From assembly GCA_002255925.1 (NCBI GenBank), contig NKIH01000003.1, positions 486,277 to 550,276 on the forward strand: a DNA stretch of 64,000 nucleotides, given 5' to 3'. The stretch's first letter is position 1. Each line of letters starts with the position of its first letter. The notes below the pieces were generated by a model that was not told the origin of the DNA, made no database searches, and was given only the letters and a program-made list of their open reading frames with translations. This DNA is from Burkholderiales bacterium PBB6 (GTDB lineage Bacteria > Pseudomonadota > Gammaproteobacteria > Burkholderiales > Burkholderiaceae_C). The position numbers and the translations under genes were made by a program. Positions 1 to 64,000 of this stretch are shown piece by piece.

Positions 1-321
1 CTTCACGTGGTACGGCTTGCCCGATGAGCTGCTCTTGCTGGCGGCCTGCTCGATGAACTGCTCGGTGCTTTGCAGCGTGCCGCGGCCCTCGATGTAATCG
101 AGCTTGCGCAGGATGTGGCTGACCGCCTCGGTGCCGGTGTACCAGCTGCCGTTGCGGTCGAACTGGCAACCCGAGCTTTGCAGGCGGCTCATCAGCGCGT
201 CGATCTCGGCCTTGATGGGCGCCGGGGCCGGTGCGGCGGCCACGGGCCCCGTGGCGGTGGCGATCAGCATGGTCGAGATCCACAGCGCTGCCAGGCGGGC
301 CAAAGAAGCAGGTTTGATCAT
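1..321 (-). CDS. DUF5329-like secreted protein (3' truncated by window edge)
   Basis: The minus-strand frame opens at an ATG at 321 and stays open to base 1, giving 107 residues without a stop. It begins with a signal peptide (Lys at residue 3, hydrophobic stretch about 8-26, small residues before Ala-Pro repeats). The mature part has a Cys in SSGCQF, then NGSWYTG and EAVSHILRKLDYI, the conserved signature I associate with DUF5329, a periplasmic family of unknown function. The C-terminus lies outside the window. Identification rests on remembered family motifs. Confidence 0.7.
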   Translation of the reverse strand, partial: MIKPASLARLAALWISTMLIATATGPVAAAPAPAPIKAEIDALMSRLQSSGCQFDRNGSWYTGTEAVSHILRKLDYIEGRGTLQSTEQFIEQAASKSSSSGKPYHVK

Positions 322-349
322 GGTCACAAGGTGATGAGGTGATGCAGGT

Positions 350-1258
350 TCAACGTCGGGCCAGCCACACGCCGTACACCGACAGGGCCATGCCCACCAG
401 CGCCAGCCCGGTGAGGGTTTCACCAAACAGCGCCCAGGCGATGAGCGCGGTGGTGGGCGGGGTGAGGTAGAACAGGCTGGCCACGTTCACCGCGCTGCCA
501 CGACGGATGAGCACGTTCAGCAAGCTCACCGCGCCCAGCGACAACACCAGCACCAGCCAGCCGAGTGCAAAGGCGAACTGCGCCGTCCAGTGCACCTGCA
601 TGGTCTCGGTGGCGCCAGCCACCAGCGCCGTCACCACCAGGCACGGCAGGAACTGGATGACCGAGCCCGTGCGCAAGTCAAACGCCGGGCAGAACTTCTT
701 CTGGTACAGCGTGCCGGCCGTGATGCCCAGCAGCGCCACCACGGCCGGCAGCAGCATGGCCACCAGCGCGCCGCCCGTGGCAGTGGCGGCCACCTTGTGG
801 GCCACCACCAGCGCCACGCCGGCAAAGCCCAGGCCCAGACCGGCCCATTGCGCGGGCTTCACACGCTCACCCAGCCAGGTGCCGGCACCCAGCGCGGTGA
901 GCACGGGCTGCAAGCCCACCACCAGCGCCGTCACACCCGCCGGCAGGCCGTGGCTGATGGCCGTGAACACGCCGCCCAGGTACACCGCATGCACCAGCAA
1001 GCCAGACACGCCAATGTGCAACCAGGCCTGCCGCGTGACCGGCCACGGTGCCCGGGTGAACAAAGCCACGCCGCCCATCAACACCAGCACCAGCACATAG
1101 CGCAGCGAGAGGAACGTGAGCGGGCCGGCGTCTGGCAAACCAAACTTCGCACCGATGAAACCGGTGCTCCACAACAGCACGAACAGCAGAGGAAACAGCG
1201 GGCTGGCAGCAGGCGGCGCGGGCGGGTTGGGTGCAGTGCCAGTGGGAAGACGGCTCAT
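350..1258 (-). CDS. DMT-superfamily (EamA) transporter
   Basis: 302 residues with about ten hydrophobic segments and the internal duplication typical of EamA permeases (two five-helix halves, roughly residues 20-155 and 165-300). The first half contains the usual FIGAKFGL and LRYVLVL helices and the second begins near the GTLYQKKF loop. Inner-membrane exporter of metabolites or amino acids; the substrate cannot be read from sequence. It stands alone between the DUF5329 gene and a divergent NTF2-like gene. Confidence 0.85.
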   Translation of the reverse strand: MSRLPTGTAPNPPAPPAASPLFPLLFVLLWSTGFIGAKFGLPDAGPLTFLSLRYVLVLVLMGGVALFTRAPWPVTRQAWLHIGVSGLLVHAVYLGGVFTAISHGLPAGVTALVVGLQPVLTALGAGTWLGERVKPAQWAGLGLGFAGVALVVAHKVAATATGGALVAMLLPAVVALLGITAGTLYQKKFCPAFDLRTGSVIQFLPCLVVTALVAGATETMQVHWTAQFAFALGWLVLVLSLGAVSLLNVLIRRGSAVNVASLFYLTPPTTALIAWALFGETLTGLALVGMALSVYGVWLARR

Positions 1259-1402
1259 GGGCGGGGCGGCAGGTGCGGGGTCAGAGGTGGGATCGTGCTA
1301 CCGGTGAAGTATCGGCGACGGGAAGGATGGGCTCAGGGCGCAGAATGAACCAACGCGCGCGGCTCAGCCCACGCCCACTCAATCACCACAGGGAAACTCA
1401 CC

Positions 1403-1846
1403 ATGAACGACCCCGAAAAGCAGGCACTCAAGGCGCTCGACACCTACAAGTCGGCGGTGCTGGCCAAGAACGCTGAGACGTTCATGCACCTGTACGACAC
1501 GGATGTCAGGGTGTTCGACACCTGGGGGGTGTGGTCGTACGAAGGCGCTGCGGCATGGCGCGTTGCGGTGGAGGGCTGGTTCTCATCGCTCGGCACCGAG
1601 ACCGTGCGCGTCACCTTCGACGACGTGAAGATTTCGGGTGAGCTGAGCTTCGCGTCCATGACCGCCGTCGCGAGGTACGCGGCGTTTTCGGCGGCTGGCG
1701 AAGAGCTTCGGTCCATGCAGAACCGCATCACCTGGGTGCTCAAGTCACGCGGCCATGTCTTGCGTGTGGTGCATGAACACACGTCCGTCCCGATCGGGTT
1801 CGAGGACACCAAGGGCATTCTCAACCGCGAAGGCAAGGCGGCCTGA
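1403..1846 (+). CDS. NTF2-like (SnoaL/DUF4440-type) protein
   Basis: 147 residues, no signal peptide. The arrangement (N-terminal helix LKALDTYKSAVLAKN, a YDTDVRVFDTW strand, a central helix and a C-terminal VLRVVHEHTS strand) is that of the cone-shaped NTF2/ketosteroid-isomerase-like fold. Such proteins are enzymes or ligand-binding domains, and the reaction cannot be inferred. An A/G-rich stretch (GGGAAACTCACC) precedes the ATG. The next gene begins four bases after its stop, so the two are probably cotranscribed. Confidence 0.7.
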   Translation: MNDPEKQALKALDTYKSAVLAKNAETFMHLYDTDVRVFDTWGVWSYEGAAAWRVAVEGWFSSLGTETVRVTFDDVKISGELSFASMTAVARYAAFSAAGEELRSMQNRITWVLKSRGHVLRVVHEHTSVPIGFEDTKGILNREGKAA

Positions 1847-1850
1847 GCGC

Positions 1851-2450
1851 ATGTTGAATCGCCCCTGCAAACCCAGCCACCCGATGCGGCCTGCGCTCCT
1901 GGCACTGCTTCTGCTGCCGTTCAATGCCAGCGCCCTGGAGCGTGACCTGCTGAACGCCGTCGAATCGGTGGCCGGCATCTACAGCAGCATCTATGTTCAC
2001 GAGGCGGGGCACGCGCTGGTCTACCAGGCGCTGGGGGCGTCTGACGTGAGCATCGAAGTGCCGCGACGAGGAACGATCTTCAGCGGCCAGACCTCGGGCA
2101 AGTTTTCTCGGCCGCTCACCCAAGGCGAGCGGCAGCTGGCTGCGGTGTCTGGCCTGGCCGCCGCCAACCTGGCTGGTGAGTTGGTGCTGCAGCGCCCCGG
2201 CCTGCATCGCTCACCCTACGCACAGGCGGTGCTGGGCACGGCACTGATCTCGAACGTGATGCACGTGACGCAGTACTACACCAAGGTTCGCGGGGTGGGT
2301 GGCTATGTGGGCAATGACATCGACGAGTACGAGCTGGCAGGCGGGAATCCGCATGTGATGTCGGCCGTTCTGGTCGGCTACACCGTCCTCGCGATGCGTC
2401 GCATGCAGAAAAAGGAGATTCCGCTCTTCTACGTCAACTTGCGCTTTTAG
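1851..2450 (+). CDS. Small exported HEAGH-motif protein, possible zinc metallopeptidase
   Basis: 199 residues from the ATG at 1851; an upstream in-frame start would overlap the previous gene heavily. A Met at residue 12 (1884) is an alternative start that gives a cleaner signal peptide (hydrophobic run ALLALLLLPFNASA). After the signal, YVHEAGHALVYQALG carries the HExxH zinc-binding motif, resembling the active-site helix of M41/M50-type peptidases. A second hydrophobic region lies around residues 95-125. A third zinc ligand is not obvious; Asp/Glu residues in NDIDEYE are candidates. No clear family name; activity is inferred from the motif alone. Confidence 0.55.
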   Translation: MLNRPCKPSHPMRPALLALLLLPFNASALERDLLNAVESVAGIYSSIYVHEAGHALVYQALGASDVSIEVPRRGTIFSGQTSGKFSRPLTQGERQLAAVSGLAAANLAGELVLQRPGLHRSPYAQAVLGTALISNVMHVTQYYTKVRGVGGYVGNDIDEYELAGGNPHVMSAVLVGYTVLAMRRMQKKEIPLFYVNLRF

Positions 2451-2504
2451 GCGGTTTGAGGCCTCATCACACACTTTCTCGCAATCCATGTCTGGAGTGT
2501 CCTG

Positions 2505-2810
2505 ATGAAGCGTTGCCTTTGCGTGCTGGCCTTTGGTGTTGCCTCTGTGGGCTCCGCCCTTGCGGCCAATCTGAGCTTCGAGAACCGGTCCGACGTGTCC
2601 ATTCCGTTGGAGATTCCAGGCGTCATGAACCCGAACCTGTCGCCGAACAGCAAGAGCGGGGTGACGCTGGAGCGCGGGCAGAAGGTCTATTTCAGGCTCG
2701 ATGGTCGCCGTGCCTTGCTGCTGGAGATCAAGGATGAGCAGGACGGCCAGATCGTGGTGGTCAATGAGCTGGTTGCGAAGCGCACCGCCGAGCTGGCCCT
2801 GAAAAAGTAG
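2505..2810 (+). CDS. Small periplasmic protein of unknown function
   Basis: 101 residues with a clear signal peptide (MKRCLCVLAFGVASVGSALA, cleavage after ALA). The mature part is about 80 residues, probably all beta: NLSFENRSDVSIPLEIPG, then VTLERGQKVYFR and LLLEIKDEQDGQIVVV. I do not recognise the family. It lies 54 bases after the HEAGH-motif gene on the same strand, and the two may form a small envelope-related transcription unit. Confidence 0.6.
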   Translation: MKRCLCVLAFGVASVGSALAANLSFENRSDVSIPLEIPGVMNPNLSPNSKSGVTLERGQKVYFRLDGRRALLLEIKDEQDGQIVVVNELVAKRTAELALKK

Positions 2811-2945
2811 CTCGCAAGGGGCCACCGCAAACGGGCGGCATCCGCCAAATCACACCGGCCCGTTTCAGCACTTTGATTCAGGCGACGTGGACCAACCTCC
2901 CCGCAGCCGTAATAATCGCGGGTTGCCTTACCCCGGAGAACGCGC

Positions 2946-3182
2946 GTGAAAACCTACGACATCGAAGTGCAACGCCTGAAGTCGCTGCGCCATGACAACG
3001 GCCTGATCGACATCGGCATCGATGCCCTGGTACTGCCCCGCCCTGTGCGTGAAGACAAGGTGCCGTCCACCCACGTGCGTTTGTCGGTGGAAGACGCGCG
3101 CTCGCTGCTGCTGCTGCTCAAGCAGCAATTCGCCGAGCTGGACAAGCTGCAACCGCGCAGCCGCCGCTCAGGCCGCTGCTGA
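2946..3182 (+). CDS. Conserved small protein, unknown function
   Basis: 78 residues starting with GTG at 2946, preceded by a good ribosome binding site (CCGGAG, about 8 bases upstream). There is no signal peptide or membrane segment. The N-terminus KTYDIEVQRLKSL and the central THVRLSVEDARSLLLLLKQQ helix look like a compact alpha/beta protein. The C-terminus is basic and ends in Cys. I recognise it only as a short hypothetical of the kind seen in Burkholderiales. Its 3' end faces the convergent gene at 3216. Confidence 0.55.
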   Translation: MKTYDIEVQRLKSLRHDNGLIDIGIDALVLPRPVREDKVPSTHVRLSVEDARSLLLLLKQQFAELDKLQPRSRRSGRC

Positions 3183-3215
3183 TCGCTTCGGGCGGTGCTG
3201 TTTCAGCGCGGACTT

Positions 3216-3968
3216 TTACCGCTCTTCCGGCAACAAGGCCTTGGCCGCTTCAATGCGCAGGGCCATGTCGACACCCGCATCGTTCATCACCGCCAGCAAG
3301 AACTCGCGGGCGCTGGTGTGCACCGCAGCGCCAGCCAGCCCGGTTGAAGCCGCTGCTTGATGGGTGCCTGCCGCCGCAGCCGCTCCCGCTGACTTCGCCT
3401 GTTCAGGCTGCAACAAAGCTTCAGCGCCAGGCGGGTTCAAGTGCTCATCGAGCCGCGCCAGCGCAGCCCGAAACGCTGGCGGCGTGATGCTGCGCAGGCG
3501 CACCAGCACATCGGCCTGGCCCTCGGGGCTGGGCGGGGTGTCCAGCCAAGGCTCGTCACTGAAGATCGGGGCCAGGTCAGGCGCCACGAAAGCCGACCAG
3601 CAACCCGTGCGCACCTCTTTGGCAGGCAGGTGGTCGGGCGACACTGCCATCCGGACGCGGTCGGTGGCCACATCGGCCAGGTAGCGCTGGCGCAGCGCCT
3701 TGAGCAAGGCCACGGCCTGCGAGGCCGCCACGGGCTCGGCAAACGAGAACCACAGCTGCATGCCGTCAACACCCGACACGGCGATGGCCGGTGCCGGCAA
3801 GTCCAGATCGGCCTGCACGCCCTGCCACACGGTCGCCAGCTCACCCCAGCGTGCCGGCCTTGAGAGCTCAAGCAAGGCAGCGCGCACGGCACCTGCCGGC
3901 ACTGCTGCACTGCCCTCTGGCGGAGGCAGCAAAAAGAGGCGCGTCAGTTCAGACTCAAATCGGTTCAT
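3216..3968 (-). CDS. Hypothetical protein, last gene of the cupin/FAA cluster
   Basis: 250 residues, soluble. The segment around residues 62-85 (VSGVDGMQLWFSFAEPV) resembles a strand-loop seen in some primase-polymerase-like domains, where G-x-H-x-W-x-F-F-E-x-P occurs. The catalytic residues of that fold are not evident, so this is only a hint. The C-terminal half holds an Ala-rich linker and a final helical part (REFLLAVMNDAGVDMALRIEAAKALLPEER). The start is 5 bases downstream of the cupin stop, so the two are cotranscribed. Function unknown. Confidence 0.55.
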   Translation of the reverse strand: MNRFESELTRLFLLPPPEGSAAVPAGAVRAALLELSRPARWGELATVWQGVQADLDLPAPAIAVSGVDGMQLWFSFAEPVAASQAVALLKALRQRYLADVATDRVRMAVSPDHLPAKEVRTGCWSAFVAPDLAPIFSDEPWLDTPPSPEGQADVLVRLRSITPPAFRAALARLDEHLNPPGAEALLQPEQAKSAGAAAAAGTHQAAASTGLAGAAVHTSAREFLLAVMNDAGVDMALRIEAAKALLPEER

Positions 3969-3973
3969 GGGGC

Positions 3974-4519
3974 TCAGGCCTTGTCTGGGTTGTTCGCCGC
4001 AGCCGCCACAGCCGCCGAGGCAGCGCGCAGGGCATCAGGCAGGCCGTCGTGCGGGCCGAGGGCCTCGGCCGGGGCATCAGCCCACCAGTCTTCCGGGCGC
4101 AGATCTGCACGGCGCGACGGGTTCAGCGGGTAGGTGATGCGGTTGGTGGCTTTCGCGGCCTCGCCGCCCACCACCAACACCACGTCTTCGGTTGAATTGT
4201 TGATGAAGCAGTGGCTGATGCCGGTGCCCGCCGGGAAGGCCGCAAAATCGCCCGCCACCATCGGGTGCAGGTGCCCGTCGATCCAGGCGCCCACCTGCCC
4301 GCTGACCACGTAGACGAACTCTTCCTCGTCCGACTCGGCATGCGGCCACGACGAGCGGCTGCCCGGCGGCAAGCGCTGCAGGTTCACCCCCAGCCGGGCC
4401 AGACCGGCCGCACGCCCCAAGCTGACGGACGGCCCCATCGGCTCATCGCTTTGCGGATAGACGTGGGTGTAGGGCGCCACATCGGCGGCGGAGATGATGA
4501 AAGGCGGGCGCTGGCTCAT
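3974..4519 (-). CDS. Cupin-domain protein
   Basis: 181 residues. One cupin barrel covers about residues 45-125. Motif 1 is degenerate (PPGSRSSWPHAESDEEEFVYVVSG, with the H and the last E of the usual metal site), and motif 2 ends in PAGTGISHCFINNS with the third His. It therefore probably binds a divalent metal. Position between an FAA hydrolase (27 bases upstream) and a hypothetical protein suggests a role in the same catabolic route, perhaps as dioxygenase, isomerase or accessory protein. The substrate is unknown. Confidence 0.75.
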   Translation of the reverse strand: MSQRPPFIISAADVAPYTHVYPQSDEPMGPSVSLGRAAGLARLGVNLQRLPPGSRSSWPHAESDEEEFVYVVSGQVGAWIDGHLHPMVAGDFAAFPAGTGISHCFINNSTEDVVLVVGGEAAKATNRITYPLNPSRRADLRPEDWWADAPAEALGPHDGLPDALRAASAAVAAAANNPDKA

Positions 4520-4546
4520 GCAGCGGATTTTGCTGCATGGGCCAGG

Positions 4547-5569
4547 TCAGCCCCGCCAACGCAGTGTCAGGGCTTGGTGCAGGCCCGGCTCTGGCGAGGC
4601 GATGCAGACCCGCTGATCCAGTGCGCCAAAGAGGCTGGCGCCACTGTCAGACCACACCTCCATCCGCACACGGTCACCCAGGCGCAGGAACGGGGTGCGC
4701 ACTTCGCCGAGAGTCACCTTCTCGATCGCGCGCACCTCGGCGAGCGTGGCGGAGCCCGCACCCTCGGCCGGGTCTGACACCGTACCGGAGCCAATCACAG
4801 TGCCGGCGCGCAGGCGGCGCGTGCTCGCTGCGTGTTCGATCAAGCGCCCGAAACCCACACTCATGCAACCGGCGTGCGGGCGCCCGATGGTGTGCGCATT
4901 GATGCTGACATGCAGCGGCAACTGCAGGCGGCCCGCCGACCACGCGGCACCCAATTCGTCGGGCGTGACCACCACCGGCGCGAATGCCGTGGACGGCTTG
5001 CTGTGGACCATGCCGAAGCCCAGCCCCATCTCACGGGGCTGCAGCGCACGCAGGCTCCAGTCGTTCACCAGCGCCAGCAGGCGCACATGGCCCAAGGCCG
5101 CTTCGTCTCGCGTGCCCATCGCCACATCGTCGGTGATGACGGCGATCTCGCCTTCGATGTCGATGCCGTGTGCCTCGCTGACAAACACCGCATCGTCATG
5201 CGGCCCTAGAAAGTCGTCCGACCCGCCCTGGTACATCAGCGGCATGCTGGTGTCGAGCGCGGGCGAGTTGAACGCCCGCTGCATCCATGCGCCATGGTTG
5301 CTGAAGGCGGAGCCATCAAGCCATTGATACGCCCTGGGCAGCGGCGCCATGGCTTCGCGGGGATCAAACGGCCGGGCCTCGGCGGGCGGGCTCGCCTGGT
5401 CGATCTGCTCGTAGAGCGCCTGCAGGCCGGGTGCCACGTGTTGCCAATCATCCAGCGCTGCCTGCAGGGTCGGCGCAACGCTGTGTGCAGGCATCACCCA
5501 CTGCAGATCATGTGACACCACGGCCAAGGCGCCGTCACGCCGGCCATTGCGCAGTGTGCAGAGCTTCAT
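4547..5569 (-). CDS. Fumarylacetoacetate hydrolase family protein
   Basis: 340 residues. The C-terminal FAH domain has the metal-binding Glu-x-Glu (IEGEIAVI, residues 139-141) followed by VNDWSLR and a SGTVSDP strand. It would cleave or decarboxylate a 1,3-diketo acid or acylpyruvate at the end of an aromatic ring-cleavage pathway; the length is closer to fumarylacetoacetase-like proteins than to short acylpyruvases. It is part of a minus-strand set with cyclase, porin, cupin and TetR genes. Confidence 0.85.
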   Translation of the reverse strand: MKLCTLRNGRRDGALAVVSHDLQWVMPAHSVAPTLQAALDDWQHVAPGLQALYEQIDQASPPAEARPFDPREAMAPLPRAYQWLDGSAFSNHGAWMQRAFNSPALDTSMPLMYQGGSDDFLGPHDDAVFVSEAHGIDIEGEIAVITDDVAMGTRDEAALGHVRLLALVNDWSLRALQPREMGLGFGMVHSKPSTAFAPVVVTPDELGAAWSAGRLQLPLHVSINAHTIGRPHAGCMSVGFGRLIEHAASTRRLRAGTVIGSGTVSDPAEGAGSATLAEVRAIEKVTLGEVRTPFLRLGDRVRMEVWSDSGASLFGALDQRVCIASPEPGLHQALTLRWRG

Positions 5570-5713
5570 GACGCGCTCCCGGCCAGGTGTGTGGAGGCCG
5601 ATGACACGGGCGTAGCGCTCAACGGTGTGGTGCTGTGAAACATGAGATCACCTTGTTGGAAGGGACAGGACAAGCGCCGCACCAGGGCGGCGCTGGTGAC
5701 GACATCGGCAGGC

Positions 5714-6847
5714 TCAGAAGCGCACCCGCGCGCCGAGGGCGAACGTGTGGCCCGTCGGCAGCGCACTGACCTGATCGCGCATCACCACGGCATACACATC
5801 CGTGCTTCGGGAGAGCTCATGGTCATATCCCAGCGACCAGGTCTTGCGCTGCTCGTCGACCACCGCCGTCATCGCCTTGGCGGTGCGCGCAGCTGACAGC
5901 AGAACGCGGCCGCGGCCCATCGGCACGCTGACCCCCAGTTGCAGCGTTTTCAGGTCAACCTCGGGTTTGGCAGCCGCCCGTGTGGCATCGATCTGCGTGT
6001 GGTCCCACTGGCCAAACAGCTTGGCCACCTTGAAGTCATACGACGCACCCAGCGCCAACGTCTGGCTGTCATTGATGGCCAGCGGTGGCAAGGCGCCAGG
6101 CAGTGCCGTGCTCCTGGTCGGCGTCAACACGGCCGCACTGGAAATACGCTCCGTCGAGAGCACGGCCGCGAATGGCTGTCCGGGTGCGCCGTAAGACACG
6201 GTGCCAGCGAGGCGTCGCCCGGCGGTGCCGCCCTCGGAAGGCGCGGCCATCAACGACACCGTCACGCCCGACACCGCAGGGGCGATGTAGGCCACCGCGT
6301 TGTTCCAGGCGCTGTCGGTTGCGCCATGAGCGGTGAGCATGGGCTGCGTGGGCGCAGGCATGTAGGTGTGCATCAGGTAGGGGCCCAAGGCGGTGGAGTC
6401 GCCGTAGGGGCTGAAGCGCAGGCTGGCGATGAAATTGGGCGAGCTCTGGCGACCGAGCCGGACCTGGCCCCACGGCGTGCCCATGCCCACCCAAGCGTTC
6501 TTGGACCAGAACATATCGCTGTCCGACCGACCGCTGCCGCCCACGTCGGCCCGCACGAAGCTGGCCAGATCAAAGTTGCCGCTGTAGCCATCCCCCAGGT
6601 CCTGACTGCCCTTCACCCCCAGGAAGGAGGTCGTCATCAAGCCGCTGTTGACCGACCTGACTTTGCCTTCGCCTGCCAACTGGCGGGAGGTGACACCGGC
6701 GTCGATGGTGCCGTAGATGACCAGCGAGTTGGTCGGGGGCATCGGTGATGGCTGCTGCGGTTGCGATTGCGATTGCGCGCTGCCGCAGGCCATCAGCAGA
6801 CCGGCAAGGGCGGCCGAAGCCAGGGGTGAGTTCAGGGGCGTCTTCAT
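5714..6847 (-). CDS. Gram-negative trimeric porin
   Basis: 377 residues, a typical length for Burkholderiales general-diffusion porins. After the leader comes SLVIYGTIDAGV, the classic first strand; later WSKNAWVGMGTPWGQVRLGRQ is the loop-3 entry, and the protein ends ALGARVRF with the C-terminal Phe needed for barrel insertion. An oddity is LLMACG in the leader, which would score as a lipobox although porins are not normally lipoproteins. It probably admits the substrate of the neighbouring catabolic genes. Confidence 0.9.
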   Translation of the reverse strand: MKTPLNSPLASAALAGLLMACGSAQSQSQPQQPSPMPPTNSLVIYGTIDAGVTSRQLAGEGKVRSVNSGLMTTSFLGVKGSQDLGDGYSGNFDLASFVRADVGGSGRSDSDMFWSKNAWVGMGTPWGQVRLGRQSSPNFIASLRFSPYGDSTALGPYLMHTYMPAPTQPMLTAHGATDSAWNNAVAYIAPAVSGVTVSLMAAPSEGGTAGRRLAGTVSYGAPGQPFAAVLSTERISSAAVLTPTRSTALPGALPPLAINDSQTLALGASYDFKVAKLFGQWDHTQIDATRAAAKPEVDLKTLQLGVSVPMGRGRVLLSAARTAKAMTAVVDEQRKTWSLGYDHELSRSTDVYAVVMRDQVSALPTGHTFALGARVRF

Positions 6848-6965
6848 GTCAGTCTCCAGGGTTGTGTTTTGGCAAAGCGCCGCCCTGCCACGCTCTTTGG
6901 CGGCCAGTCAGGGCAAAGGAACCGGAAGCGATGGGGGCCGTCGGAAGGTGGCGGCCCGGTGCGGC

Positions 6966-7754
6966 TTATCGTCGCAAGGCGTCGTCGAAGATGGCCACGG
7001 CGCGGGTCCACCCGGCCGAGGCGCCGCGGATCTTCACGGGGAAGCAGCTGACGAAGAAGCCGTGCGCAGGCAGGGCCTCCAGGTTGTGCAGCTTTTCGAG
7101 GTGGCAATAGCCGATGTCGCGTCCGGCCTTGTGGCCTTCCCAGATCAGGCTGGCGTCCTGGGTGTCGGCGTAGCGCTGAGCGGTGTAGGCAAAGGGTGCA
7201 TCCCAACTCCAGGCATCGGTGCCGGTGAGGCGCACGCCGCGATCCAGCAGGTACAGCGTGGCCTCCAGGCCCATGCCGCAGCCGGCGCGGGTGTAGTTCG
7301 GTCCACCGTAGGCGCTGCCGGCGCGTGTATTGACGAGCACGATGTCCAGCGGCTGCAGCGTGTGGCCAATGCGCGCCAACTCGGCCTCGACGTCCGCGGC
7401 CTGCACCACGTAGCCATCAGGCAGGTGGCGGAAATCCAGCTTCACGCCCGGCTGGAAGCACCAGTTCAGGTCCACCTCATCGATGGAGATCGCCCGCTTG
7501 CCGCCATCCATGGTGGAGGCGAAGTGATACGGCGCGTCCAGGTGCGTGCCGTTGTGCGTGTTGAGCTGCACATCCTCCACCGCCCAGGCCTCGCCACCGG
7601 GCAGGTCCTCCTGCTTCAAGCCGGGGAAGAACCCGGCCAGGTCGGGGTAGCTCATCTGGTGATCGATGTAGCTGATCTTGGGGCCCAGACCCGGCGGGTC
7701 AGAGGGCACGTCGTTCTCCAGGTGCATGGAGATGTCGATGAAGTGGCGTGGCAT
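6966..7754 (-). CDS. Cyclase-family hydrolase (kynurenine formamidase/isatin hydrolase-like)
   Basis: 262 residues from the ATG at 7754 (MPRHFIDISM); upstream in-frame codons lack family similarity. The signature HNGTHLDAPYHF (residues 67-78) supplies the metal-binding HxxxHxD of the cyclase family (PF04199 type), with FIDIS at the start as usual. Members hydrolyse cyclic or linear amides such as N-formylkynurenine or isatin in a Mn/Zn-dependent reaction. The exact substrate here is not known. It lies between the porin and TetR genes on the same strand. Confidence 0.85.
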   Translation of the reverse strand: MPRHFIDISMHLENDVPSDPPGLGPKISYIDHQMSYPDLAGFFPGLKQEDLPGGEAWAVEDVQLNTHNGTHLDAPYHFASTMDGGKRAISIDEVDLNWCFQPGVKLDFRHLPDGYVVQAADVEAELARIGHTLQPLDIVLVNTRAGSAYGGPNYTRAGCGMGLEATLYLLDRGVRLTGTDAWSWDAPFAYTAQRYADTQDASLIWEGHKAGRDIGYCHLEKLHNLEALPAHGFFVSCFPVKIRGASAGWTRAVAIFDDALRR

Positions 7755-7855
7755 GGTGGTGAATGGCGGTGAGGAGACTGAACAGATCAAGGCGGTGCAG
7801 ACACACCGGCGGCTCACCGCAGTGCGGTGAAGGCTCAGGTTTCAGTGGGTGAGTC

Positions 7856-8581
7856 TCAGTGCGTGCGCGGAGCGCCGCAGGTTTGGCGGAAGCCTTCGGT
7901 GATGAATCGAATCAACACCGGGACAGAAACTTCGGTGTCCGACACAGAGCTTTCGCCGAGCGACAGGCGTTCAACGCGACTGTCGGTTGCGGCATGCAAC
8001 AGGGCGCCGAGGGAAAACTGATAACACCAGGTGACCGTGGTGCGTGGCGCCTGCGGCAAGGCGGCCTGCAATGCGTCAATGAAGGCAAAGGCCAGCGGGT
8101 CGAACAGGTCGCGCACCACCGACTCGTCTTCGGGAATGTGCTCGTGCATGGCGCGCTTGAGCATCAGCAGGAAGTTGCGTCCATCGGCCGTGGCAGCCAC
8201 CTTGAACACAGGCAGCACCCACGCCGTGACGATCTCTTCCAGCAGACGATCAGGGGCAGCGTTCTGCTGCGCCAGCGCCAGTGCCGCCAGCCGCTCCTGG
8301 ATGTAGCCGGCGCGGTCTCGGAAGAGCTCGTGGTACAGCGACAACTTCGGGCCGAAGTAGTAGCCCACCAAGGCCAGCGGCACACCGGCTTCGTCGGCGA
8401 TGTCTCGCACCGACACGCCATGGAACCCTTGCCGCGCAAACAGACGTTCGGCCGCACGCAGGATGTTGTGCCGCCGGTTGGGCGCCAGCTGCGACTCGGT
8501 GGGCAACGTCGAGGCTTCCGTGCTGCGTGCGCGGCTCACGCGCGGGGCTGCCTTGGGCGGTGCTTTGGTGGGTGGCTTCAT
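7856..8581 (-). CDS. TetR-family transcriptional regulator
   Basis: 241 residues with a basic N-terminal tail rich in Lys/Pro/Ala (about 1-35). The helix-turn-helix follows (ILRAAERLFARQGFHGVSVRDIADEAGV, then LVGYYFGPKLSLYHELF, about 38-88), and a helical ligand-binding domain completes it. It is the first gene of the minus-strand catabolic set. A pair of near-perfect palindromes lies immediately upstream of its start, implying autoregulation. The same pair occurs before the Bug receptor gene at 11.3 kb, so this protein is the obvious candidate to control both. Confidence 0.88.
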   Translation of the reverse strand: MKPPTKAPPKAAPRVSRARSTEASTLPTESQLAPNRRHNILRAAERLFARQGFHGVSVRDIADEAGVPLALVGYYFGPKLSLYHELFRDRAGYIQERLAALALAQQNAAPDRLLEEIVTAWVLPVFKVAATADGRNFLLMLKRAMHEHIPEDESVVRDLFDPLAFAFIDALQAALPQAPRTTVTWCYQFSLGALLHAATDSRVERLSLGESSVSDTEVSVPVLIRFITEGFRQTCGAPRTH

Positions 8582-8598
8582 GGTGTCGAGGCATCAAA

Positions 8599-8636
8599 CT
8601 GTACGGTTGTACAAATTATGTTGTACGGCCGTACAA
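8599..8636 (-). promoter_or_regulatory. Tandem palindromic operator upstream of the TetR gene
   Basis: Two 16-base sites, 8599-8614 (CTGTACGGTTGTACAA) and 8621-8636 (TTGTACGGCCGTACAA, a perfect palindrome), share the form YTGTACNNNNGTACAA with centres 22 bases apart, two helical turns. They end 18 bases before the TetR start codon. The same two-site unit recurs at 11382-11419. Confidence 0.75.
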
Positions 8637-8831
8637 GATGGACACAGACAAACCCCTAGGCCCGCAAAAAGAGCCACGCCATGAGGGCTCAGCCACCGCC
8701 GGCGTGCGGTACGGACGCACCACGCCGGATTGATCGATTCGGCACCAAGTGCAATCGTCCGGGCATGCTCATTCAGACGCGCGGCCCGGAAACTCTCCCC
8801 TCTGTTCAAGCCACTTCCGGAGAGACCGTCG

Positions 8832-9389
8832 ATGACCCCCCACTCGCTTTGCGTTTCCCTCGCCGCCAGTGCCTGCATGGCCGCCACCCCGGCCAGCGCT
8901 GCGTCGTTCCAGGTCAGCAGCCCCGACATGGCCAGCGGCACCGTCGCCATGACCCAATTTGCCAACATGCCGGCCATGGGCTGCGCCGGGGGCAATGTCT
9001 CACCCCAGGTCGTGTGGCGAGACGCCCCAGCGGGCACCCAAAGCCTGTTGGTGACCATGTACGACCCGGATGCGCCAACCGGCTCGGGCTGGTGGCACTG
9101 GGCTGTGGCCAACATCCCTGCCAGCAACACCGAGCTGGTCAGTGGCGCAGGCAACGACGCCACCAAACTGCCCGCCGGCGCCTTGCAGGTGAACACCGAC
9201 GCTGGCCGACCCGGCTACGGCGGCCCGTGCCCACCGGTCGGACAAACCCATCGTTATGTCATCACCGTGGTGGCGCTTAAAGTGGCGAAACTGGATCTCC
9301 CGCCCTTTGCAACGCCTGCCATGATGAATTTCATGTCGATGCCGCACCGCCTCGGTCAAGCCACGCTGGTGGCCACGGGCGGTCGATGA
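8832..9389 (+). CDS. YbhB/YbcL (Raf kinase inhibitor/PEBP-like) protein, exported
   Basis: 185 residues from the ATG at 8832, with a signal peptide cleaved near ATPASAA. PEBP-family signatures are present: GGNVSPQVVWRDAPAGTQSLLV, YDPDAP, WWHWAVANIPAS and YGGPCPP, with the conserved Asp-Pro-Asp-Ala-Pro and the GxCPP loop. Bacterial members are small phospholipid/ligand-binding proteins of unclear role. The stop codon overlaps the ATG of the following AraC regulator (ATGA), indicating translational coupling. Confidence 0.85.
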   Translation: MTPHSLCVSLAASACMAATPASAASFQVSSPDMASGTVAMTQFANMPAMGCAGGNVSPQVVWRDAPAGTQSLLVTMYDPDAPTGSGWWHWAVANIPASNTELVSGAGNDATKLPAGALQVNTDAGRPGYGGPCPPVGQTHRYVITVVALKVAKLDLPPFATPAMMNFMSMPHRLGQATLVATGGR

Positions 9390-10258
9390 TGCCAACGCCG
9401 CAGCACCTGGCACACGCGGCAGAGACAGCGCATCTGCGCCGCCTGCATGCCCAACCCGACATCGGTGCGGCGGCACAGGTGCGACAGGCCGTGGGCCTGA
9501 ACATCGTTCGTGTGGTCATCCACGCACCGGCCCTGATTCTGGTGCGCCAGGGCGTCAAGACTGTGCACACGGCCGACGGTCGACCGGTGGTCGCGAAGGC
9601 GGGTCAGGGCATCGCCTTGGCGGCCAGGCAAACCGTTGACTTCGCCAATGAGCCAAGTCGGGGCATGCCGTATGAGGCTCGCTGGTTGATCTTTGATCCG
9701 GCTGTCGTGACTTCGTTTGCCACACAGCAGGCACCCTTGATGGCGGCGGTGGCCACGCAGCGGCCGGCACACCTGCTCAGCCCCTTGCCCATCGGCCTGG
9801 AAAACGCGTTCGATCGCGCCAGCCACACCCTGTCGGGCGAGGGGGTACTGCCCAAACCGATCATGGCGCACCGCCTACAAGAGGTGCTGCTCTGCATGGC
9901 CTTGCAGGGCGTGGCGTTCATGCCCGCAGGCACGCCAGTGGGCACGGCCGACCGCGTTCGGGCCTTGCTGGCAAAACGGCCTGACAAGGACTGGCGCGCC
10001 CGTGCGGTGGCCAGCGATCTGGCCATGAGCGAGGCCACCCTGCGACGCCGACTGGCCAGCGAGGGCGTCGCCTTTGGCGAGCTGCTGGTGGACGCCCGCA
10101 TGTCCTACGCGCTGACGCTGCTGCAGGCCACCGATCAAAGCATTTCAGCCATCGCCGAAGGCTCCGGCTACGCCTCGCCTTCACGCTTCGCGGTACGGTT
10201 CCGCCAGCGCTTCGGCTTTGCACCGTCCGCGTTGCGCGGCCACGAACGGACCCATTGA
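9386..10258 (+). CDS. AraC-family transcriptional regulator
   Basis: 290 residues: an N-terminal cupin-like sensing half (about 10-150) and a C-terminal double helix-turn-helix (about 190-285). The latter contains VASDLAMSEATLRRRLASEGVAF and the second-helix signature ISAIAEGSGYASPSRFAVRFRQRFG. The start overlaps the stop of the preceding PEBP-like gene by four bases. It may regulate that gene or the convergent Bug receptor gene. The effector is unknown. Confidence 0.88.
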   Translation: MMPTPQHLAHAAETAHLRRLHAQPDIGAAAQVRQAVGLNIVRVVIHAPALILVRQGVKTVHTADGRPVVAKAGQGIALAARQTVDFANEPSRGMPYEARWLIFDPAVVTSFATQQAPLMAAVATQRPAHLLSPLPIGLENAFDRASHTLSGEGVLPKPIMAHRLQEVLLCMALQGVAFMPAGTPVGTADRVRALLAKRPDKDWRARAVASDLAMSEATLRRRLASEGVAFGELLVDARMSYALTLLQATDQSISAIAEGSGYASPSRFAVRFRQRFGFAPSALRGHERTH

Positions 10259-10287
10259 GACCAAGCCGCGCGATGCGGCCCGGCCAC

Positions 10288-11274
10288 TCAGCTCTCGGGC
10301 GTGAAGCCCACCCGCTTAATGACCGGCCCCCAGGCGGCACCCTCGTCCTTCATGGCCTTGGCCAATTCGGCCGGGCTGGTGACAGCCACCTCCAAGCCGT
10401 ACTGCGCCAGCGCATCCGCCATCTCGGGCGCCGTCATGGCCGCGCGAATGGCTGCAGCCAGGCGCTGCACCAACTCGGGCGCCGCCTTGCCGGGCAAGAA
10501 GAAACCGTACCACTCGCTTTGCTCAAGCGCCTTGAAGCCTGTCTCGGTGAAGGTCGGCACGTCCGGCAGGAAGCGACTGCGCTTGGCACCGCTGGTAGCC
10601 AGCACGCGCAACTTCCCCGTCTTCACATGGGGCAGGTAGTCGCCAATGGGCCCGACAAAGGACGTGACCTGGCCGCCCAGCAAGTCTTGCACGCCAGGCA
10701 CGGTGCCGCGGTAGGGCACGTGCCGCAGGTCGGCGCCGGTTTCCTTCTCCAGCAAGGCGCCCAGCAGGTGTGGCGGAGAGCCTGCGCCTGGCGAGCCGTA
10801 GTTGCTCAGCGTCGGGTTGAGCTTGGCCCAGGTGATGAACTCCTTGAGGGTCTTCACCGTGGGTGGCACGGCGGGGCCGACAGCCAGACCAAACACCACG
10901 GAGGTGACGCCGCACACGGGCGTCACGTCGTCCATGGTGTAGCTGAGCTTGCTGTAGATGTGCGGGTACAGCGTGAGCATGGCGGCCGGCGTGATCAGCA
11001 GCGTGGTGCCATCGTTCAGGCTGCGCCGCAGTTCATCAACCGCCAGGCGGCCACCGGCACCGGGCTTGTTTTCAACCAGCGTCACCTTGGCCACGCCGCC
11101 ACGCAGTTTGTCGGCGACACGACGCGCGATCACGTCCACGGTGCCACCAGCAGGAAAGCCGGACAAGATGCGCAGCGTGTCCAGCGACTGCGCCCGCAAA
11201 GGCAAAGCGCTGCCACCGGCAGTGGCCAGGGCCAACAAGCGCAGCAGCAGGCCACGTCGATCAATGGCGGTCAT
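10288..11274 (-). CDS. Bug/TctC-family periplasmic substrate-binding protein
   Basis: 328 residues. The leader has a twin-arginine pair (DRRGLLLRLLALA) and cleavage near LRAQ, so Tat or Sec export is possible. The mature protein starts LDTLRILSGFPAGGTVDVIARR, the canonical first lobe of Bug proteins, with GSPGAGSPPHL near the middle. Bug proteins capture carboxylates or aromatic acids and are hugely expanded in Burkholderiales. No TctA/TctB membrane genes lie nearby. A dual palindromic operator shared with the TetR gene lies upstream, linking it to the 3.2-8.6 kb cluster. Confidence 0.9.
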   Translation of the reverse strand: MTAIDRRGLLLRLLALATAGGSALPLRAQSLDTLRILSGFPAGGTVDVIARRVADKLRGGVAKVTLVENKPGAGGRLAVDELRRSLNDGTTLLITPAAMLTLYPHIYSKLSYTMDDVTPVCGVTSVVFGLAVGPAVPPTVKTLKEFITWAKLNPTLSNYGSPGAGSPPHLLGALLEKETGADLRHVPYRGTVPGVQDLLGGQVTSFVGPIGDYLPHVKTGKLRVLATSGAKRSRFLPDVPTFTETGFKALEQSEWYGFFLPGKAAPELVQRLAAAIRAAMTAPEMADALAQYGLEVAVTSPAELAKAMKDEGAAWGPVIKRVGFTPES

Positions 11275-11381
11275 GGATTGTGTCTCCTTCAGTCAGGTGG
11301 CCTTGCTGTTCGCCGCGTCGGCGCGCATGGACCGGGTTGCGACACCATCCGCTGACGCCGTGGCGGCGGGACGTGCCAAGT

Positions 11382-11419
11382 TTGTACATCTGTACAAATT
11401 GTCTTGTACGTTTGTACAA
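11382..11419 (-). promoter_or_regulatory. Second copy of the tandem palindromic operator, upstream of the Bug gene
   Basis: Sites at 11382-11397 (TTGTACATCTGTACAA) and 11404-11419 (TTGTACGTTTGTACAA) have the same consensus and the same 22-base centre spacing as the pair at 8599-8636. Similarity extends to the right into a shared CAGACAAACCC, so the promoter segment itself looks duplicated. The unit lies about 108 bases upstream of the Bug start codon. Confidence 0.75.
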
Positions 11420-11511
11420 AATGGCACCAGACAAACCCGAATGGCGGCGTCGCAGCCGGGTTCAATTCAGATTGGTGTTGCGGCCGCTGAGGAGCACCCG
11501 CGTTGCAGCAA

Positions 11512-11552
11512 CAGCGCACCGGCGCTGAGCGAAGCGCTTTGGTGCAGCGCTG
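11512..11552 (-). terminator. Possible hairpin terminator after the 11553 gene
   Basis: CAGCGC at 11512-11517 pairs with GCGCTG at 11547-11552, with inner CACC/GGTG and GCGCT/AGCGC pairing. It sits directly beyond the stop codon of the minus-strand gene at 11553. There is no clear U-tract, so termination is only suggested. Confidence 0.35.
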
Positions 11553-11843
11553 TCAGAACCCGAGCAGATCGCGCAGCACGGTAGCGACCACCGCTGCAGC
11601 CAGCCACGCACCGATGCGCTTGAGCAGCGCGGTGTCGATCGTGCCGGCGGACACGGGCTCAGCGCGCACAAAGCCCACCACGAAGGCGTGGGCCGGCAGC
11701 GCGATGACCAGCAAGGTGGCCACGATGAGCTCCACCCCGCCCGCAGCGCCCGGCCCGCCAAATTTGGCCCACACCAGGGGCCAGGCCAGGGCAGCCACCA
11801 CACCGGCGACAGCGGCGGTCAACAGGGTTGGACGAAGGTTCAC
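11553..11843 (-). CDS. Small inner-membrane protein, unknown
   Basis: 96 residues if it starts at the GTG at 11843 (V-N-L-R-P-T-L-L); longer in-frame starts add a Pro/His-rich tail with no sign of conservation. Three hydrophobic segments are visible: TLLTAAVAGVVAALAWPLVW, ELIVATLLVIALPAHAFVVGF and RIGAWLAAAVVATVLRDLLG. I do not recognise a family. The 74-residue membrane protein gene starting at 12139 is immediately upstream on the same strand. Confidence 0.5.
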   Translation of the reverse strand: MNLRPTLLTAAVAGVVAALAWPLVWAKFGGPGAAGGVELIVATLLVIALPAHAFVVGFVRAEPVSAGTIDTALLKRIGAWLAAAVVATVLRDLLGF

Positions 11844-11914
11844 GAAGGCACTCTGCGGTGGGTGGCGGTGCGCGCATGATGCCACCGGCCGAGGCGGCCG
11901 ATCACAGCGCCAAA

Positions 11915-12139
11915 TCACTGCACCCGGTAGTCGTCGAGGTTGAACGGCGGCGGCCGTTTTTCAGGTCGCAGCACGATCCAGATGACGATGCCCAGCGGCC
12001 AGGCCACGATCATCACCAGCAGGGCCACAAAAAGCGGTGGCTTGCCGCGGTTGCGTGCATCTAGATAGGCCCAGACGCCGCTGTAGACCCAGGCGAGCAA
12101 GCCCAGAACCATGGGCAATGACTGAACGAGCGTATCCAT
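11915..12139 (-). CDS. Small two-helix membrane protein
   Basis: 74 residues with two transmembrane helices (LPMVLGLLAWVYSGVWAYL and PPLFVALLVMIVAWPLGIVIWIV), joined by the cytoplasmic loop DARNRGKPP, and a polar tail ending RPEKRPPPFNLDDYRVQ. The DARxRGKPP loop followed by a second helix is a pattern of small phospholipase-D-nuclease-like or DUF-type membrane proteins, but function is unknown. The reading frame is well defined and the composition is clearly protein-like. Confidence 0.6.
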   Translation of the reverse strand: MDTLVQSLPMVLGLLAWVYSGVWAYLDARNRGKPPLFVALLVMIVAWPLGIVIWIVLRPEKRPPPFNLDDYRVQ

Positions 12140-12175
12140 GTGACTGAAAGATGGCGCGGGTTGAAGTTCGGTGCG

Positions 12176-12199
12176 GTGCTGTGCTGTGCTGTGCTGTGC
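12176..12199. repeat. GTGCT pentanucleotide tandem repeat
   Basis: Nearly five consecutive copies of GTGCT (last copy ends GTGC). It lies in the non-coding stretch 12140-12381, upstream of the 74-residue membrane protein gene. No other feature was recognised in that 240-base stretch. Confidence 0.8.
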
Positions 12200-12381
12200 G
12201 GGTCAGCATTGCGCAACCCGATGGACAACGGCATTGTGCGTCGCCCAAGCGCCACGCCAGGCCGGCTGGTTCCCAGCCCGCCCCCATCCATCCGCGTGGC
12301 TGCGAAGAGTCGATCGGCTCTCGCGCAGCATGGCTGCGCCTGCGGATTGGCGCTGTGAGGTCTGGCGGAAATGGCAAGCAG

Positions 12382-12735
12382 CTAGGCCTCAGGCGGTCGA
12401 TATCTCGACCCCAGCAGGTGGCGTGCCATGGCCTGCGTCAGATGCTTGACGAACGGGCGCTCGCCCGTGGTCTTCAGCAAGAAGTACTCGCCTGCCGGAG
12501 TTCGCACGATCTGGGTCAGGTAGAGCGCCTCAATGCGGCGGTCAACATGAGCCACGGTTTCCGATTGATCAAGCACCTCGGCTTTCTCAGCGTCCAGTGC
12601 CAACCGGGCCACTGAGATTTGCACCCGGACTGCGCGCAACTCGGCCATCGCCGCATCGCGGTACGGCGCCACCTGGTGCTCAGGCGGCGACAGGAAAAAA
12701 CTGAGGAAGCTCATCGGGTCTGCGGCCATCGCCAC
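12382..12735 (-). CDS. Hypothetical soluble protein
   Basis: 117 residues from the first ATG, or 110 from the Met at residue 8 (MSFLSFFLSPP), which may be the true start. Predicted mainly helical: YRDAAMAELRAVRVQISVARLALDAEK then HVDRRIEALYLTQIV, followed by RTPAGEYFLLKTTGERPFVKHL. There is no signal peptide or recognised domain. It is isolated between a non-coding stretch and the thiamine-binding protein gene. Confidence 0.5.
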   Translation of the reverse strand: MAMAADPMSFLSFFLSPPEHQVAPYRDAAMAELRAVRVQISVARLALDAEKAEVLDQSETVAHVDRRIEALYLTQIVRTPAGEYFLLKTTGERPFVKHLTQAMARHLLGSRYRPPEA

Positions 12736-12858
12736 ACATCGAAGCCATTGACTGCACCATGTGCGCTCGAGCGATGTTAAACCGCTGACAAACGTCGCCG
12801 CTGAAAACGCCGCACGTCCGGCGGCGCAGGCCTCAACAACCAGCGCCGCCTCAGCCGC

Positions 12859-13308
12859 TTACTGCCGGAACTTGCGCACCAGCTCCTGCACCGTCGGGCC
12901 GCCAGCCTGCGCGCCGCTGGACACCTTGATGATGCTCAGCGTACGCTCGGCGCCGGCTTCCAGCGTGGCGTGGTGCACCGCCTGCAGCAGCAGCCAGACC
13001 TTGTCGGCCGGGCCTTCCACCACGGTGCCCAGGCCATGCACCTCATAACGCAGGCCCGAGGCCTGGATGATGGCGATGGCTGCGTCAACGTACTTGTAGC
13101 GGTCTTCAGGCGTGCCCACGGGCCGTGGAATGACCTGGATCTCCGCGATCATGTGCTGGGCGGTGGATACCGGCGCAGGCTTGGGCGCAGCCGGAGCAGC
13201 AGGTGCGGAAGGCGCTTGCTGCGCCCAAGCCGTGCTGCCGGCCAGCAGGGCCAGCGGCAAGATGAAGCGCCGAAGGCGGCGCAGTGGCGAAAAAGTTGGA
13301 TGTGCCAT
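12859..13308 (-). CDS. Secreted MTH1187/YkoF-type thiamine-binding protein
   Basis: 149 residues from the ATG at 13308. The longer open frame to 13548 runs through the riboswitch and is not coding there. A signal peptide (RRFILPLALLAGSTAWA, cleaved before QQAPS) and an Ala/Pro linker precede one ferredoxin-like domain of the thiamine-binding family: MIAEIQVIPRP, YKYVDAAIAIIQASGLRYEVHGLGTVVEG and TLSIIKVSSGAQAG. Family members are usually cytoplasmic, so export is unusual and suggests a periplasmic thiamine-capture role. A TPP riboswitch directly upstream supports thiamine function strongly. Confidence 0.8.
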   Translation of the reverse strand: MAHPTFSPLRRLRRFILPLALLAGSTAWAQQAPSAPAAPAAPKPAPVSTAQHMIAEIQVIPRPVGTPEDRYKYVDAAIAIIQASGLRYEVHGLGTVVEGPADKVWLLLQAVHHATLEAGAERTLSIIKVSSGAQAGGPTVQELVRKFRQ

Positions 13309-13393
13309 GTGCAACTCATGCAGATGACAGGTCGGCGAGCGCTCGGGGCTGCCATGCCGGCACGAGAAAGAGACGGCCGGCGAGCCTTCGAGC

Positions 13394-13482
13394 GTGCTTC
13401 CCTGCGCGAGGATTACCTCAATCAGGTTCAAAGGGACTCTCTCAGTCGGCACACCTTGCGGCCTTGCCAACACCCCCAGCGG
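13394..13482 (-). promoter_or_regulatory. TPP (THI-box) riboswitch
   Basis: Read on the minus strand the leader contains, in order, GCTGGGGGTG (13480-13471), CTGAGA (13445-13440), CCCTTTGAACCTGAT (13435-13421) and GCAGGGAAGC (13405-13396). These are the conserved elements of the TPP aptamer. It ends 87 bases before the start codon of the secreted thiamine-binding protein. Control is probably at translation initiation or by termination; no U-tract is visible in the gap. High thiamine pyrophosphate should lower expression. Confidence 0.92.
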
Positions 13483-13581
13483 ATGCCCGCACCAGCCACG
13501 TGAATGGCGCTGGTGCGAGCCCCCTGATTCTAAGGACCGGACAGCCAACGTCAGGCACTTGGCGGTTGAAATTTTCGGGCC

Positions 13582-14481
13582 TCAATCTGGCCACAGAGGC
13601 TGCTCAAATGAAGTGGCGAGAAAGTCCACCAACCGCCGCACTTTCGGCGCCAGTTGCTTGCGGCTGGGATACACCGCGTAGATACCCAACTCCGTCGACT
13701 TGAAGGCTGGCAACACTTCCATCAGTGCGCCTGAAGCCAGATGCTCGCCCACCAGAAACGACGGCTGCAGGATCACACCTTGATGCTGCAAGGCTGCCAC
13801 GCAGCACGAATCACCGCTGTTGCTGCGCATGCGCGGGTTCACCTTCACGACCACCGGGCCGCCCGGGCCGTCAAAGTGCCAATGATCGCCCGTGGCCAGC
13901 AGCTTGTAGGCAAACACGGCGTGATCGGCCAGATCAGCCGGATGCTTGATGGCGGGGTGGCGGCGCAGGTACTCAGGGCTGGCGCAAGCCACCAGTCGCG
14001 TGGCGGCCAGCCGGCGGCTGATGAGCGATGAGCTGGGCATGCGGGCAATACGCACGGCCAGATCGAATCCTTCATCGACCAGATCCACCAGGCGGTCGGC
14101 CAACGTCACATCCAGCATCAAGTGCGGGTGCAAAGCCATGAAGCGCGGCCACAACGGCGCCAGGTGCATCAGACCAAAGGTCACTGGCGCGCTCACGCGG
14201 AGCTCGCCCATCACCTCACCGGCATGCTGGTTCACCTCGGTTTCAGCGTCGGCCACTCCTGAAAGCAAGTCTCGGCAACGTTCGTGGAAAAGCTCGCCTT
14301 CGCGCGTCAGCGACAGGCGTCGGGTGGTGCGCTGCAACAGCCGCACGCCAAGCCGCTGCTCCAGCTCGCCAATCAGCCGCGAGACGACGGACTTCGACAT
14401 CTGCAGGCTGTCTGCACCCCGCACGAAGCTGCCGGCGTCCACTACTGCCACGAAGGCCTGCATTTCAAGGAATCGGTCCAT
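13582..14481 (-). CDS. LysR-family transcriptional regulator
   Basis: 299 residues. The N-terminal winged helix-turn-helix (MDRFLEMQAFVAVVDAGSFVRGADSLQMSKSV in outline, about 1-60) matches the LysR signature, with VSRLIGELEQRLGVRLLQRTTRRLSLT as the recognition region. The co-inducer domain follows. It is divergent from the oxidoreductase gene at 14604 with 122 bases between the starts, the normal arrangement for a LysR regulator and its target operon. Confidence 0.9.
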   Translation of the reverse strand: MDRFLEMQAFVAVVDAGSFVRGADSLQMSKSVVSRLIGELEQRLGVRLLQRTTRRLSLTREGELFHERCRDLLSGVADAETEVNQHAGEVMGELRVSAPVTFGLMHLAPLWPRFMALHPHLMLDVTLADRLVDLVDEGFDLAVRIARMPSSSLISRRLAATRLVACASPEYLRRHPAIKHPADLADHAVFAYKLLATGDHWHFDGPGGPVVVKVNPRMRSNSGDSCCVAALQHQGVILQPSFLVGEHLASGALMEVLPAFKSTELGIYAVYPSRKQLAPKVRRLVDFLATSFEQPLWPD

Positions 14482-14603
14482 GCGCGGATTGTCCCTGTTT
14501 CAGGTCCAGTCAGTCCCGACAGAGGGGCTTTTTCCCGAGGGGCGCAACTTCTAAAGTTCACTCCATCGCAGCACAGTGCTGCCGTTGAGGAAAGGAACCG
14601 CAT

Positions 14604-15245
14604 ATGAAAGTCACCGTGATCGGCGCCGGCAACATGGGCTCGGCATTTGTTCGTCAACTCGTGCTGGCCGGCCATCAGGTCAGCGTCACCGCCCGCGACA
14701 CCGCCAAGGCGACACAGGTGGCAACCGCCCACCCTGGTGCCACCGCGGTGGCAGCGGCAGGTGCTGCACGTGGCGCAGATGTGGTCGTGCTGGCCACAGC
14801 CTATGCCGACGCAGTGGCCGCCCTGCAAACCGCCGAGGTGCAGCCGGCTCAGACGGTGATCGACATCACCAATCCGCTGACGGCCGACTACATGGGCCTG
14901 ACCATCGGTCACAGCACCTCAGCCGCCGAGGAGATTGCCAAGGCGGTGCCGAACGCCGCGGTGGTGAAGGGCTTCAACACGGTGTTTGCACAGGTTCTGG
15001 CCGAAGGGGCCGAGCTGGGCGGCGGGCAGACGGTCAACGTCTTCCTGGCCAGCGACCACGCGGAAGCCAAGCAGGCTGCCACTGCACTGGCTCAAAGCAT
15101 GAGCTTCACGGTGGTAGATGCCGGCGGGCTCAGGAACGCACGCTATCTGGAGCCGGTGGCGGGCTTGAACATCTACCTGGGCTACGGCGCCGGCCTGGGA
15201 ACCGCGATGGCACCCGCCTGGGTGCGCAAGACCGCCGCCGCCTGA
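14604..15245 (+). CDS. NADPH-dependent F420 reductase-like oxidoreductase
   Basis: 213 residues. The N-terminal Rossmann motif GAGNMGSAFVRQLVLAGH (residues 7-24) is followed by VTARD and VVVLATAY, then DITNPLTADY and VVKGFNTVF. This is the pattern of the F420-dependent NADP-oxidoreductase/ProC-like superfamily. In bacteria without F420 such proteins use other substrates. The start ATG has AGGAAAGG upstream. First gene of a three-gene unit with the esterase 19 bases downstream and the tautomerase beyond. Confidence 0.8.
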   Translation: MKVTVIGAGNMGSAFVRQLVLAGHQVSVTARDTAKATQVATAHPGATAVAAAGAARGADVVVLATAYADAVAALQTAEVQPAQTVIDITNPLTADYMGLTIGHSTSAAEEIAKAVPNAAVVKGFNTVFAQVLAEGAELGGGQTVNVFLASDHAEAKQAATALAQSMSFTVVDAGGLRNARYLEPVAGLNIYLGYGAGLGTAMAPAWVRKTAAA

Positions 15246-15264
15246 CAGCGCCAAATCCATCACC

Positions 15265-16359
15265 ATGCAAGACGTGATCATCCAGTCGGCGCCCGCTGAT
15301 CAAACCACGGCGCCCGCACTCGTCCTGCTGTTCCACGGCGTGGGCGCAAATGCGCAAAGCCTGGTGCCGCTGGGTGAGCATGTGGCCACAATGCACCCGG
15401 GCAGCTGGGTGGTGAGCGTACGGGCGCCCTTGCCGTCGGACCTGGGCCCGGGTTGGCAGTGGTTTTCGGTGCGCGGGGTCACCTCGGAGAATCGCGCCAG
15501 CCGGGTGTCTCAGGCCCTGCCGGCCTTTGCCAATGCCGTGGCGCAGTGGCAGCGGCGCAGCGGGGCCAAGGTGGGCAGCACCACCTTGCTGGGATTTTCT
15601 CAGGGCGCCATCATGGCTCTGGCCGCCACGCAACTAGTGGCCCCCATCGCAGGCCGAGTGGTGGCCCTGTCAGGCCGGCTGCCCTCACCGCCCACCCGCG
15701 TGCATGCGGGCCAGTCCATCCACCTGGTGCACGGCCAGAACGATGCGATGGTGCCTGCTGCCGAGTCGGTGCAGGCCCACCAACAGCTGCGAGCACTGAG
15801 GACCACAGCAAGCGCTCGCCTGACGCTGGACCTGATCCCCGGCCAGGGCCACGGTGTTGATGCCCGAACGCTCGCCGTGATCGACAAGCACCTGAACCCA
15901 ACTGGCCACGACACCGAACCTCAATCCGTCGCCTTGCTACACCTATCGTCTGGCCCGAGCGAGGCCCTGACGCTGCAACTCGCCAACCAGACGGTGGATT
16001 TGTCAGCCGTGACACCACAGGCACTGGCACGCCGTTGCTGGCCAACGGGCCCGGCCACAGCACTGCAACTCGAAGCCGCCATCGAAGCGGTCGAGATCGC
16101 CATCGAGCAAGCCGGCCTGCACCACGCCCGCCGGTCTACGCTGGCGGTATCAGCCGCGTTGGCAGGCCTGCTGCATCCTCGGTTCGCAGCTGATCTGCCC
16201 GCCAGCCGGGATGCCGTGGAGGCACAGTTCAACCAACTGTTGACCACGACCGCACTACCGGCTGATGAACACATACAAGGCCCAGCCACTGCAGCCTTGC
16301 TGCTGCTGCGCGAACTGGTGCACCACCTCGGCTTCGACTGGGTGGCGCGTCAGGCCTGA
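15265..16359 (+). CDS. YpfH-like alpha/beta-hydrolase with an extra C-terminal domain
   Basis: 364 residues. Residues 1-210 are a carboxylesterase/phospholipase-type hydrolase: LLFHGVGANAQSLVPLG oxyanion region, nucleophile Ser in LLGFSQGAIMA (about 112), Asp in HGQNDAMVP (about 156) and His in PGQGHGVD (about 195). E. coli YpfH is about 230 residues, so the remaining 150 residues are additional. They are helical (LQLEAAIEAVEIAIEQAGL, then AALLLLRELVHHLGFDWV) and I cannot assign them. No frameshift is visible; it reads as one continuous fusion. Confidence 0.75.
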   Translation: MQDVIIQSAPADQTTAPALVLLFHGVGANAQSLVPLGEHVATMHPGSWVVSVRAPLPSDLGPGWQWFSVRGVTSENRASRVSQALPAFANAVAQWQRRSGAKVGSTTLLGFSQGAIMALAATQLVAPIAGRVVALSGRLPSPPTRVHAGQSIHLVHGQNDAMVPAAESVQAHQQLRALRTTASARLTLDLIPGQGHGVDARTLAVIDKHLNPTGHDTEPQSVALLHLSSGPSEALTLQLANQTVDLSAVTPQALARRCWPTGPATALQLEAAIEAVEIAIEQAGLHHARRSTLAVSAALAGLLHPRFAADLPASRDAVEAQFNQLLTTTALPADEHIQGPATAALLLLRELVHHLGFDWVARQA

Positions 16360-16430
16360 CCGAAATCACCGAACCCCAACCCCGGTGGGCCGATGGCCTG
16401 CCACCTGTTCAAACACTGAAAGGACACCCC

Positions 16431-16628
16431 ATGCCCGTCGTTCGAGTCACCTGGTTTGAAGGCAAGGAAGCCCAGACCAAGCAAGCCGTCGCCGCAGACA
16501 TCACCCAAAGCATCGTGCAACACACGGGCACCGATGCGAGCTACATCTATGTGATCTTCGAAGACGTATCGCCCAACGATTGGGCGGGTGCGGGCAAGAT
16601 TTACGGTGCGCCCGACAACCCTGTCTGA
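16431..16628 (+). CDS. 4-oxalocrotonate tautomerase family protein
   Basis: 65 residues, the normal size for a single beta-alpha-beta tautomerase subunit. Pro directly follows the initiator Met (MPVVRVTWFEG), giving the catalytic N-terminal Pro after Met removal. DASYIYVIFEDVSPNDWAGAG corresponds to the conserved C-terminal strand. AGGACACCCC lies just before the start. It is the last gene of the LysR-linked unit; 72 bases separate it from the esterase gene. Confidence 0.88.
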   Translation: MPVVRVTWFEGKEAQTKQAVAADITQSIVQHTGTDASYIYVIFEDVSPNDWAGAGKIYGAPDNPV

Positions 16629-16867
16629 TCAGCTTCGGGATCGACGGCAGTGATTTGCCATCGGAGGCAACTGAACCGCTGCCTGGTCCCATCCCGCGCA
16701 CTCAAACTCCCATCTCGCGCCAATCACGCCACAAGCACCGTGCAGATGCCGCACCCGTCAGCCATGCTTTCCCCAAGTCCTCGGGACGGGCACCCGCAAA
16801 CCCGGCGGGCGGCCCCTAGGATGCCCTTGAGCTGATTCCGCGCACGTCGACACACACCCGGGCGCGG

Positions 16868-19012
16868 ATGGAAGGAGGCAGCGTGTCCCAAGTCCCTCAG
16901 AACGAGGCGCCCGAGCCGCGGCACGAGCTGTGGCTGATGGCCATCCGCGAGGGCTTCGTGGCGCTGCTGCCGCTGACCTTGCTCGGCGCGGCGGCCAGCA
17001 CCCTGGCGAACCTGCCCAGGGGCGCCGATTGGCTGACCCATGTCTTGGCCATCGACATGCTGGCAGCCGCCCGCACGCTGCTCAACACCACGACCGGCAT
17101 CATGGGCCTGATGTCGGCCATGGTGATTGCCATGCGCGTGCTGGCCATCCGCGGCGACAAGCAGGACGCCGATGCGCGCAACCTCGGCAGCATCGCCGCC
17201 ATTGCCGGCGCCGGCTTTCTCATCGCCGTGATGCCCCGCACCGGCCTGGATTTCCGCGAGCTGGGCTACGGGCGCATCCTTCAGGGCATTCTGGTGGGCG
17301 TGGGCACGGCCGAGCTGTTCATCTGGTCGGCGCGGTGGATGCCGCTGCACGACCGCCTCAGCACACTCGCCGTGCTCGGCCTGCCACTGCGGCCCGCGCT
17401 GCGCATGTCGCAATTCGCTGCCATGGCCCTGCCACTGATCTACGTCGTGTTCGAGCTCAGTGGCTGGCTCTGGCAGTGGGGCGTCGGTCAGTTCGGCGGG
17501 CCGTTGATGGCGCTGATCGAAGCGCACCGGCCGTCCGGCACCGTGCTGGATGTAGCGCTGGCTTTGATCAACCAGCTGATGTGGGTATGCGGCTTGAACG
17601 GCGGGCAGGTGCTGCTGGATTTTGCGCAGCATTCCGGCAATGCCCTGGTGGCGGCCACCGGCGAAACCAACATCGGTGAACGCGCCAACCCGGCCTTCGT
17701 GAATGCCTTTGCCCACCTCGGCGGCGCGGGTGCCACCTGGGGCCTGATCTTCGCGTGCCTGCTGGTGGCGCGTGACCTGCCGCTGCGCCAACTGGCGCTG
17801 GCCTCCGTCGCACCAGCCCTGCTGAACGTGAACGAGTTGCTGCTGTTCGGCATGCCGCTCATCTTCAGCCAGCTGATGCTGCTGCCCTTCGTGCTGGCCC
17901 CGGTGGTGAACGTGGTGGTGTCGCAGGCCCTGCTGCACCTGCTGGGCCTGTCGCTCGACAGCAGCACCGTGGTGTGGAGCACCCCGGTGTTCATCTCGGG
18001 CTACGCAATGACCGGCAGTTGGTGGGGCGCGGGCATCCAGCTGCTGTGCGTGGGTATCTCCACCCTGATTTACATCCCCCACGTGCGGCGGCTGGTGGAC
18101 GCGCGCAATGCCCGCCAGCGCGCCGCCATCAAGTCTCACCTCAGCACCCTGGCCAGCGCCACCGACAGCGGCAGTGGCTTTCTGGAAAGAACCGACGAGA
18201 TCGGCACCCTGTCGCGCGCGCTGGTGGCGGATTTCCGCCGGCACCTTGAGCAGAACCGGCTGACCGTGGTCTACCAGCCGCAACACGACATCGACGGCCA
18301 GATGATCGGCGCCGAAGCCCTGCTGCGCTGGGACCACCCCTTGTGCGGGCCGGTGCCGCCCGACGTGATCGTGCGGCTGGCGGAAGAGTGCGATCTGATC
18401 CATCAGCTTGGTGCTTCGGTGCTGGAGCAGGCCTGCGCCGATCTGGCCGCGTGGCGCCGGCACTCTGCCCTGCGCTTTCCCATCAGCGTGAACATGTCGC
18501 CCGTGCAACTGGAAAACCCCGCCTGGGTGGGCATCGTGCTGGCGAGCCTGGCGAAACACGGCCTGGCCCTGGGGGATCTGGAACTGGAGATCACCGAAGG
18601 CCGGCGCGTGTCGTCGTCGCCCCAGGCAGACGCCACGCTGGCCGCGCTGGAGCGCGAAGGCCTCCACCTGGCCATGGACGATTTCGGCATGGGCTGCACC
18701 TCGCTGCTCTACATGCAGCGCTTCCGCATCCGCACCATCAAGCTCGACGGCTGCCTGACGCGCGACATCGAGCACCAGCCCGTCAACCAGGACATCGTTC
18801 GCGCCGTGGCCCAGCTGGGCCGAAGCCGCGGCGTGACGGTGCTGGCCGAGTACGTTGAATCGCCTGGTCAGCGCGATGTGCTGCACCGACTGGGCTGCCA
18901 TTACTTTCAGGGCTGGCTCTACAGCCGCGCCCTGCCCCACGCCGAGTTCCTGTCTTACCTCGACCATGTGGCCCTGAAGCGGTCTAGCCCACGGTCATGG
19001 ATGCCCGCCTGA
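16868..19012 (+). CDS. PTS-EIIC-like membrane domain fused to an EAL phosphodiesterase
   Basis: 714 residues. Residues about 20-400 are highly hydrophobic and resemble the IIC sugar-transport domain of lactose/cellobiose PTS permeases (GFVALLPLTLLGAAAS, GMPLIFSQLMLLPFVLAPVVN). Residues about 455-705 form an EAL domain with AEALLRW (Glu about 482), NMSPVQLEN, ELEITEG, MDDFGMG, IKLDGCL and AEYVESPGQ. The main catalytic residues appear intact, so c-di-GMP hydrolysis is likely. No IIA/IIB domain is present; the membrane half may serve as a sugar or membrane sensor. The diguanylate cyclase gene overlaps its 3' end. Confidence 0.85.
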   Translation: MEGGSVSQVPQNEAPEPRHELWLMAIREGFVALLPLTLLGAAASTLANLPRGADWLTHVLAIDMLAAARTLLNTTTGIMGLMSAMVIAMRVLAIRGDKQDADARNLGSIAAIAGAGFLIAVMPRTGLDFRELGYGRILQGILVGVGTAELFIWSARWMPLHDRLSTLAVLGLPLRPALRMSQFAAMALPLIYVVFELSGWLWQWGVGQFGGPLMALIEAHRPSGTVLDVALALINQLMWVCGLNGGQVLLDFAQHSGNALVAATGETNIGERANPAFVNAFAHLGGAGATWGLIFACLLVARDLPLRQLALASVAPALLNVNELLLFGMPLIFSQLMLLPFVLAPVVNVVVSQALLHLLGLSLDSSTVVWSTPVFISGYAMTGSWWGAGIQLLCVGISTLIYIPHVRRLVDARNARQRAAIKSHLSTLASATDSGSGFLERTDEIGTLSRALVADFRRHLEQNRLTVVYQPQHDIDGQMIGAEALLRWDHPLCGPVPPDVIVRLAEECDLIHQLGASVLEQACADLAAWRRHSALRFPISVNMSPVQLENPAWVGIVLASLAKHGLALGDLELEITEGRRVSSSPQADATLAALEREGLHLAMDDFGMGCTSLLYMQRFRIRTIKLDGCLTRDIEHQPVNQDIVRAVAQLGRSRGVTVLAEYVESPGQRDVLHRLGCHYFQGWLYSRALPHAEFLSYLDHVALKRSSPRSWMPA

Positions 19013-20208
19013 TGAACTACGTTCAACGCCTGCTGCAAACCGATCCGCTGACCACGGAGAAAACCGCCGACCTCGACCACTACCTGCCCGCCATCGCGCG
19101 TGATCTGGACCGCGTGCTCGGCCGTCGCATGCTGATGGCGGCGTCCACCTCGTTCCTGGGGTACGGCTTGCAGGCCTGGCTGTTGCGCGACGTGGTGCCC
19201 GGGCCCATCCTGCTGGCATGGGTGCTGACACTGGCCGCCATAGAAAGCCTGAACGGCACCATGGCCTGGCGCCTGCAGCGACGCACCATCCGCACACCAG
19301 GCCTGGCGCCCCTGAAACTGGCGGTTCGCTGCAACCTGCTGTTGCTCGGCGGCGCCTGGGGCACCGTGCTGCTGTTGCCCCACGTAGCCGCTGACCCGGT
19401 GACCATGCTGCTGCACGGCATGGGACTGGCACTGGCCATGGTGCTGGGCATCTACAACCTCTCCACCGACCGCTGGAGCTACGCCGCCCTCAGCGGCGGC
19501 CTGGTGCTGCCTGGCGTGCTGGGCTGGCTGTGCCTGGACAGCATTCCGCGCGAGATCGGCGTGTGCGGCCTGACGCTCTTTCTGCTCTGCCAGTTCTATG
19601 CCGCCACCACCGGGCGCCTGGTGCGCAGCATCCTGCTGTCGAACCGCATCAGCAAGGACGTGGCCCGCCAGCTCGCCGACAGCAACCAGCGGCTGGAGCA
19701 GCTCTCCCACCAGCTCAAACTCGCCGCCTCGATCGACCCGCTGACGACTTGCCTGAACCGCCGCGCGATGATGCGCGAGCTGGAACGCGAGGCCGCGCGC
19801 GTGCGGCGCAACGCCACCCCGTTCTGCGTGGTGTTCCTCGACCTCGACCACTTCAAGGCCGTGAATGACCAGCACGGCCACGCCGCTGGTGACGCGGTGC
19901 TGAAAATGGCCGCAGAGGTGTTCAAGGGGCAGCTGCGGGCCACCGACATGGCCGGGCGCTGGGGCGGCGAAGAATTCGTGCTGATGCTGGCCGCCACCAG
20001 CCTCAGCGCGGCCGTGGCCAAGGCAGAAGGCATCCGGGTTGCGCTGGCAGACACCCCCATCCCCGTGGAAGGCGGGCTGCTGCGCATCACCACCTCGGTG
20101 GGCGTGGCGGCGTTCCGGCCCGGGCAGACGCTGGAGGCGTTGATCGCTCAGGCCGACGCCCGGCTCTATGACGCCAAGGCCGCCGGCCGCAACTGCGTGC
20201 GCAGCTGA
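18997..20208 (+). CDS. Membrane GGDEF diguanylate cyclase
   Basis: 403 residues. Six hydrophobic segments occupy about residues 45-210, followed by a short helical linker (SKDVARQLADSNQRLEQLSHQ) and a GGDEF domain. The active-site loop is GGEEF (about 324-328), and RATD five residues before it is the product-inhibition I-site. DPLTTCLNRRAMM and DLDHFKAVNDQHGHAAGD are intact. The start lies inside the end of the EAL gene (16-base overlap), so enzymes making and breaking c-di-GMP are translationally coupled. Confidence 0.9.
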   Translation: MDARLMNYVQRLLQTDPLTTEKTADLDHYLPAIARDLDRVLGRRMLMAASTSFLGYGLQAWLLRDVVPGPILLAWVLTLAAIESLNGTMAWRLQRRTIRTPGLAPLKLAVRCNLLLLGGAWGTVLLLPHVAADPVTMLLHGMGLALAMVLGIYNLSTDRWSYAALSGGLVLPGVLGWLCLDSIPREIGVCGLTLFLLCQFYAATTGRLVRSILLSNRISKDVARQLADSNQRLEQLSHQLKLAASIDPLTTCLNRRAMMRELEREAARVRRNATPFCVVFLDLDHFKAVNDQHGHAAGDAVLKMAAEVFKGQLRATDMAGRWGGEEFVLMLAATSLSAAVAKAEGIRVALADTPIPVEGGLLRITTSVGVAAFRPGQTLEALIAQADARLYDAKAAGRNCVRS

Positions 20209-20212
20209 ACCC

Positions 20213-21544
20213 TCAGCGCAGCAGCTGCCAGGCCAGCCCCAGCAGGCCGGACACCAGCACCACCCGGATCACGCTCCACTTGGCGCGAAACAGCGCCCAG
20301 GCGGCGGCCGCACCGATGATGGCCGCAGGCCACTCGAACCCACCGCCCCAGCCCGCCGGCCACAGCACGTGGTACGCGAAGAACACCGCGAGGTTGACGA
20401 TGACCCCCACCACGGCAGCCGTGATGCCGGTAAGCGGCGCGGTGAAGCGCAGGTTGCCGTGGGTGGACTCGATGAACGGCCCGCCCAGGAAGATGAACAC
20501 GAACGAGGGCAGGAAGGTGAAGAACGTGACCACGCAGGCGGCCACGGCGCCGGCCAGCGGCAAGGCAGTCGGCCCGAACAGCTCGCGCGTCCAGCCGCCC
20601 ACAAAACCGACAAAGGCCACCACCATGATCAGCGGGCCGGGCGTGGTTTCGCCCAAAGCGAGGCCGTCGATCATCTGCGGGCCGGTCAGCCACTGGAAGT
20701 GCTCCACCGCGCCCTGGTACACATAGGGCAGCACGGCGTAGGCGCCACCAAAGGTCAACAGCGCCGCCTTGGTGAAGAACCAGCCCATCTGCGTGAGCAC
20801 GGCGTCTGCCCCCAGCCAGGCCCACAAGCTGCCCAGCGCCACCGCCCACAGGCCCAGGCCCACCCCCAGCACGCCTGCAAAGCGCGCCCAGGTGAACAGC
20901 GCATGCGGCGGCGTGGGCGTGTCGTCGTCAATCACGGCCGGTGCACTGGAGGCGCCCGCCTTGCCGTGCCCACCACCCACGGCGAATTTGTCTGGCGCAA
21001 AACGGCCACCGAAGTAGCCCACCACGGCGGCCGCCAGCACGATCAGCGGGAACGGCAGGCCGAGCGCGAAGATGGCCACAAAGGCCGCCGCGGCCACACC
21101 CCACAGCCAGGCGTTCTTCAGTGCCCGCGAGCCGATGCGCACCGCCGCCGACACCACGATGGCCGTCACCGCGGGCTTGATGCCGTACAGCACCCCTGCC
21201 ACCGCCGGCACCTGCCCGAAGGCCAGGTACACCCAGGTCAGCGCGATGAGCAGCAACAGCGACGGCAGCACGAACAAGCCGCCCGCCACCAGGCCACCCC
21301 AGCGGCCGTGCATCAACCAGCCGATGTAGGTGGCCAGCTGCTGGGCCTCGGGCCCGGGCAGCACCATGCAGTAGTTCAGTGCATGCAGATAGCGCTTCTC
21401 GGAGATCCAGCGCTTGCGCTCCACGAGGTCCTCGTGCATCAGCGCAATCTGGCCTGCAGGCCCCCCAAAACTGACAAAGCCAAGCCGCAACCAGTAGGCT
21501 GCGGCTTGCCCGAAGGTGGGCCTGGAAGGTGAGGTGTCGCTCAT
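20213..21544 (-). CDS. chrA: ChrA-type chromate efflux transporter
   Basis: 443 residues, the usual length of two-domain CHR proteins. The N-terminal half has the family signature FGQAAAYWLRLGFVSFGGPA followed by HEDLVERKRWI and PGPEAQQLATYIGW. The second half repeats it as FTKAALLTFGGAYAVLPYV and TPGPLIMVVAFVGF. It is an inner-membrane exporter of chromate or a related oxyanion. No chrB or other resistance genes are adjacent. It converges on the diguanylate cyclase gene, 4 bases apart. Confidence 0.92.
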   Translation of the reverse strand: MSDTSPSRPTFGQAAAYWLRLGFVSFGGPAGQIALMHEDLVERKRWISEKRYLHALNYCMVLPGPEAQQLATYIGWLMHGRWGGLVAGGLFVLPSLLLLIALTWVYLAFGQVPAVAGVLYGIKPAVTAIVVSAAVRIGSRALKNAWLWGVAAAAFVAIFALGLPFPLIVLAAAVVGYFGGRFAPDKFAVGGGHGKAGASSAPAVIDDDTPTPPHALFTWARFAGVLGVGLGLWAVALGSLWAWLGADAVLTQMGWFFTKAALLTFGGAYAVLPYVYQGAVEHFQWLTGPQMIDGLALGETTPGPLIMVVAFVGFVGGWTRELFGPTALPLAGAVAACVVTFFTFLPSFVFIFLGGPFIESTHGNLRFTAPLTGITAAVVGVIVNLAVFFAYHVLWPAGWGGGFEWPAAIIGAAAAWALFRAKWSVIRVVLVSGLLGLAWQLLR

Positions 21545-21592
21545 GCCCCGGAGTTTAGGGGCACGGGCTCACCGTCTCACCGTCTCAGGGCC

Positions 21593-24241
21593 TCACAGGT
21601 CCACGTGCACGCTCAGGGCGTAGCGGCGGTCGTCGACATACGTGCCGCGCGGCAGGTTGCCCACTGCGCTGTAGACGCTCTGGCGCACGGTGCGGGTGAT
21701 GTTGTTGGCTTCAAGCGCCACCTTCACCTGCGGGGTGATGGCATAGCTCAGGTAGGCATCCACCACGCCGTAGCCCTTCATCGTCACCGGGGTCATCGCC
21801 GTCACGCCGTTGTTCGACGGGTAGCTCAGGCGCGAACCAGCCGCATAGCTGCTGCGGTAGTTGTAGGCCAGGCGGGCCGAGAACTGGTCCAGGTCATACA
21901 TGCCCACCAGGTTGAAGCTGTTGCGCGACAAGCCTTCCAGCGGCGCCTTCTGGCCGTTGATCGGGCTCGGGGCCGAGCTGTCGACATAGGTGTAGTTGGC
22001 TTGCAGACCCAGGCCGCGCAGGGCGCCCGGCAGCTGGTTGAAGAAGCCCTGGTAGCCCAGCTCCAGACCCTGAATGGTGCCGTCGCTGCCATTGCTCGGG
22101 GTGCTCATCGTGTAGGTGGTGCCACCGATGTTGACCTGCGAGCTGGTGGTCTGGATGAAGCCCTTGACCTTCTTGTAGAAGGTGGCGCCATACACGTGGT
22201 CGCTCTTCGACAGGTAGTACTCCAGCGTCGCGTCCACCTGGTTGGCCGTCAGCTCGCCCAGATTCGGATTGCCGATGAAGCCGGTCTTGTCGTTGACGTT
22301 CAGACTCAGGCTGGGGGTCAGCTGGTCGAAGTTCGGACGCGTCACCACCTTGGACAGCGACAGGCGCGCCAGCAGGTCACGCTGCAGCTCCAGGCGCAGG
22401 TTCAGGCTGGGCAGGAAGTCGTTGTCGGTCGTCTTCGAGTTGAAGCGCGTCGAGGTGCCCGACACGTCCTGCACATAGCTGCGCTTGCTTTCGGTGGACA
22501 CGGCGCGCACGCCGATGTTGCCCGACAGCGGCAGGCCGGCCAGGGTGCTGTCCATGTCGGCGCTGACATACAGCGCGCCACTGCGCTCGCTGAAGTCGAA
22601 GGTCTGGCTTGGGTCGAAGCCCGGCACCGTCAGGCCGAACAACTGGCGCACGCCGGCCGCATCACGCAGCCAGTCGAAGCTGGTGACGCTGAGCCACTGC
22701 GTGGGCACCGTGCCCTGTCCGGCCTTGGCCAGCAGGTCGTTGTTGCCGATCACGCCGATCTGCGACATCAGGCTCGGCACGGCGCCGCTGATGGCGGTGC
22801 TGGAATCGCGCCAGATGTTGTCGATGGTGTTGATCTCGGCGCTGGTGGCCTTGCGGTCGCTCAGGCGCACACCGGCGCGCACACGGCTGAGCGTGCCTTC
22901 GCTCAGGTCCCAGGTGGCATCGCTGCGCACGGTGGTTTCCTGGCCGGTGTTCTTCACCTTGAAGTACACCGTCTTGTCAGCCCAGTAGTGCGCCGGGTCG
23001 GTCAGCGAAGCGCCTTCCGGGTAGGCCGAAGGCAGCTTGGTGGTGACGTCGTAGGTGAAGGCCGGGCTGTCGCCGAAGGTGCCGAGGCGCACTTCGTTGT
23101 ACATGCGCTCATAGCGGCTGTCGGTGTGGCTGATTTCCGAGCGCAGGTTCCAGCCGTCGAAGCGCCACTTGCCCGACAGTGCCAGCTGGTCGATGCGCGT
23201 GTCTTCGTCAGCCACCGAACCCGAGGTGCTCATGCTGGCGCCCCAGAAGGTGCCCTTCTGGAAGTTGCCGTTGGCGTCCTTGGTGATCGTGCCCTTGGGC
23301 CACAGGGCGCCCTGCTGCGCGCTGTCTGACCAGTTGGCCCAGAACGGCGATGCGTAGAAGCCGTGGATGTTGGTGCGGCTGTTGAGCTGGCTGTGGTTCA
23401 GGTCCAGCGTGTATTCACTGCGCGCGTCGGGGCGCAGTTGCAGAGCGGCGCTGACGGCGCTGCGCTCACGCGAGCCGTATTCATAGGCCAGCCATTCGCC
23501 GGTGGGGGCGAACACGCCCGAGCCATCGGCCAGGGCCGCGGGGCCGTCCAGCTCCTGGGTGTCAGAGCGGTAGTTGCGCTTCTGGGTCGACACGCTGATC
23601 AGCGCGCCGAACTCGCTGCCGCCGTCCAGGCGCCAGCGGTTGCTGTAAAGGGCAGAGCCTTCGAGGTTGCTCTTGTCGGCCAGGTCGGCGTTGGTGGCCT
23701 TGATGGTGCCGGCCAGCTTTGAGCCGGCGAAGTCGAACGGGCGACGGGTGCGCAGGTCGATCACGCCACCGATGCCGCCTTCCACCTGGTCCGCGGTGGG
23801 CGTCTTGTAGACGTCAGCACCCGCCAGCAGCTCCGACGGCACGTCCTGGAAGGACAGGCCACGTTCCTTGCCGGCGCTGAAGATGACGCGGCCGTTCAGC
23901 AACGTCTGGGTTTGCTGCAGGCCACGCACTTGCACGCGGTCGCCTTCGCCGCGGTGGCGCGAGATCTGCACGCCCGAGATGCGCTGCAGGGCTTCGGCCA
24001 CGTTGGCGTCCGGCAGCTTGCCGATGTCATCGGCCACGATCGAATCGACCACCTGCTCGGCGCTGCGCTTGATGTCCTGCGCCTTCATCAGGCTGGCGCG
24101 CTGGCCTTGCACCACCACGGTTGTGGCCGGCGCATTCGCATCAGCCGCCTGCTGGGCAAAGGCGGGGCCGCTCAGTGCGGCGGCAGCGGCCAGGGCCACG
24201 GCATTCAGACTCAAAGGGTGGGCAAGGTGATGGCGTTGCAT
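21593..24241 (-). CDS. TonB-dependent outer-membrane receptor (saccharide-type)
   Basis: 882 residues from the ATG at 24241, which has GGAGACC upstream and gives a signal peptide (LNAVALAAAAALSGPAFAQQ). The plug domain follows (SAEQVVDSIVADDIGKLPDANVAEALQRISGVQI), then a 22-stranded barrel ending LSVHVDL. The DIGKLPDANVAEALQR segment is typical of the large Xanthomonas/Caulobacter-type receptors used for polysaccharide fragments. It is 44 bases downstream of the GH53 galactanase gene, so galactan oligosaccharides are the likely cargo. Confidence 0.9.
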   Translation of the reverse strand: MQRHHLAHPLSLNAVALAAAAALSGPAFAQQAADANAPATTVVVQGQRASLMKAQDIKRSAEQVVDSIVADDIGKLPDANVAEALQRISGVQISRHRGEGDRVQVRGLQQTQTLLNGRVIFSAGKERGLSFQDVPSELLAGADVYKTPTADQVEGGIGGVIDLRTRRPFDFAGSKLAGTIKATNADLADKSNLEGSALYSNRWRLDGGSEFGALISVSTQKRNYRSDTQELDGPAALADGSGVFAPTGEWLAYEYGSRERSAVSAALQLRPDARSEYTLDLNHSQLNSRTNIHGFYASPFWANWSDSAQQGALWPKGTITKDANGNFQKGTFWGASMSTSGSVADEDTRIDQLALSGKWRFDGWNLRSEISHTDSRYERMYNEVRLGTFGDSPAFTYDVTTKLPSAYPEGASLTDPAHYWADKTVYFKVKNTGQETTVRSDATWDLSEGTLSRVRAGVRLSDRKATSAEINTIDNIWRDSSTAISGAVPSLMSQIGVIGNNDLLAKAGQGTVPTQWLSVTSFDWLRDAAGVRQLFGLTVPGFDPSQTFDFSERSGALYVSADMDSTLAGLPLSGNIGVRAVSTESKRSYVQDVSGTSTRFNSKTTDNDFLPSLNLRLELQRDLLARLSLSKVVTRPNFDQLTPSLSLNVNDKTGFIGNPNLGELTANQVDATLEYYLSKSDHVYGATFYKKVKGFIQTTSSQVNIGGTTYTMSTPSNGSDGTIQGLELGYQGFFNQLPGALRGLGLQANYTYVDSSAPSPINGQKAPLEGLSRNSFNLVGMYDLDQFSARLAYNYRSSYAAGSRLSYPSNNGVTAMTPVTMKGYGVVDAYLSYAITPQVKVALEANNITRTVRQSVYSAVGNLPRGTYVDDRRYALSVHVDL

Positions 24242-24285
24242 CAGGGTCTCCGTCTTGTTTGTGCGGTCAGTGAAATCGAGGCTCA

Positions 24286-25596
24286 TCAGCGCGCGGTGGC
24301 GGCTTGCCGCACCTGCTTGAACACGTTGAGGGATGGCAGGGCACGGCCCTTGAAATCGAACAGGGCCTGGTTGTCCCAGCTGTTGCCGTCGCCGTTGCGC
24401 CAGCCGGAGCCGGCCACGGGCAGCCAGGCCGGCTCCCAATACATCACGCCTGCGCCGTTGGGCACAGCGGCCACGGTGCGGATGAGGTCGGTCAGCAGCT
24501 GTGCCTGGCCTTCAGGTGTGGCGGCGTAGCCCGAGAGCTTGGCGGCTTCGTCGTTGAAGATGTTGGCGCCGGCGTCCCCGTTGTCGAGCGTGAAGCCGTA
24601 GGCGGTTTCCACCACGATGAGCGGCTTGTAGTAGCGGCTGCTCAGATCATTCAGGTTGGCGCGCAGGCCGCTCATCGGGCCATGGAAATACGGGTACCAG
24701 CTCAAGCCGATGACGTCGTAGTCGAGCTGCTCACGGGTGAACAGGTCGAACACGCGGCGGAACAGTTCGTTGTCGCCGCCCTTGGCCAGGTGCAGCATCA
24801 CGGGCAGGCGCTGGCCGCCGCGCAGGGCGTCGGTGGCGCGCACGCCGGCAATGCCTTCGCGCAACATGGCCACGAAGCCGGCGTCGCCGCCAATCACCTC
24901 ACCCGGCTTCTCCTGCCAGGTCTTGCCGTCAGGCCACAGCATGCCGCCGTTCACCTCGTTGCCCACCTGCACCATGTCGGGGTCGCAGCCGGCTTCATGC
25001 ATGCGGCGCAGCACGTCTTCGGTGTAGCTGCGCACCGCGCGGCCCAGCTCGGCGCCCTGCAGCTTGGTCCAGGCGGCCGGCTTGGTCTGCTGGCCGGGGT
25101 CGACCCAGAAGTCGCTGTAATGGATGTCGAGCAGCACCTTCATGCCCTGCGCACGGGCCCGCTGCGCCAGACGGATCGTCACGGCCAGATCATTGTTGCC
25201 GCCACCCACCGGGTCACCACGGCGCGACACCAGGCGGTTGCCTTCGAACACATCGGCGTCGTTCACGGGCGTGTGCCACAGGCGCAGGCGGGTCCAGCCG
25301 ATGCCGCTGGCGCGCAGGATTTGCAGGGCCGTGCCGCTGCGGCCATCGGCGGTGATGAACCGGCCACCGAGGCGCTCCACCTCATCCAGCGATGAGACAT
25401 CGGCACCCAGGATGAAATTGGCCGGAATGGGCTGGGCCGGCGCGCCGGGCGCGGGCACCACGGCCGGCGTGCCCGCCTCGCTGGCGCCCCCTGCCGCCGC
25501 CGAACCGCCGCAGGCCATCAGGCCGGTGCAGGTGGCCATCAGCACGGCCAGCCGGGGCAGCCAGGTGCGAGCAGTGGAGGTGGTGGTTGCGGTCAT
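24286..25596 (-). CDS. GH53 endo-beta-1,4-galactanase, lipoprotein
   Basis: 436 residues from the ATG at 25596. The N-terminus ends in a lipobox (GLMAC), so it is probably anchored as a lipoprotein, and a Gly/Ala/Pro linker follows. The catalytic barrel begins FILGADVSSLDEVERLGG and has DIHYSDFWVDPGQQ. The acid/base Glu is in QVGNEVNGG and the nucleophile Glu in LIVVETAYGF. All are GH53 hallmarks. It cleaves beta-1,4-galactan of pectin side chains or arabinogalactan type I. First gene of a two-gene unit with the TonB-dependent receptor. Confidence 0.92.
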   Translation of the reverse strand: MTATTTSTARTWLPRLAVLMATCTGLMACGGSAAAGGASEAGTPAVVPAPGAPAQPIPANFILGADVSSLDEVERLGGRFITADGRSGTALQILRASGIGWTRLRLWHTPVNDADVFEGNRLVSRRGDPVGGGNNDLAVTIRLAQRARAQGMKVLLDIHYSDFWVDPGQQTKPAAWTKLQGAELGRAVRSYTEDVLRRMHEAGCDPDMVQVGNEVNGGMLWPDGKTWQEKPGEVIGGDAGFVAMLREGIAGVRATDALRGGQRLPVMLHLAKGGDNELFRRVFDLFTREQLDYDVIGLSWYPYFHGPMSGLRANLNDLSSRYYKPLIVVETAYGFTLDNGDAGANIFNDEAAKLSGYAATPEGQAQLLTDLIRTVAAVPNGAGVMYWEPAWLPVAGSGWRNGDGNSWDNQALFDFKGRALPSLNVFKQVRQAATAR

Positions 25597-25672
25597 TCGG
25601 ATCAGCGGACGGTTCAGTCGGTACAGGCAGACGGGTGGCGATGGTGACATCAGTGCCACCTGCTGGAGTGGG

Positions 25673-25684
25673 TTAAGCGTTTAA
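25673..25684 (-). promoter_or_regulatory. TTAA-N4-TTAA inverted repeat near the galactanase gene
   Basis: TTAAGCGTTTAA, about 77 bases upstream of the galactanase start codon, in a locally AT-rich patch. Together with the related site at 25831 it resembles a LacI-type sugar-repressor operator. No LacI gene is present in the window. The 25597-25955 intergenic stretch holds no convincing gene. Confidence 0.35.
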
Positions 25685-25830
25685 TCTAAAACGAAGTATG
25701 AACCCGTGCTGCCAATTCGGCATCCGTGAAACCCCTGCCCTGCACCCAAACCCTGGCCATTTTGCTGCGGCGGCGCAACAAGCAATGCGGCCATCCACCC
25801 GCGGCGCCGAGGATTATTCGGGAAATTTAA

Positions 25831-25842
25831 TTAATCGCTTAA
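25831..25842. promoter_or_regulatory. Second TTAA-N4-TTAA inverted repeat
   Basis: TTAATCGCTTAA, 158 bases from the first copy, in the divergent region between the galactanase and anthraniloyl-CoA operons. Same half-sites and spacing as 25673-25684. Could bind the same repressor and loop with it. Confidence 0.3.
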
Positions 25843-25918
25843 TCAAGCAAGCCGCCAAGCCCGAGGCACAGGCAAACCCCTAGGAATTGGTGTTGCGCAG
25901 CTCTTTGCAGCTGATTGC

Positions 25919-25935
25919 TTTAGTTCTAAACTAAA
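25919..25935 (+). promoter_or_regulatory. Perfect inverted repeat, probable MarR operator
   Basis: TTTAGTTCTAAACTAAA is TTTAGT and its exact complement ACTAAA separated by 5 bases, placed 20 bases before the start codon of the first catabolic gene. A MarR regulator is encoded third in that operon. The site would block RNA polymerase or early elongation until an aromatic CoA ester releases the repressor. Confidence 0.65.
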
Positions 25936-25955
25936 TTAACCAAGGAGCACGGCAC

Positions 25956-28292
25956 ATGAAGATCGTCTGCATAGGGGGTGGCCCGGCTGGCCTGTATTTC
26001 GGCCTGCTGATGAAGCAGCTCAACCCCAACCACGACATCACCGTGGTCGAGCGCAACAAGCCCTACGACACCTTCGGCTGGGGCGTGGTGTTCTCCGACG
26101 CCACGATGGACAACATGCGCGAGTGGGACCCCACCACCGCCGTCAGCATCCAGCAGGCCTTCAACCACTGGGACGACATCGAGCTGCTGTTCAAGGGCCA
26201 CCGCATCCGCTCGGGCGGCCACGGCTTTGTCGGCATCGGCCGCAAGAAGCTGCTGAACATCCTGCAGGCCCGCTGCGAAGCGCTTGGCGTGCGCCTGGTA
26301 TTCGAGCAGGAAGCTGACAGCGACGACGATTACGCCGACGCCGACCTCATCATCGCCAGCGACGGCATCAACTCCCGCGTGCGCACCCGCCACGCCGAGG
26401 TGTTCAAGCCCGACATCGTGGTGCGCCCGAACCGCTACATCTGGCTGGGCACGCACAAGCTGTTCGATGCCTTCACCTTTGACTTCCGTCGCACCGAACA
26501 CGGCTGGTTCCAGGCCCACATCTACAAGTTCGACGACACCACGACCACCTTCATCATCGAATGCCCGGAGCACGTCTGGCAGGCCCACGGGCTGGATCAG
26601 GCCGACCCCGCGCAATCGGTGGCCTTCTGCGAAAAGCTCTTCGCCGAGACCCTCGACGGCCACCCGCTGATGAGCAATGCGCGCCACCTGCGCGGCTCGG
26701 CCTGGCTGAACTTCCAGCGCGTGGTGTGCGAGCAGTGGTGGCTGAAAAACAGCCACGGCAGCCATGTGGTGCTGATGGGTGACGCGGTGCACACCGCCCA
26801 CTTCGCCATCGGCTCGGGCACCAAGCTGGCGATTGAAGATGCGATCGAGCTGGTGCGCCAGTTCAAGCGCCACGGTGACAGCGCCGAGCACATCGGCGCC
26901 GTGCTGCACGACTACCAGGAAGCACGCCGCATCGAAACCCTGCGCCTGCAGAACGCCGCCTGGAACGCGATGGAATGGTTCGAGGTGTGCGGTGATCGCT
27001 ATTGCGACCAGCTGCCGCCTGAGCAGTTCATGTATTCGATGCTGACGCGCAGCCAGCGCATCAGCCATGAAAACCTGCGCCTGCGCGACCGCGCCTGGCT
27101 CGAAGGCTATGAGCGCTGGTTCGCCGAGCAGGCTGGCCTGCCCGCCAACCCGGCGCTGCCGCCCGTGCCACCGATGTTCACGCCGTACACCGTGCGCTCC
27201 GTCACCCTGAAAAACCGGGTGGTGGTGTCGCCGATGGCGCAGTACAGCGCGGTGGATGGCGTGCCGGGCGACTACCACCTGGTGCACCTGGGCGCGCGCG
27301 CCATGGGCGGCGCCGCACTAGTGATGGCCGAGATGACCTGCACCAGCCCCGAGGCCCGCATCACCCCGGGCTGCCCGGGCCTGTGGAACGACGAGCAGCG
27401 CGACGCCTGGGCCCACATCGTCGACTGGGTGCACCAGCACAGCAGCGCGAAGATCGGCCTGCAGCTGGGCCATGCCGGCGCCAAGGGCGCCACGCGCCGC
27501 GGCTGGGACGGCATCGACCAACCCCTTGATGCCACGCTGTCTGCCGGCCACCCGGAAGCACCGTGGCCGCTGGTGAGTGCGTCACCGCAGCAATACCTGG
27601 CAGGCGTGAGCCAGACCAGCAGCGAAATGACCCGCGCGCAGATGGACGAGGTGCGCGACCAGTTCGTGGCCGCCACGCGCCGTGCTGCGGAAGCCGGCTT
27701 TGATTGGCTGGAGCTGCACTGCGCGCACGGCTACCTGCTGTCGAGCTTCATCTCGCCCCTCACCAACCAACGCGCCGATGCGTATGGTGGTTCGCTGCTC
27801 AACCGCCTGCGCTTTCCGCTGGAAGTGTTTGCGGCGGTGCGCACGGCCTGGCCTGAGCACCTGCCGATGTCGGTGCGCATCTCCGCCCACGACTGGGTGG
27901 AAGGCGGTATCACTCCGGCCGATGCGGTGGAGATTGCCCGCGCTTTCAAGGCCGCGGGGGCGGATCTGATTGACTGCTCGTCCGGCCAGGTCAGCAAGCA
28001 GGAGAAGGTCACTTTTGGGCGCATGTTCCAGACGCCGTTTGCCGACCGCATCCGCCAGGAAGCCGGCATCGCCACGATGGCCGTCGGCGCCATCAGCGAA
28101 GCCGACCACGTCAACACCATCATCAGCGCCGGCCGGGCCGACCTGTGCGCCGTGGCCCGCCCGCACCTGGCCAACCCCGCCTGGACGCTGACCGAAGCCG
28201 CCCGCATCGGCTACACCGCCGTCGCCTGGCCCGCGCCCTACCGCTCGGGCAAGCAGCAACTCGAAGCGGGTTTTGCCCGCGCACGGGGCTGA
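25956..28292 (+). CDS. Anthraniloyl-CoA monooxygenase/reductase-type bifunctional flavoenzyme
   Basis: 778 residues with two flavin domains. Residues 1-385 are an FAD aromatic hydroxylase: [13 protein letters not shown] at residue 6, and [23 protein letters not shown] near 275. Residues about 405-775 are an Old-Yellow-Enzyme-like FMN domain: [40 protein letters not shown]. This architecture and size match 2-aminobenzoyl-CoA monooxygenase/reductase of Azoarcus evansii; databases often name it salicylyl-CoA 5-hydroxylase/oxidoreductase. It hydroxylates and then reduces the CoA-activated ring. The ribosome binding site AAGGAG precedes the ATG. First gene of the operon. Confidence 0.9.
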
Positions 28293-28332
28293 GGCCAACG
28301 GCCTCAAACGCACCGCCCCAGATCAAGCACCC

Positions 28333-29148
28333 ATGACCACCCCCGACACTTCAACCCAGCAGTTACGACCGCTGCACGGCCGACACGCGCTGATCACCGG
28401 CGCCGGCCGCGGCATCGGCGCCGCCATTGCCCACCGGCTGGCCGCTGACGGCGCCCAGCTCACGCTGGTGGGCCGCCAGGCCAACACGCTGCAGGCGCTG
28501 GCGCACACCATCGCCGCGCAGCACCCCGAGGCCCCGCGCCCCCAGGTGCTGCCCTGCGACGTGACCGACGCCGCCGCCGTGCAGCACTGCTTCGAGCAGG
28601 CCGCCGCCGGCTTCGGCCCGGTGCACATCCTGATCAACAACGCCGGCCAGGCCCAGAGCGCCCCGGTGCAGCACACCACCGACGCGCTCTGGCAGCAGAT
28701 GCTGGCCGTCAACCTGACCGGCACCTTCCAGTGCAGCCGCGCCGCCGTGCCGGGCATGCTGACCGCTGGCTGGGGCCGCATCGTGAACGTGGCCAGCACG
28801 GCGGGGCAGCGTGGTTATGCCTATGTCAGCGCCTATGTGGCGGCCAAGCACGGCGTCGTCGGCCTGACCCGCGCGATGGCGCTGGAGCTGGCCCGCAAAG
28901 GCATCACCGTGAATGCGGTGTGCCCCGGCTACACCGACACCGACCTGCTGGCCCACAGCATTGCCAACGTGGTGGCCAAGACCGGCCGCAGCCCCGCCGA
29001 GGCCCTGGCCGAGTTCACCCGCCCCAACCCGCAGGGCCGGCTGGTGCAGCCCGAGGAAGTGGCCGATGCCGTGGCCTGGCTGTGCACGCCGGCCGCCGCC
29101 AGCATCACCGGCCAGGACGTGTCGGTCAGTGGCGGCGAGGTGATGTGA
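28333..29148 (+). CDS. SDR-family 3-hydroxyacyl-CoA dehydrogenase-like oxidoreductase
   Basis: 271 residues from the ATG at 28333. Classical SDR features: ITGAGRGIGAAIAH cofactor motif (about 18-30), LINNAGQAQ, Ser in NVASTAGQRG, and YVAAKHG catalytic Tyr/Lys about residue 173. The C-terminus has SITGQDVSVSGGEVM. It probably oxidises a hydroxyacyl-CoA intermediate in the beta-oxidation-like part of the pathway. A short GAGGCC-AAC-GGCCTC hairpin (28291-28305) overlaps the end of the preceding gene. Its stop overlaps the MarR start. Confidence 0.85.
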   Translation: MTTPDTSTQQLRPLHGRHALITGAGRGIGAAIAHRLAADGAQLTLVGRQANTLQALAHTIAAQHPEAPRPQVLPCDVTDAAAVQHCFEQAAAGFGPVHILINNAGQAQSAPVQHTTDALWQQMLAVNLTGTFQCSRAAVPGMLTAGWGRIVNVASTAGQRGYAYVSAYVAAKHGVVGLTRAMALELARKGITVNAVCPGYTDTDLLAHSIANVVAKTGRSPAEALAEFTRPNPQGRLVQPEEVADAVAWLCTPAAASITGQDVSVSGGEVM

Positions 29149-29678
29149 TGGGCCGCGCACGCAACTTCAAGCTGGTGCAGGTGCTGGGCGACGACGCCAT
29201 CGGCCGTGAAGGCCGCGCCAACGCCAGCGACCACCTCGATGTGCGGCTGTGGCTGCGGCTGCTGTCGTGCAGCACGCAGATCGAGCAGGTCATCCGCACC
29301 CAGCTGCGCCTGCAGCACGGCACCACGTTGTCGCGCTTCGACTACCTGGCCCAGCTGGAGCGCCACCCCGACGGCCTGCGCATGAATGCGCTGTCGCGCT
29401 TCCTGATGGTGACCGGCGGCAACGTGACCGGCCTGACCGACCAGCTGGTGGCCGAAGGCTGGGTGGAGCGGGTGGCCGACCTGCAGGACCGCCGCTCCCA
29501 GACCGTGCGCCTGACGCCCGAAGGCCGCCAGCAGTTCCTGCGCATGGCGGCCGACCACGAAGCCTGGCTGACGCAGATGTTCAGCGGCTTCGACAGCCAG
29601 AACAAGGACCTGCTCTACGAACTGCTGGGCCACCTGCGCGTGCACCTGGCCCGCCCCGCCCCGGAGGACACCCCATGA
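29148..29678 (+). CDS. MarR-family transcriptional regulator
   Basis: 176 residues from the ATG at 29148, overlapping the SDR stop (TGATG). Helices [19 protein letters not shown] and [47 protein letters not shown] form the winged helix, with the wing [13 protein letters not shown] (Asp-x-x-Asp-Arg-Arg signature). Encoded inside the operon, it most likely represses it through the inverted repeat at 25919 and responds to a pathway CoA ester. Its stop overlaps the next start (ATGA). Confidence 0.9.
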
Positions 29679-30547
29679 CCACATCCCATCAGCCCACCGC
29701 CACGGCCATCGACCCAGCCCTGGTGGCCGGCAACCGCCGCAGCCTGGCCGGCTACGCCGCCCAGCACTTCCTGTGGCACTGCGACGCCGGCGTGGCCACC
29801 ATCACCCTGAACCGGCCCGAGCGCAAGAACCCGCTGACCTTCGACGCCTACGCCGAGCTGCGTGACCTGTTCCGTGCCCTGAAATACGCCACCGATGTGC
29901 ATGTGGTGGTGCTGCAGGGCGCCGGCGGCAACTTCTGCTCAGGCGGTGACGTGCACGAGATCATTGGCCCGTTGATCAACCTGCCGGCGCCCGAGCTGCT
30001 GATGTTCACCCGCATGACGGGCGACCTGGTGAACGCGATGCGGGGCTGCCCGCAGCCGCTGATCGCCGCGGTGGACGGCGTGTGTGCCGGCGCCGGCGCC
30101 ATCATCGCCATGGCCAGCGACCTGCGTGTGGGCACCGCCCGCAGCAAGACCGCCTTCCTGTTCAACCGCGTTGGCCTGGCCGGCTGCGACATGGGCGCCT
30201 GCGCCATCCTGCCGCGCCTCATCGGCCAGGGCCGGGCGAGTGAGCTGCTTTACACCGGCCGCTCGCTGGGGGGTGAAGAGGCTGAACGCTGGGGATTTTT
30301 CAACCGGCTGGTGGCCCCGGAAGCGTTGGAAGCCACCGCTGCCAGCCTGGCTGCCGATCTGGCCGCCGGCCCCACCTTTGCCAACGGCATCACCAAGACC
30401 ATGCTGCACCAGGAATGGGCCATGACGGTGGACCAGGCGATCGAAGCCGAAGCACAGGCGCAGGCGCTGTGCATGCTGACCCAGGACTTCCGCCGCGCCT
30501 ACGAGGCCTTCGTGGCCCGCAGCAATCCGGTTTTCCAAGGCAACTGA
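29675..30547 (+). CDS. Enoyl-CoA hydratase/isomerase family protein
   Basis: 290 residues from the ATG at 29675, overlapping the MarR stop by four bases. Crotonase-fold motifs: [32 protein letters not shown] (oxyanion loop), and [19 protein letters not shown]. The C-terminal helix ends [12 protein letters not shown]. It would hydrate or rearrange the ring-derived enoyl-CoA after dearomatisation. The overlap chain from SDR to MarR to this gene indicates tight translational coupling. Confidence 0.88.
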
Positions 30548-30566
30548 ACACCGCCAGGAGGCACTG

Positions 30567-31751
<1,185 letters not shown>

Positions 31752-31829
31752 GCCGGCAGCACCACGACGCGCAACAACGCGCCACCCGCTCGCCCCACCC
31801 CGCCTTCCCCGCCCGACCCGAGGTCCGCC

Positions 31830-33437
31830 ATGCCCAGTGCCCATGTCGACACGTTCGCGCAACGCCACCTGCCGCCGCCCGAGCAGCAACCGGTCTACCG
31901 CTTCGAGCTGCCCGAGCTGCAGTTCCCGGCGCAGCTCAACTGCGCCACCGAGCTGCTGGACCGCCATGTGGCCGAGGGCCGGGGTGAGCGCGTCTGCCTG
32001 CGCGCACCCGGCTTGAGCTGGAGCTACCGCGAACTGCAGGACAAGGCCAACCGCATCGCCCAGGTGCTGGTGCACGACATGGGCCTGGTGCCGGGCCAGC
32101 GGGTGCTGCTGCGCGGCCCGAACAACCCGATGCTGGCGGCCTGCTGGTTCGGCGTGATCAAGGCGGGCGGCATTGCCGTGGCCACCATGCCGCTGCTGCG
32201 CGCCAAAGAGCTCGGCGCCATCATCGACATCGGCCAGATCAGCCATGCGCTGTGTGATGCGGCGCTGGCTGATGAACTGCTGCAGGCGCAAGCGGCGCAC
32301 CCGATGTTGCAGGCCGTGCGCTGCTTCCATGACACCACCAGCGCCGGGCTGGAGGCCGCGATGGCCGCGCAGAGCGGCGACTGGACCAACGTGGACACCG
32401 CGGCCGACGACACCTGCCTGCTCGGTTTCACCTCGGGCACCACGGGGGTACCCAAGGCGACGATGCACTTTCACCGCGACGTGATGGCCATCTGCGCCTG
32501 CTGGCCGCCGCATGTGCTGCGGCCCACACCCGACGACGTGTTCATCGGCAGCCCGCCGCTGGCTTTCACCTTCGGCCTGGGCGGCCTGCTGCTGTTCCCG
32601 ATGGCCGTGGGTGCCAGCGCGGTGCTGCTGGAAAAAGCCAGCCCGCCGCAGCTGCTGCAGGGCATTCTCGATTTCAGCGCCACCGTGGTCTTCACCGCGC
32701 CCACCTCGTACCGCGCGCTGGCCATGCATGGCGAGCAGTTGCGCGGCGGCACCCTGCGCAAGTGCGTCTCGGCAGGTGAGGCGCTGCCGGCCGCCACCCG
32801 CGCGCTCTGGCAAGACGCCACCGGCCTGACGCTGATCGACGGCATCGGGGCCACCGAGCTGCTGCACATCTTCATTTCGACCGACGAGGCCCATGCCCGC
32901 GCCGGCGCCACCGGCGTGGCAGTGCCGGGCTACCGCGCCGAGGTGGTGGACGAGCACGACCAGCCCGCACCCACCGGCCAGGTGGGCCGCCTGCGCGTGC
33001 AAGGCCCCACCGGCTGCCGCTACCTGAACGACAAGCGCCAGGCAGCCTATGTGAAGGACGGCTGGAACTACACCGGCGACGCCTACTGGCAAGACGCCGA
33101 TGGCTACTTCCACTACCACGCGCGCACCGACGACATGATCATCTCGTCCGGCTACAACATCGCCGCGCCCGAGGTGGAAGACGCCCTGCTGGCCCACCCG
33201 GCCGTGGCCGAGTGCGCGGTGATCGGCGTGCCCGACGAAGAGCGCGGCCAGATCGTTGAAGCGCATGTGGTGTTGCGCCCCGGCCACGTGCCCAACGATG
33301 CGACCCGCAAAATGCTTCAGGACTTCGTCAAGACCACTGTGGCGCCCTACAAGTACCCGCGCTCGGTGGTGTTTGCCGATGCCCTGCCCCGCACCCAGAG
33401 CGGCAAGCTGCAACGCTTCCGCCTGAAGCAGGCTTGA
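31830..33437 (+). CDS. 2-aminobenzoate/benzoate-type CoA ligase
   Basis: 535 residues of the ANL superfamily. P-loop LGFTSGTTGVPKATMHFHRD near residue 196, GIGATELLHIF, YTGDAYWQDADGYFHYHARTDDMIISSGYNI and the C-terminal catalytic Lys in RTQSGKLQRF. The FELPELQFPAQLNCATELLD N-terminus and the overall pattern fit benzoate-CoA ligase family members, including anthranilate-CoA ligases. It activates the aromatic acid with ATP and CoA, the first intracellular step. Confidence 0.88.
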   Translation: MPSAHVDTFAQRHLPPPEQQPVYRFELPELQFPAQLNCATELLDRHVAEGRGERVCLRAPGLSWSYRELQDKANRIAQVLVHDMGLVPGQRVLLRGPNNPMLAACWFGVIKAGGIAVATMPLLRAKELGAIIDIGQISHALCDAALADELLQAQAAHPMLQAVRCFHDTTSAGLEAAMAAQSGDWTNVDTAADDTCLLGFTSGTTGVPKATMHFHRDVMAICACWPPHVLRPTPDDVFIGSPPLAFTFGLGGLLLFPMAVGASAVLLEKASPPQLLQGILDFSATVVFTAPTSYRALAMHGEQLRGGTLRKCVSAGEALPAATRALWQDATGLTLIDGIGATELLHIFISTDEAHARAGATGVAVPGYRAEVVDEHDQPAPTGQVGRLRVQGPTGCRYLNDKRQAAYVKDGWNYTGDAYWQDADGYFHYHARTDDMIISSGYNIAAPEVEDALLAHPAVAECAVIGVPDEERGQIVEAHVVLRPGHVPNDATRKMLQDFVKTTVAPYKYPRSVVFADALPRTQSGKLQRFRLKQA

Positions 33438-33490
33438 TGCCCTGACGTCTTTTGCCCCTCAGCCCCTTCCCTCACTCACAGGAACGAACC

Positions 33491-34693
33491 ATGCGCACCT
33501 CCCCCACTTCCCGCATCGTTTCGCCGGCCCTGCTGGCACTGGCCGCCACCGCTGCACTCGCCAGCGCCCCGGCACTGGCCGCAGACAACGTGAAGATCGG
33601 CCTGCTCTCGACGCTGTCGGGCCCGGGGGCCGGCCTGGGTGTGGACATCCGCGACGGCTTCCAGCTGGCGGTGAAGCTCAATGGCGGCAAGCTCGGCGGC
33701 TTGCCCGCGGAGGTGGTGGTGGCCGATGACCAGGCCAGCCCCGATGTGGGCCGCCAGACGGCGGACCGCCTGGTCAAGCGCGACAAGGTGGACTTCATGA
33801 CCGGCGTGGTCTTCTCGAACGTGATGCTGGCCGTGGGTGCGCCCACCTTCGCCGCCAAGACGTTCTACGTCAGCGCCAACGCCGGCCCGTCGCAATACGC
33901 CGGTGAGCAGTGCAACCCGTACTTCTTCAACGTGGCCTGGCAGAACGACAACCTGCACGAAGCGGTGGGCAAGACGGTGACGGAAAAGGGCTTCAAGAAG
34001 GTCGCCCTGATCGCGCCGAACTACCCCGCCGGCAAGGACGCGCTGGCCGGCTTCAAGCGTTTCTACAAGGGCGAAGTGGCCTCGGAAACCTACACCCAGC
34101 TCAACCAGCTGGACTACGGCGCCGAAATCTCGAAGCTGCGCGCAGCCAAGCCCGATGCGGTCTACATCTTCCTGCCCGGCGGCCTGGGCATCAACTTCAT
34201 CAAGCAGTTCGTGGGCGCCGGCCTGTCGAAGGACATGACGCTGTTCGGCCCGGGCTTCTCGGCCGACGAAGACGTCATCAAGGCCGTGGGTGACCCGATG
34301 CTGGGCATGTTCAACAGCTCGCAGTGGGCGCACGACATGGACAACGCCGCCAACAAGGTGTTTGTCGCCGAGTTCGAGAAAGCCTATGGCCGCCTGCCTT
34401 CGCTGTATGCCTCGCAGGGCTATGACGCAGCCCGCATGATTGATGCGGCCGTGCGCGACGTGAAGGGCAAGCTCGACGACAAGGCCGCCGTGCGCAAGGC
34501 ACTGGCCGCGGCCAAGTTCGACTCGGTGCGTGGTGCGTTCAAGTTCAATACCAACCAGTACCCGATCCAGGACTACTACCTGCGCGTCATCACCCGCGAC
34601 AGCAAGGGCCGCGTCACCAACCGCACGCTGGGCAAGGTGTTCTCCAACCACACCGACGCCTACGCCGCCAGCTGCAAGATGCCGGCGCTGTGA
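33491..34693 (+). CDS. ABC transporter substrate-binding protein (Liv/aromatic acid type)
   Basis: 400 residues from the ATG at 33491, which has AGGAACG upstream. Signal peptide ends ASAPALAAD. The mature protein begins NVKIGLLSTLSGPGAGLGVDIRDGFQL and shows VVVADDQASPDVGRQTADRLV, the typical periplasmic Leu/Ile/Val-family type I fold. Such receptors commonly bind benzoate-like acids when encoded with CoA-ligase operons. With the four genes that follow it forms a complete importer. Confidence 0.92.
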   Translation: MRTSPTSRIVSPALLALAATAALASAPALAADNVKIGLLSTLSGPGAGLGVDIRDGFQLAVKLNGGKLGGLPAEVVVADDQASPDVGRQTADRLVKRDKVDFMTGVVFSNVMLAVGAPTFAAKTFYVSANAGPSQYAGEQCNPYFFNVAWQNDNLHEAVGKTVTEKGFKKVALIAPNYPAGKDALAGFKRFYKGEVASETYTQLNQLDYGAEISKLRAAKPDAVYIFLPGGLGINFIKQFVGAGLSKDMTLFGPGFSADEDVIKAVGDPMLGMFNSSQWAHDMDNAANKVFVAEFEKAYGRLPSLYASQGYDAARMIDAAVRDVKGKLDDKAAVRKALAAAKFDSVRGAFKFNTNQYPIQDYYLRVITRDSKGRVTNRTLGKVFSNHTDAYAASCKMPAL

Positions 34694-34731
34694 TGGCGCT
34701 TTGAACCAGCAGTAAGCAGGCCAAACGCGCC

Positions 34732-35649
34732 ATGACCATCCTGATCCTCGAGCAAGCCTTGAACGGCCTGCAGTTCGGCCTGATGCTGTTCCTGCTGGCC
34801 GCCGGCCTGACGCTGGTGTTCGGCATCATGGACATGATCAACCTGGCCCACGGCTCGCTCTACATGGTGGGGGCCTACCTGGTGGCCTCGGCCACGGCGG
34901 CCAGCGGCTCATTTGCGCTCGGCCTGCTGGCCGGCGTGGTGGGCGCGGCCGCGTTCGGCCTGCTGCTGGAAGTGGTGGTGCTGCGGCGCCTTTACCAGCG
35001 CGATCACCTCTCGCAGGTGCTGGGCACCTTCGCCATCCTGCTGATGTGCAACGAGGCGGTGCGCTTCGTGTGGGGCTCGCAGCCCATCGGGGCCAGCGCG
35101 CCGGCGGCGCTCAGCGGGCCGGTGGAGTTGCTGCCCGGCTTCTTCTACCCGGCCTACCGGCTGCTCATCATCGGCGCCGGTCTGGCAGTGGCGGTGCTGC
35201 TGTGGCTGCTCGTCACCCGCACGCGGCTGGGCATGCAGGTACGGGCCGGTGCATCAAACCGCGAGATGGCGCAGGCCATGGGCGTGAACGTGCAACGGCT
35301 GTTCAGCGCCGTGTTCGGCCTGGGTGCTGCGCTGTGCGCGGTGGCTGGCGGGCTGATGGGACCGCTGCTGGCGGTGCAGGTGGGCATGGGCGAAAGCATC
35401 CTCATCCTGGCGTTCGTGGTCATCGTCATTGGCGGCATCGGCTCGATCCGCGGTGCGCTGGTCGGCGCGCTGCTGGTGGGCGTGGTCGACACCGCCGGTC
35501 GCACGCTCATCCCGCTGTTGTTCGAGCAGTTGATGCCGCTGGACCTGGCCGCCAGTGCCGGCCCGGCCGTGGCCTCCATCCTGATCTACGTGCTGATGGC
35601 CGCGGTGCTGTTCTGGAAGCCCCAGGGCCTGTTCCCTGCCCATGGTTGA
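34732..35649 (+). CDS. LivH-type ABC permease
   Basis: 305 residues with about eight transmembrane helices. LNGLQFGLMLFLLAAGLTLVFGIMDMINLAHGSLYM is the family-specific N-terminus, and ASNREMAQAMGVNVQRLFSAVFGLGAALCAVAGGL is the EAA-like cytoplasmic loop contacting the ATPase. Thirty-eight bases follow the binding-protein gene and 12 precede the second permease gene. Confidence 0.92.
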   Translation: MTILILEQALNGLQFGLMLFLLAAGLTLVFGIMDMINLAHGSLYMVGAYLVASATAASGSFALGLLAGVVGAAAFGLLLEVVVLRRLYQRDHLSQVLGTFAILLMCNEAVRFVWGSQPIGASAPAALSGPVELLPGFFYPAYRLLIIGAGLAVAVLLWLLVTRTRLGMQVRAGASNREMAQAMGVNVQRLFSAVFGLGAALCAVAGGLMGPLLAVQVGMGESILILAFVVIVIGGIGSIRGALVGALLVGVVDTAGRTLIPLLFEQLMPLDLAASAGPAVASILIYVLMAAVLFWKPQGLFPAHG

Positions 35650-35661
35650 AAGCCCCGCGAC

Positions 35662-36683
35662 ATGAGCACCCCTCACCTCCAAACCGAGCCGCAGGACGGC
35701 CCCAGCCCGCTGGACCACCGCCTGCAAGGCGCACGCGCCGTGGCGCTGCTGCTGGCCCTGGTTGCGCTGCCGCCGCTGGCCAACTGGCTGGGCGCTGATT
35801 TCTACATCGGCCTGGCCAGCCGCATCCTCATCTTCGCGCTGGCCGCCACCAGCCTGAACCTGATCCTGGGTTTTGGCGGCATGGTCAGCTTCGGCCATGC
35901 GGCTTTTGTGGGCCTGGGCGCTTACACGGTCGGCGTGCTGATGACGCACGGTGTGGTTTCAGCCTGGGTGGCCTGGCCCGCTGCGTTTGGCGTGGCGGCG
36001 CTGGCTGCCTGGCTGGTGGGCGCGGTGAGCCTGCGCACCCGCGGCGTGTACTTCATCATGATCACGCTGGCCTTTGCGCAGATGCTGTATTACCTCGCCG
36101 TCTCGCTCAAGACCTGGGGCGGTGACGACGGACTGTCGCTGCCCGGCCGCTCCAGCCTGGCACCGCTGCCGGGGCTGGACCTGGCCAACGACACCACCTT
36201 CTACTACGTGGTGCTGGCCGTGTGCGCCGGGGCCATGGTGCTGTTGTGGCGCCTGCTGAACGCGCGCTTCGGCCACACGCTGCAAGCCATCCGCGACAAC
36301 GACACCCGCATGGCCGCCGTCGGCTTTCACACCCGCCGCTACCAGCACATAGCATTCACGCTGGCCGGTGGTGTGGCGGGTTTGGCCGGCGCGCTGCTGG
36401 CCAACCAGTCGGGCTTTGTCAGCCCGGCGCTGATGCAGTGGCAGCAGTCGGGCATGTTGATGATCATGGTCATCCTGGGCGGCGTGGGCCACCTCTGGGG
36501 CGGCGTGATCGGCGCGGTGGTGTTCCTGCTGCTCGAAGAGGTGCTGGGCCACTACACGATGCACTGGCCCTTCTTCCTCGGTGCCGCGCTGCTGGCGGTG
36601 GTGCTGGTGGCCCCCAACGGGCTGATGAGCCTGATGAAGCGGCCGACATGGCTGAAGGCCTCGGGCCGCACGAAGGAGGCGCC

Positions 36684-36687
<4 letters not shown>
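35662..36687 (+). CDS. LivM-type ABC permease
   Basis: 341 residues, about nine to ten helices. ATSLNLILGFGGMVSFGHAAFVGLGAYTVG and the coupling loop AIRDNDTRMAAVGFHTRRYQHIAFTLAGGVAGLAGAL are diagnostic for the second Liv permease. The stop overlaps the ATG of the following ATPase gene (four bases), so synthesis of permease and ATPase is coupled. Confidence 0.92.
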
Positions 36688-37459
<772 letters not shown>

Positions 37460-37463
<4 letters not shown>

Positions 37464-38173
37464 GCACCGCCCTGCTCGAAGTGAGCGACCTGCAAACCGC
37501 CTACGGCAGCAGCCAGGTGCTGTTCGGCATGCAGCTGCACATGCGCAGCGGTGACGTGGCCACGCTGCTCGGCCGCAACGGCATGGGCAAAACCACCACC
37601 GTGCGCTCCATCCTCGGCCTGACGCGGCCTCAGGGCGGCAGCGTGCGCTTTCTCGGTGAGCGGGTTGATGGCCTGGCGCCCGACCGCATCGCCCGCATGG
37701 GCCTGGCCGTGGTGCCCGAGGGCCGGCAGATTTTTCCGAACCTCAGCGTGGAAGACAACCTCAAGGCCTTCGCCGCGCGCCGCAATGGCCTGAGTGAGCC
37801 CTGGACGCTGGACCGCGTGTGGGCCATGTTCCCGCGGCTGCTGGAGCGGCGGCGCAACATGGGCAACCAGCTCTCGGGCGGTGAGCAGCAGATGCTGGCC
37901 ATCGGCCGCGCGCTGATGACCAACCCGCACTTGCTCATCCTCGATGAAGCCACCGAGGGCCTGGCCCCGCTGATCCGCGAAGACATCTGGCAATGCCTGG
38001 ACACGCTGCGCGCGGCGGGCCAGTCCATCCTCGTGATCGACAAGTACGTGCAACGGCTGGTGAAGCTTGCCAACCAGCACACCGTGATCGAACGCGGCCG
38101 CGTCGTCTGGCAGGGTGACTCCCCCAGCCTGGCCGCCCAACCCGAACTCTGGCACCGCTACATCGGCGTGTGA
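37460..38173 (+). CDS. LivF-type ABC ATPase
   Basis: 237 residues. Walker A GRNGMGKTT near residue 38, signature LSGGEQQMLAIGRALM, Walker B LLILDEATEGLAP, and the LivF-specific VVPEGRQIFPNLSVEDNL. It completes the five-component importer begun at 33491. Seven bases separate its stop from the thioesterase gene. Confidence 0.93.
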
Positions 38174-38179
38174 CACCGC

Positions 38180-38638
38180 ATGACCCACTCTGAAATTGCC
38201 GCCAACACCCGCCAGCGCTTCGAGCGCCCGCTGCGCATCCGCTTCGGCCACTGCGACCCGGCCGGCATCGTCTTCTTTCCGCAGTACTTCATCATGCTCA
38301 ACGGGCTGGTGGAAGACTGGGTCACCGAGGGGTTGGGCGTGTCTTATGCCGAGCTGCTGGGACCGCGCCGCATCGGCCTGCCCACTGTCAGCCTGAGCAG
38401 CGATTTCAAGTCCGTCAGCCGCATGGGCGACGACGTGACGCTGGGGCTGGAGCTGGCCCACCTGGGCACCCGCTCACTCACCGTGGCGATGGACTGCCGC
38501 GGCGCCGACGGCGAGCTGCGCATGAGCGCGCAACAGGTCATCGTCTGCACCAGCCTCGACAGCCACCGCGCCATCACCATGCCGCCCGACCTGCGCAGTG
38601 CGCTTGAAGCGTTTGCGCAGCCAGTGACTGGCCAATGA
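38180..38638 (+). CDS. Hotdog-fold acyl-CoA thioesterase (4-hydroxybenzoyl-CoA type)
   Basis: 152 residues. The active-site segment RFGHCDPAGIVFFPQYF (about 20-36) contains the catalytic Asp of the 4-hydroxybenzoyl-CoA thioesterase family. In a CoA-dependent aromatic pathway it would release CoA from dead-end aromatic thioesters and protect the CoA pool. Cotranscribed with the importer. Confidence 0.85.
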   Translation: MTHSEIAANTRQRFERPLRIRFGHCDPAGIVFFPQYFIMLNGLVEDWVTEGLGVSYAELLGPRRIGLPTVSLSSDFKSVSRMGDDVTLGLELAHLGTRSLTVAMDCRGADGELRMSAQQVIVCTSLDSHRAITMPPDLRSALEAFAQPVTGQ

Positions 38639-38693
38639 CATTCCCCCGCCGCAACCAGGCGACGACGCCACCACAACACCGAAGGAGACACCC

Positions 38694-39086
38694 ATGAGCG
38701 CCCTCTTGCCAGCAGGCTGGCCCCGGCCCAAGGGCTATGCAAACGGCGTGGCCGCACACGGCCGCCAGATCTTCGTGGCCGGCATGATCGGCTGGGACCA
38801 CAACAGCCAGTTCCACACCGACGATTTCGCCGGCCAGGCGCGGCAAGCACTGGCCAACATCGTGGCCGTGCTGGAAGCCGGCGGCGCCAAGCCGCAGCAC
38901 ATCACCCGCATGACCTGGTATGTCACCGACAAGCGCGAATACCTGGCCGCCGGCCCGGCCATCGGCCAGGCCTTCCGCGAGCTGATCGGCCACTACGACA
39001 TCGCGATGACCGCCGTGCAGGTGGTGGCCCTGATCGAAGACCGGGCCAAGGTGGAAATTGAAGTGACGGCAGTGGTGCCGGAGTGA
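38694..39086 (+). CDS. RidA/YjgF-family deaminase
   Basis: 130 residues, typical length. PKGYANGVAAHGRQIFVAGMIGW, DFAGQARQALANIVAVLEAGGA, and VTDKREY are family segments; the C-terminus EDRAKVEIEVTAVVPE carries the usual conserved Glu. RidA proteins hydrolyse reactive imine/enamine intermediates. In this pathway the ring amino group becomes an enamine/imine after reduction, so an imine hydrolase is chemically reasonable. AAGGAGAC precedes the ATG. Last gene of the operon. Confidence 0.88.
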   Translation: MSALLPAGWPRPKGYANGVAAHGRQIFVAGMIGWDHNSQFHTDDFAGQARQALANIVAVLEAGGAKPQHITRMTWYVTDKREYLAAGPAIGQAFRELIGHYDIAMTAVQVVALIEDRAKVEIEVTAVVPE

Positions 39087-39209
39087 GGCATGAGGACTGA
39101 GCCTCAGGCGCACCGGTGCGCAAGTCATGAAGGCTCAACGTTGCCACCAACTGTCGACAAGATATCGCCGCCTGATTGCAACCAAAAAGTCCCCGTCTAC
39201 CATGCAACG

Positions 39210-39842
39210 ATGCATCACTTGTTTTTCCCGCTGATCCTCGTAGCCATAGTCGCGGCGATCAACCACTTCCTTCCCTTGCTAATTGTCTTGGCTGTGGTGT
39301 GTGTCATCGCGATGATTGCTAGCTTTCTTCTCGGAGAGCAGTCGTCGACCAATCGAAACCTTGAACCCCGCCTCAAAGTCACCCTTCAAGTACACAGCAC
39401 CCCCACAAAAGAGAATAGAGCCACCAAAACTCAAATGTCGACATCTGTCCCGGTGACCTCCGCCATCGTCATCGCGGAGCCTTGGATATCCATGATTCTT
39501 CGAGGAGAAAAAACTTGGGAAATGCGTTCAAGGACCACGAACAAGCGCGAGCGAATTGCTTTGATCCGAAAGGGATCTGGGGTGGTTGTTGGTGTGGCCA
39601 CAATCGCCGATTGCATCGGCCCCTTGAGCGATGATCAGATCGAATTGAATCAGTACAAGCACCGCGTTCCGACATCGGACATCGGCAAATGGCGCTTTGC
39701 CTGGATACTACGAGAAATCAGATTGCTGGATGTGCCTGTTCCTTATGCGCACACAGCAGGTGCCGTGATCTGGGTCAATTTGGACGACGCTGTGCAGCGT
39801 GAATTGAGCAGACAGTTGGAGGGGTCTGAAAGAATCACCTGA
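39210..39842 (+). CDS. Membrane-anchored ASCH-domain protein
   Basis: 210 residues from the ATG at 39210. Two closely spaced hydrophobic segments (FFPLILVAIVAAINHFLPLL and IVLAVVCVIAMIASFLLG) form a hairpin at residues 5-45. A polar linker follows, then an ASCH domain from about residue 85: IVIAEPWISMILRGEKTWEMRSR, IRKGSGVVVGVATIADCIGPL. ASCH domains are predicted RNA-binding modules related to PUA. Base composition is noticeably less GC-rich than neighbouring genes, suggesting acquisition. Function unknown. Confidence 0.7.
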   Translation: MHHLFFPLILVAIVAAINHFLPLLIVLAVVCVIAMIASFLLGEQSSTNRNLEPRLKVTLQVHSTPTKENRATKTQMSTSVPVTSAIVIAEPWISMILRGEKTWEMRSRTTNKRERIALIRKGSGVVVGVATIADCIGPLSDDQIELNQYKHRVPTSDIGKWRFAWILREIRLLDVPVPYAHTAGAVIWVNLDDAVQRELSRQLEGSERIT

Positions 39843-39885
39843 GTTACCGGGACTACACGGCCCATGCCACACATTGCCACCCCAA

Positions 39886-40845
39886 TCACCCCAGCACCCG
39901 CTGCGCCACCCCGGTCCACAGCGGAATGCCCAGCACGATGTTGAACGGGAAGGTCAGCCCGAGCGACATGCCGAAGTAGAGCGACGGACTGGCTTCGGGG
40001 ATGGCGTGGCGAACCACCGCCGGCACCGCGATGTACGAGGCACTGGCCGCCAGCATGATGAGCAGCGCGCCATTGCCCGGCCCCATGCCCAGCAGCCAGG
40101 CCAGGCCCAGCGCCAGGCCGCCATGCAACAGCGGTGCGCCCAGCGCATAAACCAGCAGCCACGGTGACTGGCCGCGCAGGCCACCGATGTGGCGCGAGGC
40201 CATCAAGCCCATGTCCAGCAGGAAGAAGGCCAGCATGCCCTTGAACAGGTCCACGGCGAAGGGCGCCATGGCCTTCTGCCCGGCCACGCCGCTGAGCATG
40301 CCCACCACCATCGCGCCCAGCAGCAGCAGCTGTGCACCGTCGGTGAGTGATTCATGCAACAGCGCCTTGGTGGACGTGGGTGCGGCATTGCTGCCTGAGA
40401 GCCTGCGCGCCCGGTTGGCCAGCAGCACGGCCATGATGATGGCGGGCGACTCCATCAGCGCCAGCGCCGCGGCCATGTGGCCACCGTAGGCGATGCCGTG
40501 TTCGTCGAGCGCCTGCACCGTGGTGATGAAGGTGACGGCGCTGACCGAGCCGTAAGTGGCCGCCAGGGCCGCCGCATCAAAGCGGTTGAGCAGGCAGCGC
40601 AGCACCAGGTAGCCCAGCGCCGGCACCACCACCGCCAGCAGCATGGCGGCGCCCAGGCTCAGGCCAATGTCCAGCGTCAGGCCCGAGGCCGCCAGGGCGA
40701 AGCCGCCCTTCAGGCCCAGCGCCATCAGCAGGTACAGCGAGAGAAACCGGGAGATGGGCTGCGGAATCTCGAGGTTCGATTTCAGCAGCCCGGCCCCGAT
40801 GCCGAACAGGAAAAACAGGATCGCGGGGTCGAGAAAGCTTTGCAT
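39886..40845 (-). CDS. SbtA-like sodium-dependent bicarbonate transporter
   Basis: 319 residues from the ATG at 40845. About ten helices in two inverted halves; LDPAILFFLFGIGAGLLKSNLEIPQPISRFLSLYLLMALGLKGG is the family-specific start, and TYGSVSAVTFITTVQALDE and LLASASYIAVPAVVRHAIPEA-type segments follow. It imports bicarbonate with Na+. It is the last gene of an operon with TerC and ends near the convergent ASCH gene. Confidence 0.85.
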   Translation of the reverse strand: MQSFLDPAILFFLFGIGAGLLKSNLEIPQPISRFLSLYLLMALGLKGGFALAASGLTLDIGLSLGAAMLLAVVVPALGYLVLRCLLNRFDAAALAATYGSVSAVTFITTVQALDEHGIAYGGHMAAALALMESPAIIMAVLLANRARRLSGSNAAPTSTKALLHESLTDGAQLLLLGAMVVGMLSGVAGQKAMAPFAVDLFKGMLAFFLLDMGLMASRHIGGLRGQSPWLLVYALGAPLLHGGLALGLAWLLGMGPGNGALLIMLAASASYIAVPAVVRHAIPEASPSLYFGMSLGLTFPFNIVLGIPLWTGVAQRVLG

Positions 40846-40856
40846 CGATGCCGCCC

Positions 40857-41873
40857 TCAACCCTGCACCGGCGTGGCCGGAGATTCACCGGAAGGCTCAG
40901 GCATTGAGCCACGTGTCTTCCACAGCGACACCACGATGCCACCGATCAGCAGGGCTGCCGTCACCGACAGCGAGAGCGCCGGCGGGATCTTGCCGATGAT
41001 GTTGACCAGGAAGATCTTGCTGCCGATGAACACCAGGATCAGGGCCAGGGCGTACTTCAGGTAGGCAAAGCGGTGGATCATCGCGGCCAGTGCGAAGTAC
41101 AGCGCGCGCAGGCCCAGGATGGCGAAGATGTTGCTGGTGTAGACGATGAACGGGTTGTCAGTGATGGCGAAGATGGCCGGCACGGAATCAACAGCGAACA
41201 CCAGGTCAATCAGCTCGACCATGCACAGTGCGATGAACAGCGGGGTGAACCAGCGCACCGGGGCACCGGTGGCAGGGTCGGGGCGCGTCACCACGAAGGC
41301 GTTGCCCTCCAGCTGCGGCGTGATGCGCAGGTGCTTGCGCAGGAACTTCAGCAGCACGCTGTCGTTCATGTCGGGCTCGTGGTCAGCGGCCATCCACATG
41401 CGCACACCGGTGAACACCAGGAAGGCGCCAAACACGTAGAGGATGCCGGCGAATTCGTGGATCAGGGCAGCGCCCAGGCCGATCATCAGCGCGCGCAGCA
41501 CGATCACGCCGAGGATGCCCCAGAACAGCACGCGGTGCTGGTACTGGCGCGGAATGCCCAGCGTGCTGAAGATCAGCGCGATGACGAAGACGTTGTCGAG
41601 TGACAGCGATTTTTCGATCAGGAAGCCGGTGATGTATTCGGTGGCGCTTTGTGCGCCCAGCATCCACCACACCCACAGACCGAACAGCAGCGCCACGCTG
41701 ATGTAGCCGGCAGACAGCACGAGGCTGCGCTTCACGCCGATTTCGCGGTCACCGCGGTTGAGCAGGCCCAGGTCCAGGGCCAGCAAGGTCAGCACCACGG
41801 CGGCAAATACCAGCCACAGCCAAAGCGCCGTTCCCAGCCAGGGGCTGTGCAGCAGGTTCATCATGTTGTCCAC
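40857..41873 (-). CDS. TerC-family membrane protein (Alx-like)
   Basis: 338 residues, about nine helices. SLSLDNVFVIALIFSTLGIP and the paired FAVDSVPAIFAITDNPFIVYTSNIFAILGLRALYF are TerC hallmarks, with acidic residues in the membrane thought to bind Mn or Ca. Related Alx proteins export Mn2+ at alkaline pH or protect membrane-protein maturation. There is no Mn riboswitch; only 51 bases separate it from the upstream TerB-like gene. SbtA begins 11 bases downstream. Confidence 0.9.
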   Translation of the reverse strand: MDNMMNLLHSPWLGTALWLWLVFAAVVLTLLALDLGLLNRGDREIGVKRSLVLSAGYISVALLFGLWVWWMLGAQSATEYITGFLIEKSLSLDNVFVIALIFSTLGIPRQYQHRVLFWGILGVIVLRALMIGLGAALIHEFAGILYVFGAFLVFTGVRMWMAADHEPDMNDSVLLKFLRKHLRITPQLEGNAFVVTRPDPATGAPVRWFTPLFIALCMVELIDLVFAVDSVPAIFAITDNPFIVYTSNIFAILGLRALYFALAAMIHRFAYLKYALALILVFIGSKIFLVNIIGKIPPALSLSVTAALLIGGIVVSLWKTRGSMPEPSGESPATPVQG

Positions 41874-41924
41874 CGGGTGCTCCTCGTCGTTCAGTTCAAA
41901 GTTTCAAATTTCAGGCAGCGCTCG

Positions 41925-42353
41925 TCAACAAGCGCTCATCAGCAATCGCTGGTGCAGCGGCCGCTGGCGCGGCAGGTGCCAGTGGTCCATCGCAGTGCAC
42001 AGCACCAGCGATTCACCATCGGCCACATGCCGGTCGGCAGCCACCACGTCCACACACAGCTGCAGCACTTGCTCACGCAGGAAGGGATCCTGCAGTTCAT
42101 CAAGCACCGTCAGCAGCGTGGCGCGGTCGAGCTGGCAGGCCTCGGCCCAGGTCAGCTGCCGGCTGTAGAGCAGGTCTTCGCACAGGCCGTGCACCACTTC
42201 GTGGAGCTCGGCCCGGCTCAGGCCCAGTTGGCCGGCAGCGTCCAGGCGGTCAAGCATCTCCAGCTCTTCCCGCGAGTAGTGGCCATCGGCCAGCAAGGCC
42301 AGGGCCACCACACGCGCCGCGGCTTGCGGGCTGTCAGGCAGATAACGTCGCAT
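41925..42353 (-). CDS. TerB-like protein
   Basis: 142 residues, all helical. Two TerB-type repeats are visible: VVALALLADGHYSREELEMLDRL (residues 15-37) and LCVDVVAADRHVADGESLVL near residue 105. Each has the A-D-G/H-x-x-x-x-E acidic metal-binding pattern. TerB proteins accompany TerC in membrane stress/metal systems. Start is 6 bases after the Bax-inhibitor gene. Confidence 0.75.
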   Translation of the reverse strand: MRRYLPDSPQAAARVVALALLADGHYSREELEMLDRLDAAGQLGLSRAELHEVVHGLCEDLLYSRQLTWAEACQLDRATLLTVLDELQDPFLREQVLQLCVDVVAADRHVADGESLVLCTAMDHWHLPRQRPLHQRLLMSAC

Positions 42354-42359
42354 GGCTCA

Positions 42360-43067
42360 TCACTCCTCGTTGCTGCCGAAGCCGAACAGGCTCAGCAGGC
42401 TGGTGAACAGATTGAAGATCGAGACAAACAGGCTGACGGTGGCCAGCACGTAGTTGGTCTCGCCGCCATTCACGATGCGGCTCGTTTCGAACAGGATCAG
42501 ACCGGCTGACAGCAGGGCCACGGCAGCGCTCACGGCCAGGCTCAGGGCAGGCATCTGGAAGAACATCGCGGCCAGGCCAGCCAGCAGCGCCACCAGCATG
42601 CCGGCGAACAGGAAGCCGCCGAGGAAGCTGAAGTCACGCCGGGTGGTCAGCACCCACGACGACAAGCCCAGAAACGTCAGGCCGGTGGCACCCAGGGCCA
42701 GTGCGATGGACTGTGCACCGCCGGGCAGCGCCAGCGTGGCTTGCAGCATCGGGCCGAGCGTCCAGCCCATGAAGCCGGTGAGCGCGAACACCAGGCCCAC
42801 CGCCCAGCCACTGTTCTGCAACTTGTGGATGGCGAACAGGAGGCCGAAGTAGCCACCCAGCGTCAGCAGCAGGCCGGGAGCCGGCAGCTTCCACGCGGTC
42901 ACTACAGTGGCCACGCCGGCGCTGAACAGCAGCGTCATGGCCAGCAGGGCCCAGGTATTGCGCAGCACGCGCAGGCTCTCTGCGCTGCGGCCCGTGGCGG
43001 GTGCCGTGCCGGGCACGGCCACCATGGCGTGCGCGGGTGCGTTGGTCGAGTTGTGAAGCGGGTTCAT
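42360..43067 (-). CDS. Bax inhibitor-1/YccA family membrane protein
   Basis: 235 residues from the ATG at 43067 (AAAGGACC upstream). Seven helices: LRNTWALLAMTLLFSAGVATVVT, GLLLTLGGYFGLLFAIHKLQNSG and others, ending with SRIVNGGETNYVLATVSLFVSIFNLFTSLLSLFG, the conserved last two helices. In E. coli YccA modulates FtsH; the family forms Ca2+/H+ leak channels. Second gene of the operon. Confidence 0.9.
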   Translation of the reverse strand: MNPLHNSTNAPAHAMVAVPGTAPATGRSAESLRVLRNTWALLAMTLLFSAGVATVVTAWKLPAPGLLLTLGGYFGLLFAIHKLQNSGWAVGLVFALTGFMGWTLGPMLQATLALPGGAQSIALALGATGLTFLGLSSWVLTTRRDFSFLGGFLFAGMLVALLAGLAAMFFQMPALSLAVSAAVALLSAGLILFETSRIVNGGETNYVLATVSLFVSIFNLFTSLLSLFGFGSNEE

Positions 43068-43081
43068 GATGTGGGGTCCTT

Positions 43082-43429
43082 TCAGGCAAGTTGTTCGGGT
43101 TGACGGCGGGGGGTGCTGCGCGGGTGGGCGCGGCGGCGGCCCAGCAGGGCCTGCAGCGTGCGGACGGCGCGGGCCAGGGCACTGTCCAGCGCACTGCGCC
43201 AGTTGCTGGCGCGGGCGTGGATGACGATCGTGCCGTGGCCGTCGGTGTGCAGGGCCACCTGGCATTCCTTGTCAATGCCACCACGCGGGCCGTTCACGTC
43301 CGCCAGGTGCACGCGGGTCATCGGCACCTGGCCAACCAGACGGCGCAGCACGAACTGCGCGCGGCGCACAGCCAACTCGCGCCAGGGCGCCGTGGCTTCA
43401 GCAGAGCGGGATTCAACGAGTACTTGCAT
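43082..43429 (-). CDS. HPF/YfiA-family ribosome hibernation factor
   Basis: 115 residues from the ATG at 43429 (AAGGAGAT upstream). One S30AE-like domain: MQVLVESRSAEA, VLRRLVGQVPMTRVHLADVNGPRGGIDKECQVALHTDG, then RASNWRSALDSALARAVRTLQALLG. The C-terminal tail is basic and short, as in short HPF/RaiA types. It would silence ribosomes in stress. First gene of the operon and divergent from the NhaR-like regulator. Confidence 0.82.
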   Translation of the reverse strand: MQVLVESRSAEATAPWRELAVRRAQFVLRRLVGQVPMTRVHLADVNGPRGGIDKECQVALHTDGHGTIVIHARASNWRSALDSALARAVRTLQALLGRRRAHPRSTPRRQPEQLA

Positions 43430-43507
43430 GGCAGATCTCCTTCGGATGCGGTCACCAGCAATTGATGACACGCCGCAAGAATGCCTGTGCGTAACCAACT
43501 AAAAAAT

Positions 43508-43526
43508 AAGACAATCATTGAGTCTT
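43508..43526. promoter_or_regulatory. AAGAC-N9-GTCTT inverted repeat, candidate LysR operator
   Basis: Exact 5-base arms in an AT-rich patch between the divergent HPF and NhaR-like genes, 20 bases upstream of the regulator ATG. It fits the size and dyad of LysR binding sites and could control both directions. Confidence 0.45.
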
Positions 43527-43545
43527 TGTTCGTAAAAACGGGAAC

Positions 43546-44448
43546 ATGAGCCTCAACTTCAACTACCGGCACCTGTATTACTTCTGGGTGGTGGCCAAGG
43601 AAGGCGGCATGGCGCGCGCCGCCGATCGCCTCGGCATGGCCGTGCAAACCGTGAGCGCGCAGGTGCGTGAGCTGGAACGCTCACTCGGCCACGCACTGCT
43701 CAAGCCGGCCGGCCGCGGGCTGGTGCTCACCGAGGCGGGGCAAGCCGCGGTTCGGCAGGCCGACCAGATATTCGCGCTGGGCGAGCAGCTGGAAGACATC
43801 GTCCAGACCGCCGCCAGCGACCCCGGCGTGCGCCTGGCCGTGGGCATTTCAGACCGTCTGCCCAAGCTGGTGGTGCGCACCCTGATGCTGCCGGTGCTGG
43901 CCACGCCCAACCTGCGCCTGGTGTGCCGGGAAGACGGCGTGGAAGACATGCTGGCCGACCTGGCCCTGCACCGCCTGGACGTGGTGCTGACCGACCGCCC
44001 TGCCCCGCCCAACCCCAGCCTGAAGCTCTACAGCCATTCCCTGGGCGATTCGGCCGTGGCCTGGTACGGCCCGCCCGCGCTGGCCAAACAAGCCGCAAAG
44101 GGTTTTCCGGAATCGCTGGCAGAAGTGCCGGTGTTGCTGCCCACAGCCAGCGCCGCGGTGCGTGGGCGGCTCGACCACTGGTTCGAGCAGCGCAGCATCC
44201 GGCCCAATGTGGTGGGTGAATTCGAAGACAGCGCGCTGCTGAAAACCTTCGGTGCGGGCGGCATGGGTGTCTTCCCGGCCACCGAGCTGGTGGAGGCCGA
44301 GCTGATCGAGCGCTACCAGGTCAAGCGCATCGGCGCATGCGAGGGCGTGCGCGAGCACTTCTGGGCGGTAGACACGGAGAAGAAGGTGCAGCACCCGCTG
44401 GTGCAGCGCATGCTGCCCGGCCAGCAGCATGTGGTGTTGCGGGGGTGA
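43546..44448 (+). CDS. NhaR-like LysR-family regulator
   Basis: 300 residues. The N-terminus FNYRHLYYFWVVAKEGGMARAADRLGMAVQTVSAQVRELERSLG in outline is the characteristic start of NhaR-type LysR proteins, whose E. coli member activates the nhaA sodium antiporter gene in response to Na+. The C-terminal effector domain contains LRLVCREDGVEDMLADLALHRLDVVLTD. Divergent from the HPF-led operon, which it probably controls. Confidence 0.88.
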   Translation: MSLNFNYRHLYYFWVVAKEGGMARAADRLGMAVQTVSAQVRELERSLGHALLKPAGRGLVLTEAGQAAVRQADQIFALGEQLEDIVQTAASDPGVRLAVGISDRLPKLVVRTLMLPVLATPNLRLVCREDGVEDMLADLALHRLDVVLTDRPAPPNPSLKLYSHSLGDSAVAWYGPPALAKQAAKGFPESLAEVPVLLPTASAAVRGRLDHWFEQRSIRPNVVGEFEDSALLKTFGAGGMGVFPATELVEAELIERYQVKRIGACEGVREHFWAVDTEKKVQHPLVQRMLPGQQHVVLRG

Positions 44449-44606
44449 GCGCGGGGCCGAGCGCGACAGGCGTTCGGGGCACCTGTGCCCATGGCACCAG
44501 CTTCAACTGACCAAGCCAAAAAACCCAAGCACCGGATCTTGTCAATGTGCCGGTTGCCGTCGATAGTTGGCGTCTCGCCATTGACCACCGCCACCGGCTG
44601 CCACCC

Positions 44607-45242
44607 ATGTACACCCCCGCGCACTTCGCCATCACCGAGCCCGCCGAGTTGCACCGCATCGTCCAGGCCCACCCGCTGGGCATGCTGGTCACGCATGGCG
44701 AGTCGGGCCTGGACGCCGACCACATTCCCTTCGAATTCGACCCGGCCAAAGGTGCGCTGGGCACGCTGACGGCCCATGTGGCGCGGGCCAATACGCTGTG
44801 GCAACGCTGCCCCACGGGCACGCCGGTGATGGTGGTCTTCCGGGGCGCCGAGGCTTACATCTCGCCGAACTGGTACCCGAGCAAACATGAAGCGCATCGC
44901 CAGGTGCCCACCTGGAACTACGAGGTTGTGCACGCCCACGGCACCTTGACGATCCACGACGACGAGCGCTTCGTGCGCGGCCTCGTCGGCCGCCTCACCC
45001 GCCGCCACGAAGCGGCAGAACCCAAGCCCTGGAAGATGGGCGACTCCGAGCCTGCCTTCATCAACGAGATGCTGGGCAAGATCGTCGGCATCGAGATCGC
45101 CGTGACGTCGCTGGTGGGCAAGGCCAAGCTCAGCCAGAACAAGGAATTGCGTGACCAGCAGTCAGCCGCCGAGATGCTGGCCTCACGCGGGCACGAAGAG
45201 CTGGCGCGGGCCATGCGCGGTGGGTCCGCCGAGGCTCGATGA
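44607..45242 (+). CDS. PaiB-like FMN-binding negative regulator
   Basis: 211 residues from the ATG at 44607. MYTPAHFAITEPAELHRIVQAHPLGMLVTH is the family start. HIPFEFD, LTAHVARAN, VVFRGAEAYISPNWYPSKHE and VPTWNYEVVHAHG are the diagnostic split-barrel segments. PaiB of Bacillus is a regulator linked to polyamine/sporulation; in proteobacteria its role is unclear. Upstream bases 44449-44606 hold nothing I recognise. Confidence 0.88.
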   Translation: MYTPAHFAITEPAELHRIVQAHPLGMLVTHGESGLDADHIPFEFDPAKGALGTLTAHVARANTLWQRCPTGTPVMVVFRGAEAYISPNWYPSKHEAHRQVPTWNYEVVHAHGTLTIHDDERFVRGLVGRLTRRHEAAEPKPWKMGDSEPAFINEMLGKIVGIEIAVTSLVGKAKLSQNKELRDQQSAAEMLASRGHEELARAMRGGSAEAR

Positions 45243-45266
45243 GCCTTGCTGACGCCTGGCCATGGC

Positions 45267-45287
45267 CGCCGGCTTGAAGGGCCGGCG
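45267..45287. terminator. Hairpin between convergent genes
   Basis: CGCCGGC (45267-45273) and GCCGGCG (45281-45287) form a 7-pair stem with a 7-base loop between the stops of the PaiB-like and cysteine-hydrolase genes. There is no U-tract on either strand. Confidence 0.4.
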
Positions 45288-45298
45288 AAGGCAGCTGA

Positions 45299-45820
45299 TC
45301 ACCAGCTGGCGGCGGTCTCAACCAGGCGCACGCGGGTCGACAGCGCATGCAGGGCAATGGCGTGCAGCATCTCGCTGACCGTGGTGCTGGCGTCGGTGAG
45401 CACCGTCACGCGCTCGTAGGCATCGGCTTGGCGTGAGAGCGCCGTGTGGGTCACGCAGTTCTGGGTCATCATGCCGCAGAGCACCAGCTCGGTCACACCG
45501 AGCTCCTGCAGGGTCGCATGCAGGTTCGTGCGCTCGAAGCTGTCAGCGAAATGCTTGATCACCACGGGTGCATCCGGCGCTGCGGCGAGGATGCGGGGGT
45601 GAATCTTCACGCCTTCGGTGCCGGCATTGAAGAACGGGGCAATGCCCTGCGCCGCATCGGCCACATGCTGCACATGGATCACCGGCACGCCGTTGGCCTG
45701 AGCCTGGCGGATCGCCTGTTCGGCGGCAGCCAGGGTGGCCTCGGTATTGGCCAGCGCAAAGGCGCCACCGGGAAAGTAGTCGTTCTGCAGATCGATCAAC
45801 AACAGGGCGGGCTTGGACAC
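45299..45820 (-). CDS. Isochorismatase-family cysteine hydrolase
   Basis: 173 residues from a GTG at 45820 with CCGGAG eight bases upstream; this start is preferred to the upstream TTG. The catalytic triad is visible: Asp in LLIDLQNDYFPGG, Lys in VVIKHFADSF and Cys in LVLCGMMTQNCVTHTA. It hydrolyses a small amide or similar compound (nicotinamidase/isochorismatase-like). Divergent from a GlxA-type regulator with about 120 bases between starts, a common pairing. Confidence 0.88.
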   Translation of the reverse strand: MSKPALLLIDLQNDYFPGGAFALANTEATLAAAEQAIRQAQANGVPVIHVQHVADAAQGIAPFFNAGTEGVKIHPRILAAAPDAPVVIKHFADSFERTNLHATLQELGVTELVLCGMMTQNCVTHTALSRQADAYERVTVLTDASTTVSEMLHAIALHALSTRVRLVETAASW

Positions 45821-45942
45821 GGCAATTCTCCGGAGCAATGAATGAAGGCTTCATTTTTCCGGGACGGGCTCTGCTCGGCCATCGGCCCGAAAGTCAATCA
45901 TCGGTAATATCGGGCCAACTTGTTGCTGCAACCCTTGAATCG

Positions 45943-46926
45943 ATGTCCTTGACTTCACCCACCGCTGGGCCTGTGCCGCGTCGCCGTGTGGTGGTGGTGG
46001 CCTTTGAAGGCATCAGCCCGTTTCATCTGTCGGTGCCGTGCGTGGTGTTCGGCGAGGGCCTGGCGCCAGACCGGCCCTTCGAGCTGCTGGTGTGCAGCGT
46101 GGACCCGGCCCCCGTGCGCACCAGCGCCGGTTTTGCCTTGACCGCGCTGCCATCCCTGCGCGCCCTGCAAAAGGCCGATGTGGTGGTCGTGCCGAGCTGG
46201 CGTGACGTCCATCAGCGGCCCCCGGAGTCGCTGCTGCGCGCGCTGCGGGCGGCCCATGCGCGCGGCGCTTTCATCGTGGGGCTTTGCCTGGGCAGCCATG
46301 TGCTGGCCGAGGCCGGGTTGTTGCGCGGCGGCAGGGCCACCACCCACTGGGAATATGCGCCGCTGTTTGCCGAGCGCTTCCCGGATGTCCGCGTGGAGCC
46401 CGACGTGCTCTATGTGCAGGAAGGGCGGGTGCTCACCTCCGCCGGCACCGCGGCGGGCCTCGACGCCTGTCTGCATCTGGTGCGTCAGCAACTGGGCGGA
46501 GAGCGGGCCAATCAATTGGCGCGGCGCCTCGTGATTCCGCCGCACCGCGAAGGCGGGCAGTCTCAATACATCCAGCAACCGTTGCCCAAGGCCCGCACCG
46601 GGACGCGGCTCGGCCGACTGATGGACGAGGTGCGTGCCCGCCTGCATGAGTCCCACAGCCTAGACTCGCTGGCCCGGGAGGCCGGGCTCAGCAGGCGTAC
46701 CCTCACCCGCCAGTTCAGGGCCTTGACCGGCACCTCGGTGCAGGTGTGGTTGTTGGCAGAGCGCGTGCAGCTGGCCCAGCGCCTGCTGGAACGCGGTCCG
46801 CTGAGCATTGAACGGGTGGCCGAGCAGACCGGCTTTGGTTCTGCAGAGTCCTTCCGCCTTCAATTCCGCCAGTCTGTGGGCGTGTCACCCAGTCAATGGC
46901 GCAAGACCTTCGCGACAACGGTCTGA
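45943..46926 (+). CDS. GlxA-type AraC-family regulator with DJ-1/PfpI domain
   Basis: 327 residues from the ATG at 45943. Residues about 10-190 form a DJ-1/PfpI-like sensor (VVVVAFEGISPFHLSVPC, GAFIVGLCLGSHVLAEAGLLRGG). Residues 225-325 carry the AraC double helix-turn-helix (LDSLAREAGLSRRTLTRQFRALTG, IERVAEQTGFGSAESFRLQFRQSVG). It likely controls the divergent cysteine hydrolase. Bases 46927-47180 downstream hold nothing I recognise. Confidence 0.9.
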   Translation: MSLTSPTAGPVPRRRVVVVAFEGISPFHLSVPCVVFGEGLAPDRPFELLVCSVDPAPVRTSAGFALTALPSLRALQKADVVVVPSWRDVHQRPPESLLRALRAAHARGAFIVGLCLGSHVLAEAGLLRGGRATTHWEYAPLFAERFPDVRVEPDVLYVQEGRVLTSAGTAAGLDACLHLVRQQLGGERANQLARRLVIPPHREGGQSQYIQQPLPKARTGTRLGRLMDEVRARLHESHSLDSLAREAGLSRRTLTRQFRALTGTSVQVWLLAERVQLAQRLLERGPLSIERVAEQTGFGSAESFRLQFRQSVGVSPSQWRKTFATTV

Positions 46927-47180
46927 GGGCGGCTGCAGCCGCGTCGATGGAGGCTGCGCACCCCGCGGGCGCGGTCAATGCACTTCTCCCGGCGACGCCC
47001 TGAGCGTTGGCCCCCAGCACGCTGGCCGCAACCGCCAACAACAGTACGGTTGCCTCATTTTCAGGCTACAGGTCGTGCGGTGATGGCCGATGAGGTGGTT
47101 GACCTGCATCAAAGCAGGTGCCGGCGACCCGACCTGGTTGCCTGCGGTAAGGCCCATGACCCCAACCGGCATTGATCACC

Positions 47181-48719
47181 ATGAAGCTGCGCACACAAAT
47201 CATCGCTTTCGGCCTCGCGGGCGCCGTGGGTGCGGCGGTCGTGGGGGGTATTGGTCTGGTGGCTTCGTCGCGGCTGGGCCAGAGCCTGGATGCGTCCGTG
47301 CAAGGCGCCGCGGCGCTGCAGGCCAGCCAGTCGGCGGACATGATGCACGACGCCGTTCGGGGTGACGCCCAGCTGGCCCTGCTGGGGGCGATGGAGCAGG
47401 ACAAGACCAAGATCACCGAGGCCACTGAAGACCTGAAGATACACGCGGAGACCTTCCGCACCTCATTGGCCAAGCTCACGCCCGACGTGCTGGACGAGGC
47501 CGGACGCGCGGCGCTGGCCGAGGTGCAGCCGCTGGTGAAGGCCTATCTCGCTGAAGCCGACCGAATGGTGAGCGCCGCGTTGACGAGTGCCGATGCCGCA
47601 CGCGAAGCTTCGAGCGGCTTGCAGAAGGCCTTCACCAATCTGGAGGTCAAGATGGCGGCGCTGTCGGAGGCCATCGAGCAGCGCAGCGAGGCCATCAATG
47701 CCGAGGGTCAGGCCAAAGTGCGGGCCACCGCCATGGCCATTGGCGCTGCCTTGCTCGCCACGGTGGTGGCGGTGGTGCTGGGCGCGCTGTGGCTGGCCCA
47801 GCGCATGACGCAACCCATGGTGGCCGCCGTGAAGGCCGCCGAGCGACTGGCGGCAGGCGACCTGACCGGCCACATCCAACCCGAGGGCAACGACGAAACC
47901 CAATTGCTGCTGCAAGCCATGAAGCGCATGCAGGACAGTTTGTCGGCCACGGTGCAGGCGGTGCAGCGCAACGCGCGCCAGGTGGCCGAGGCCAGTGATC
48001 AGATCGCCCAGGGCAACCAGGATCTGTCGAACCGCACCGAGGTGCAGGCGGGCTCGCTGCAGCAGACCGCGTCAACGATGGAACAACTGGGCAGCACCGT
48101 GCGCAACAACGCCGACAACGCCCGCCAGGCCAGCCAGCTGGCCAGCGCAGCCTCCGGCGTGGCCGTAGAGGGCGGCACGCTGATGGGCCAGGTGGTGCAG
48201 ACCATGGCCGGCATCAACAACAGCGCGCACCGCATTTCCGACATCATCGGCACCATCGATGGCATCGCCTTCCAGACGAACATCCTGGCACTGAACGCGG
48301 CGGTGGAAGCCGCTCGGGCGGGGGAACAGGGCCGCGGTTTTGCGGTGGTTGCGAGTGAAGTGCGCAGCCTGGCCCAGCGCAGTGCCGCTGCCGCACGTGA
48401 GGTGAAGAAGCTGGTCAGCGACAGCGTCGAGCGCGTTGAGCAGGGCACGACGCTGGTCGACCAGGCCGGCGGCACGATGAACGAGATCGTGGCGTCGATC
48501 CGCCGCGTGACGGACATCGTCACCGAGATCAGTGCAGCCAGCGCCGAGCAAAGCTCGGGCGTCAGCCAAGTGGGCGAGACGGTGGCACAGATGGACCAGT
48601 CCACCCAGCAGAACGCGGCGCTGGTAGAGGAAAGCGCCGCCGCCGCCGAGTCACTGCGCAGCCAGGCCCAGGCGCTGGTGCAGTCGATGGCGGTGTTTCG
48701 CGTGGCGGTGACCCACTGA
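47181..48719 (+). CDS. Methyl-accepting chemotaxis protein
   Basis: 512 residues from the ATG at 47181. First membrane helix about residues 7-28 (IIAFGLAGAVGAAVVGGIGLV), a four-helix periplasmic sensor, second helix near 178-205 (AMAIGAALLATVVAVVLGALW), then HAMP and the signalling rod. The tip is intact: [39 protein letters not shown]. No chemotaxis kinase genes are nearby and the ligand is unknown. No C-terminal CheR-binding pentapeptide. Confidence 0.93.
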   Translation: MKLRTQIIAFGLAGAVGAAVVGGIGLVASSRLGQSLDASVQGAAALQASQSADMMHDAVRGDAQLALLGAMEQDKTKITEATEDLKIHAETFRTSLAKLTPDVLDEAGRAALAEVQPLVKAYLAEADRMVSAALTSADAAREASSGLQKAFTNLEVKMAALSEAIEQRSEAINAEGQAKVRATAMAIGAALLATVVAVVLGALWLAQRMTQPMVAAVKAAERLAAGDLTGHIQPEGNDETQLLLQAMKRMQDSLSATVQAVQRNARQVAEASDQIAQGNQDLSNRTEVQAGSLQQTASTMEQLGSTVRNNADNARQASQLASAASGVAVEGGTLMGQVVQTMAGINNSAHRISDIIGTIDGIAFQTNILALNAAVEAARAGEQGRGFAVVASEVRSLAQRSAAAAREVKKLVSDSVERVEQGTTLVDQAGGTMNEIVASIRRVTDIVTEISAASAEQSSGVSQVGETVAQMDQSTQQNAALVEESAAAAESLRSQAQALVQSMAVFRVAVTH

Positions 48720-48812
48720 GGCCTTTCCGGCCACCTTGAGCTGGTTGATGTTCTCCAATCTGCTGCGCAACGGACGCGATATCGTTGCGTCCTCAGGAGG
48801 GAGAACCACACC

Positions 48813-49724
48813 ATGCAAGCTCGAAACGCGCCGCACCGCCCTGCCCGCATCCGCCGCCTGCTCGGCCTGATCGGCAGCTTCGCATTACTGGCCACCGCCG
48901 TACCGGCCCACGCCGACACCACCACCGCACACTGCCGCGTCATACCGAAGGGCCAGCCGGCGCAAGCCACCGCAGGGGAATGCAGCTTTTCGCAGCGCCA
49001 GGGCTTTGTCAGCATCGAGCTGGCCAACGGCACGCGCATCGAATTGGCCCCTGACGAACAACGTGCGGGCGTCTACAAAGATGCTCAAGGCCGGCTCGCC
49101 ACGCGCCAGCGCGGGCTGGGCAGCCAGGGCCAGATCTACAAGCTGCAGGACCAGACCATCGAGGTGCGCTGGAAGGCGCCCGCCGGCAGCCCGGCGCCGA
49201 AGGCTGCCGTGGTGTTTGATCAGACACTGACGCTGCAAGGTGTGAGCTTTCACGTCACGGCTGTGCGTGCAGGCTCTGGCGCAGGTTCTGGAGCAACGCA
49301 AGTCCGCATCCAGCCCAGCGGTCTGGCCATCACCAACGCGGCGCAAACCCTCGCCGTGAATGCCGACGTGGTGAATGCCGAGGTGGCTGACCTGGATGTG
49401 GACGGCTCACCCGAGGTGTACGTTTACCTGCGCGGCAGAACGCCCGAGGCGCCCGGGCAGTTGCTGGCCTTCGCCGCGAACAACAGGAAGTCACTCAGCG
49501 GCATTTACCTGCCCGCACTGGGCAACCTGCCCGAGCTGCTGACGGGCTACCGCGGCCGCGACGAATTTGCGGTGGTGGAGAGCCGCCTAGAGCGCCGCTT
49601 TCCGGTGTACCGCGCCGGTGATGCGCTGGAGGCACCCGGCGGCGGCATGCGGCAGATCAGCTACCGGCTGGAGCGCGGTGAGGCCAGCTGGCAGCTGGTG
49701 GTTCACCGCGTGAGCCACTACTGA
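48813..49724 (+). CDS. Exported PliI-like (lysozyme inhibitor-type) protein
   Basis: 303 residues. A long basic leader (about 35 residues) ends ATAVPAHAD. The mature N-terminal half (about 40-130) begins with a Cys-containing strand CRVIPKGQPAQATAGECSF. The C-terminal half has SFHVTAVRAG, ADLDVDGSPEVYVYLRG and ISYRLERG, which resembles the PliI inhibitor of I-type lysozymes. Two domains make it longer than PliI proper. The match is from memory, so the inhibitor role is tentative. It converges on the OMPLA gene with 4 bases between stops. Confidence 0.6.
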   Translation: MQARNAPHRPARIRRLLGLIGSFALLATAVPAHADTTTAHCRVIPKGQPAQATAGECSFSQRQGFVSIELANGTRIELAPDEQRAGVYKDAQGRLATRQRGLGSQGQIYKLQDQTIEVRWKAPAGSPAPKAAVVFDQTLTLQGVSFHVTAVRAGSGAGSGATQVRIQPSGLAITNAAQTLAVNADVVNAEVADLDVDGSPEVYVYLRGRTPEAPGQLLAFAANNRKSLSGIYLPALGNLPELLTGYRGRDEFAVVESRLERRFPVYRAGDALEAPGGGMRQISYRLERGEASWQLVVHRVSHY

Positions 49725-49728
49725 GGCT

Positions 49729-50859
49729 TCAGCGCCAGCCGGCGATCGTCACGCCCAGACCGACCTTGGTCTGGCGCAGGTTGTAGTCGACCAGGCTTTC
49801 GCCATAACCGCTGAACACCTGGAAGAAGCCGTGCAACGCGCCGTCCATCGGGAACACCCATTCCAGCTGGGCCGAGCCGCGTGAGCGCTCGCCACCCTTC
49901 AGGCTGTGGCGGGCCTGCAAGGTGATGGCGTGGTCGCCCCAGTAACGGCTGATCAGCAGCTCGCCGCGGCCGATGTAGTCCTGCACATCCGGGTTGTCGT
50001 CGTCGGCAGGCTTTTCACGCAGGCGCAGCCAGGGGCGAAACTCGGCCACCCACTCCCCCCGCTCGGCCGCCAGTGAGCCGATCACCCGGTTCCAGCTGCG
50101 CGACAGCGGCAGCGAGCGGCCGTTGGACTGGTGGTTCAGCGAGAGCGACGCCACCCGCAGGTTCCAACCCGCCACTGGCACATTCATCGGCACGGCCAGG
50201 ATGATCTCGGGCTCGTAGTTGGTTTCACGGAACGGCCGCGACGCCGCGCCGTTGTAGACCTGCCAGCGCGACGACTGCGTGTAGGCAGCCCACAGCGACA
50301 CCGGCGTGCCCAGCACCTGGTCATCGAGCTTCGACTTGAAGCTGAGCTGGTACTTGGCTTCCACCGCGCTGAGGTCGAGGTCAAACGGCACCGAGTGGTC
50401 GGGCGAAGGCGACGAAGGCTGCAGGTTCACCTTGTTCGTCCAGGTGGCCGGCAGCAGGTAGACCGGCTTGTGCACACGCGGTGCGAACAAGGTGGACGAT
50501 TGCCCGGCCAGGTCCCAGCGCTGCGACAGGTGCGTGTCTTGCGGTACCGGCGCCTTGCCGACCACCAGCGGCGCAGTGGGGGCGCCTGACGCCGTGGAAG
50601 CGGTGATCGCGGCAGGAGCCTGGGCCTGTGCCGTCTGCGGCGTGGGCACTGCGGCGTCTCGGCCATGCAGCCGGTCGTAGCAGGCCAGGCGCAGTGCAGC
50701 ATCAGCTTCCTGCACGCACGTGGCGGTGGCGGTGGCCTCAACACCCGAAACACCCGAGGCCGCTTGCGCCAGGCCCATCGCCGTGCCAAGGGCCATGCCT
50801 GCCAAGCCTCGAACCACCGATGACGCTATCACGGCTGCGCCTCCAGACTCGTCCGTCAT
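49729..50859 (-). CDS. pldA: Outer-membrane phospholipase A (OMPLA)
   Basis: 376 residues from the ATG at 50859; AGGAGG sits 6 bases upstream, just before an alternative ATG that would be too close. After the leader and an Ala/Thr linker, PVYLLPATWTNKVN begins the barrel. The active site LNHQSNGRSLPLSRSWNRV gives His 243, Ser 245 and Asn 257 with the spacing of E. coli PldA (142, 144, 156). It hydrolyses phospholipids that reach the outer leaflet. Last gene of a three-hydrolase unit. Confidence 0.92.
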   Translation of the reverse strand: MTDESGGAAVIASSVVRGLAGMALGTAMGLAQAASGVSGVEATATATCVQEADAALRLACYDRLHGRDAAVPTPQTAQAQAPAAITASTASGAPTAPLVVGKAPVPQDTHLSQRWDLAGQSSTLFAPRVHKPVYLLPATWTNKVNLQPSSPSPDHSVPFDLDLSAVEAKYQLSFKSKLDDQVLGTPVSLWAAYTQSSRWQVYNGAASRPFRETNYEPEIILAVPMNVPVAGWNLRVASLSLNHQSNGRSLPLSRSWNRVIGSLAAERGEWVAEFRPWLRLREKPADDDNPDVQDYIGRGELLISRYWGDHAITLQARHSLKGGERSRGSAQLEWVFPMDGALHGFFQVFSGYGESLVDYNLRQTKVGLGVTIAGWR

Positions 50860-50912
50860 CACCATCCTCCTGACTTGTTGATGCCCACATTGTGCAGGCA
50901 CCCACGCACCGT

Positions 50913-51785
50913 TCACGGCCGGCGTGCAGCCCGCTGGCGGTCGAGAAAAGGCAGCAGTTGGTCGCGCCACACGGTGTAGCCCGCCAGATTGGGGTGTAGG
51001 CCGTCGGTGAACAAACCACCGAGCTGATGGCCCTGGGCGTCCACAAACGCGGGCTGCAGATCGAGGTACACGGTGTAGAGCGAGAACTCGGGCGACGCGG
51101 CCATCGCGACCAGCTGTGCATTCACCGGCAGCACCACATCAGCCTGCCGCGCCGGCTCACTGGTGGGCAGCAATGACTGCAACACGATGCGCGCCTGCGG
51201 CTGCCGCTGGTGCACGCTGCGCAGCACCTCGCGCACCCCCATCACGATGCTCGGCACCACCGGGCTCTCGGCCGCCCACGAGTTGTTGATGCCCAGCATC
51301 AGCACGATGAACTGTGGCTTCAGCCCGGGCGCATCAAGTTGGCCGCGCCCGCCCTGTGCGCGGGGCTGCAGCCGGTGCAGCACATGCTCGATCCGGTCGC
51401 CCGAGATGCCGATGTTGAAGGCGCGGTTGACCGGCTGCGCCTGGCTGCCAAACGTGGCGTTCCACACCTGCTGCCCGAACTTCCGGCCGGGCACCCAGGG
51501 GTCGTCGTCCAGCAACCAGAAGTCGGTGATGGAGTCCCCGACGAACACCAGCCGGGTGGCCGCCATGGCCGGGCCGTCCTGCATCTGCTGCTCGATCGCG
51601 GCCTGGCGCTTCTGCCAATGCTCAACCCGCGCGGCGGGTTGGGTGGAGACGAAGGGCACTGGCGTTGTGGGCGCGGTTGTGGGCGCTGTTGTGGGCGCGG
51701 TTGTGGATGTCTTTGCGGACGTGCTGGTGCTCACCCCCGTCAATACCCCCAGCGCCAGCAGCGTCAAGCAAGACATGAATCGCAT
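50913..51785 (-). CDS. SGNH/GDSL hydrolase, exported
   Basis: 290 residues from the ATG at 51785, with AAGG six bases upstream; an ATG two codons earlier is possible. Signal peptide then a TTAP repeat linker (residues about 30-43). SGNH blocks: VFVGDSITDFW (Ser), NIGISGDRIEH (Gly), LMLGINNSW (Asn), and TDGLHPNLAGY (Asp/His). Lipase, esterase or acetylhydrolase activity is likely. Fifty-three bases before OMPLA and 45 after the esterase gene. Confidence 0.9.
   Translation of the reverse strand: MRFMSCLTLLALGVLTGVSTSTSAKTSTTAPTTAPTTAPTTPVPFVSTQPAARVEHWQKRQAAIEQQMQDGPAMAATRLVFVGDSITDFWLLDDDPWVPGRKFGQQVWNATFGSQAQPVNRAFNIGISGDRIEHVLHRLQPRAQGGRGQLDAPGLKPQFIVLMLGINNSWAAESPVVPSIVMGVREVLRSVHQRQPQARIVLQSLLPTSEPARQADVVLPVNAQLVAMAASPEFSLYTVYLDLQPAFVDAQGHQLGGLFTDGLHPNLAGYTVWRDQLLPFLDRQRAARRP
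51661..51706. repeat. 12-base tandem repeat inside the SGNH hydrolase gene
   Basis: Four imperfect copies of a 12-base unit (core GGTTGTGGGCGC on the plus strand) encode the TTAP peptide repeats of the linker after the signal peptide. Being a multiple of three, copy-number change would alter linker length without frameshift. Confidence 0.75.
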
Positions 51786-51830
51786 GGTCATCCTTGATCA
51801 AGAAGTACGGTGGCCTGATGAGGCTCGAGC

Positions 51831-52823
51831 TCAGCGCTTGCCCAGCAGGAACAACAGCGGCGTTTCAAGCCGGTCGGCCCAGGCTTTTTCGTTGTGGCCA
51901 GTGCCTGCAAACACGCGGGTATCGAAGTTCACACCGTCCACGTAGCCGCGCTCACGCGCCAGGTCGTCCACCACCGATTGGTAGGGCGCATACAGCGCGT
52001 CGAGCTCGGTGGTGCCGTGGTCTTGGTAGAGGCGGTGGGTGGCGGGGTCTGCCAGGTGGTCACGCAGGTAGTTGAAGGCGGCCAGTGGAATGGCGGCATT
52101 GGCGCTGCGCATGCCCACCCAATGCGTCGACAAGCCGGCCGCGCCGCCAAACACCTGCGGGTATTCGTTCATCGCGTAGACCGAGATCAGCCCGCCCATG
52201 CTCGAGCCCATCAGCACGGTGCTGGCCGCGTCGCGCCGCGTGGCGTAGCGGGCGTCGATGGCCGGCTTCAGTTCTTCCACCAGAAAGCGCAGATAGGCAT
52301 CGCTCTGCGGCTTGCCCTTCAGGCCTTGCGCCACGTGCTGCTCACGCCGCACTGCAGGCATCAGCGGCAGGAATTTCTGCGGGAAGTACTCGCTGTGGCG
52401 ATACGGGCCGTTGTTCCACACACCCACCACGATGGTGTCGGTCAGGCGGCAGTCGTTGATGAGCCGCTGCACCGCCTCGTGCACGTTCCAGGCTTGCCTG
52501 TTCCAGGTGGTGCGGGCATCGAACAGCATCTGGCCGTCGTGCATGTAGAGCACGGCATGCGGCCGGTCGGCCCGGTAACCAGCTGGCAGCCACACATCCA
52601 CATGGCGGGCATCCACGAACTTCGAGGGGAAGTTGGCCAGCCGCTCCAGGCGGCCCACCGCCACGTTGGGCAGAGGGGCGCTGGCCGCGACGGGCGTTTC
52701 AGCGGCGGTGGCCGGCAAGGTGACGGAGGTGAGGATCATCAACGTGGCTCCCAGCGCATGCAGGACTGTGCGCAACGGCTGGCGCACGGTGTGAAAACGG
52801 GTGCGGGACAAGGTCGGTGTCAT
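51831..52823 (-). CDS. Enterochelin-esterase-like alpha/beta-hydrolase, exported
   Basis: 330 residues with a signal peptide (LGATLMILTSVTLPATAAE). Esterase-D/Fes-like core: VDVWLPAGYRADRPHAVLYMHDGQMLFD, nucleophile Ser in LMGSSMGGLISVYA (about residue 209), and the catalytic His in FAGTGHNEKAW near the C-terminus. Substrates may be siderophore esters, cinnamoyl esters or other small esters. First gene of the three-hydrolase unit, divergent from an AraC regulator. Confidence 0.87.
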   Translation of the reverse strand: MTPTLSRTRFHTVRQPLRTVLHALGATLMILTSVTLPATAAETPVAASAPLPNVAVGRLERLANFPSKFVDARHVDVWLPAGYRADRPHAVLYMHDGQMLFDARTTWNRQAWNVHEAVQRLINDCRLTDTIVVGVWNNGPYRHSEYFPQKFLPLMPAVRREQHVAQGLKGKPQSDAYLRFLVEELKPAIDARYATRRDAASTVLMGSSMGGLISVYAMNEYPQVFGGAAGLSTHWVGMRSANAAIPLAAFNYLRDHLADPATHRLYQDHGTTELDALYAPYQSVVDDLARERGYVDGVNFDTRVFAGTGHNEKAWADRLETPLLFLLGKR

Positions 52824-52858
52824 GGCGAAGGTGCTTGAGGCTCACGCTGCAGTATCTC

Positions 52859-52885
52859 GACGCCCACAGCGGCGATGTGGGCGTC
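52859..52885. promoter_or_regulatory. 10-base perfect inverted repeat between esterase and AraC genes
   Basis: GACGCCCACA (52859-52868) and TGTGGGCGTC (52876-52885) with a 7-base spacer lie midway between divergent starts at 52823 and 52937. A regulator-binding dyad is the simplest reading; the following TTTTTT at about 52904 also makes a terminator-like hairpin possible. Confidence 0.45.
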
Positions 52886-52936
52886 TCCGCACCAGTACTG
52901 ACTGTTTTTTGACCCTCAAGGCGCCAGAATCAGTGC

Positions 52937-53791
52937 ATGAGAGTGAAGAAGGAGCATGTCACCCACGCCCACCAGAGCTTCCGCTTCTTGCGGCTGACAC
53001 TCGGGGCCTTTCAGGCACAGCACCACAGCCACCGGCAGATCGAGCTGACCTGGATCGAACGCGGCAACGGCCTGCGCTTCGTGGGCAATGACGTGGCCCC
53101 GTTTGAATCAGGCGATCTGGTGCTGCTGGGGCCGGACGTGCCGCACACCTGGGTCAGCGCAGCCGAGCGGGCCGGCGAGCCGCACCAGGTCACCGTGCTG
53201 CAGTTCGCACCAGAGTTGATCGAGCAGTCGGGCCTGCCGGAGTTGGCCGCGCTCGGGCCGCTGGTGGCACGCGCGGCGCAAGGTCTGCGCATCGAAGGCG
53301 CCGCACGCGACGCGCTGGTGCCCGTGCTGCGCCGCATGCCGCAGCACGCTGACCTGCTGCGCCTGGCGGACCTGTTCACCGTGCTGGGCCTGCTGCTGCA
53401 GCACCCGCACTGCCTCGTACCCATCGCTGCCGCCGTGGCGCCGCGCGCAGCTGGTTGCCGCAGCGCCGAGCCCGGCCGCGTCGATCGGGTGATCGACTGG
53501 ATCCACCATCACCTCGATCAACCGCTGACCGTGGACGACGCGGCGGCGCTGGTGCATGTCACACCCGCCGCCTTCAGCCGCTTCTTCCGCCGCGAGGTCG
53601 GCAAGGGTTTCACGGCTTACATCAACGACGTGCGCTGCAGCGAGGCCGGGTTGCGACTGCGGCTGAGCGAGCGGCCCGTGGCCGTGATCGCCCGCGAGTG
53701 CGGCTTCGACACCCTGTCGCACTTCAACCGGCAGTTCCGGCAACGCACCGGCCAGACGCCGCGGGACTTCAGGCGTGCTGCGGCAGGTTGA
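52937..53791 (+). CDS. AraC-family regulator with cupin sensor
   Basis: 284 residues. N-terminal cupin-like domain ([21 protein letters not shown] pattern, [15 protein letters not shown]). C-terminal helix-turn-helix pair: [27 protein letters not shown] and [28 protein letters not shown]. The start is preceded by GCGCCAGAATCAGTGC, without a strong ribosome site. Divergent from the esterase operon and likely its regulator. Its last 23 bases overlap the convergent chemoreceptor gene. Confidence 0.88.
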
Positions 53792-55316
53792 ACCGCGACA
53801 CCACGTTCACCAGCGCCTGCGCCTGATCGCGCAGGCTGCCGGCTGCCGCCGCAGCTTCATCCACCAGCGAGGCGTTCTGGTGCGTGGTCTGGTCGAGGTG
53901 CTCCACCGCACGGCCCACGACCGACACGCCGGTGCGCTGCTCGATGCTAGCGTGGTTGATCTCGCTGATGATGTGGCTGACGCGCTGGATGGCGGCCACG
54001 ATGTCCTGCATCGCACGGCCGGCGTCGTCGACCTGGCGCGTGCCATGGTCCACCCGCTCGACGCTGGCGGTGATCAGGGTCTTGATCTCGCGGGCGGCCG
54101 ATGCACTGCGCCCGGCCAGGCTGCGCACTTCCGACGCGACCACTGCAAAGCCGCGGCCTTGCTCACCGGCGCGGGCGGCTTCCACCGCGGCGTTCAGGGC
54201 CAGGATGTTGGTCTGGAAGGCAATGCCGTCGATCACGCCGATGATGTCGCTGATCTTGCGCGACGAGGTGTTGATCTCCTGCATCGTGCCCACCACCGCG
54301 CCCACCACGTCACCGCCCTTCACGGCCAGGCTGGCGGCATCCACGGCCAGTTGGTTGGCGGTGGCGGCATGGTCGGCGTTCTGGTTGGCGGCACTGCCCA
54401 GCTCACCCATGGTGTTGGAGGTTTGCTGCAGCGCGGCACTCTGGTTCTCAGTGCGCGAGGCCAGGTCCTGGTTGCCCTGGGCGATCTGGTCGCTCGCCAC
54501 GGCCACGCCATTGGCATGTGAGCGCACGTCGATCACCAGCTTCGACAAGCTGTTGATCATGTGAGCGATGGTGCCCGCCAACGCGGCCAGCTCGTCGTTG
54601 CCGCGCGGCGGCTCGGACGCGCTCAGGTCACCCTCAGCCACCCGCTGCAGGGCCTTCACGGAGCGGGCCAAAGGCCGGCAGATGCTGCGGCTCACCGCCA
54701 CGATCAGCCACACCATCACCAGCGACACCACGAGCGCACCGGCGCCTGCTTGCCACCGGGCCGCAGCCACCACCGCATCGAACAAGGCCATGTCTTCGCC
54801 GGCACGTTGGGTGCCGGCTTTCACGGTGGCGTCCACGCCGGCGCGGTGCGCCTCGTACAGACGGTGCATGTCGGCAAGCGAGCCCTTCACGGCATCGACC
54901 CCGCCAGAGCGGGCCTGGGCGGTGGCGGCACGGGCCGCGGCGATGAACTTTTCGCCCTGCTGGTGTTGCTCACCCAGCAAGGTGGCTTGCAACTCGCCCG
55001 GCGGGTTGGTGCGCCAGTAGTCGACGCGGTCCTGGTATTCCTTGGCCAGGCGCTGCACCTCGGCGTCGGCGGCTTCGGGCGTCAACGTGCCCTCCACCAG
55101 CCGCGACACCACCAGGCGCATTTCCACCAGGTACAGCGGCGGCGGCAGGATGTCGGCCACCACGTCCTTGGAAACAAACACCCGTTGGCTCACATCCGTC
55201 AGCCGGTTGCCCAACCAGACCGTGAGACTGGTGCACACGATCACGGCCATCACGGCCAGCCCCGCCAGGGCAGCAAGCCGCCAGCGGATGGACATCTGTC
55301 GAAGAAAGTACTGCAT
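53769..55316 (-). CDS. Methyl-accepting chemotaxis protein
   Basis: 515 residues from the ATG at 55316. Membrane helices at about 12-35 ([20 protein letters not shown]) and 195-215 ([17 protein letters not shown]) flank a sensor domain containing [16 protein letters not shown] and [22 protein letters not shown], a pattern of small PilJ/4-helix-bundle-like sensors. HAMP and a full signalling domain follow, with tip [20 protein letters not shown]. It shares the signalling half with the 47.2 kb receptor but differs in the sensor. Confidence 0.93.
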
Positions 55317-55477
55317 TGTTCTTTCCAGTGGGCATGGAGAGCGGAATGGCTCTGTCGTCATGCGTATTCGGCTGCAGGCGGTGACTGCTGAAGGTTTTTC
55401 CTCACGAATGGCCGAATGTCGCCAAATTGACGCGGCTTACCCCCTGAGGTGAGGCACTGGTTGCCATCGGCCATGAA

Positions 55478-55493
55478 CTGTATGAACATACAG
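55478..55493 (+). promoter_or_regulatory. LexA (SOS) box
   Basis: CTGTATGAACATACAG is a consensus-grade LexA site (CTGT-N8-ACAG) with complementary flanks AA/TT. It ends 16 bases before the radical-SAM start codon, so it should overlap the promoter or leader. This implies induction of the operon by DNA damage. Confidence 0.88.
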
Positions 55494-55509
55494 TTTTGCA
55501 GGTGCCGTG

Positions 55510-56877
55510 ATGGAGTTGATTCGCAAGTTGGGGGTGCTGGCCGATGCGGCCAAATACGACGCGTCGTGCGCGTCCAGCGGCACCAACAGCCGCGATTCAA
55601 AAGGTGGCCGCGGCATCGGCTCCACCGACGGCGCGGGCATCTGCCACAGCTACACGCCGGATGGCCGCTGCATCTCGCTGCTGAAGATCCTGCTGACGAA
55701 CTACTGCGTCTACGACTGCCTCTACTGCATCAACCGCATCAGCTCGAACGTGCCGCGGGCCCGGTTCACGGTGCAGGAAGTCGTGAACCTGACGCTCGAT
55801 TTTTATCGGCGCAACTGCATCGAAGGCCTGTTCCTCAGCTCCGGCATCATCCAGAGCCCCGACTACACGATGGAGCGCGTGGTGGAGGTGGCCCGGGTGC
55901 TGCGTGAGGAACACGACTTCCGCGGCTACATCCACTTGAAGACCATTCCCGATGCCAGCCCTGAGCTGCTGGCCCGGGCCGGCCTGTATGCCGACCGCCT
56001 GAGCATCAACATCGAGCTGCCCACGCCCGAAGGCCTGAAGGCGCTGGCGCCCGAGAAGGACGTCGACGCCATCCAGCGCAGCATGGGCCGCTTGTCGGTG
56101 CACATTGCCGAAGCCAAGGAAGCGCGCGCCACCCCGATCGCGCTGCCGGTGTCGGGCACGCGCCGGGCCAAGCCGCCGCGCTTTGCGCCGGGCGGCCAGA
56201 GCACGCAGATGATCGTGGGCGCTGATGCCACCACCGACAGCACCATCCTGGCCACCAGCGCCAGCCTGTATGGCGACTACCGCCTCAAGCGCGTGTATTA
56301 CTCGGCCTTCAGCCCGATCCCTGATGCCGCCGGCGCCCTGCCGCTGAAGGCGCCGCCGCTGGTGCGTGAACACCGGCTCTACCAGGCCGACTGGCTGATG
56401 CGCTTTTACGGCTTCACCCACGACGAGATCGTGCCGCCGTCGCAGGCCGGCCAACTGGCGCTGGACGTGGACCCCAAGCTGGCCTGGGCGCTGGGCCACC
56501 CCGAGTTTTTCCCGGTCGACCTGAACCGGGCGCCAAAGGAGCGGCTGCTGCGTGTGCCGGGCCTGGGCGTCACCTCCGTGCAGCGCATTCTCAGCAGCCG
56601 GCGGGTGCGGCGCCTGCGCCGGGCTGACCTGCGCGCGCTGAAGGTGCCCGAGGCCAAGGTGCTGCCGTTTGTGCAACTGCAAGACCACGTGCCCACCACG
56701 CCGGGTGACAACCGCGCGGTGGCCCGTGCGTTGCGGCCGGAAGTGCCGGTGCAGGGCGATCTGTTCGCGGACATGTTTGGTGGCCTGCCGGCTGTAGGTG
56801 CTGTTGCGGCCCCCGTGGCAGCCGCTGCCCCGCTGCCACTGGCCCAGCCGGTGCAGCCCGCCCTCATCGGCCCATGA
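55510..56877 (+). CDS. Putative DNA modification/repair radical SAM protein
   Basis: 455 residues from the ATG at 55510; a GTG one codon earlier is possible. The iron-sulfur cluster motif is NYCVYDCLYC (Cys 66, 70, 73). Conserved segments CHSYTPDGRCISLLKILL and GLFLSSGIIQSPDYTMERVVEV match the radical-SAM family linked to uracil-DNA glycosylase-like proteins (TIGR03916 type). A helix-hairpin-helix near residues 338-360 (LLRVPGLGVTSVQRILSSRR) suggests DNA contact. Stop overlaps the next gene (ATGA). A LexA box lies upstream. Confidence 0.9.
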   Translation: MELIRKLGVLADAAKYDASCASSGTNSRDSKGGRGIGSTDGAGICHSYTPDGRCISLLKILLTNYCVYDCLYCINRISSNVPRARFTVQEVVNLTLDFYRRNCIEGLFLSSGIIQSPDYTMERVVEVARVLREEHDFRGYIHLKTIPDASPELLARAGLYADRLSINIELPTPEGLKALAPEKDVDAIQRSMGRLSVHIAEAKEARATPIALPVSGTRRAKPPRFAPGGQSTQMIVGADATTDSTILATSASLYGDYRLKRVYYSAFSPIPDAAGALPLKAPPLVREHRLYQADWLMRFYGFTHDEIVPPSQAGQLALDVDPKLAWALGHPEFFPVDLNRAPKERLLRVPGLGVTSVQRILSSRRVRRLRRADLRALKVPEAKVLPFVQLQDHVPTTPGDNRAVARALRPEVPVQGDLFADMFGGLPAVGAVAAPVAAAAPLPLAQPVQPALIGP

Positions 56878-57818
56878 GCGGGAACGCGGCAGACCGCCAC
56901 ATCGAGCTGGCCGGCCCGACCGACCTGGCGGGCTTCAAGCTGGCGGCCCGGGCCTTGCTGGCCGCCGGTTGCCCACCGGGCGCCGTGCGCTGGCAGGTGC
57001 GTGGTGAGGCTGCGGGCGCGGATGCGCTCAGTGGTGACCTGTTTGCTGCTGACGAACACGACACGGGCCCAGGCGCAGGCGCAGGCTCAGCCAACGAGCC
57101 ATCCGAGACCGGCCCAACCACCGTGGGCCACACCGCTCCGCCCATCCGCGTGCCCGCCTGGGTGGCGGAGCTGCTGCAAATGGCCTGCCGCCACTCTGAC
57201 CCCGAGCGCTACGCCCTCGCCTATCGCCTGCTGTGGCGCCTGCAGCGTGAACCCGGTTTGCGCCACGACGCGCTCGACCCCGACCGCCAGCGCCTGAACC
57301 AGATGGCCCGGCAGGTGGGCCGCGACCAGCACAAGATGAAGGCGTTCGTGCGCTTCCGGCCCGTGACTGCCTGGGTGGACGAAGAAGCCCGCCTGAGCCG
57401 CATCGTGCACATGGCCTGGTTCGAGCCCGAGCACCACATCGTCGAGGCCATGGCCGGGTTCTTCTCACGCCGCTTCAGCAACATGGACTGGGCCATCCTC
57501 ACGCCGCGTTGCTGCCTACATTGGCAAGACCGCCAATTGCAGATCAGCCCGGGCGCCAGCAAGGCGGATGCGCCCGATGCCGACGCCGGCGAGGCGCTGT
57601 GGCTGGCCTACTACCGCAACACCTTCAACCCGGCCCGGCTGAAGCTCAACATGATGCGCAAGGAAATGCCGCGCAAGTACTGGCACAACCTGCCCGAGGC
57701 CAGCCTCATCACAGAGCTGACGCAAACCGCCCATGAGCGACACGGACAGATGCTGCAGGCCTCGGCCAGCAACGTGATCGAGGCCGAGCCGTCAGCCGCG
57801 TCAGTGCCGCGGCTTTAG
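56874..57818 (+). CDS. DUF4130 (TIGR03915-type) DNA-metabolism protein without UDG domain
   Basis: 314 residues. The DUF4130 core spans about 95-285: YRLLWRLQREPGLRHDALDPD, HKMKAFVRFRP, FEPEHHIVEAMAGFFSRRFSNMDWAILTP, and NPARLKLNMMRKEMPRKYWHNLPEA near the C-terminus. In many bacteria this domain is fused to a UdgX-like uracil-DNA glycosylase of about 200 residues. Here the protein ends soon after DUF4130 and the next gene is truD, so the glycosylase part is absent. Translationally coupled to the radical-SAM gene. Confidence 0.85.
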   Translation: MSGNAADRHIELAGPTDLAGFKLAARALLAAGCPPGAVRWQVRGEAAGADALSGDLFAADEHDTGPGAGAGSANEPSETGPTTVGHTAPPIRVPAWVAELLQMACRHSDPERYALAYRLLWRLQREPGLRHDALDPDRQRLNQMARQVGRDQHKMKAFVRFRPVTAWVDEEARLSRIVHMAWFEPEHHIVEAMAGFFSRRFSNMDWAILTPRCCLHWQDRQLQISPGASKADAPDADAGEALWLAYYRNTFNPARLKLNMMRKEMPRKYWHNLPEASLITELTQTAHERHGQMLQASASNVIEAEPSAASVPRL

Positions 57819-57831
57819 GGCGAACACAGCG

Positions 57832-58845
57832 TCATTCAACAGGCGCAGGCTCGCTCTCGGTGTAGCGGTCAGGCTCGGTGGTGTGGAGAATTTCGTTCAG
57901 CAGCGACGTCGCGTAATTGCCGGCGGGCAGCGCGAACGTGATCACCAGCTGGTCGGCTTGCAGCCATTCCCAGGACATGTCTTGCGGGCTCGCCACCAGC
58001 GAGCGGCGCTGCTGGTCGAGGCCCGCATGCTCCATGCCGTCGCACAGCACGGCGTTGCGTTCGGCCACGCCGTTTTCCAGCGCCTGCGCGTCTTCGGTGG
58101 TGCTCACCCGGCCACGGCCCCAGAGCGGCCCGGTGGGGCGGCCTGCCTCGTCCATCACGTCGCCGGGCAGGGTCTTGCCCCAGAGCCCTTGCTGCATGCG
58201 CAGCGCCAGCACTTCATTGAAGATGAAGGAGCGCACCGCAGACAGGTAGATGCCCTTCTTCTTCGGGTTGCGCACGCGAATTTCGCGCGCAAGCATCGCA
58301 CGGCCCTGCTCGACGTTGCCGCCGTCATGGCCAAAACGCTGGGCACCGAAATAGTTGGGCACACCATGCGCCGCCACGGCCTTGAGATTGGCCTCGACGG
58401 CGTCGCGGTCGCCCGTCACCTCACGCAGCACGATGCGGAAGCGGTTGCCCAGCAAATCACCCGGGCGCAGCTTCTTCACATGGCGACTCTGGCTGAGCAC
58501 CTTGAACTCCGGGTGCTGCAGCTGGGTCAGGTCGGGCGTCTCGCCCTTCGGCAAGTAAATGCTGAACCACTGGCGGGTGATGGCGTAGCGGTCCTTCAGA
58601 CCGGCGTAGCCCACGTCGCGCTCTTCCACGCCGGCAGCAGCGGCCAGTTGCTGGGCGACGAAGGCGGTGTTGGCACCGTTCTTCTCGATGTCCAGCCAGA
58701 TATGTTCACCCTCACCGGAGGGCAGTTGCAGCGGCAGTTCGGTCACGATGAAATCCTCGTTGAGGAGCTTCAGCGTGGCAGTGGCGCCGCTGGCCGGATA
58801 GGCGTTGGGCCAGTGCGGCAGGGTCGTGTATTGAGCGTTGGTCAT
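57832..58845 (-). CDS. truD: tRNA pseudouridine(13) synthase
   Basis: 337 residues. NEDFIVTELPLQLPSGEGEHIWLDIEKNG and the catalytic motif DVGYAGLKDRYAITRQWFSI (Asp 85) are TruD-specific, as are GDLLGNRFRIVLREV and NYFGAQRFGHDGGNV. It makes pseudouridine 13 in tRNA-Glu. It converges on the DUF4130 gene with 13 bases between stops, and there is no functional link between the two. Confidence 0.95.
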   Translation of the reverse strand: MTNAQYTTLPHWPNAYPASGATATLKLLNEDFIVTELPLQLPSGEGEHIWLDIEKNGANTAFVAQQLAAAAGVEERDVGYAGLKDRYAITRQWFSIYLPKGETPDLTQLQHPEFKVLSQSRHVKKLRPGDLLGNRFRIVLREVTGDRDAVEANLKAVAAHGVPNYFGAQRFGHDGGNVEQGRAMLAREIRVRNPKKKGIYLSAVRSFIFNEVLALRMQQGLWGKTLPGDVMDEAGRPTGPLWGRGRVSTTEDAQALENGVAERNAVLCDGMEHAGLDQQRRSLVASPQDMSWEWLQADQLVITFALPAGNYATSLLNEILHTTEPDRYTESEPAPVE

Positions 58846-58956
58846 GAGCGGTCTGACGGCGCCAGCTGTAGCCAGGCACAGACTGCCGGGCCGACCAGGG
58901 GCCGTCGAGGCGGTGATTGTCGTCTACCGGCAGCCTGCGGCGGGGCAGGCGCGGGC

Positions 58957-59109
58957 TCAGGCGGCGCGGGAGAGCGTCTGCGGCGTGTAGTCCATGTAGT
59001 TCACTGCGGCTGTCGACCGCGTCACGGCGAAGCCCAGTCTCTCGTAGAACCCGCGAGCGGGATTTGATGCGAGCACATGGAGGCGAACGGGCAAAGCAAG
59101 CGAGATGGA
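58957..59109 (-). pseudogene. GNAT acetyltransferase remnant (C-terminal part only)
   Basis: The minus-strand frame ending at the TGA at 58957-58959 reads LPVRLHVLASNPARGFYERLGF and then a short tail. This is the acetyl-CoA-binding C-terminal end of a GNAT enzyme. No start codon or N-terminal half exists in frame upstream, and the preceding DNA belongs to other sequence. It looks like a decayed gene. It occupies most of the otherwise empty 58846-59166 gap. Confidence 0.65.
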
Positions 59110-59166
59110 TGTATTCAAAGTCGTCGACGCTTGCCAAATGCAAGGTCACGCCAGTGGCAGCCATCG

Positions 59167-59457
59167 TTATTTCGCGGGCTTCATGTACCTGTCGAAGTTC
59201 TGGATGTAGTCGTCCAGATTTTCGGCCAGCATCTTTTCGTACTCTGCAACGAAGAACTTGATCGTGTCCTCGCGGCCCTGTCTCATCTCCTCGGCGCTGT
59301 CGAAGCCAGTTGCGCTCAACCACGCATTGAACCTGGTCGTGCCGAAGAGCATGGATGCGCTCACCTTGCCGCGAGTGCTCTTTGAAATCTGGCCATTGGA
59401 CAGGTTGATGTGCGCGTCGGCGCGGCTATAGAACTCGGGATCCGTATCTGCGGGCAT
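59167..59457 (-). CDS. DUF3144 family protein
   Basis: 96 residues, helical. FYSRADAHINLSNGQ, RGKVSASMLFGTTRFNAWLSATGF and the tail FFVAEYEKMLAENLDDYIQNFDRYM are characteristic of DUF3144, a small cytoplasmic family of unknown function in proteobacteria. The composition is less GC-rich than the genes to the left. It begins a minus-strand run of small genes extending to the right edge. Confidence 0.8.
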   Translation of the reverse strand: MPADTDPEFYSRADAHINLSNGQISKSTRGKVSASMLFGTTRFNAWLSATGFDSAEEMRQGREDTIKFFVAEYEKMLAENLDDYIQNFDRYMKPAK

Positions 59458-59549
59458 TGGTGTTCCTCGTTTTCAATTGCGGCGGTGAGGGTCGGGGCTG
59501 CCTCTGAGGGGGGGCATGGCATTGGAGCCACGCCCGCGCCCTCGTGGGA

Positions 59550-60056
59550 TCAGGAGCACCCTTCCACGTACCGGATGCTCTCATCCCCAGCGTAGATTTC
59601 GGTGACGCGGTTCCCACCGATCTCGAACTTCACGCCGAAGCGCTTTCCCTGCTCCCAGACGAAGTAGTAGAAGCCGTCGTCATCGTACTTGTGCGGCTGT
59701 ATCTCGAGCCGCGCACCGAACACCTGTTTGAGTCTGGCCGTCGAGTCTCCAACCTGGATGCCGGAGAGCGTCCGGGCAGTTGGCTTCGACAGCACAACTC
59801 GCGTGATCCTGCCGTTCTGGACCATGAGGCTCACGCCCTCGAACCCCTTCTCCGGACTCAGGTCATCGCAAAACGCATCCATGGGCCTGTCCTCGAACGT
59901 CTTCAGGCGTGTGCCCATCAGTCGGGCCGCTTCGGCCGGCGTCATGCCAGCCCGAATCGGGCCGTATCCACGCGTCGTGATCCGCCAAGCGTCGTCTGCG
60001 CAGCTGATCGATGGGTGGAGGAGCAAGGCAGCCAGGACTGCAACAGCGTGCTTCAT
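59550..60056 (-). CDS. Exported hypothetical protein
   Basis: 168 residues from the ATG at 60056, giving a signal peptide (KHAVAVLAALLLHPSISCAD). The mature segment WRITTRGYGPIRAGMTPAEAARLMG is typical of a small repeat-like fold found in exported bacterial proteins. It also has FCDDLSPEKGFEGVSLMVQNGRITRV and FYYFVWEQGKRFGVKFE. Function unknown. Could be an old integron cassette gene, but no attC site is visible on either side. Confidence 0.65.
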   Translation of the reverse strand: MKHAVAVLAALLLHPSISCADDAWRITTRGYGPIRAGMTPAEAARLMGTRLKTFEDRPMDAFCDDLSPEKGFEGVSLMVQNGRITRVVLSKPTARTLSGIQVGDSTARLKQVFGARLEIQPHKYDDDGFYYFVWEQGKRFGVKFEIGGNRVTEIYAGDESIRYVEGCS

Positions 60057-60178
60057 GAGGCTCGACGATTGAAAGGCCCACCACCTGTGCCCACCAACGC
60101 AATTGAACGATTGCGGGGGATCATGTCGGGGGCCTGAGGTTTGAGCTGTGCGGCCGACTGGAGCGCCTGGCTTCAGTC

Positions 60179-60640
60179 TCACTTGCAGAACAGACGAACA
60201 TCGTTCTCCGCGACCTGTCGATCGTAGGCATGCGTCGATGCGCCATTGCCATGCCGGACCGCACCACTGAGCACGTCGCGGGCCAGGTTGCACCTGGACT
60301 CATTGCTGTCATCACTCCGGCCGCCGGACAAAGATTTGGCGGGCCGGCTCGAAGCGCGCTCTCTCGGCTCCTCCCTGCCCTTGGTGCCTGGCGACGCACC
60401 AAATGTCGCAGCGGGAATGCTAGAAGTTGTCGCCCCTGGTCGCACGGTTTGCGGCGGTGGGGTCGAGACCTTCAAGTCGACGGCCTTCTCGTTGGCTTCC
60501 GCAGGCTTGCGTTCGGAGTAATGCACGCGGCCGTCTTTGTCGACCCACTTGTAAACCTCTGCACCAAACGATTCAGGGGCAGAAGACAGCAACGTGAGTG
60601 CGATGAGGAAGCTGGTGAGTTTGCCGATTGAATGAGTCAT
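60179..60640 (-). CDS. DUF4124 domain protein, exported
   Basis: 153 residues from the ATG at 60640. Signal peptide ends SAPESFGAE, followed at once by VYKWVDKDGRVHYSERKP, the DUF4124 signature (a WxDxxGxxHYS beta-module). The rest is a Ser/Pro/Arg-rich low-complexity region and a short C-terminal part with two Cys (RCNLARDVLSG, VRLFCK). Cell-envelope location is likely; function unknown. Confidence 0.8.
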   Translation of the reverse strand: MTHSIGKLTSFLIALTLLSSAPESFGAEVYKWVDKDGRVHYSERKPAEANEKAVDLKVSTPPPQTVRPGATTSSIPAATFGASPGTKGREEPRERASSRPAKSLSGGRSDDSNESRCNLARDVLSGAVRHGNGASTHAYDRQVAENDVRLFCK

Positions 60641-60693
60641 GCTGGGGTTCTGAATGCAGATGAGAGTCTCGCTGGTCAGGCGTAGTGCGCCGC

Positions 60694-60726
60694 TTGGCAG
60701 AGGAATGCTCGAGCGACGATTCAGGC
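60694..60726 (-). other. Possible decayed attC half-site
   Basis: On the minus strand GCCTGAAT-C-GTCGCTCGAG is followed by a GCCA at the same distance as in the intact attC sites at 61994 and 62520 (GCCTAACC-N-GTCGCTCGAG). It begins 28 bases beyond the stop of the gene at 60755. The remaining half of an attC is not recognisable. Confidence 0.25.
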
Positions 60727-60754
60727 GGCAGACCACCCTTGCTCAATGAAGGAT

Positions 60755-61039
60755 TCACTCGAAGTCCTTGAGCACGGTCGGGCTCGACGCCTTTATGAGC
60801 TTGCCATTGAATCGAACATGCCAATCGGGATCGAACTCTCGACACGAGTGAATCTGGAATCCGTTAGGCACGTGTTCGATTGTCAGGGGTAGCAGCCCCT
60901 CAGTTGGCCGAGCCAAGAGCTCAACCGAATGCCCCGGACTGAGGATGACCTCTTCGGGAATCATCTCCAGATGCAGACAGAGGTCGGAGCTTGTGTCATT
61001 GGCAATTGCCCAAACGGTCGGGTATGCAGACGGATCCAT
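60755..61039 (-). CDS. Hypothetical protein
   Basis: 94 residues from the ATG at 61039; a GTG at 61051 adds four residues. No signal peptide. Predicted beta-rich: WAIANDTSSDLCLHLEMIPEEVILSPGHSVELLA, LPLTIEHVPNGFQIHS, HVRFNGKLI. I do not recognise it. Orientation, size and composition match the cassette genes to the right. The 61040-61251 stretch upstream holds no convincing gene or attC. Confidence 0.5.
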   Translation of the reverse strand: MDPSAYPTVWAIANDTSSDLCLHLEMIPEEVILSPGHSVELLARPTEGLLPLTIEHVPNGFQIHSCREFDPDWHVRFNGKLIKASSPTVLKDFE

Positions 61040-61251
61040 GTGCAGCCTCACAGTTTGACATGCGGAGTGCCCGGCCGGCGCGGGCCATTGAGCATTCCAG
61101 TGACGGCGTGGTCATGCACGGTGGCTGTGACGACTGACGTTTGACTTGGCGGGCAACGCAGGTTGCTGCAGGGCTCGTGCCGATACATGCTGCGAAAAAT
61201 CAGATTCGGCGCTGAGCGTAGGGCCAGTCGTCCATGCGCAAGCCCCGTACG

Positions 61252-61881
61252 CTACCAAGGCCTGCCTGTTGACGAGTATCGGTCGTCAGACCAGGTCGCA
61301 GCCAGTGTCTGTGCGTACTCGGACGCCGAGAGAGCCTCTTCGTAAGCAGCCCCGGTGGTCGCCAGAAGAAAGTAGCTGGCTTTGGGGTCGATCAGCTTTG
61401 CATTGAAGTACGCCGACGCCAGCGACACCTTCTGCCCGTCGGGCGGGTCACGGTACCAATGGCCGAAGATAATTTCGAGATCACTGAGGCGAACCTTGTT
61501 GGGCTGGAAGATGGCCTCGATCGCGACAACTCGATTGGAATCCGCTCTTCGTTGACCCGGCGCGGCGCGCTCGCTGCGGATCAGGATCTCCGAGACAGCA
61601 CCTTGCTGAATCCGGTAGGCAGCGCCCCAATCAGCCAATTCAGTCCGCCGGGGTCGAGTGGCGTGTTCATCCAGGTGCCTTGTGACCTCGTTGAAGCTTC
61701 TCGTTCTGGCAATGACGACAAGCAGTTCATGCACAAGACCCAGATCGCCCATGGGCGAATGTGACGTGGGCAATCTGTCGGCGCCCTTGGCGACTTCGCC
61801 CTTCGCGGACAGGTTGAGGAGCGACAACACGGCGGCGGGCACGAAGCGCGCCATCACGAGCCGTCGATGGCGATTGGTCAT
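61252..61881 (-). CDS. Integron cassette gene, hypothetical
   Basis: 209 residues from the ATG at 61881, which is 8 bases after the attC at 61890-62000, as expected for a cassette gene. The N-terminus has a short hydrophobic segment (RFVPAAVLSLLNLSA). The C-terminal half, with VVAIEAIFQPNKVRLSDLEIIFGHWYRD and SLASAYFNAKLIDPKASYFLLATTGAAYEEAL, looks like a folded domain. I do not recognise a family. No clear attC follows its 3' end, so it may be the last recognisable cassette. Confidence 0.55.
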   Translation of the reverse strand: MTNRHRRLVMARFVPAAVLSLLNLSAKGEVAKGADRLPTSHSPMGDLGLVHELLVVIARTRSFNEVTRHLDEHATRPRRTELADWGAAYRIQQGAVSEILIRSERAAPGQRRADSNRVVAIEAIFQPNKVRLSDLEIIFGHWYRDPPDGQKVSLASAYFNAKLIDPKASYFLLATTGAAYEEALSASEYAQTLAATWSDDRYSSTGRPW

Positions 61882-61889
61882 TGTTTGAC

Positions 61890-62000
61890 GCCTGACTTTG
61901 AAATGGCGAGGCCGGAACCAGCTGGCCGCGCGAAGCGATGATGAACCGCTGAGCGAAGCGCGGCCAGCTGGCGCAGGTCCACTCGAGCGACTGGTTAGGC
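61890..62000 (-). repeat. Integron attC site C
   Basis: 111 bases. Read on the minus strand it begins GCCTAAC (62000-61994) and ends GTCAGGC (61896-61890), with an internal imperfect stem around CCAGCTGGCCGCGC. It is nearly identical to site B, as expected for sites of one chromosomal integron. It separates the genes ending at 62050 and starting at 61881. Confidence 0.85.
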
Positions 62001-62049
62001 CGCACTCGCGTTGCCGCCGCGTTCGACATGCTTGGCCTAGAAGCGTGGT

Positions 62050-62406
62050 TCATGACGAAGACGGACTTGTGAAATCGACCTTTTGTTGGAGCAGAACGCG
62101 GACCTGCTCATTGGAGGCGCGATCCCAAGCCTCGAGCAAACTGAAACAGTACAGGCGCTCTTTCATAGACATGCCGCTACGACCCACGATGCAGTGGTCT
62201 CGAAATGCCGACCAGAGCGAGTACACGGTCTCATGCTCCCGGGTGCTGGCGATCCAGGTGTTGCCGATGTACCTCTCCACGGATTGACGCAGATCTTCAG
62301 CGGTACTGGAGTTCTCTGGCCACTCTTCGAGCAACTCAATGAGGCCAAGAACCGCCGGGTCTGACGACACCTTGCGGAGAGCGGGCGCCAGTTCGCCGAG
62401 GACCAT
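62050..62406 (-). CDS. Integron cassette gene, hypothetical
   Basis: 118 residues from the ATG at 62406, nine bases after the GTTAGGC end of attC site B; longer in-frame reading would run through the attC. Soluble and helical: LGELAPALRKVSSDPAVLGLIELLEEW, DLRQSVERYIGNTWI, ETVYSLWSAFRDHC, and MKERLYCFSLLEAWDRA. No family recognised. Like many cassette products it has no close functional clue. Confidence 0.6.
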   Translation of the reverse strand: MVLGELAPALRKVSSDPAVLGLIELLEEWPENSSTAEDLRQSVERYIGNTWIASTREHETVYSLWSAFRDHCIVGRSGMSMKERLYCFSLLEAWDRASNEQVRVLLQQKVDFTSPSSS

Positions 62407-62415
62407 CTGCGTGCG

Positions 62416-62526
62416 GCCTAACGTTGAAGCTTTGGGGCCGGAACCAGCTGGCCGCGCGAAGCGAAGATCAGCCGCCGAGCTGAACGCGGCCAGCTGGTGG
62501 AGGTCCACTCGAGCGACAGGTTAGGC
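62416..62526 (-). repeat. Integron attC site B
   Basis: 111 bases. Minus-strand ends are GCCTAAC (62526-62520) and GTTAGGC (62422-62416), exact matches to the RYYYAAC and GTTRRRY core sites. The interior forms the expected long imperfect hairpin (CCAGCTGGCCGCG arms). The stop codon of the upstream cassette gene overlaps the first core site. Confidence 0.92.
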
Positions 62527-62976
62527 GTCGCCATCGCGAGCCTCTCCTAGGTAGCGATCAACGGCTGCGACTTGCTCCTTCGTTAGCGAACAGTACAGCG
62601 AGTTGGCAATGCTGATCTGGCGCGCCGATGCGTACTTGCCCGGTTCAAGGTATTCGATAAGCGCACCACGAAGGTTCTCTTCGAATGCAGTGCGCGGATG
62701 AATCGAACGAACCATGAATGCTGGAAGGTAGTACTCGAACGCTTCGGAAGGCATGCACCCGGTCCATTCGTCTGCGAGTCCGCAAATGCGTTCCATCGCT
62801 CCCGCTTGACTAAGCACTTGCCAAGTAGTCTTTGAGACTGCCAATTGCACTAGCAAATCGAAGCACTCACCAACCGCCGCATGCTCAACCGCTGCGGAGA
62901 CTGAGCGGGTTGGCCCATCTGCCGGGAAGGCAGCCATTGCTACCTCAGAGAACTCTCGAATTGTTGAGTTCGGCAT
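62521..62976 (-). CDS. Integron cassette gene, hypothetical (possibly DUF6714-like)
   Basis: 151 residues. The ATG at 62976 lies 5 bases after attC site A and the TAA stop lies within site B, so the gene fills the cassette exactly. FEYYLPAFMVRSIHP and SLTKEQVAAVDRYLGEA near the C-terminus recall a family of small proteins with a final LT-x-E-Q-x-x-A-V motif (DUF6714), but this is a weak recollection. No signal peptide or membrane segment. Confidence 0.65.
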   Translation of the reverse strand: MPNSTIREFSEVAMAAFPADGPTRSVSAAVEHAAVGECFDLLVQLAVSKTTWQVLSQAGAMERICGLADEWTGCMPSEAFEYYLPAFMVRSIHPRTAFEENLRGALIEYLEPGKYASARQISIANSLYCSLTKEQVAAVDRYLGEARDGDA

Positions 62977-62981
62977 GCGAG

Positions 62982-63099
62982 GCCTGACGCCCAGGTTAAC
63001 AGGCGCCGGACACCGTAAGTGCGGAGGGTACCAACACTGGCCATGAAAATGCCGAAGGCATGGCCAGTGTTGGCGTCCGCGTTGAAGCGCCAGTTAGGC
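62982..63099 (-). repeat. Integron attC site A
   Basis: 118 bases. Minus-strand ends GCCTAAC (63099-63093) and GTCAGGC (62988-62982). The interior contains a 15-base perfect stem, CCAACACTGGCCATG at 63031-63045 pairing with 63059-63073, around a 13-base loop. The sequence differs from sites B and C but the architecture is the same. Confidence 0.88.
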
Positions 63100-63125
63100 G
63101 TAGCAGCGCTGCTGATTGCCTGTTG

Positions 63126-63773
63126 TTATGAAAGTACATATTCCAGCGCCCAGTAGTACTGCCAACAATGAAAGTTCACTTGGCTCGACGAGTTCTCCAC
63201 CATGGCTCGAAGTTCACTTTCGGACGGAAAGTTCTTCAGGATGCTATGGGTTGAACCGTCTTGCAAGCGGCGCAATTGGTATGTGTTGCCTGATTGATCT
63301 GGTTCACTGATCGGTGTGCTGCTACCCACAACAAAACGATTGTCGAGGAAGACAACGCGTGCGCCCGGATTGAGCGTTGCGTGAAGCCCTTGAAGAAAAG
63401 TTGCGATGCTCTGGCGGGGGACGTGAGAGAGCCAAAATCCTGCAAACGCACCCGAGAATTTTTGAGCCCTAATTGGTAAGTCGTAAGCATCGCCAACTGC
63501 GAACTGGACACTGTTTGCAGGTACACGCTCTTTGGCAATGACCAGTGTTTCAGGCGATGCATCTATGGCAACCACCTCACTGGCGACTGGTGCTAGAAAT
63601 TGAGTCCAGTAGCCTGTTCCACAAGCAACTTCAATGATGCTTTGCCCAGCAAACAAAGAAGGCAGCCAATGCTCGATGACTCGCAAGTCCGCTTGACGCT
63701 CGGGCTTAGAGTACACAAGGTCGTATTCAGGCGCTCTTGCCGAGTAGTAGTGATGAATTTCGTCGCTGCTCAT
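63126..63773 (-). CDS. Integron cassette gene: class I SAM-dependent methyltransferase
   Basis: 215 residues from the ATG at 63773, with AAGGA upstream; longer in-frame reading crosses the attC and transposase DNA. Methyltransferase motif I IIEVACGTGYWTQFLA (about 46-61), acidic VVAIDASPETL (motif II), and VGDAYDLPI (motif III) are clear. The N-terminus HHYYSARAPEYDLVYS resembles UbiE/methyltransferase-11 proteins. The acceptor is unknown. First cassette gene visible from the right, between attC sites A and D. Confidence 0.88.
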   Translation of the reverse strand: MSSDEIHHYYSARAPEYDLVYSKPERQADLRVIEHWLPSLFAGQSIIEVACGTGYWTQFLAPVASEVVAIDASPETLVIAKERVPANSVQFAVGDAYDLPIRAQKFSGAFAGFWLSHVPRQSIATFLQGLHATLNPGARVVFLDNRFVVGSSTPISEPDQSGNTYQLRRLQDGSTHSILKNFPSESELRAMVENSSSQVNFHCWQYYWALEYVLS

Positions 63774-63788
63774 GCGTATTCCTTCGGA

Positions 63789-63873
63789 GCCTAACGTGCT
63801 AGCTAAGCGGCCGTAACCGGCTGGCCGCTGGAGGCAACATGGACCACTGCCGGAAGCGGCCAGCCGGTTGCGG
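63789..63873 (-). repeat. Integron attC site D, interrupted
   Basis: At its left end GCCTAAC (plus 63789-63795) gives the minus-strand GTTAGGC core, 15 bases before the methyltransferase ATG. The stem AACCGGCTGGCCGCT (63816-63830) pairs with the AGCGGCCAGCCGGTT around 63855-63869. The expected GTTAGGC on the right is replaced by GTTGCGGGG, just before the IS3-family sequence, so the outer core site has been lost. Confidence 0.75.
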
Positions 63874-63885
63874 GGAACTTGTTTC

Positions 63886-64000
63886 TCAAAAGTGGACACC
63901 CCTAACAGCGGCCTGCTGTCGCTCGAAGGTTGCCGGGGACCGGTAACCAATGGATGAATGCAGGCGCTGCTGGTTGTAGAACTGGATGTAACTCAGCAGC
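63886..64000 (-). mobile_element. IS3-family transposase, C-terminal end (truncated by window edge)
   Basis: The minus-strand frame entering from base 64000 reads SYIQFYNQQRLHSSIGYRSP and ATFERQQAAVRGVHF, then stops at 63888-63886. N-Q-x-R-x-H-x-x-x-G-Y-x-[ST]-P is the characteristic C-terminus of the IS3 OrfB/DDE integrase core. The element's end should be just left of the stop, in GAACTTGTTTCTCAAAAG, next to attC site D. The rest lies outside the window. Confidence 0.88.

Follow-up and report, generated by a model that had tools for sequence, protein, structure and literature searches.

The window, by which we mean the whole stretch of 64,000 nucleotides that was analysed, carries at its right end four minus-strand genes. 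These alternate with minus-strand attC sites at 63789, 62982, 62416 and 61890, as the preliminary description had stated. The gene at 63126-63773 is predicted to encode a SAM-dependent methyltransferase of 215 aa, counted from the ATG at 63773 (Pfam Methyltransf_25, E 7.4e-17). It is followed by an orphan gene of 151 aa (62521-62976), whose likeness to DUF6714 stayed below threshold (24.9 bits vs. a cut-off of 27) and whose single relative in the protein database search is an identical stretch of 138 aa that has no source. The next gene (62050-62406, 118 aa) is an ORF between two attC sites, and Pfam, NCBIfam and PADLOC searches assigned its product to no family above the cut-off. The 209-aa product of the last gene (61252-61881) belongs to a small family with nine relatives in the database. 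For this protein Pfam, NCBIfam and PADLOC gave no match, a PDB fold search was empty at E <= 0.001, and the predicted fold had a mean pLDDT of 70.4. The four start codons lie 15, 5, 9 and 8 bases from their attC sites (in the order of the genes above), in agreement with the 5-15 bases given before. PADLOC, run over ten cassette proteins, returned a sole match, that of the methyltransferase to the mad2 model; it covers residues 28-147 only, was read as a domain match, and a role as defence gene was rejected. A tRNA scan of the window found none, and a TPP riboswitch was the only match in an Rfam scan of the whole window. The cassette proteins are the usual unknowns: a methyltransferase, an orphan, one without a family match and a small family without a fold match. 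The array itself is ordinary.

The attC sites were scored with the covariance model R2, which was built from four attC sites at other loci of the same genome and contains no window sequence. R2 scored the complete 111-bp site at 62416-62526 with 110 bits (E 2.3e-30) and the 111-bp site at 61890-62000 with 94 bits (E 2.2e-25). These two sites are identical at 93 of 111 positions (84%), so that calling them nearly identical overstated their likeness. The site at 63789-63873, of which only the 3' part is present, obtained 40 bits (E 4.6e-9 for 63789-63894), and its fold z was -4.7 for 63789-63872. The fourth site (62982-63099, 118 bp, cores GCCTAAC and GTCAGGC) is recognised by its cores and a strong palindrome (fold z -5.5). 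With filters off, its R2 score stayed short of significance (10.9 bits for 63008-63092, E 0.078 over 4.5 kb), and model R1 found just a 5.6-bit fragment (E 2.2). With default filters, R1 was convincing in the window for 62416-62526 alone (E 3.5e-6) and gave 61940-62000 at E 0.15. Paired cores with a palindromic stem between co-oriented genes were thus found by R2 at three of the four sites and by cores and fold only at the fourth, and the outcome in which a covariance-model scan fails on all of them did not occur. Contrary to the RYYYAAC/GTTRRRY cores claimed for the complete sites, the sites at 62982 and 61890 have GTCAGGC as their 3' core.

Past the 209-aa gene, two stretches on the minus strand may be decayed attC sites: 61132-61229 (R1 11.3 bits, E 0.083 in 4.5 kb), with the fold signal absent (z -0.1), and 60648-60726 (R2 9.3 bits, E 0.24 in 4.5 kb), with the fold signal likewise absent (z -0.2). 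A minus-strand ORF of 98 aa at 60755-61051, without a Pfam match, is on the strength of the ORF a possible older cassette, and a DUF4124 gene begins 7 bases past the candidate site at 60648-60726. Because of these two weak site-like stretches, the outer limit of the array may lie at about 60650.

The attC at 63789 is not a whole site. In place of its 5' part stands the 3' end of an insertion sequence of the IS3 family (63874-64000, minus strand), consisting of the end of orfB and the right inverted repeat, and the contig ends inside this element. The preliminary description was right about the array at this end and overlooked the IS. The same 130 bases begin contig C21 with 99% identity. Ends of the IS were located on C20 (the contig of the window), C21, C26 and C28, the complete ones being two left ends (C26, C28) and two right ends (C20, C21); the body of the IS is absent from this assembly. 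The 28 residues encoded at the window edge, the only transposase residues present for this genome, are 82% identical to the IS3 transposase of genome G198. Transposases of relatives are of the IS3 type (orfB), with NF033516 scores of 240.7 bits for G198 and 262.5 bits for G422 at a cut-off of 160. A search for homologues of this IS3 clade gave 2597 proteins at E <= 1e-30. The terminal inverted repeats read GGAGCTTG and CAAGTTCC. Target duplications appeared in two of the four fits tested, GCG for C28|C21 and TGTT for G422, where the IS boundary was set at the point at which the duplication appears, and not in C26|C20 or G198. Removal of the IS from the C28|C21 and G422 insertions restored a whole attC. 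In a plasmid collection, the G198 transposase had no match at 1e-60, and the G110 transposase matched 56 records, all below 60% identity. Among viral contigs, a single transposase protein found no relative and a transposase alignment found 53 distant ones. R1 run on 23 of these 53 contigs gave no attC match, which speaks for the absence of an array nearby and leaves the insertion sites themselves outside its scope. By eye, G822 and G283 hold distant IS3 elements.

A search with the IS sequence only showed where copies of this element lie. Of 13 left ends, 12 are preceded in one orientation by the 5' arm of an attC whose core lies some 26 bases upstream; no more than two candidates were scored in any genome, which makes these counts lower bounds, and G796 was taken as the same genome as G110 and counted once. 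Seven of the 12 arms have a strict core 26-29 bases upstream, and the remaining five are degenerate and were called by eye. By chance, a strict core occurs 24-34 bases upstream of 0.6% of random window positions. On the other side, six of seven right ends continue into an attC 3' arm. These seven comprise four rows of the 13 in the nucleotide search and three loci from protein searches (L138, L140, L143); left out of the count were the right-end rows G062, G195, G110:C8, G105, G134, G081, G074, G240 and G080 (21-75 bases, E 2e-5 to 1e-3). Insertions in attC were found in host genomes of several genera and of one other family. The attC arms vary from copy to copy and the IS ends are conserved, for which reason the idea that the arm is carried along by the IS was dropped. 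Exceptions to the fixed position and orientation are G385, a fragment, and G801, which lies outside attC at both ends and belongs, together with one attC-inserted copy, to a group of 12 rows that is supported in the transposase tree. Protein searches yielded further left ends, not among the 13, which follow an attC arm in G110 (L139) and G422 and do not in G801. Also outside the 13 is one more left end, the eighth for this genome (C20:272673, E 6.6e-4), which has the attC arm, lacks the IS start, and surfaced only with a longer query including four attC bases. Short left-end relics were considered as IntI products and rejected, their breakpoints being variable and off the core. R1 detected no whole attC near L120, L121, L122, L124 and L134. 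Since most of the examined relatives sit at the same attC point, this IS3-family element likely targets attC sites, and the choice of target would then lie with the transposase.

A complete intI gene is present near the start of C26 (2011-3087, plus strand; TIGR02249, 471 bits), and it aligned across the integron-specific patch to the solved IntI 2a3v. The adjoining gene was named by eye as an AraC-type regulator. R1 and R2 scans revealed many further attC sites in the genome, which also has a putative attI, several stranded attC clusters and a second attI region without intI. The earlier reading of the window end as the distal end of a chromosomal integron array is therefore supported by the scored sites, the complete intI with its patch and the additional attC sites. 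The genome holds both an integrase and further attC sites, whose joint absence from the flanking 100 kb had been named as a refutation; a place of intI within that distance would hinge on the join of C26 to the window. On C26, the cassettes on the minus strand lead away from intI to the left contig end, where this IS has a 5' end. The contig of the window stops inside this IS, and a linkage of the array to attI and intI rests on matching IS ends and not on joined sequence. As C28 and C21 fit each other with a target duplication, C26 remains as the partner of C20, and we infer that C26 follows the window, with polarity agreeing. The polarity expected with attI and the integrase to the right fits intI and the cassettes on C26, and the placement to the right would follow from the IS ends. 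IS ends occur in several arrays of this genome, which also holds several stranded clusters.

We are fairly confident that the window end is a distal chromosomal integron array, broken in one attC by a likely attC-targeting IS3 element and probably continuing to the intI of another contig. That the repeats are ordinary intergenic palindromes rather than attC is hardly credible: their palindromic form and intergenic position would fit, but they have core sites, occur once per gene with a single polarity and have sequence relatives at other cassette loci, in a genome with intI and a putative attI. It is also improbable that the IS has no attC specificity and that arrays are simply tolerant DNA, in which insertions survive and along with which copies spread. 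The host does hold many arrays, and G385 and G801 lie outside attC; chance insertions, however, would be expected to hit genes for the most part and to show either orientation, whereas 12 of 13 left ends are found at about the same attC base in one orientation, in several genera and another family, behind differing arms. The window array might also be a separate attC cluster without an integrase and no part of the integron on C26, as C20 and C26 lack a common target duplication on the two sides of the IS, the attC halves on these contigs differ in type and the genome has further stranded clusters. The pairing of C28 with C21 by their duplication, which leaves C26 for C20, and the agreeing polarity argue against such a separate cluster, which we regard as unlikely but worth keeping in mind.

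In the array broken by the IS, established integron biology suggests that the integron integrase would fold and recombine attC and add cassettes at attI. Since new cassettes enter there, older ones would end up at the far end of the array, where their attC sites would decay. The IS3-type transposase would put the element into attC just past the L'' arm, which by eye reads AGNGGAC plus two or three bases, in a single orientation, and would produce a target duplication of 3-4 bases. As the same IS lies in several arrays of the genome, recombination between copies could join attC halves of different origin, of which the window edge is an apparent case. Present activity of any part of the system would be a deduction. 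Beyond this, we lean with some reservation toward a broad, undescribed IS3-family (DDE) clade that is a specialised integron parasite. Its transposase would read attC, perhaps as a folded hairpin, and insert behind L'' with a single orientation; ACCTAAC, a copy of the integron core that the clade carries at its left end, would belong to this life style. Such a clade would be a third, unrelated attC-targeting solution besides IS1111-attC and group IIC introns, and would drive array breakage and stranded clusters. The attC sites act as a mobile currency in integrons, and an IS3-type element inserting in them, if true, would split cassettes from attI, strand attC clusters and offer points for homologous recombination within arrays. 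The mechanics of IS3 transposition are well known, and the choice of a palindromic or folded site by a DDE transposase is therefore testable by a simple assay.

The array resembles the sedentary chromosomal integrons described for Xanthomonas, with intI, attI, cassette arrays with attC, mostly genes of unknown function, and arrays broken by insertion sequences (PMC12444791). There, intI is mostly located downstream of ilvD (PMC12444791), whereas here it adjoins the putative AraC-type regulator, and an extra attI region without intI is present. IS3 transposases in or beside cassette arrays are described for Vibrio (PMC1382264, PMC11023631) and plant microbiomes (PMC11089894), and in Vibrio two IS3 copies recombined and rearranged an array (PMC1382264, PMC11023631). 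The Vibrio cholerae copy, unlike the element studied here, is said to have transposed into a cassette gene, and the accounts of array IS3 elements in these reports appear to make no claim of attC targeting (PMC1382264, PMC11023631, PMC11089894). In the literature searched we found no IS3-family group with attC as its target, a target choice known for IS1111-attC elements and group IIC-attC introns. The IS1111-attC group also comprises insertion sequences that choose attC (Tetu and Holmes, 2008; Post and Hall, 2009, as cited in PMC11089894 and PMC11187229). IS1111/IS110 transposases are described as DEDD enzymes guided by a seekRNA (PMC11187229); the element here has an IS3-family transposase, and hence falls outside that group, and its insertion lies past L'' with a duplication of 3-4 bases. 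Group IIC-attC introns, which use attC as target (PMC7923331, PMC8876359), are reported as retroelements inserting at R'' of the bottom strand, TTGT/T (PMC7923331). They are not DDE transposons, in contrast to the IS3-type ends and orfB fragment found here; the Rfam scan, with the TPP riboswitch as its only match, covered the window and with it just the end of the inserted element. A further parallel is given by IS1397, ISKpn1 and ISPsy8, which belong to the IS3 family and have palindromic REP units as targets, with target choice attributed to the transposase for IS1397 and ISKpn1 (PMC1525189). Like these, the element at the window edge is of the IS3 family and likely chooses palindromic repeats, but its likely target is attC and not REP.

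The four minus-strand genes at the right end of the window do alternate with attC-like sites, as the preliminary description had claimed. The first cassette gene (215 aa, 63126-63773) is predicted to encode a SAM-dependent methyltransferase and the second (151 aa, 62521-62976) an orphan protein whose likeness to DUF6714 stays below threshold. They are followed by genes of 118 aa (62050-62406), for which a family search gave nothing above cut-off, and 209 aa (61252-61881), the product of which has nine relatives and no match in a fold comparison. All four start codons lie 5 to 15 bases past an attC-like site. As an independent test, a covariance model (R2) was trained on four 111-bp sites from other parts of the PBB6 genome (C26:283-284 kb and C20:33 kb; C20 is the contig carrying the window) and run over the window plus eight further stretches (193 kb). 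R2 scored three of the four minus-strand sites, at 62416-62526 (E 2.3e-30), 61890-62000 (E 2.2e-25) and 63789-63894 (E 4.6e-9). The site at 62982-63099 carries the two cores as well as a long palindrome (z -5.5), and was significant neither with R2 nor with a second covariance model, R1. Two neighbouring sites had been called nearly identical. This proved too strong, since the pair of 111-bp sites in the window agrees at only 93 of 111 positions, within the 73-89% range of pairwise comparisons among six such sites. In the rest of the window both models found nothing better than E 0.26; two weak matches, 61132-61229 and 60648-60726, may be attC sites that have decayed, and gave no signal in the fold test. 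The window also contains a TPP riboswitch (13382-13487, minus strand).

An integrase was expected further to the right. The PBB6 assembly comprises 34 contigs; the window covers C20:486277-550276, and its final base is also the end of C20. An intI gene exists on another contig (C26:2011-3087; TIGR02249 471 bits, NF011946 535 bits), but its link to the window we only infer. Its product aligns to the solved IntI 2a3v across residues 40-353, including the HTLRH and GH motifs and a stretch that we take to be the integron-specific patch. The closest relatives are from Pelomonas sp. UHG3 (84%), a Burkholderiaceae MAG (80%) and Roseateles cellulosilyticus (80%); a block at 70%, from clinical and other genera, presumably represents class 1 integrases. 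From a putative attI near C26:1830, minus-strand cassettes run leftward to the contig start. One of them, adjoining the insertion sequence (IS) end, encodes a second sub-threshold DUF6714-like protein, and a non-coding-looking stretch of ~310 bases beside attI is present twice on C26 (L016 678-1109 and 1460-1850). Contig C28 carries a second attI-like region, with ~180 bases similar to that of C26 (L110 about 1155-1340) and no intI behind it. The covariance models placed further attC sites within the first 2.7 kb of C21, at C26:282-285 kb, and at C20:32-34 kb, 272.8 kb and 405-407 kb. The C26:282-285 kb cluster encodes DUF6869, DUF6882, DUF4265 and an Imm50-like protein. A broken intI-like remnant at C20:360.1-360.5 kb (L019 10041-11027 region), scoring under the family cut-off, and a nearby degenerate attC at 358.5 kb (L019 8486-8597; R2 E 7.6e-12) likely represent an older, dead integron (C20:358-361 kb). 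The array is a real but ordinary fragment of a chromosomal integron.

The window closes with 127 bases from the 3' end of an IS3-family element. The same 3' end opens C21, and the reversed 5' end opens both C26 and C28; the IS body was not found in the PBB6 assembly. Using 77 bases of the left end, IS sequence only, as query, we recovered seven left ends in PBB6, none in the 15 other genomes of the genus, and six spread over four genomes out of 398 others sampled from the family. An attC 5' arm precedes 12 of these 13 left ends. A strict RYYYAAC core begins 26 to 29 bases upstream of seven, a degenerate core lies at a similar place, judged by eye, in five, and the copy in genome G385 has none; only 0.6% of random window positions had a strict core 24-34 bases upstream. 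At six of seven right ends examined an attC 3' arm follows, with a strict core in five and GTTAGAG in C21; the exception is genome G801. The attC arms vary among copies and the IS ends are conserved. Short relics of the left end alone, about 40-60 bp in PBB6 (L111 8405, L112 9042, L113 1401, L020 2723; also L119 and L122), come after attC 5' arms, with no 3' arm noticed beyond them; right-end-only relics were not seen in PBB6. Most of 15 aligned left ends carry an integron-like core, ACCTAAC, ~30 bases inside, even in distant G422 (ACCCAGC in C20_406k, ACCTAAA in C21_2723). By eye, it could occupy the loop of a leader hairpin in G198, G095, G110 and G422.

Joining C28 and C21 without the IS restores a 72-bp attC with an unbroken 17-pair stem (z -8.5) and a 3-base duplication, GCG. 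Removal of the IS from G422, a genome of another family of the order whose transposase is 53% identical to that of G110, likewise gives a whole attC (z -3.8), with the duplication TGTT where we set the boundary so that it appears. Target duplication is absent in the G198 copy and in the C26|C20 pairing. Since C28 pairs with C21, C26 remains for the window, and we infer that C20 joins C26 through the IS. Such a junction would combine two different attC types, the outcome expected if two IS copies had recombined; alternatively, a contig is missing.

The transposase is assigned to the IS3 family by NF033516. Its relatives at E <= 1e-30 numbered 2597 of 4227 candidate proteins, and among the 120 matches listed eight lay on contigs >10 kb. 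R1 matched attC at L117, L119, L125, L138, L139 and L140, and not in L118, L120-L122, L124, L127, L134, L141, L143, L145 or any of the 23 loci scanned on viral contigs. We built a 38-row tree from 29 of the 120 listed database proteins, four copies whose sites are known and five outgroups; it has many unsure inner forks and no resolved place for G422. It puts the non-attC copy of G801 in a supported 12-row group together with attC-inserted G110, and the exception therefore belongs inside the clade. The IS interrupting the array is a member of an IS3 group with apparent specificity for attC. We lean slightly towards a broad, undescribed IS3 clade that is a specialised integron parasite, its transposase reading attC and inserting after L'' in one orientation, with ACCTAAC as part of its life style; G801 made us a little less confident of this. 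This IS3 group, rather than the array, is the part worth following.

The titles, abstract openings and passages searched (among them PMC12444791, PMC11023631, PMC1382264 and PMC8352920) contained no description of an attC-targeting IS3 group. In the passages concerned, attC is targeted by the IS1111-attC group (PMC11089894, PMC11187229) and by group IIC-attC introns (PMC7923331, PMC8876359). In one habitat, the phyllosphere, 23% of the transposases associated with cassettes are of the IS3 type (PMC11089894), and the IS3 elements IS1397 and ISKpn1 are described as having palindromic REP units as target (PMC1525189).
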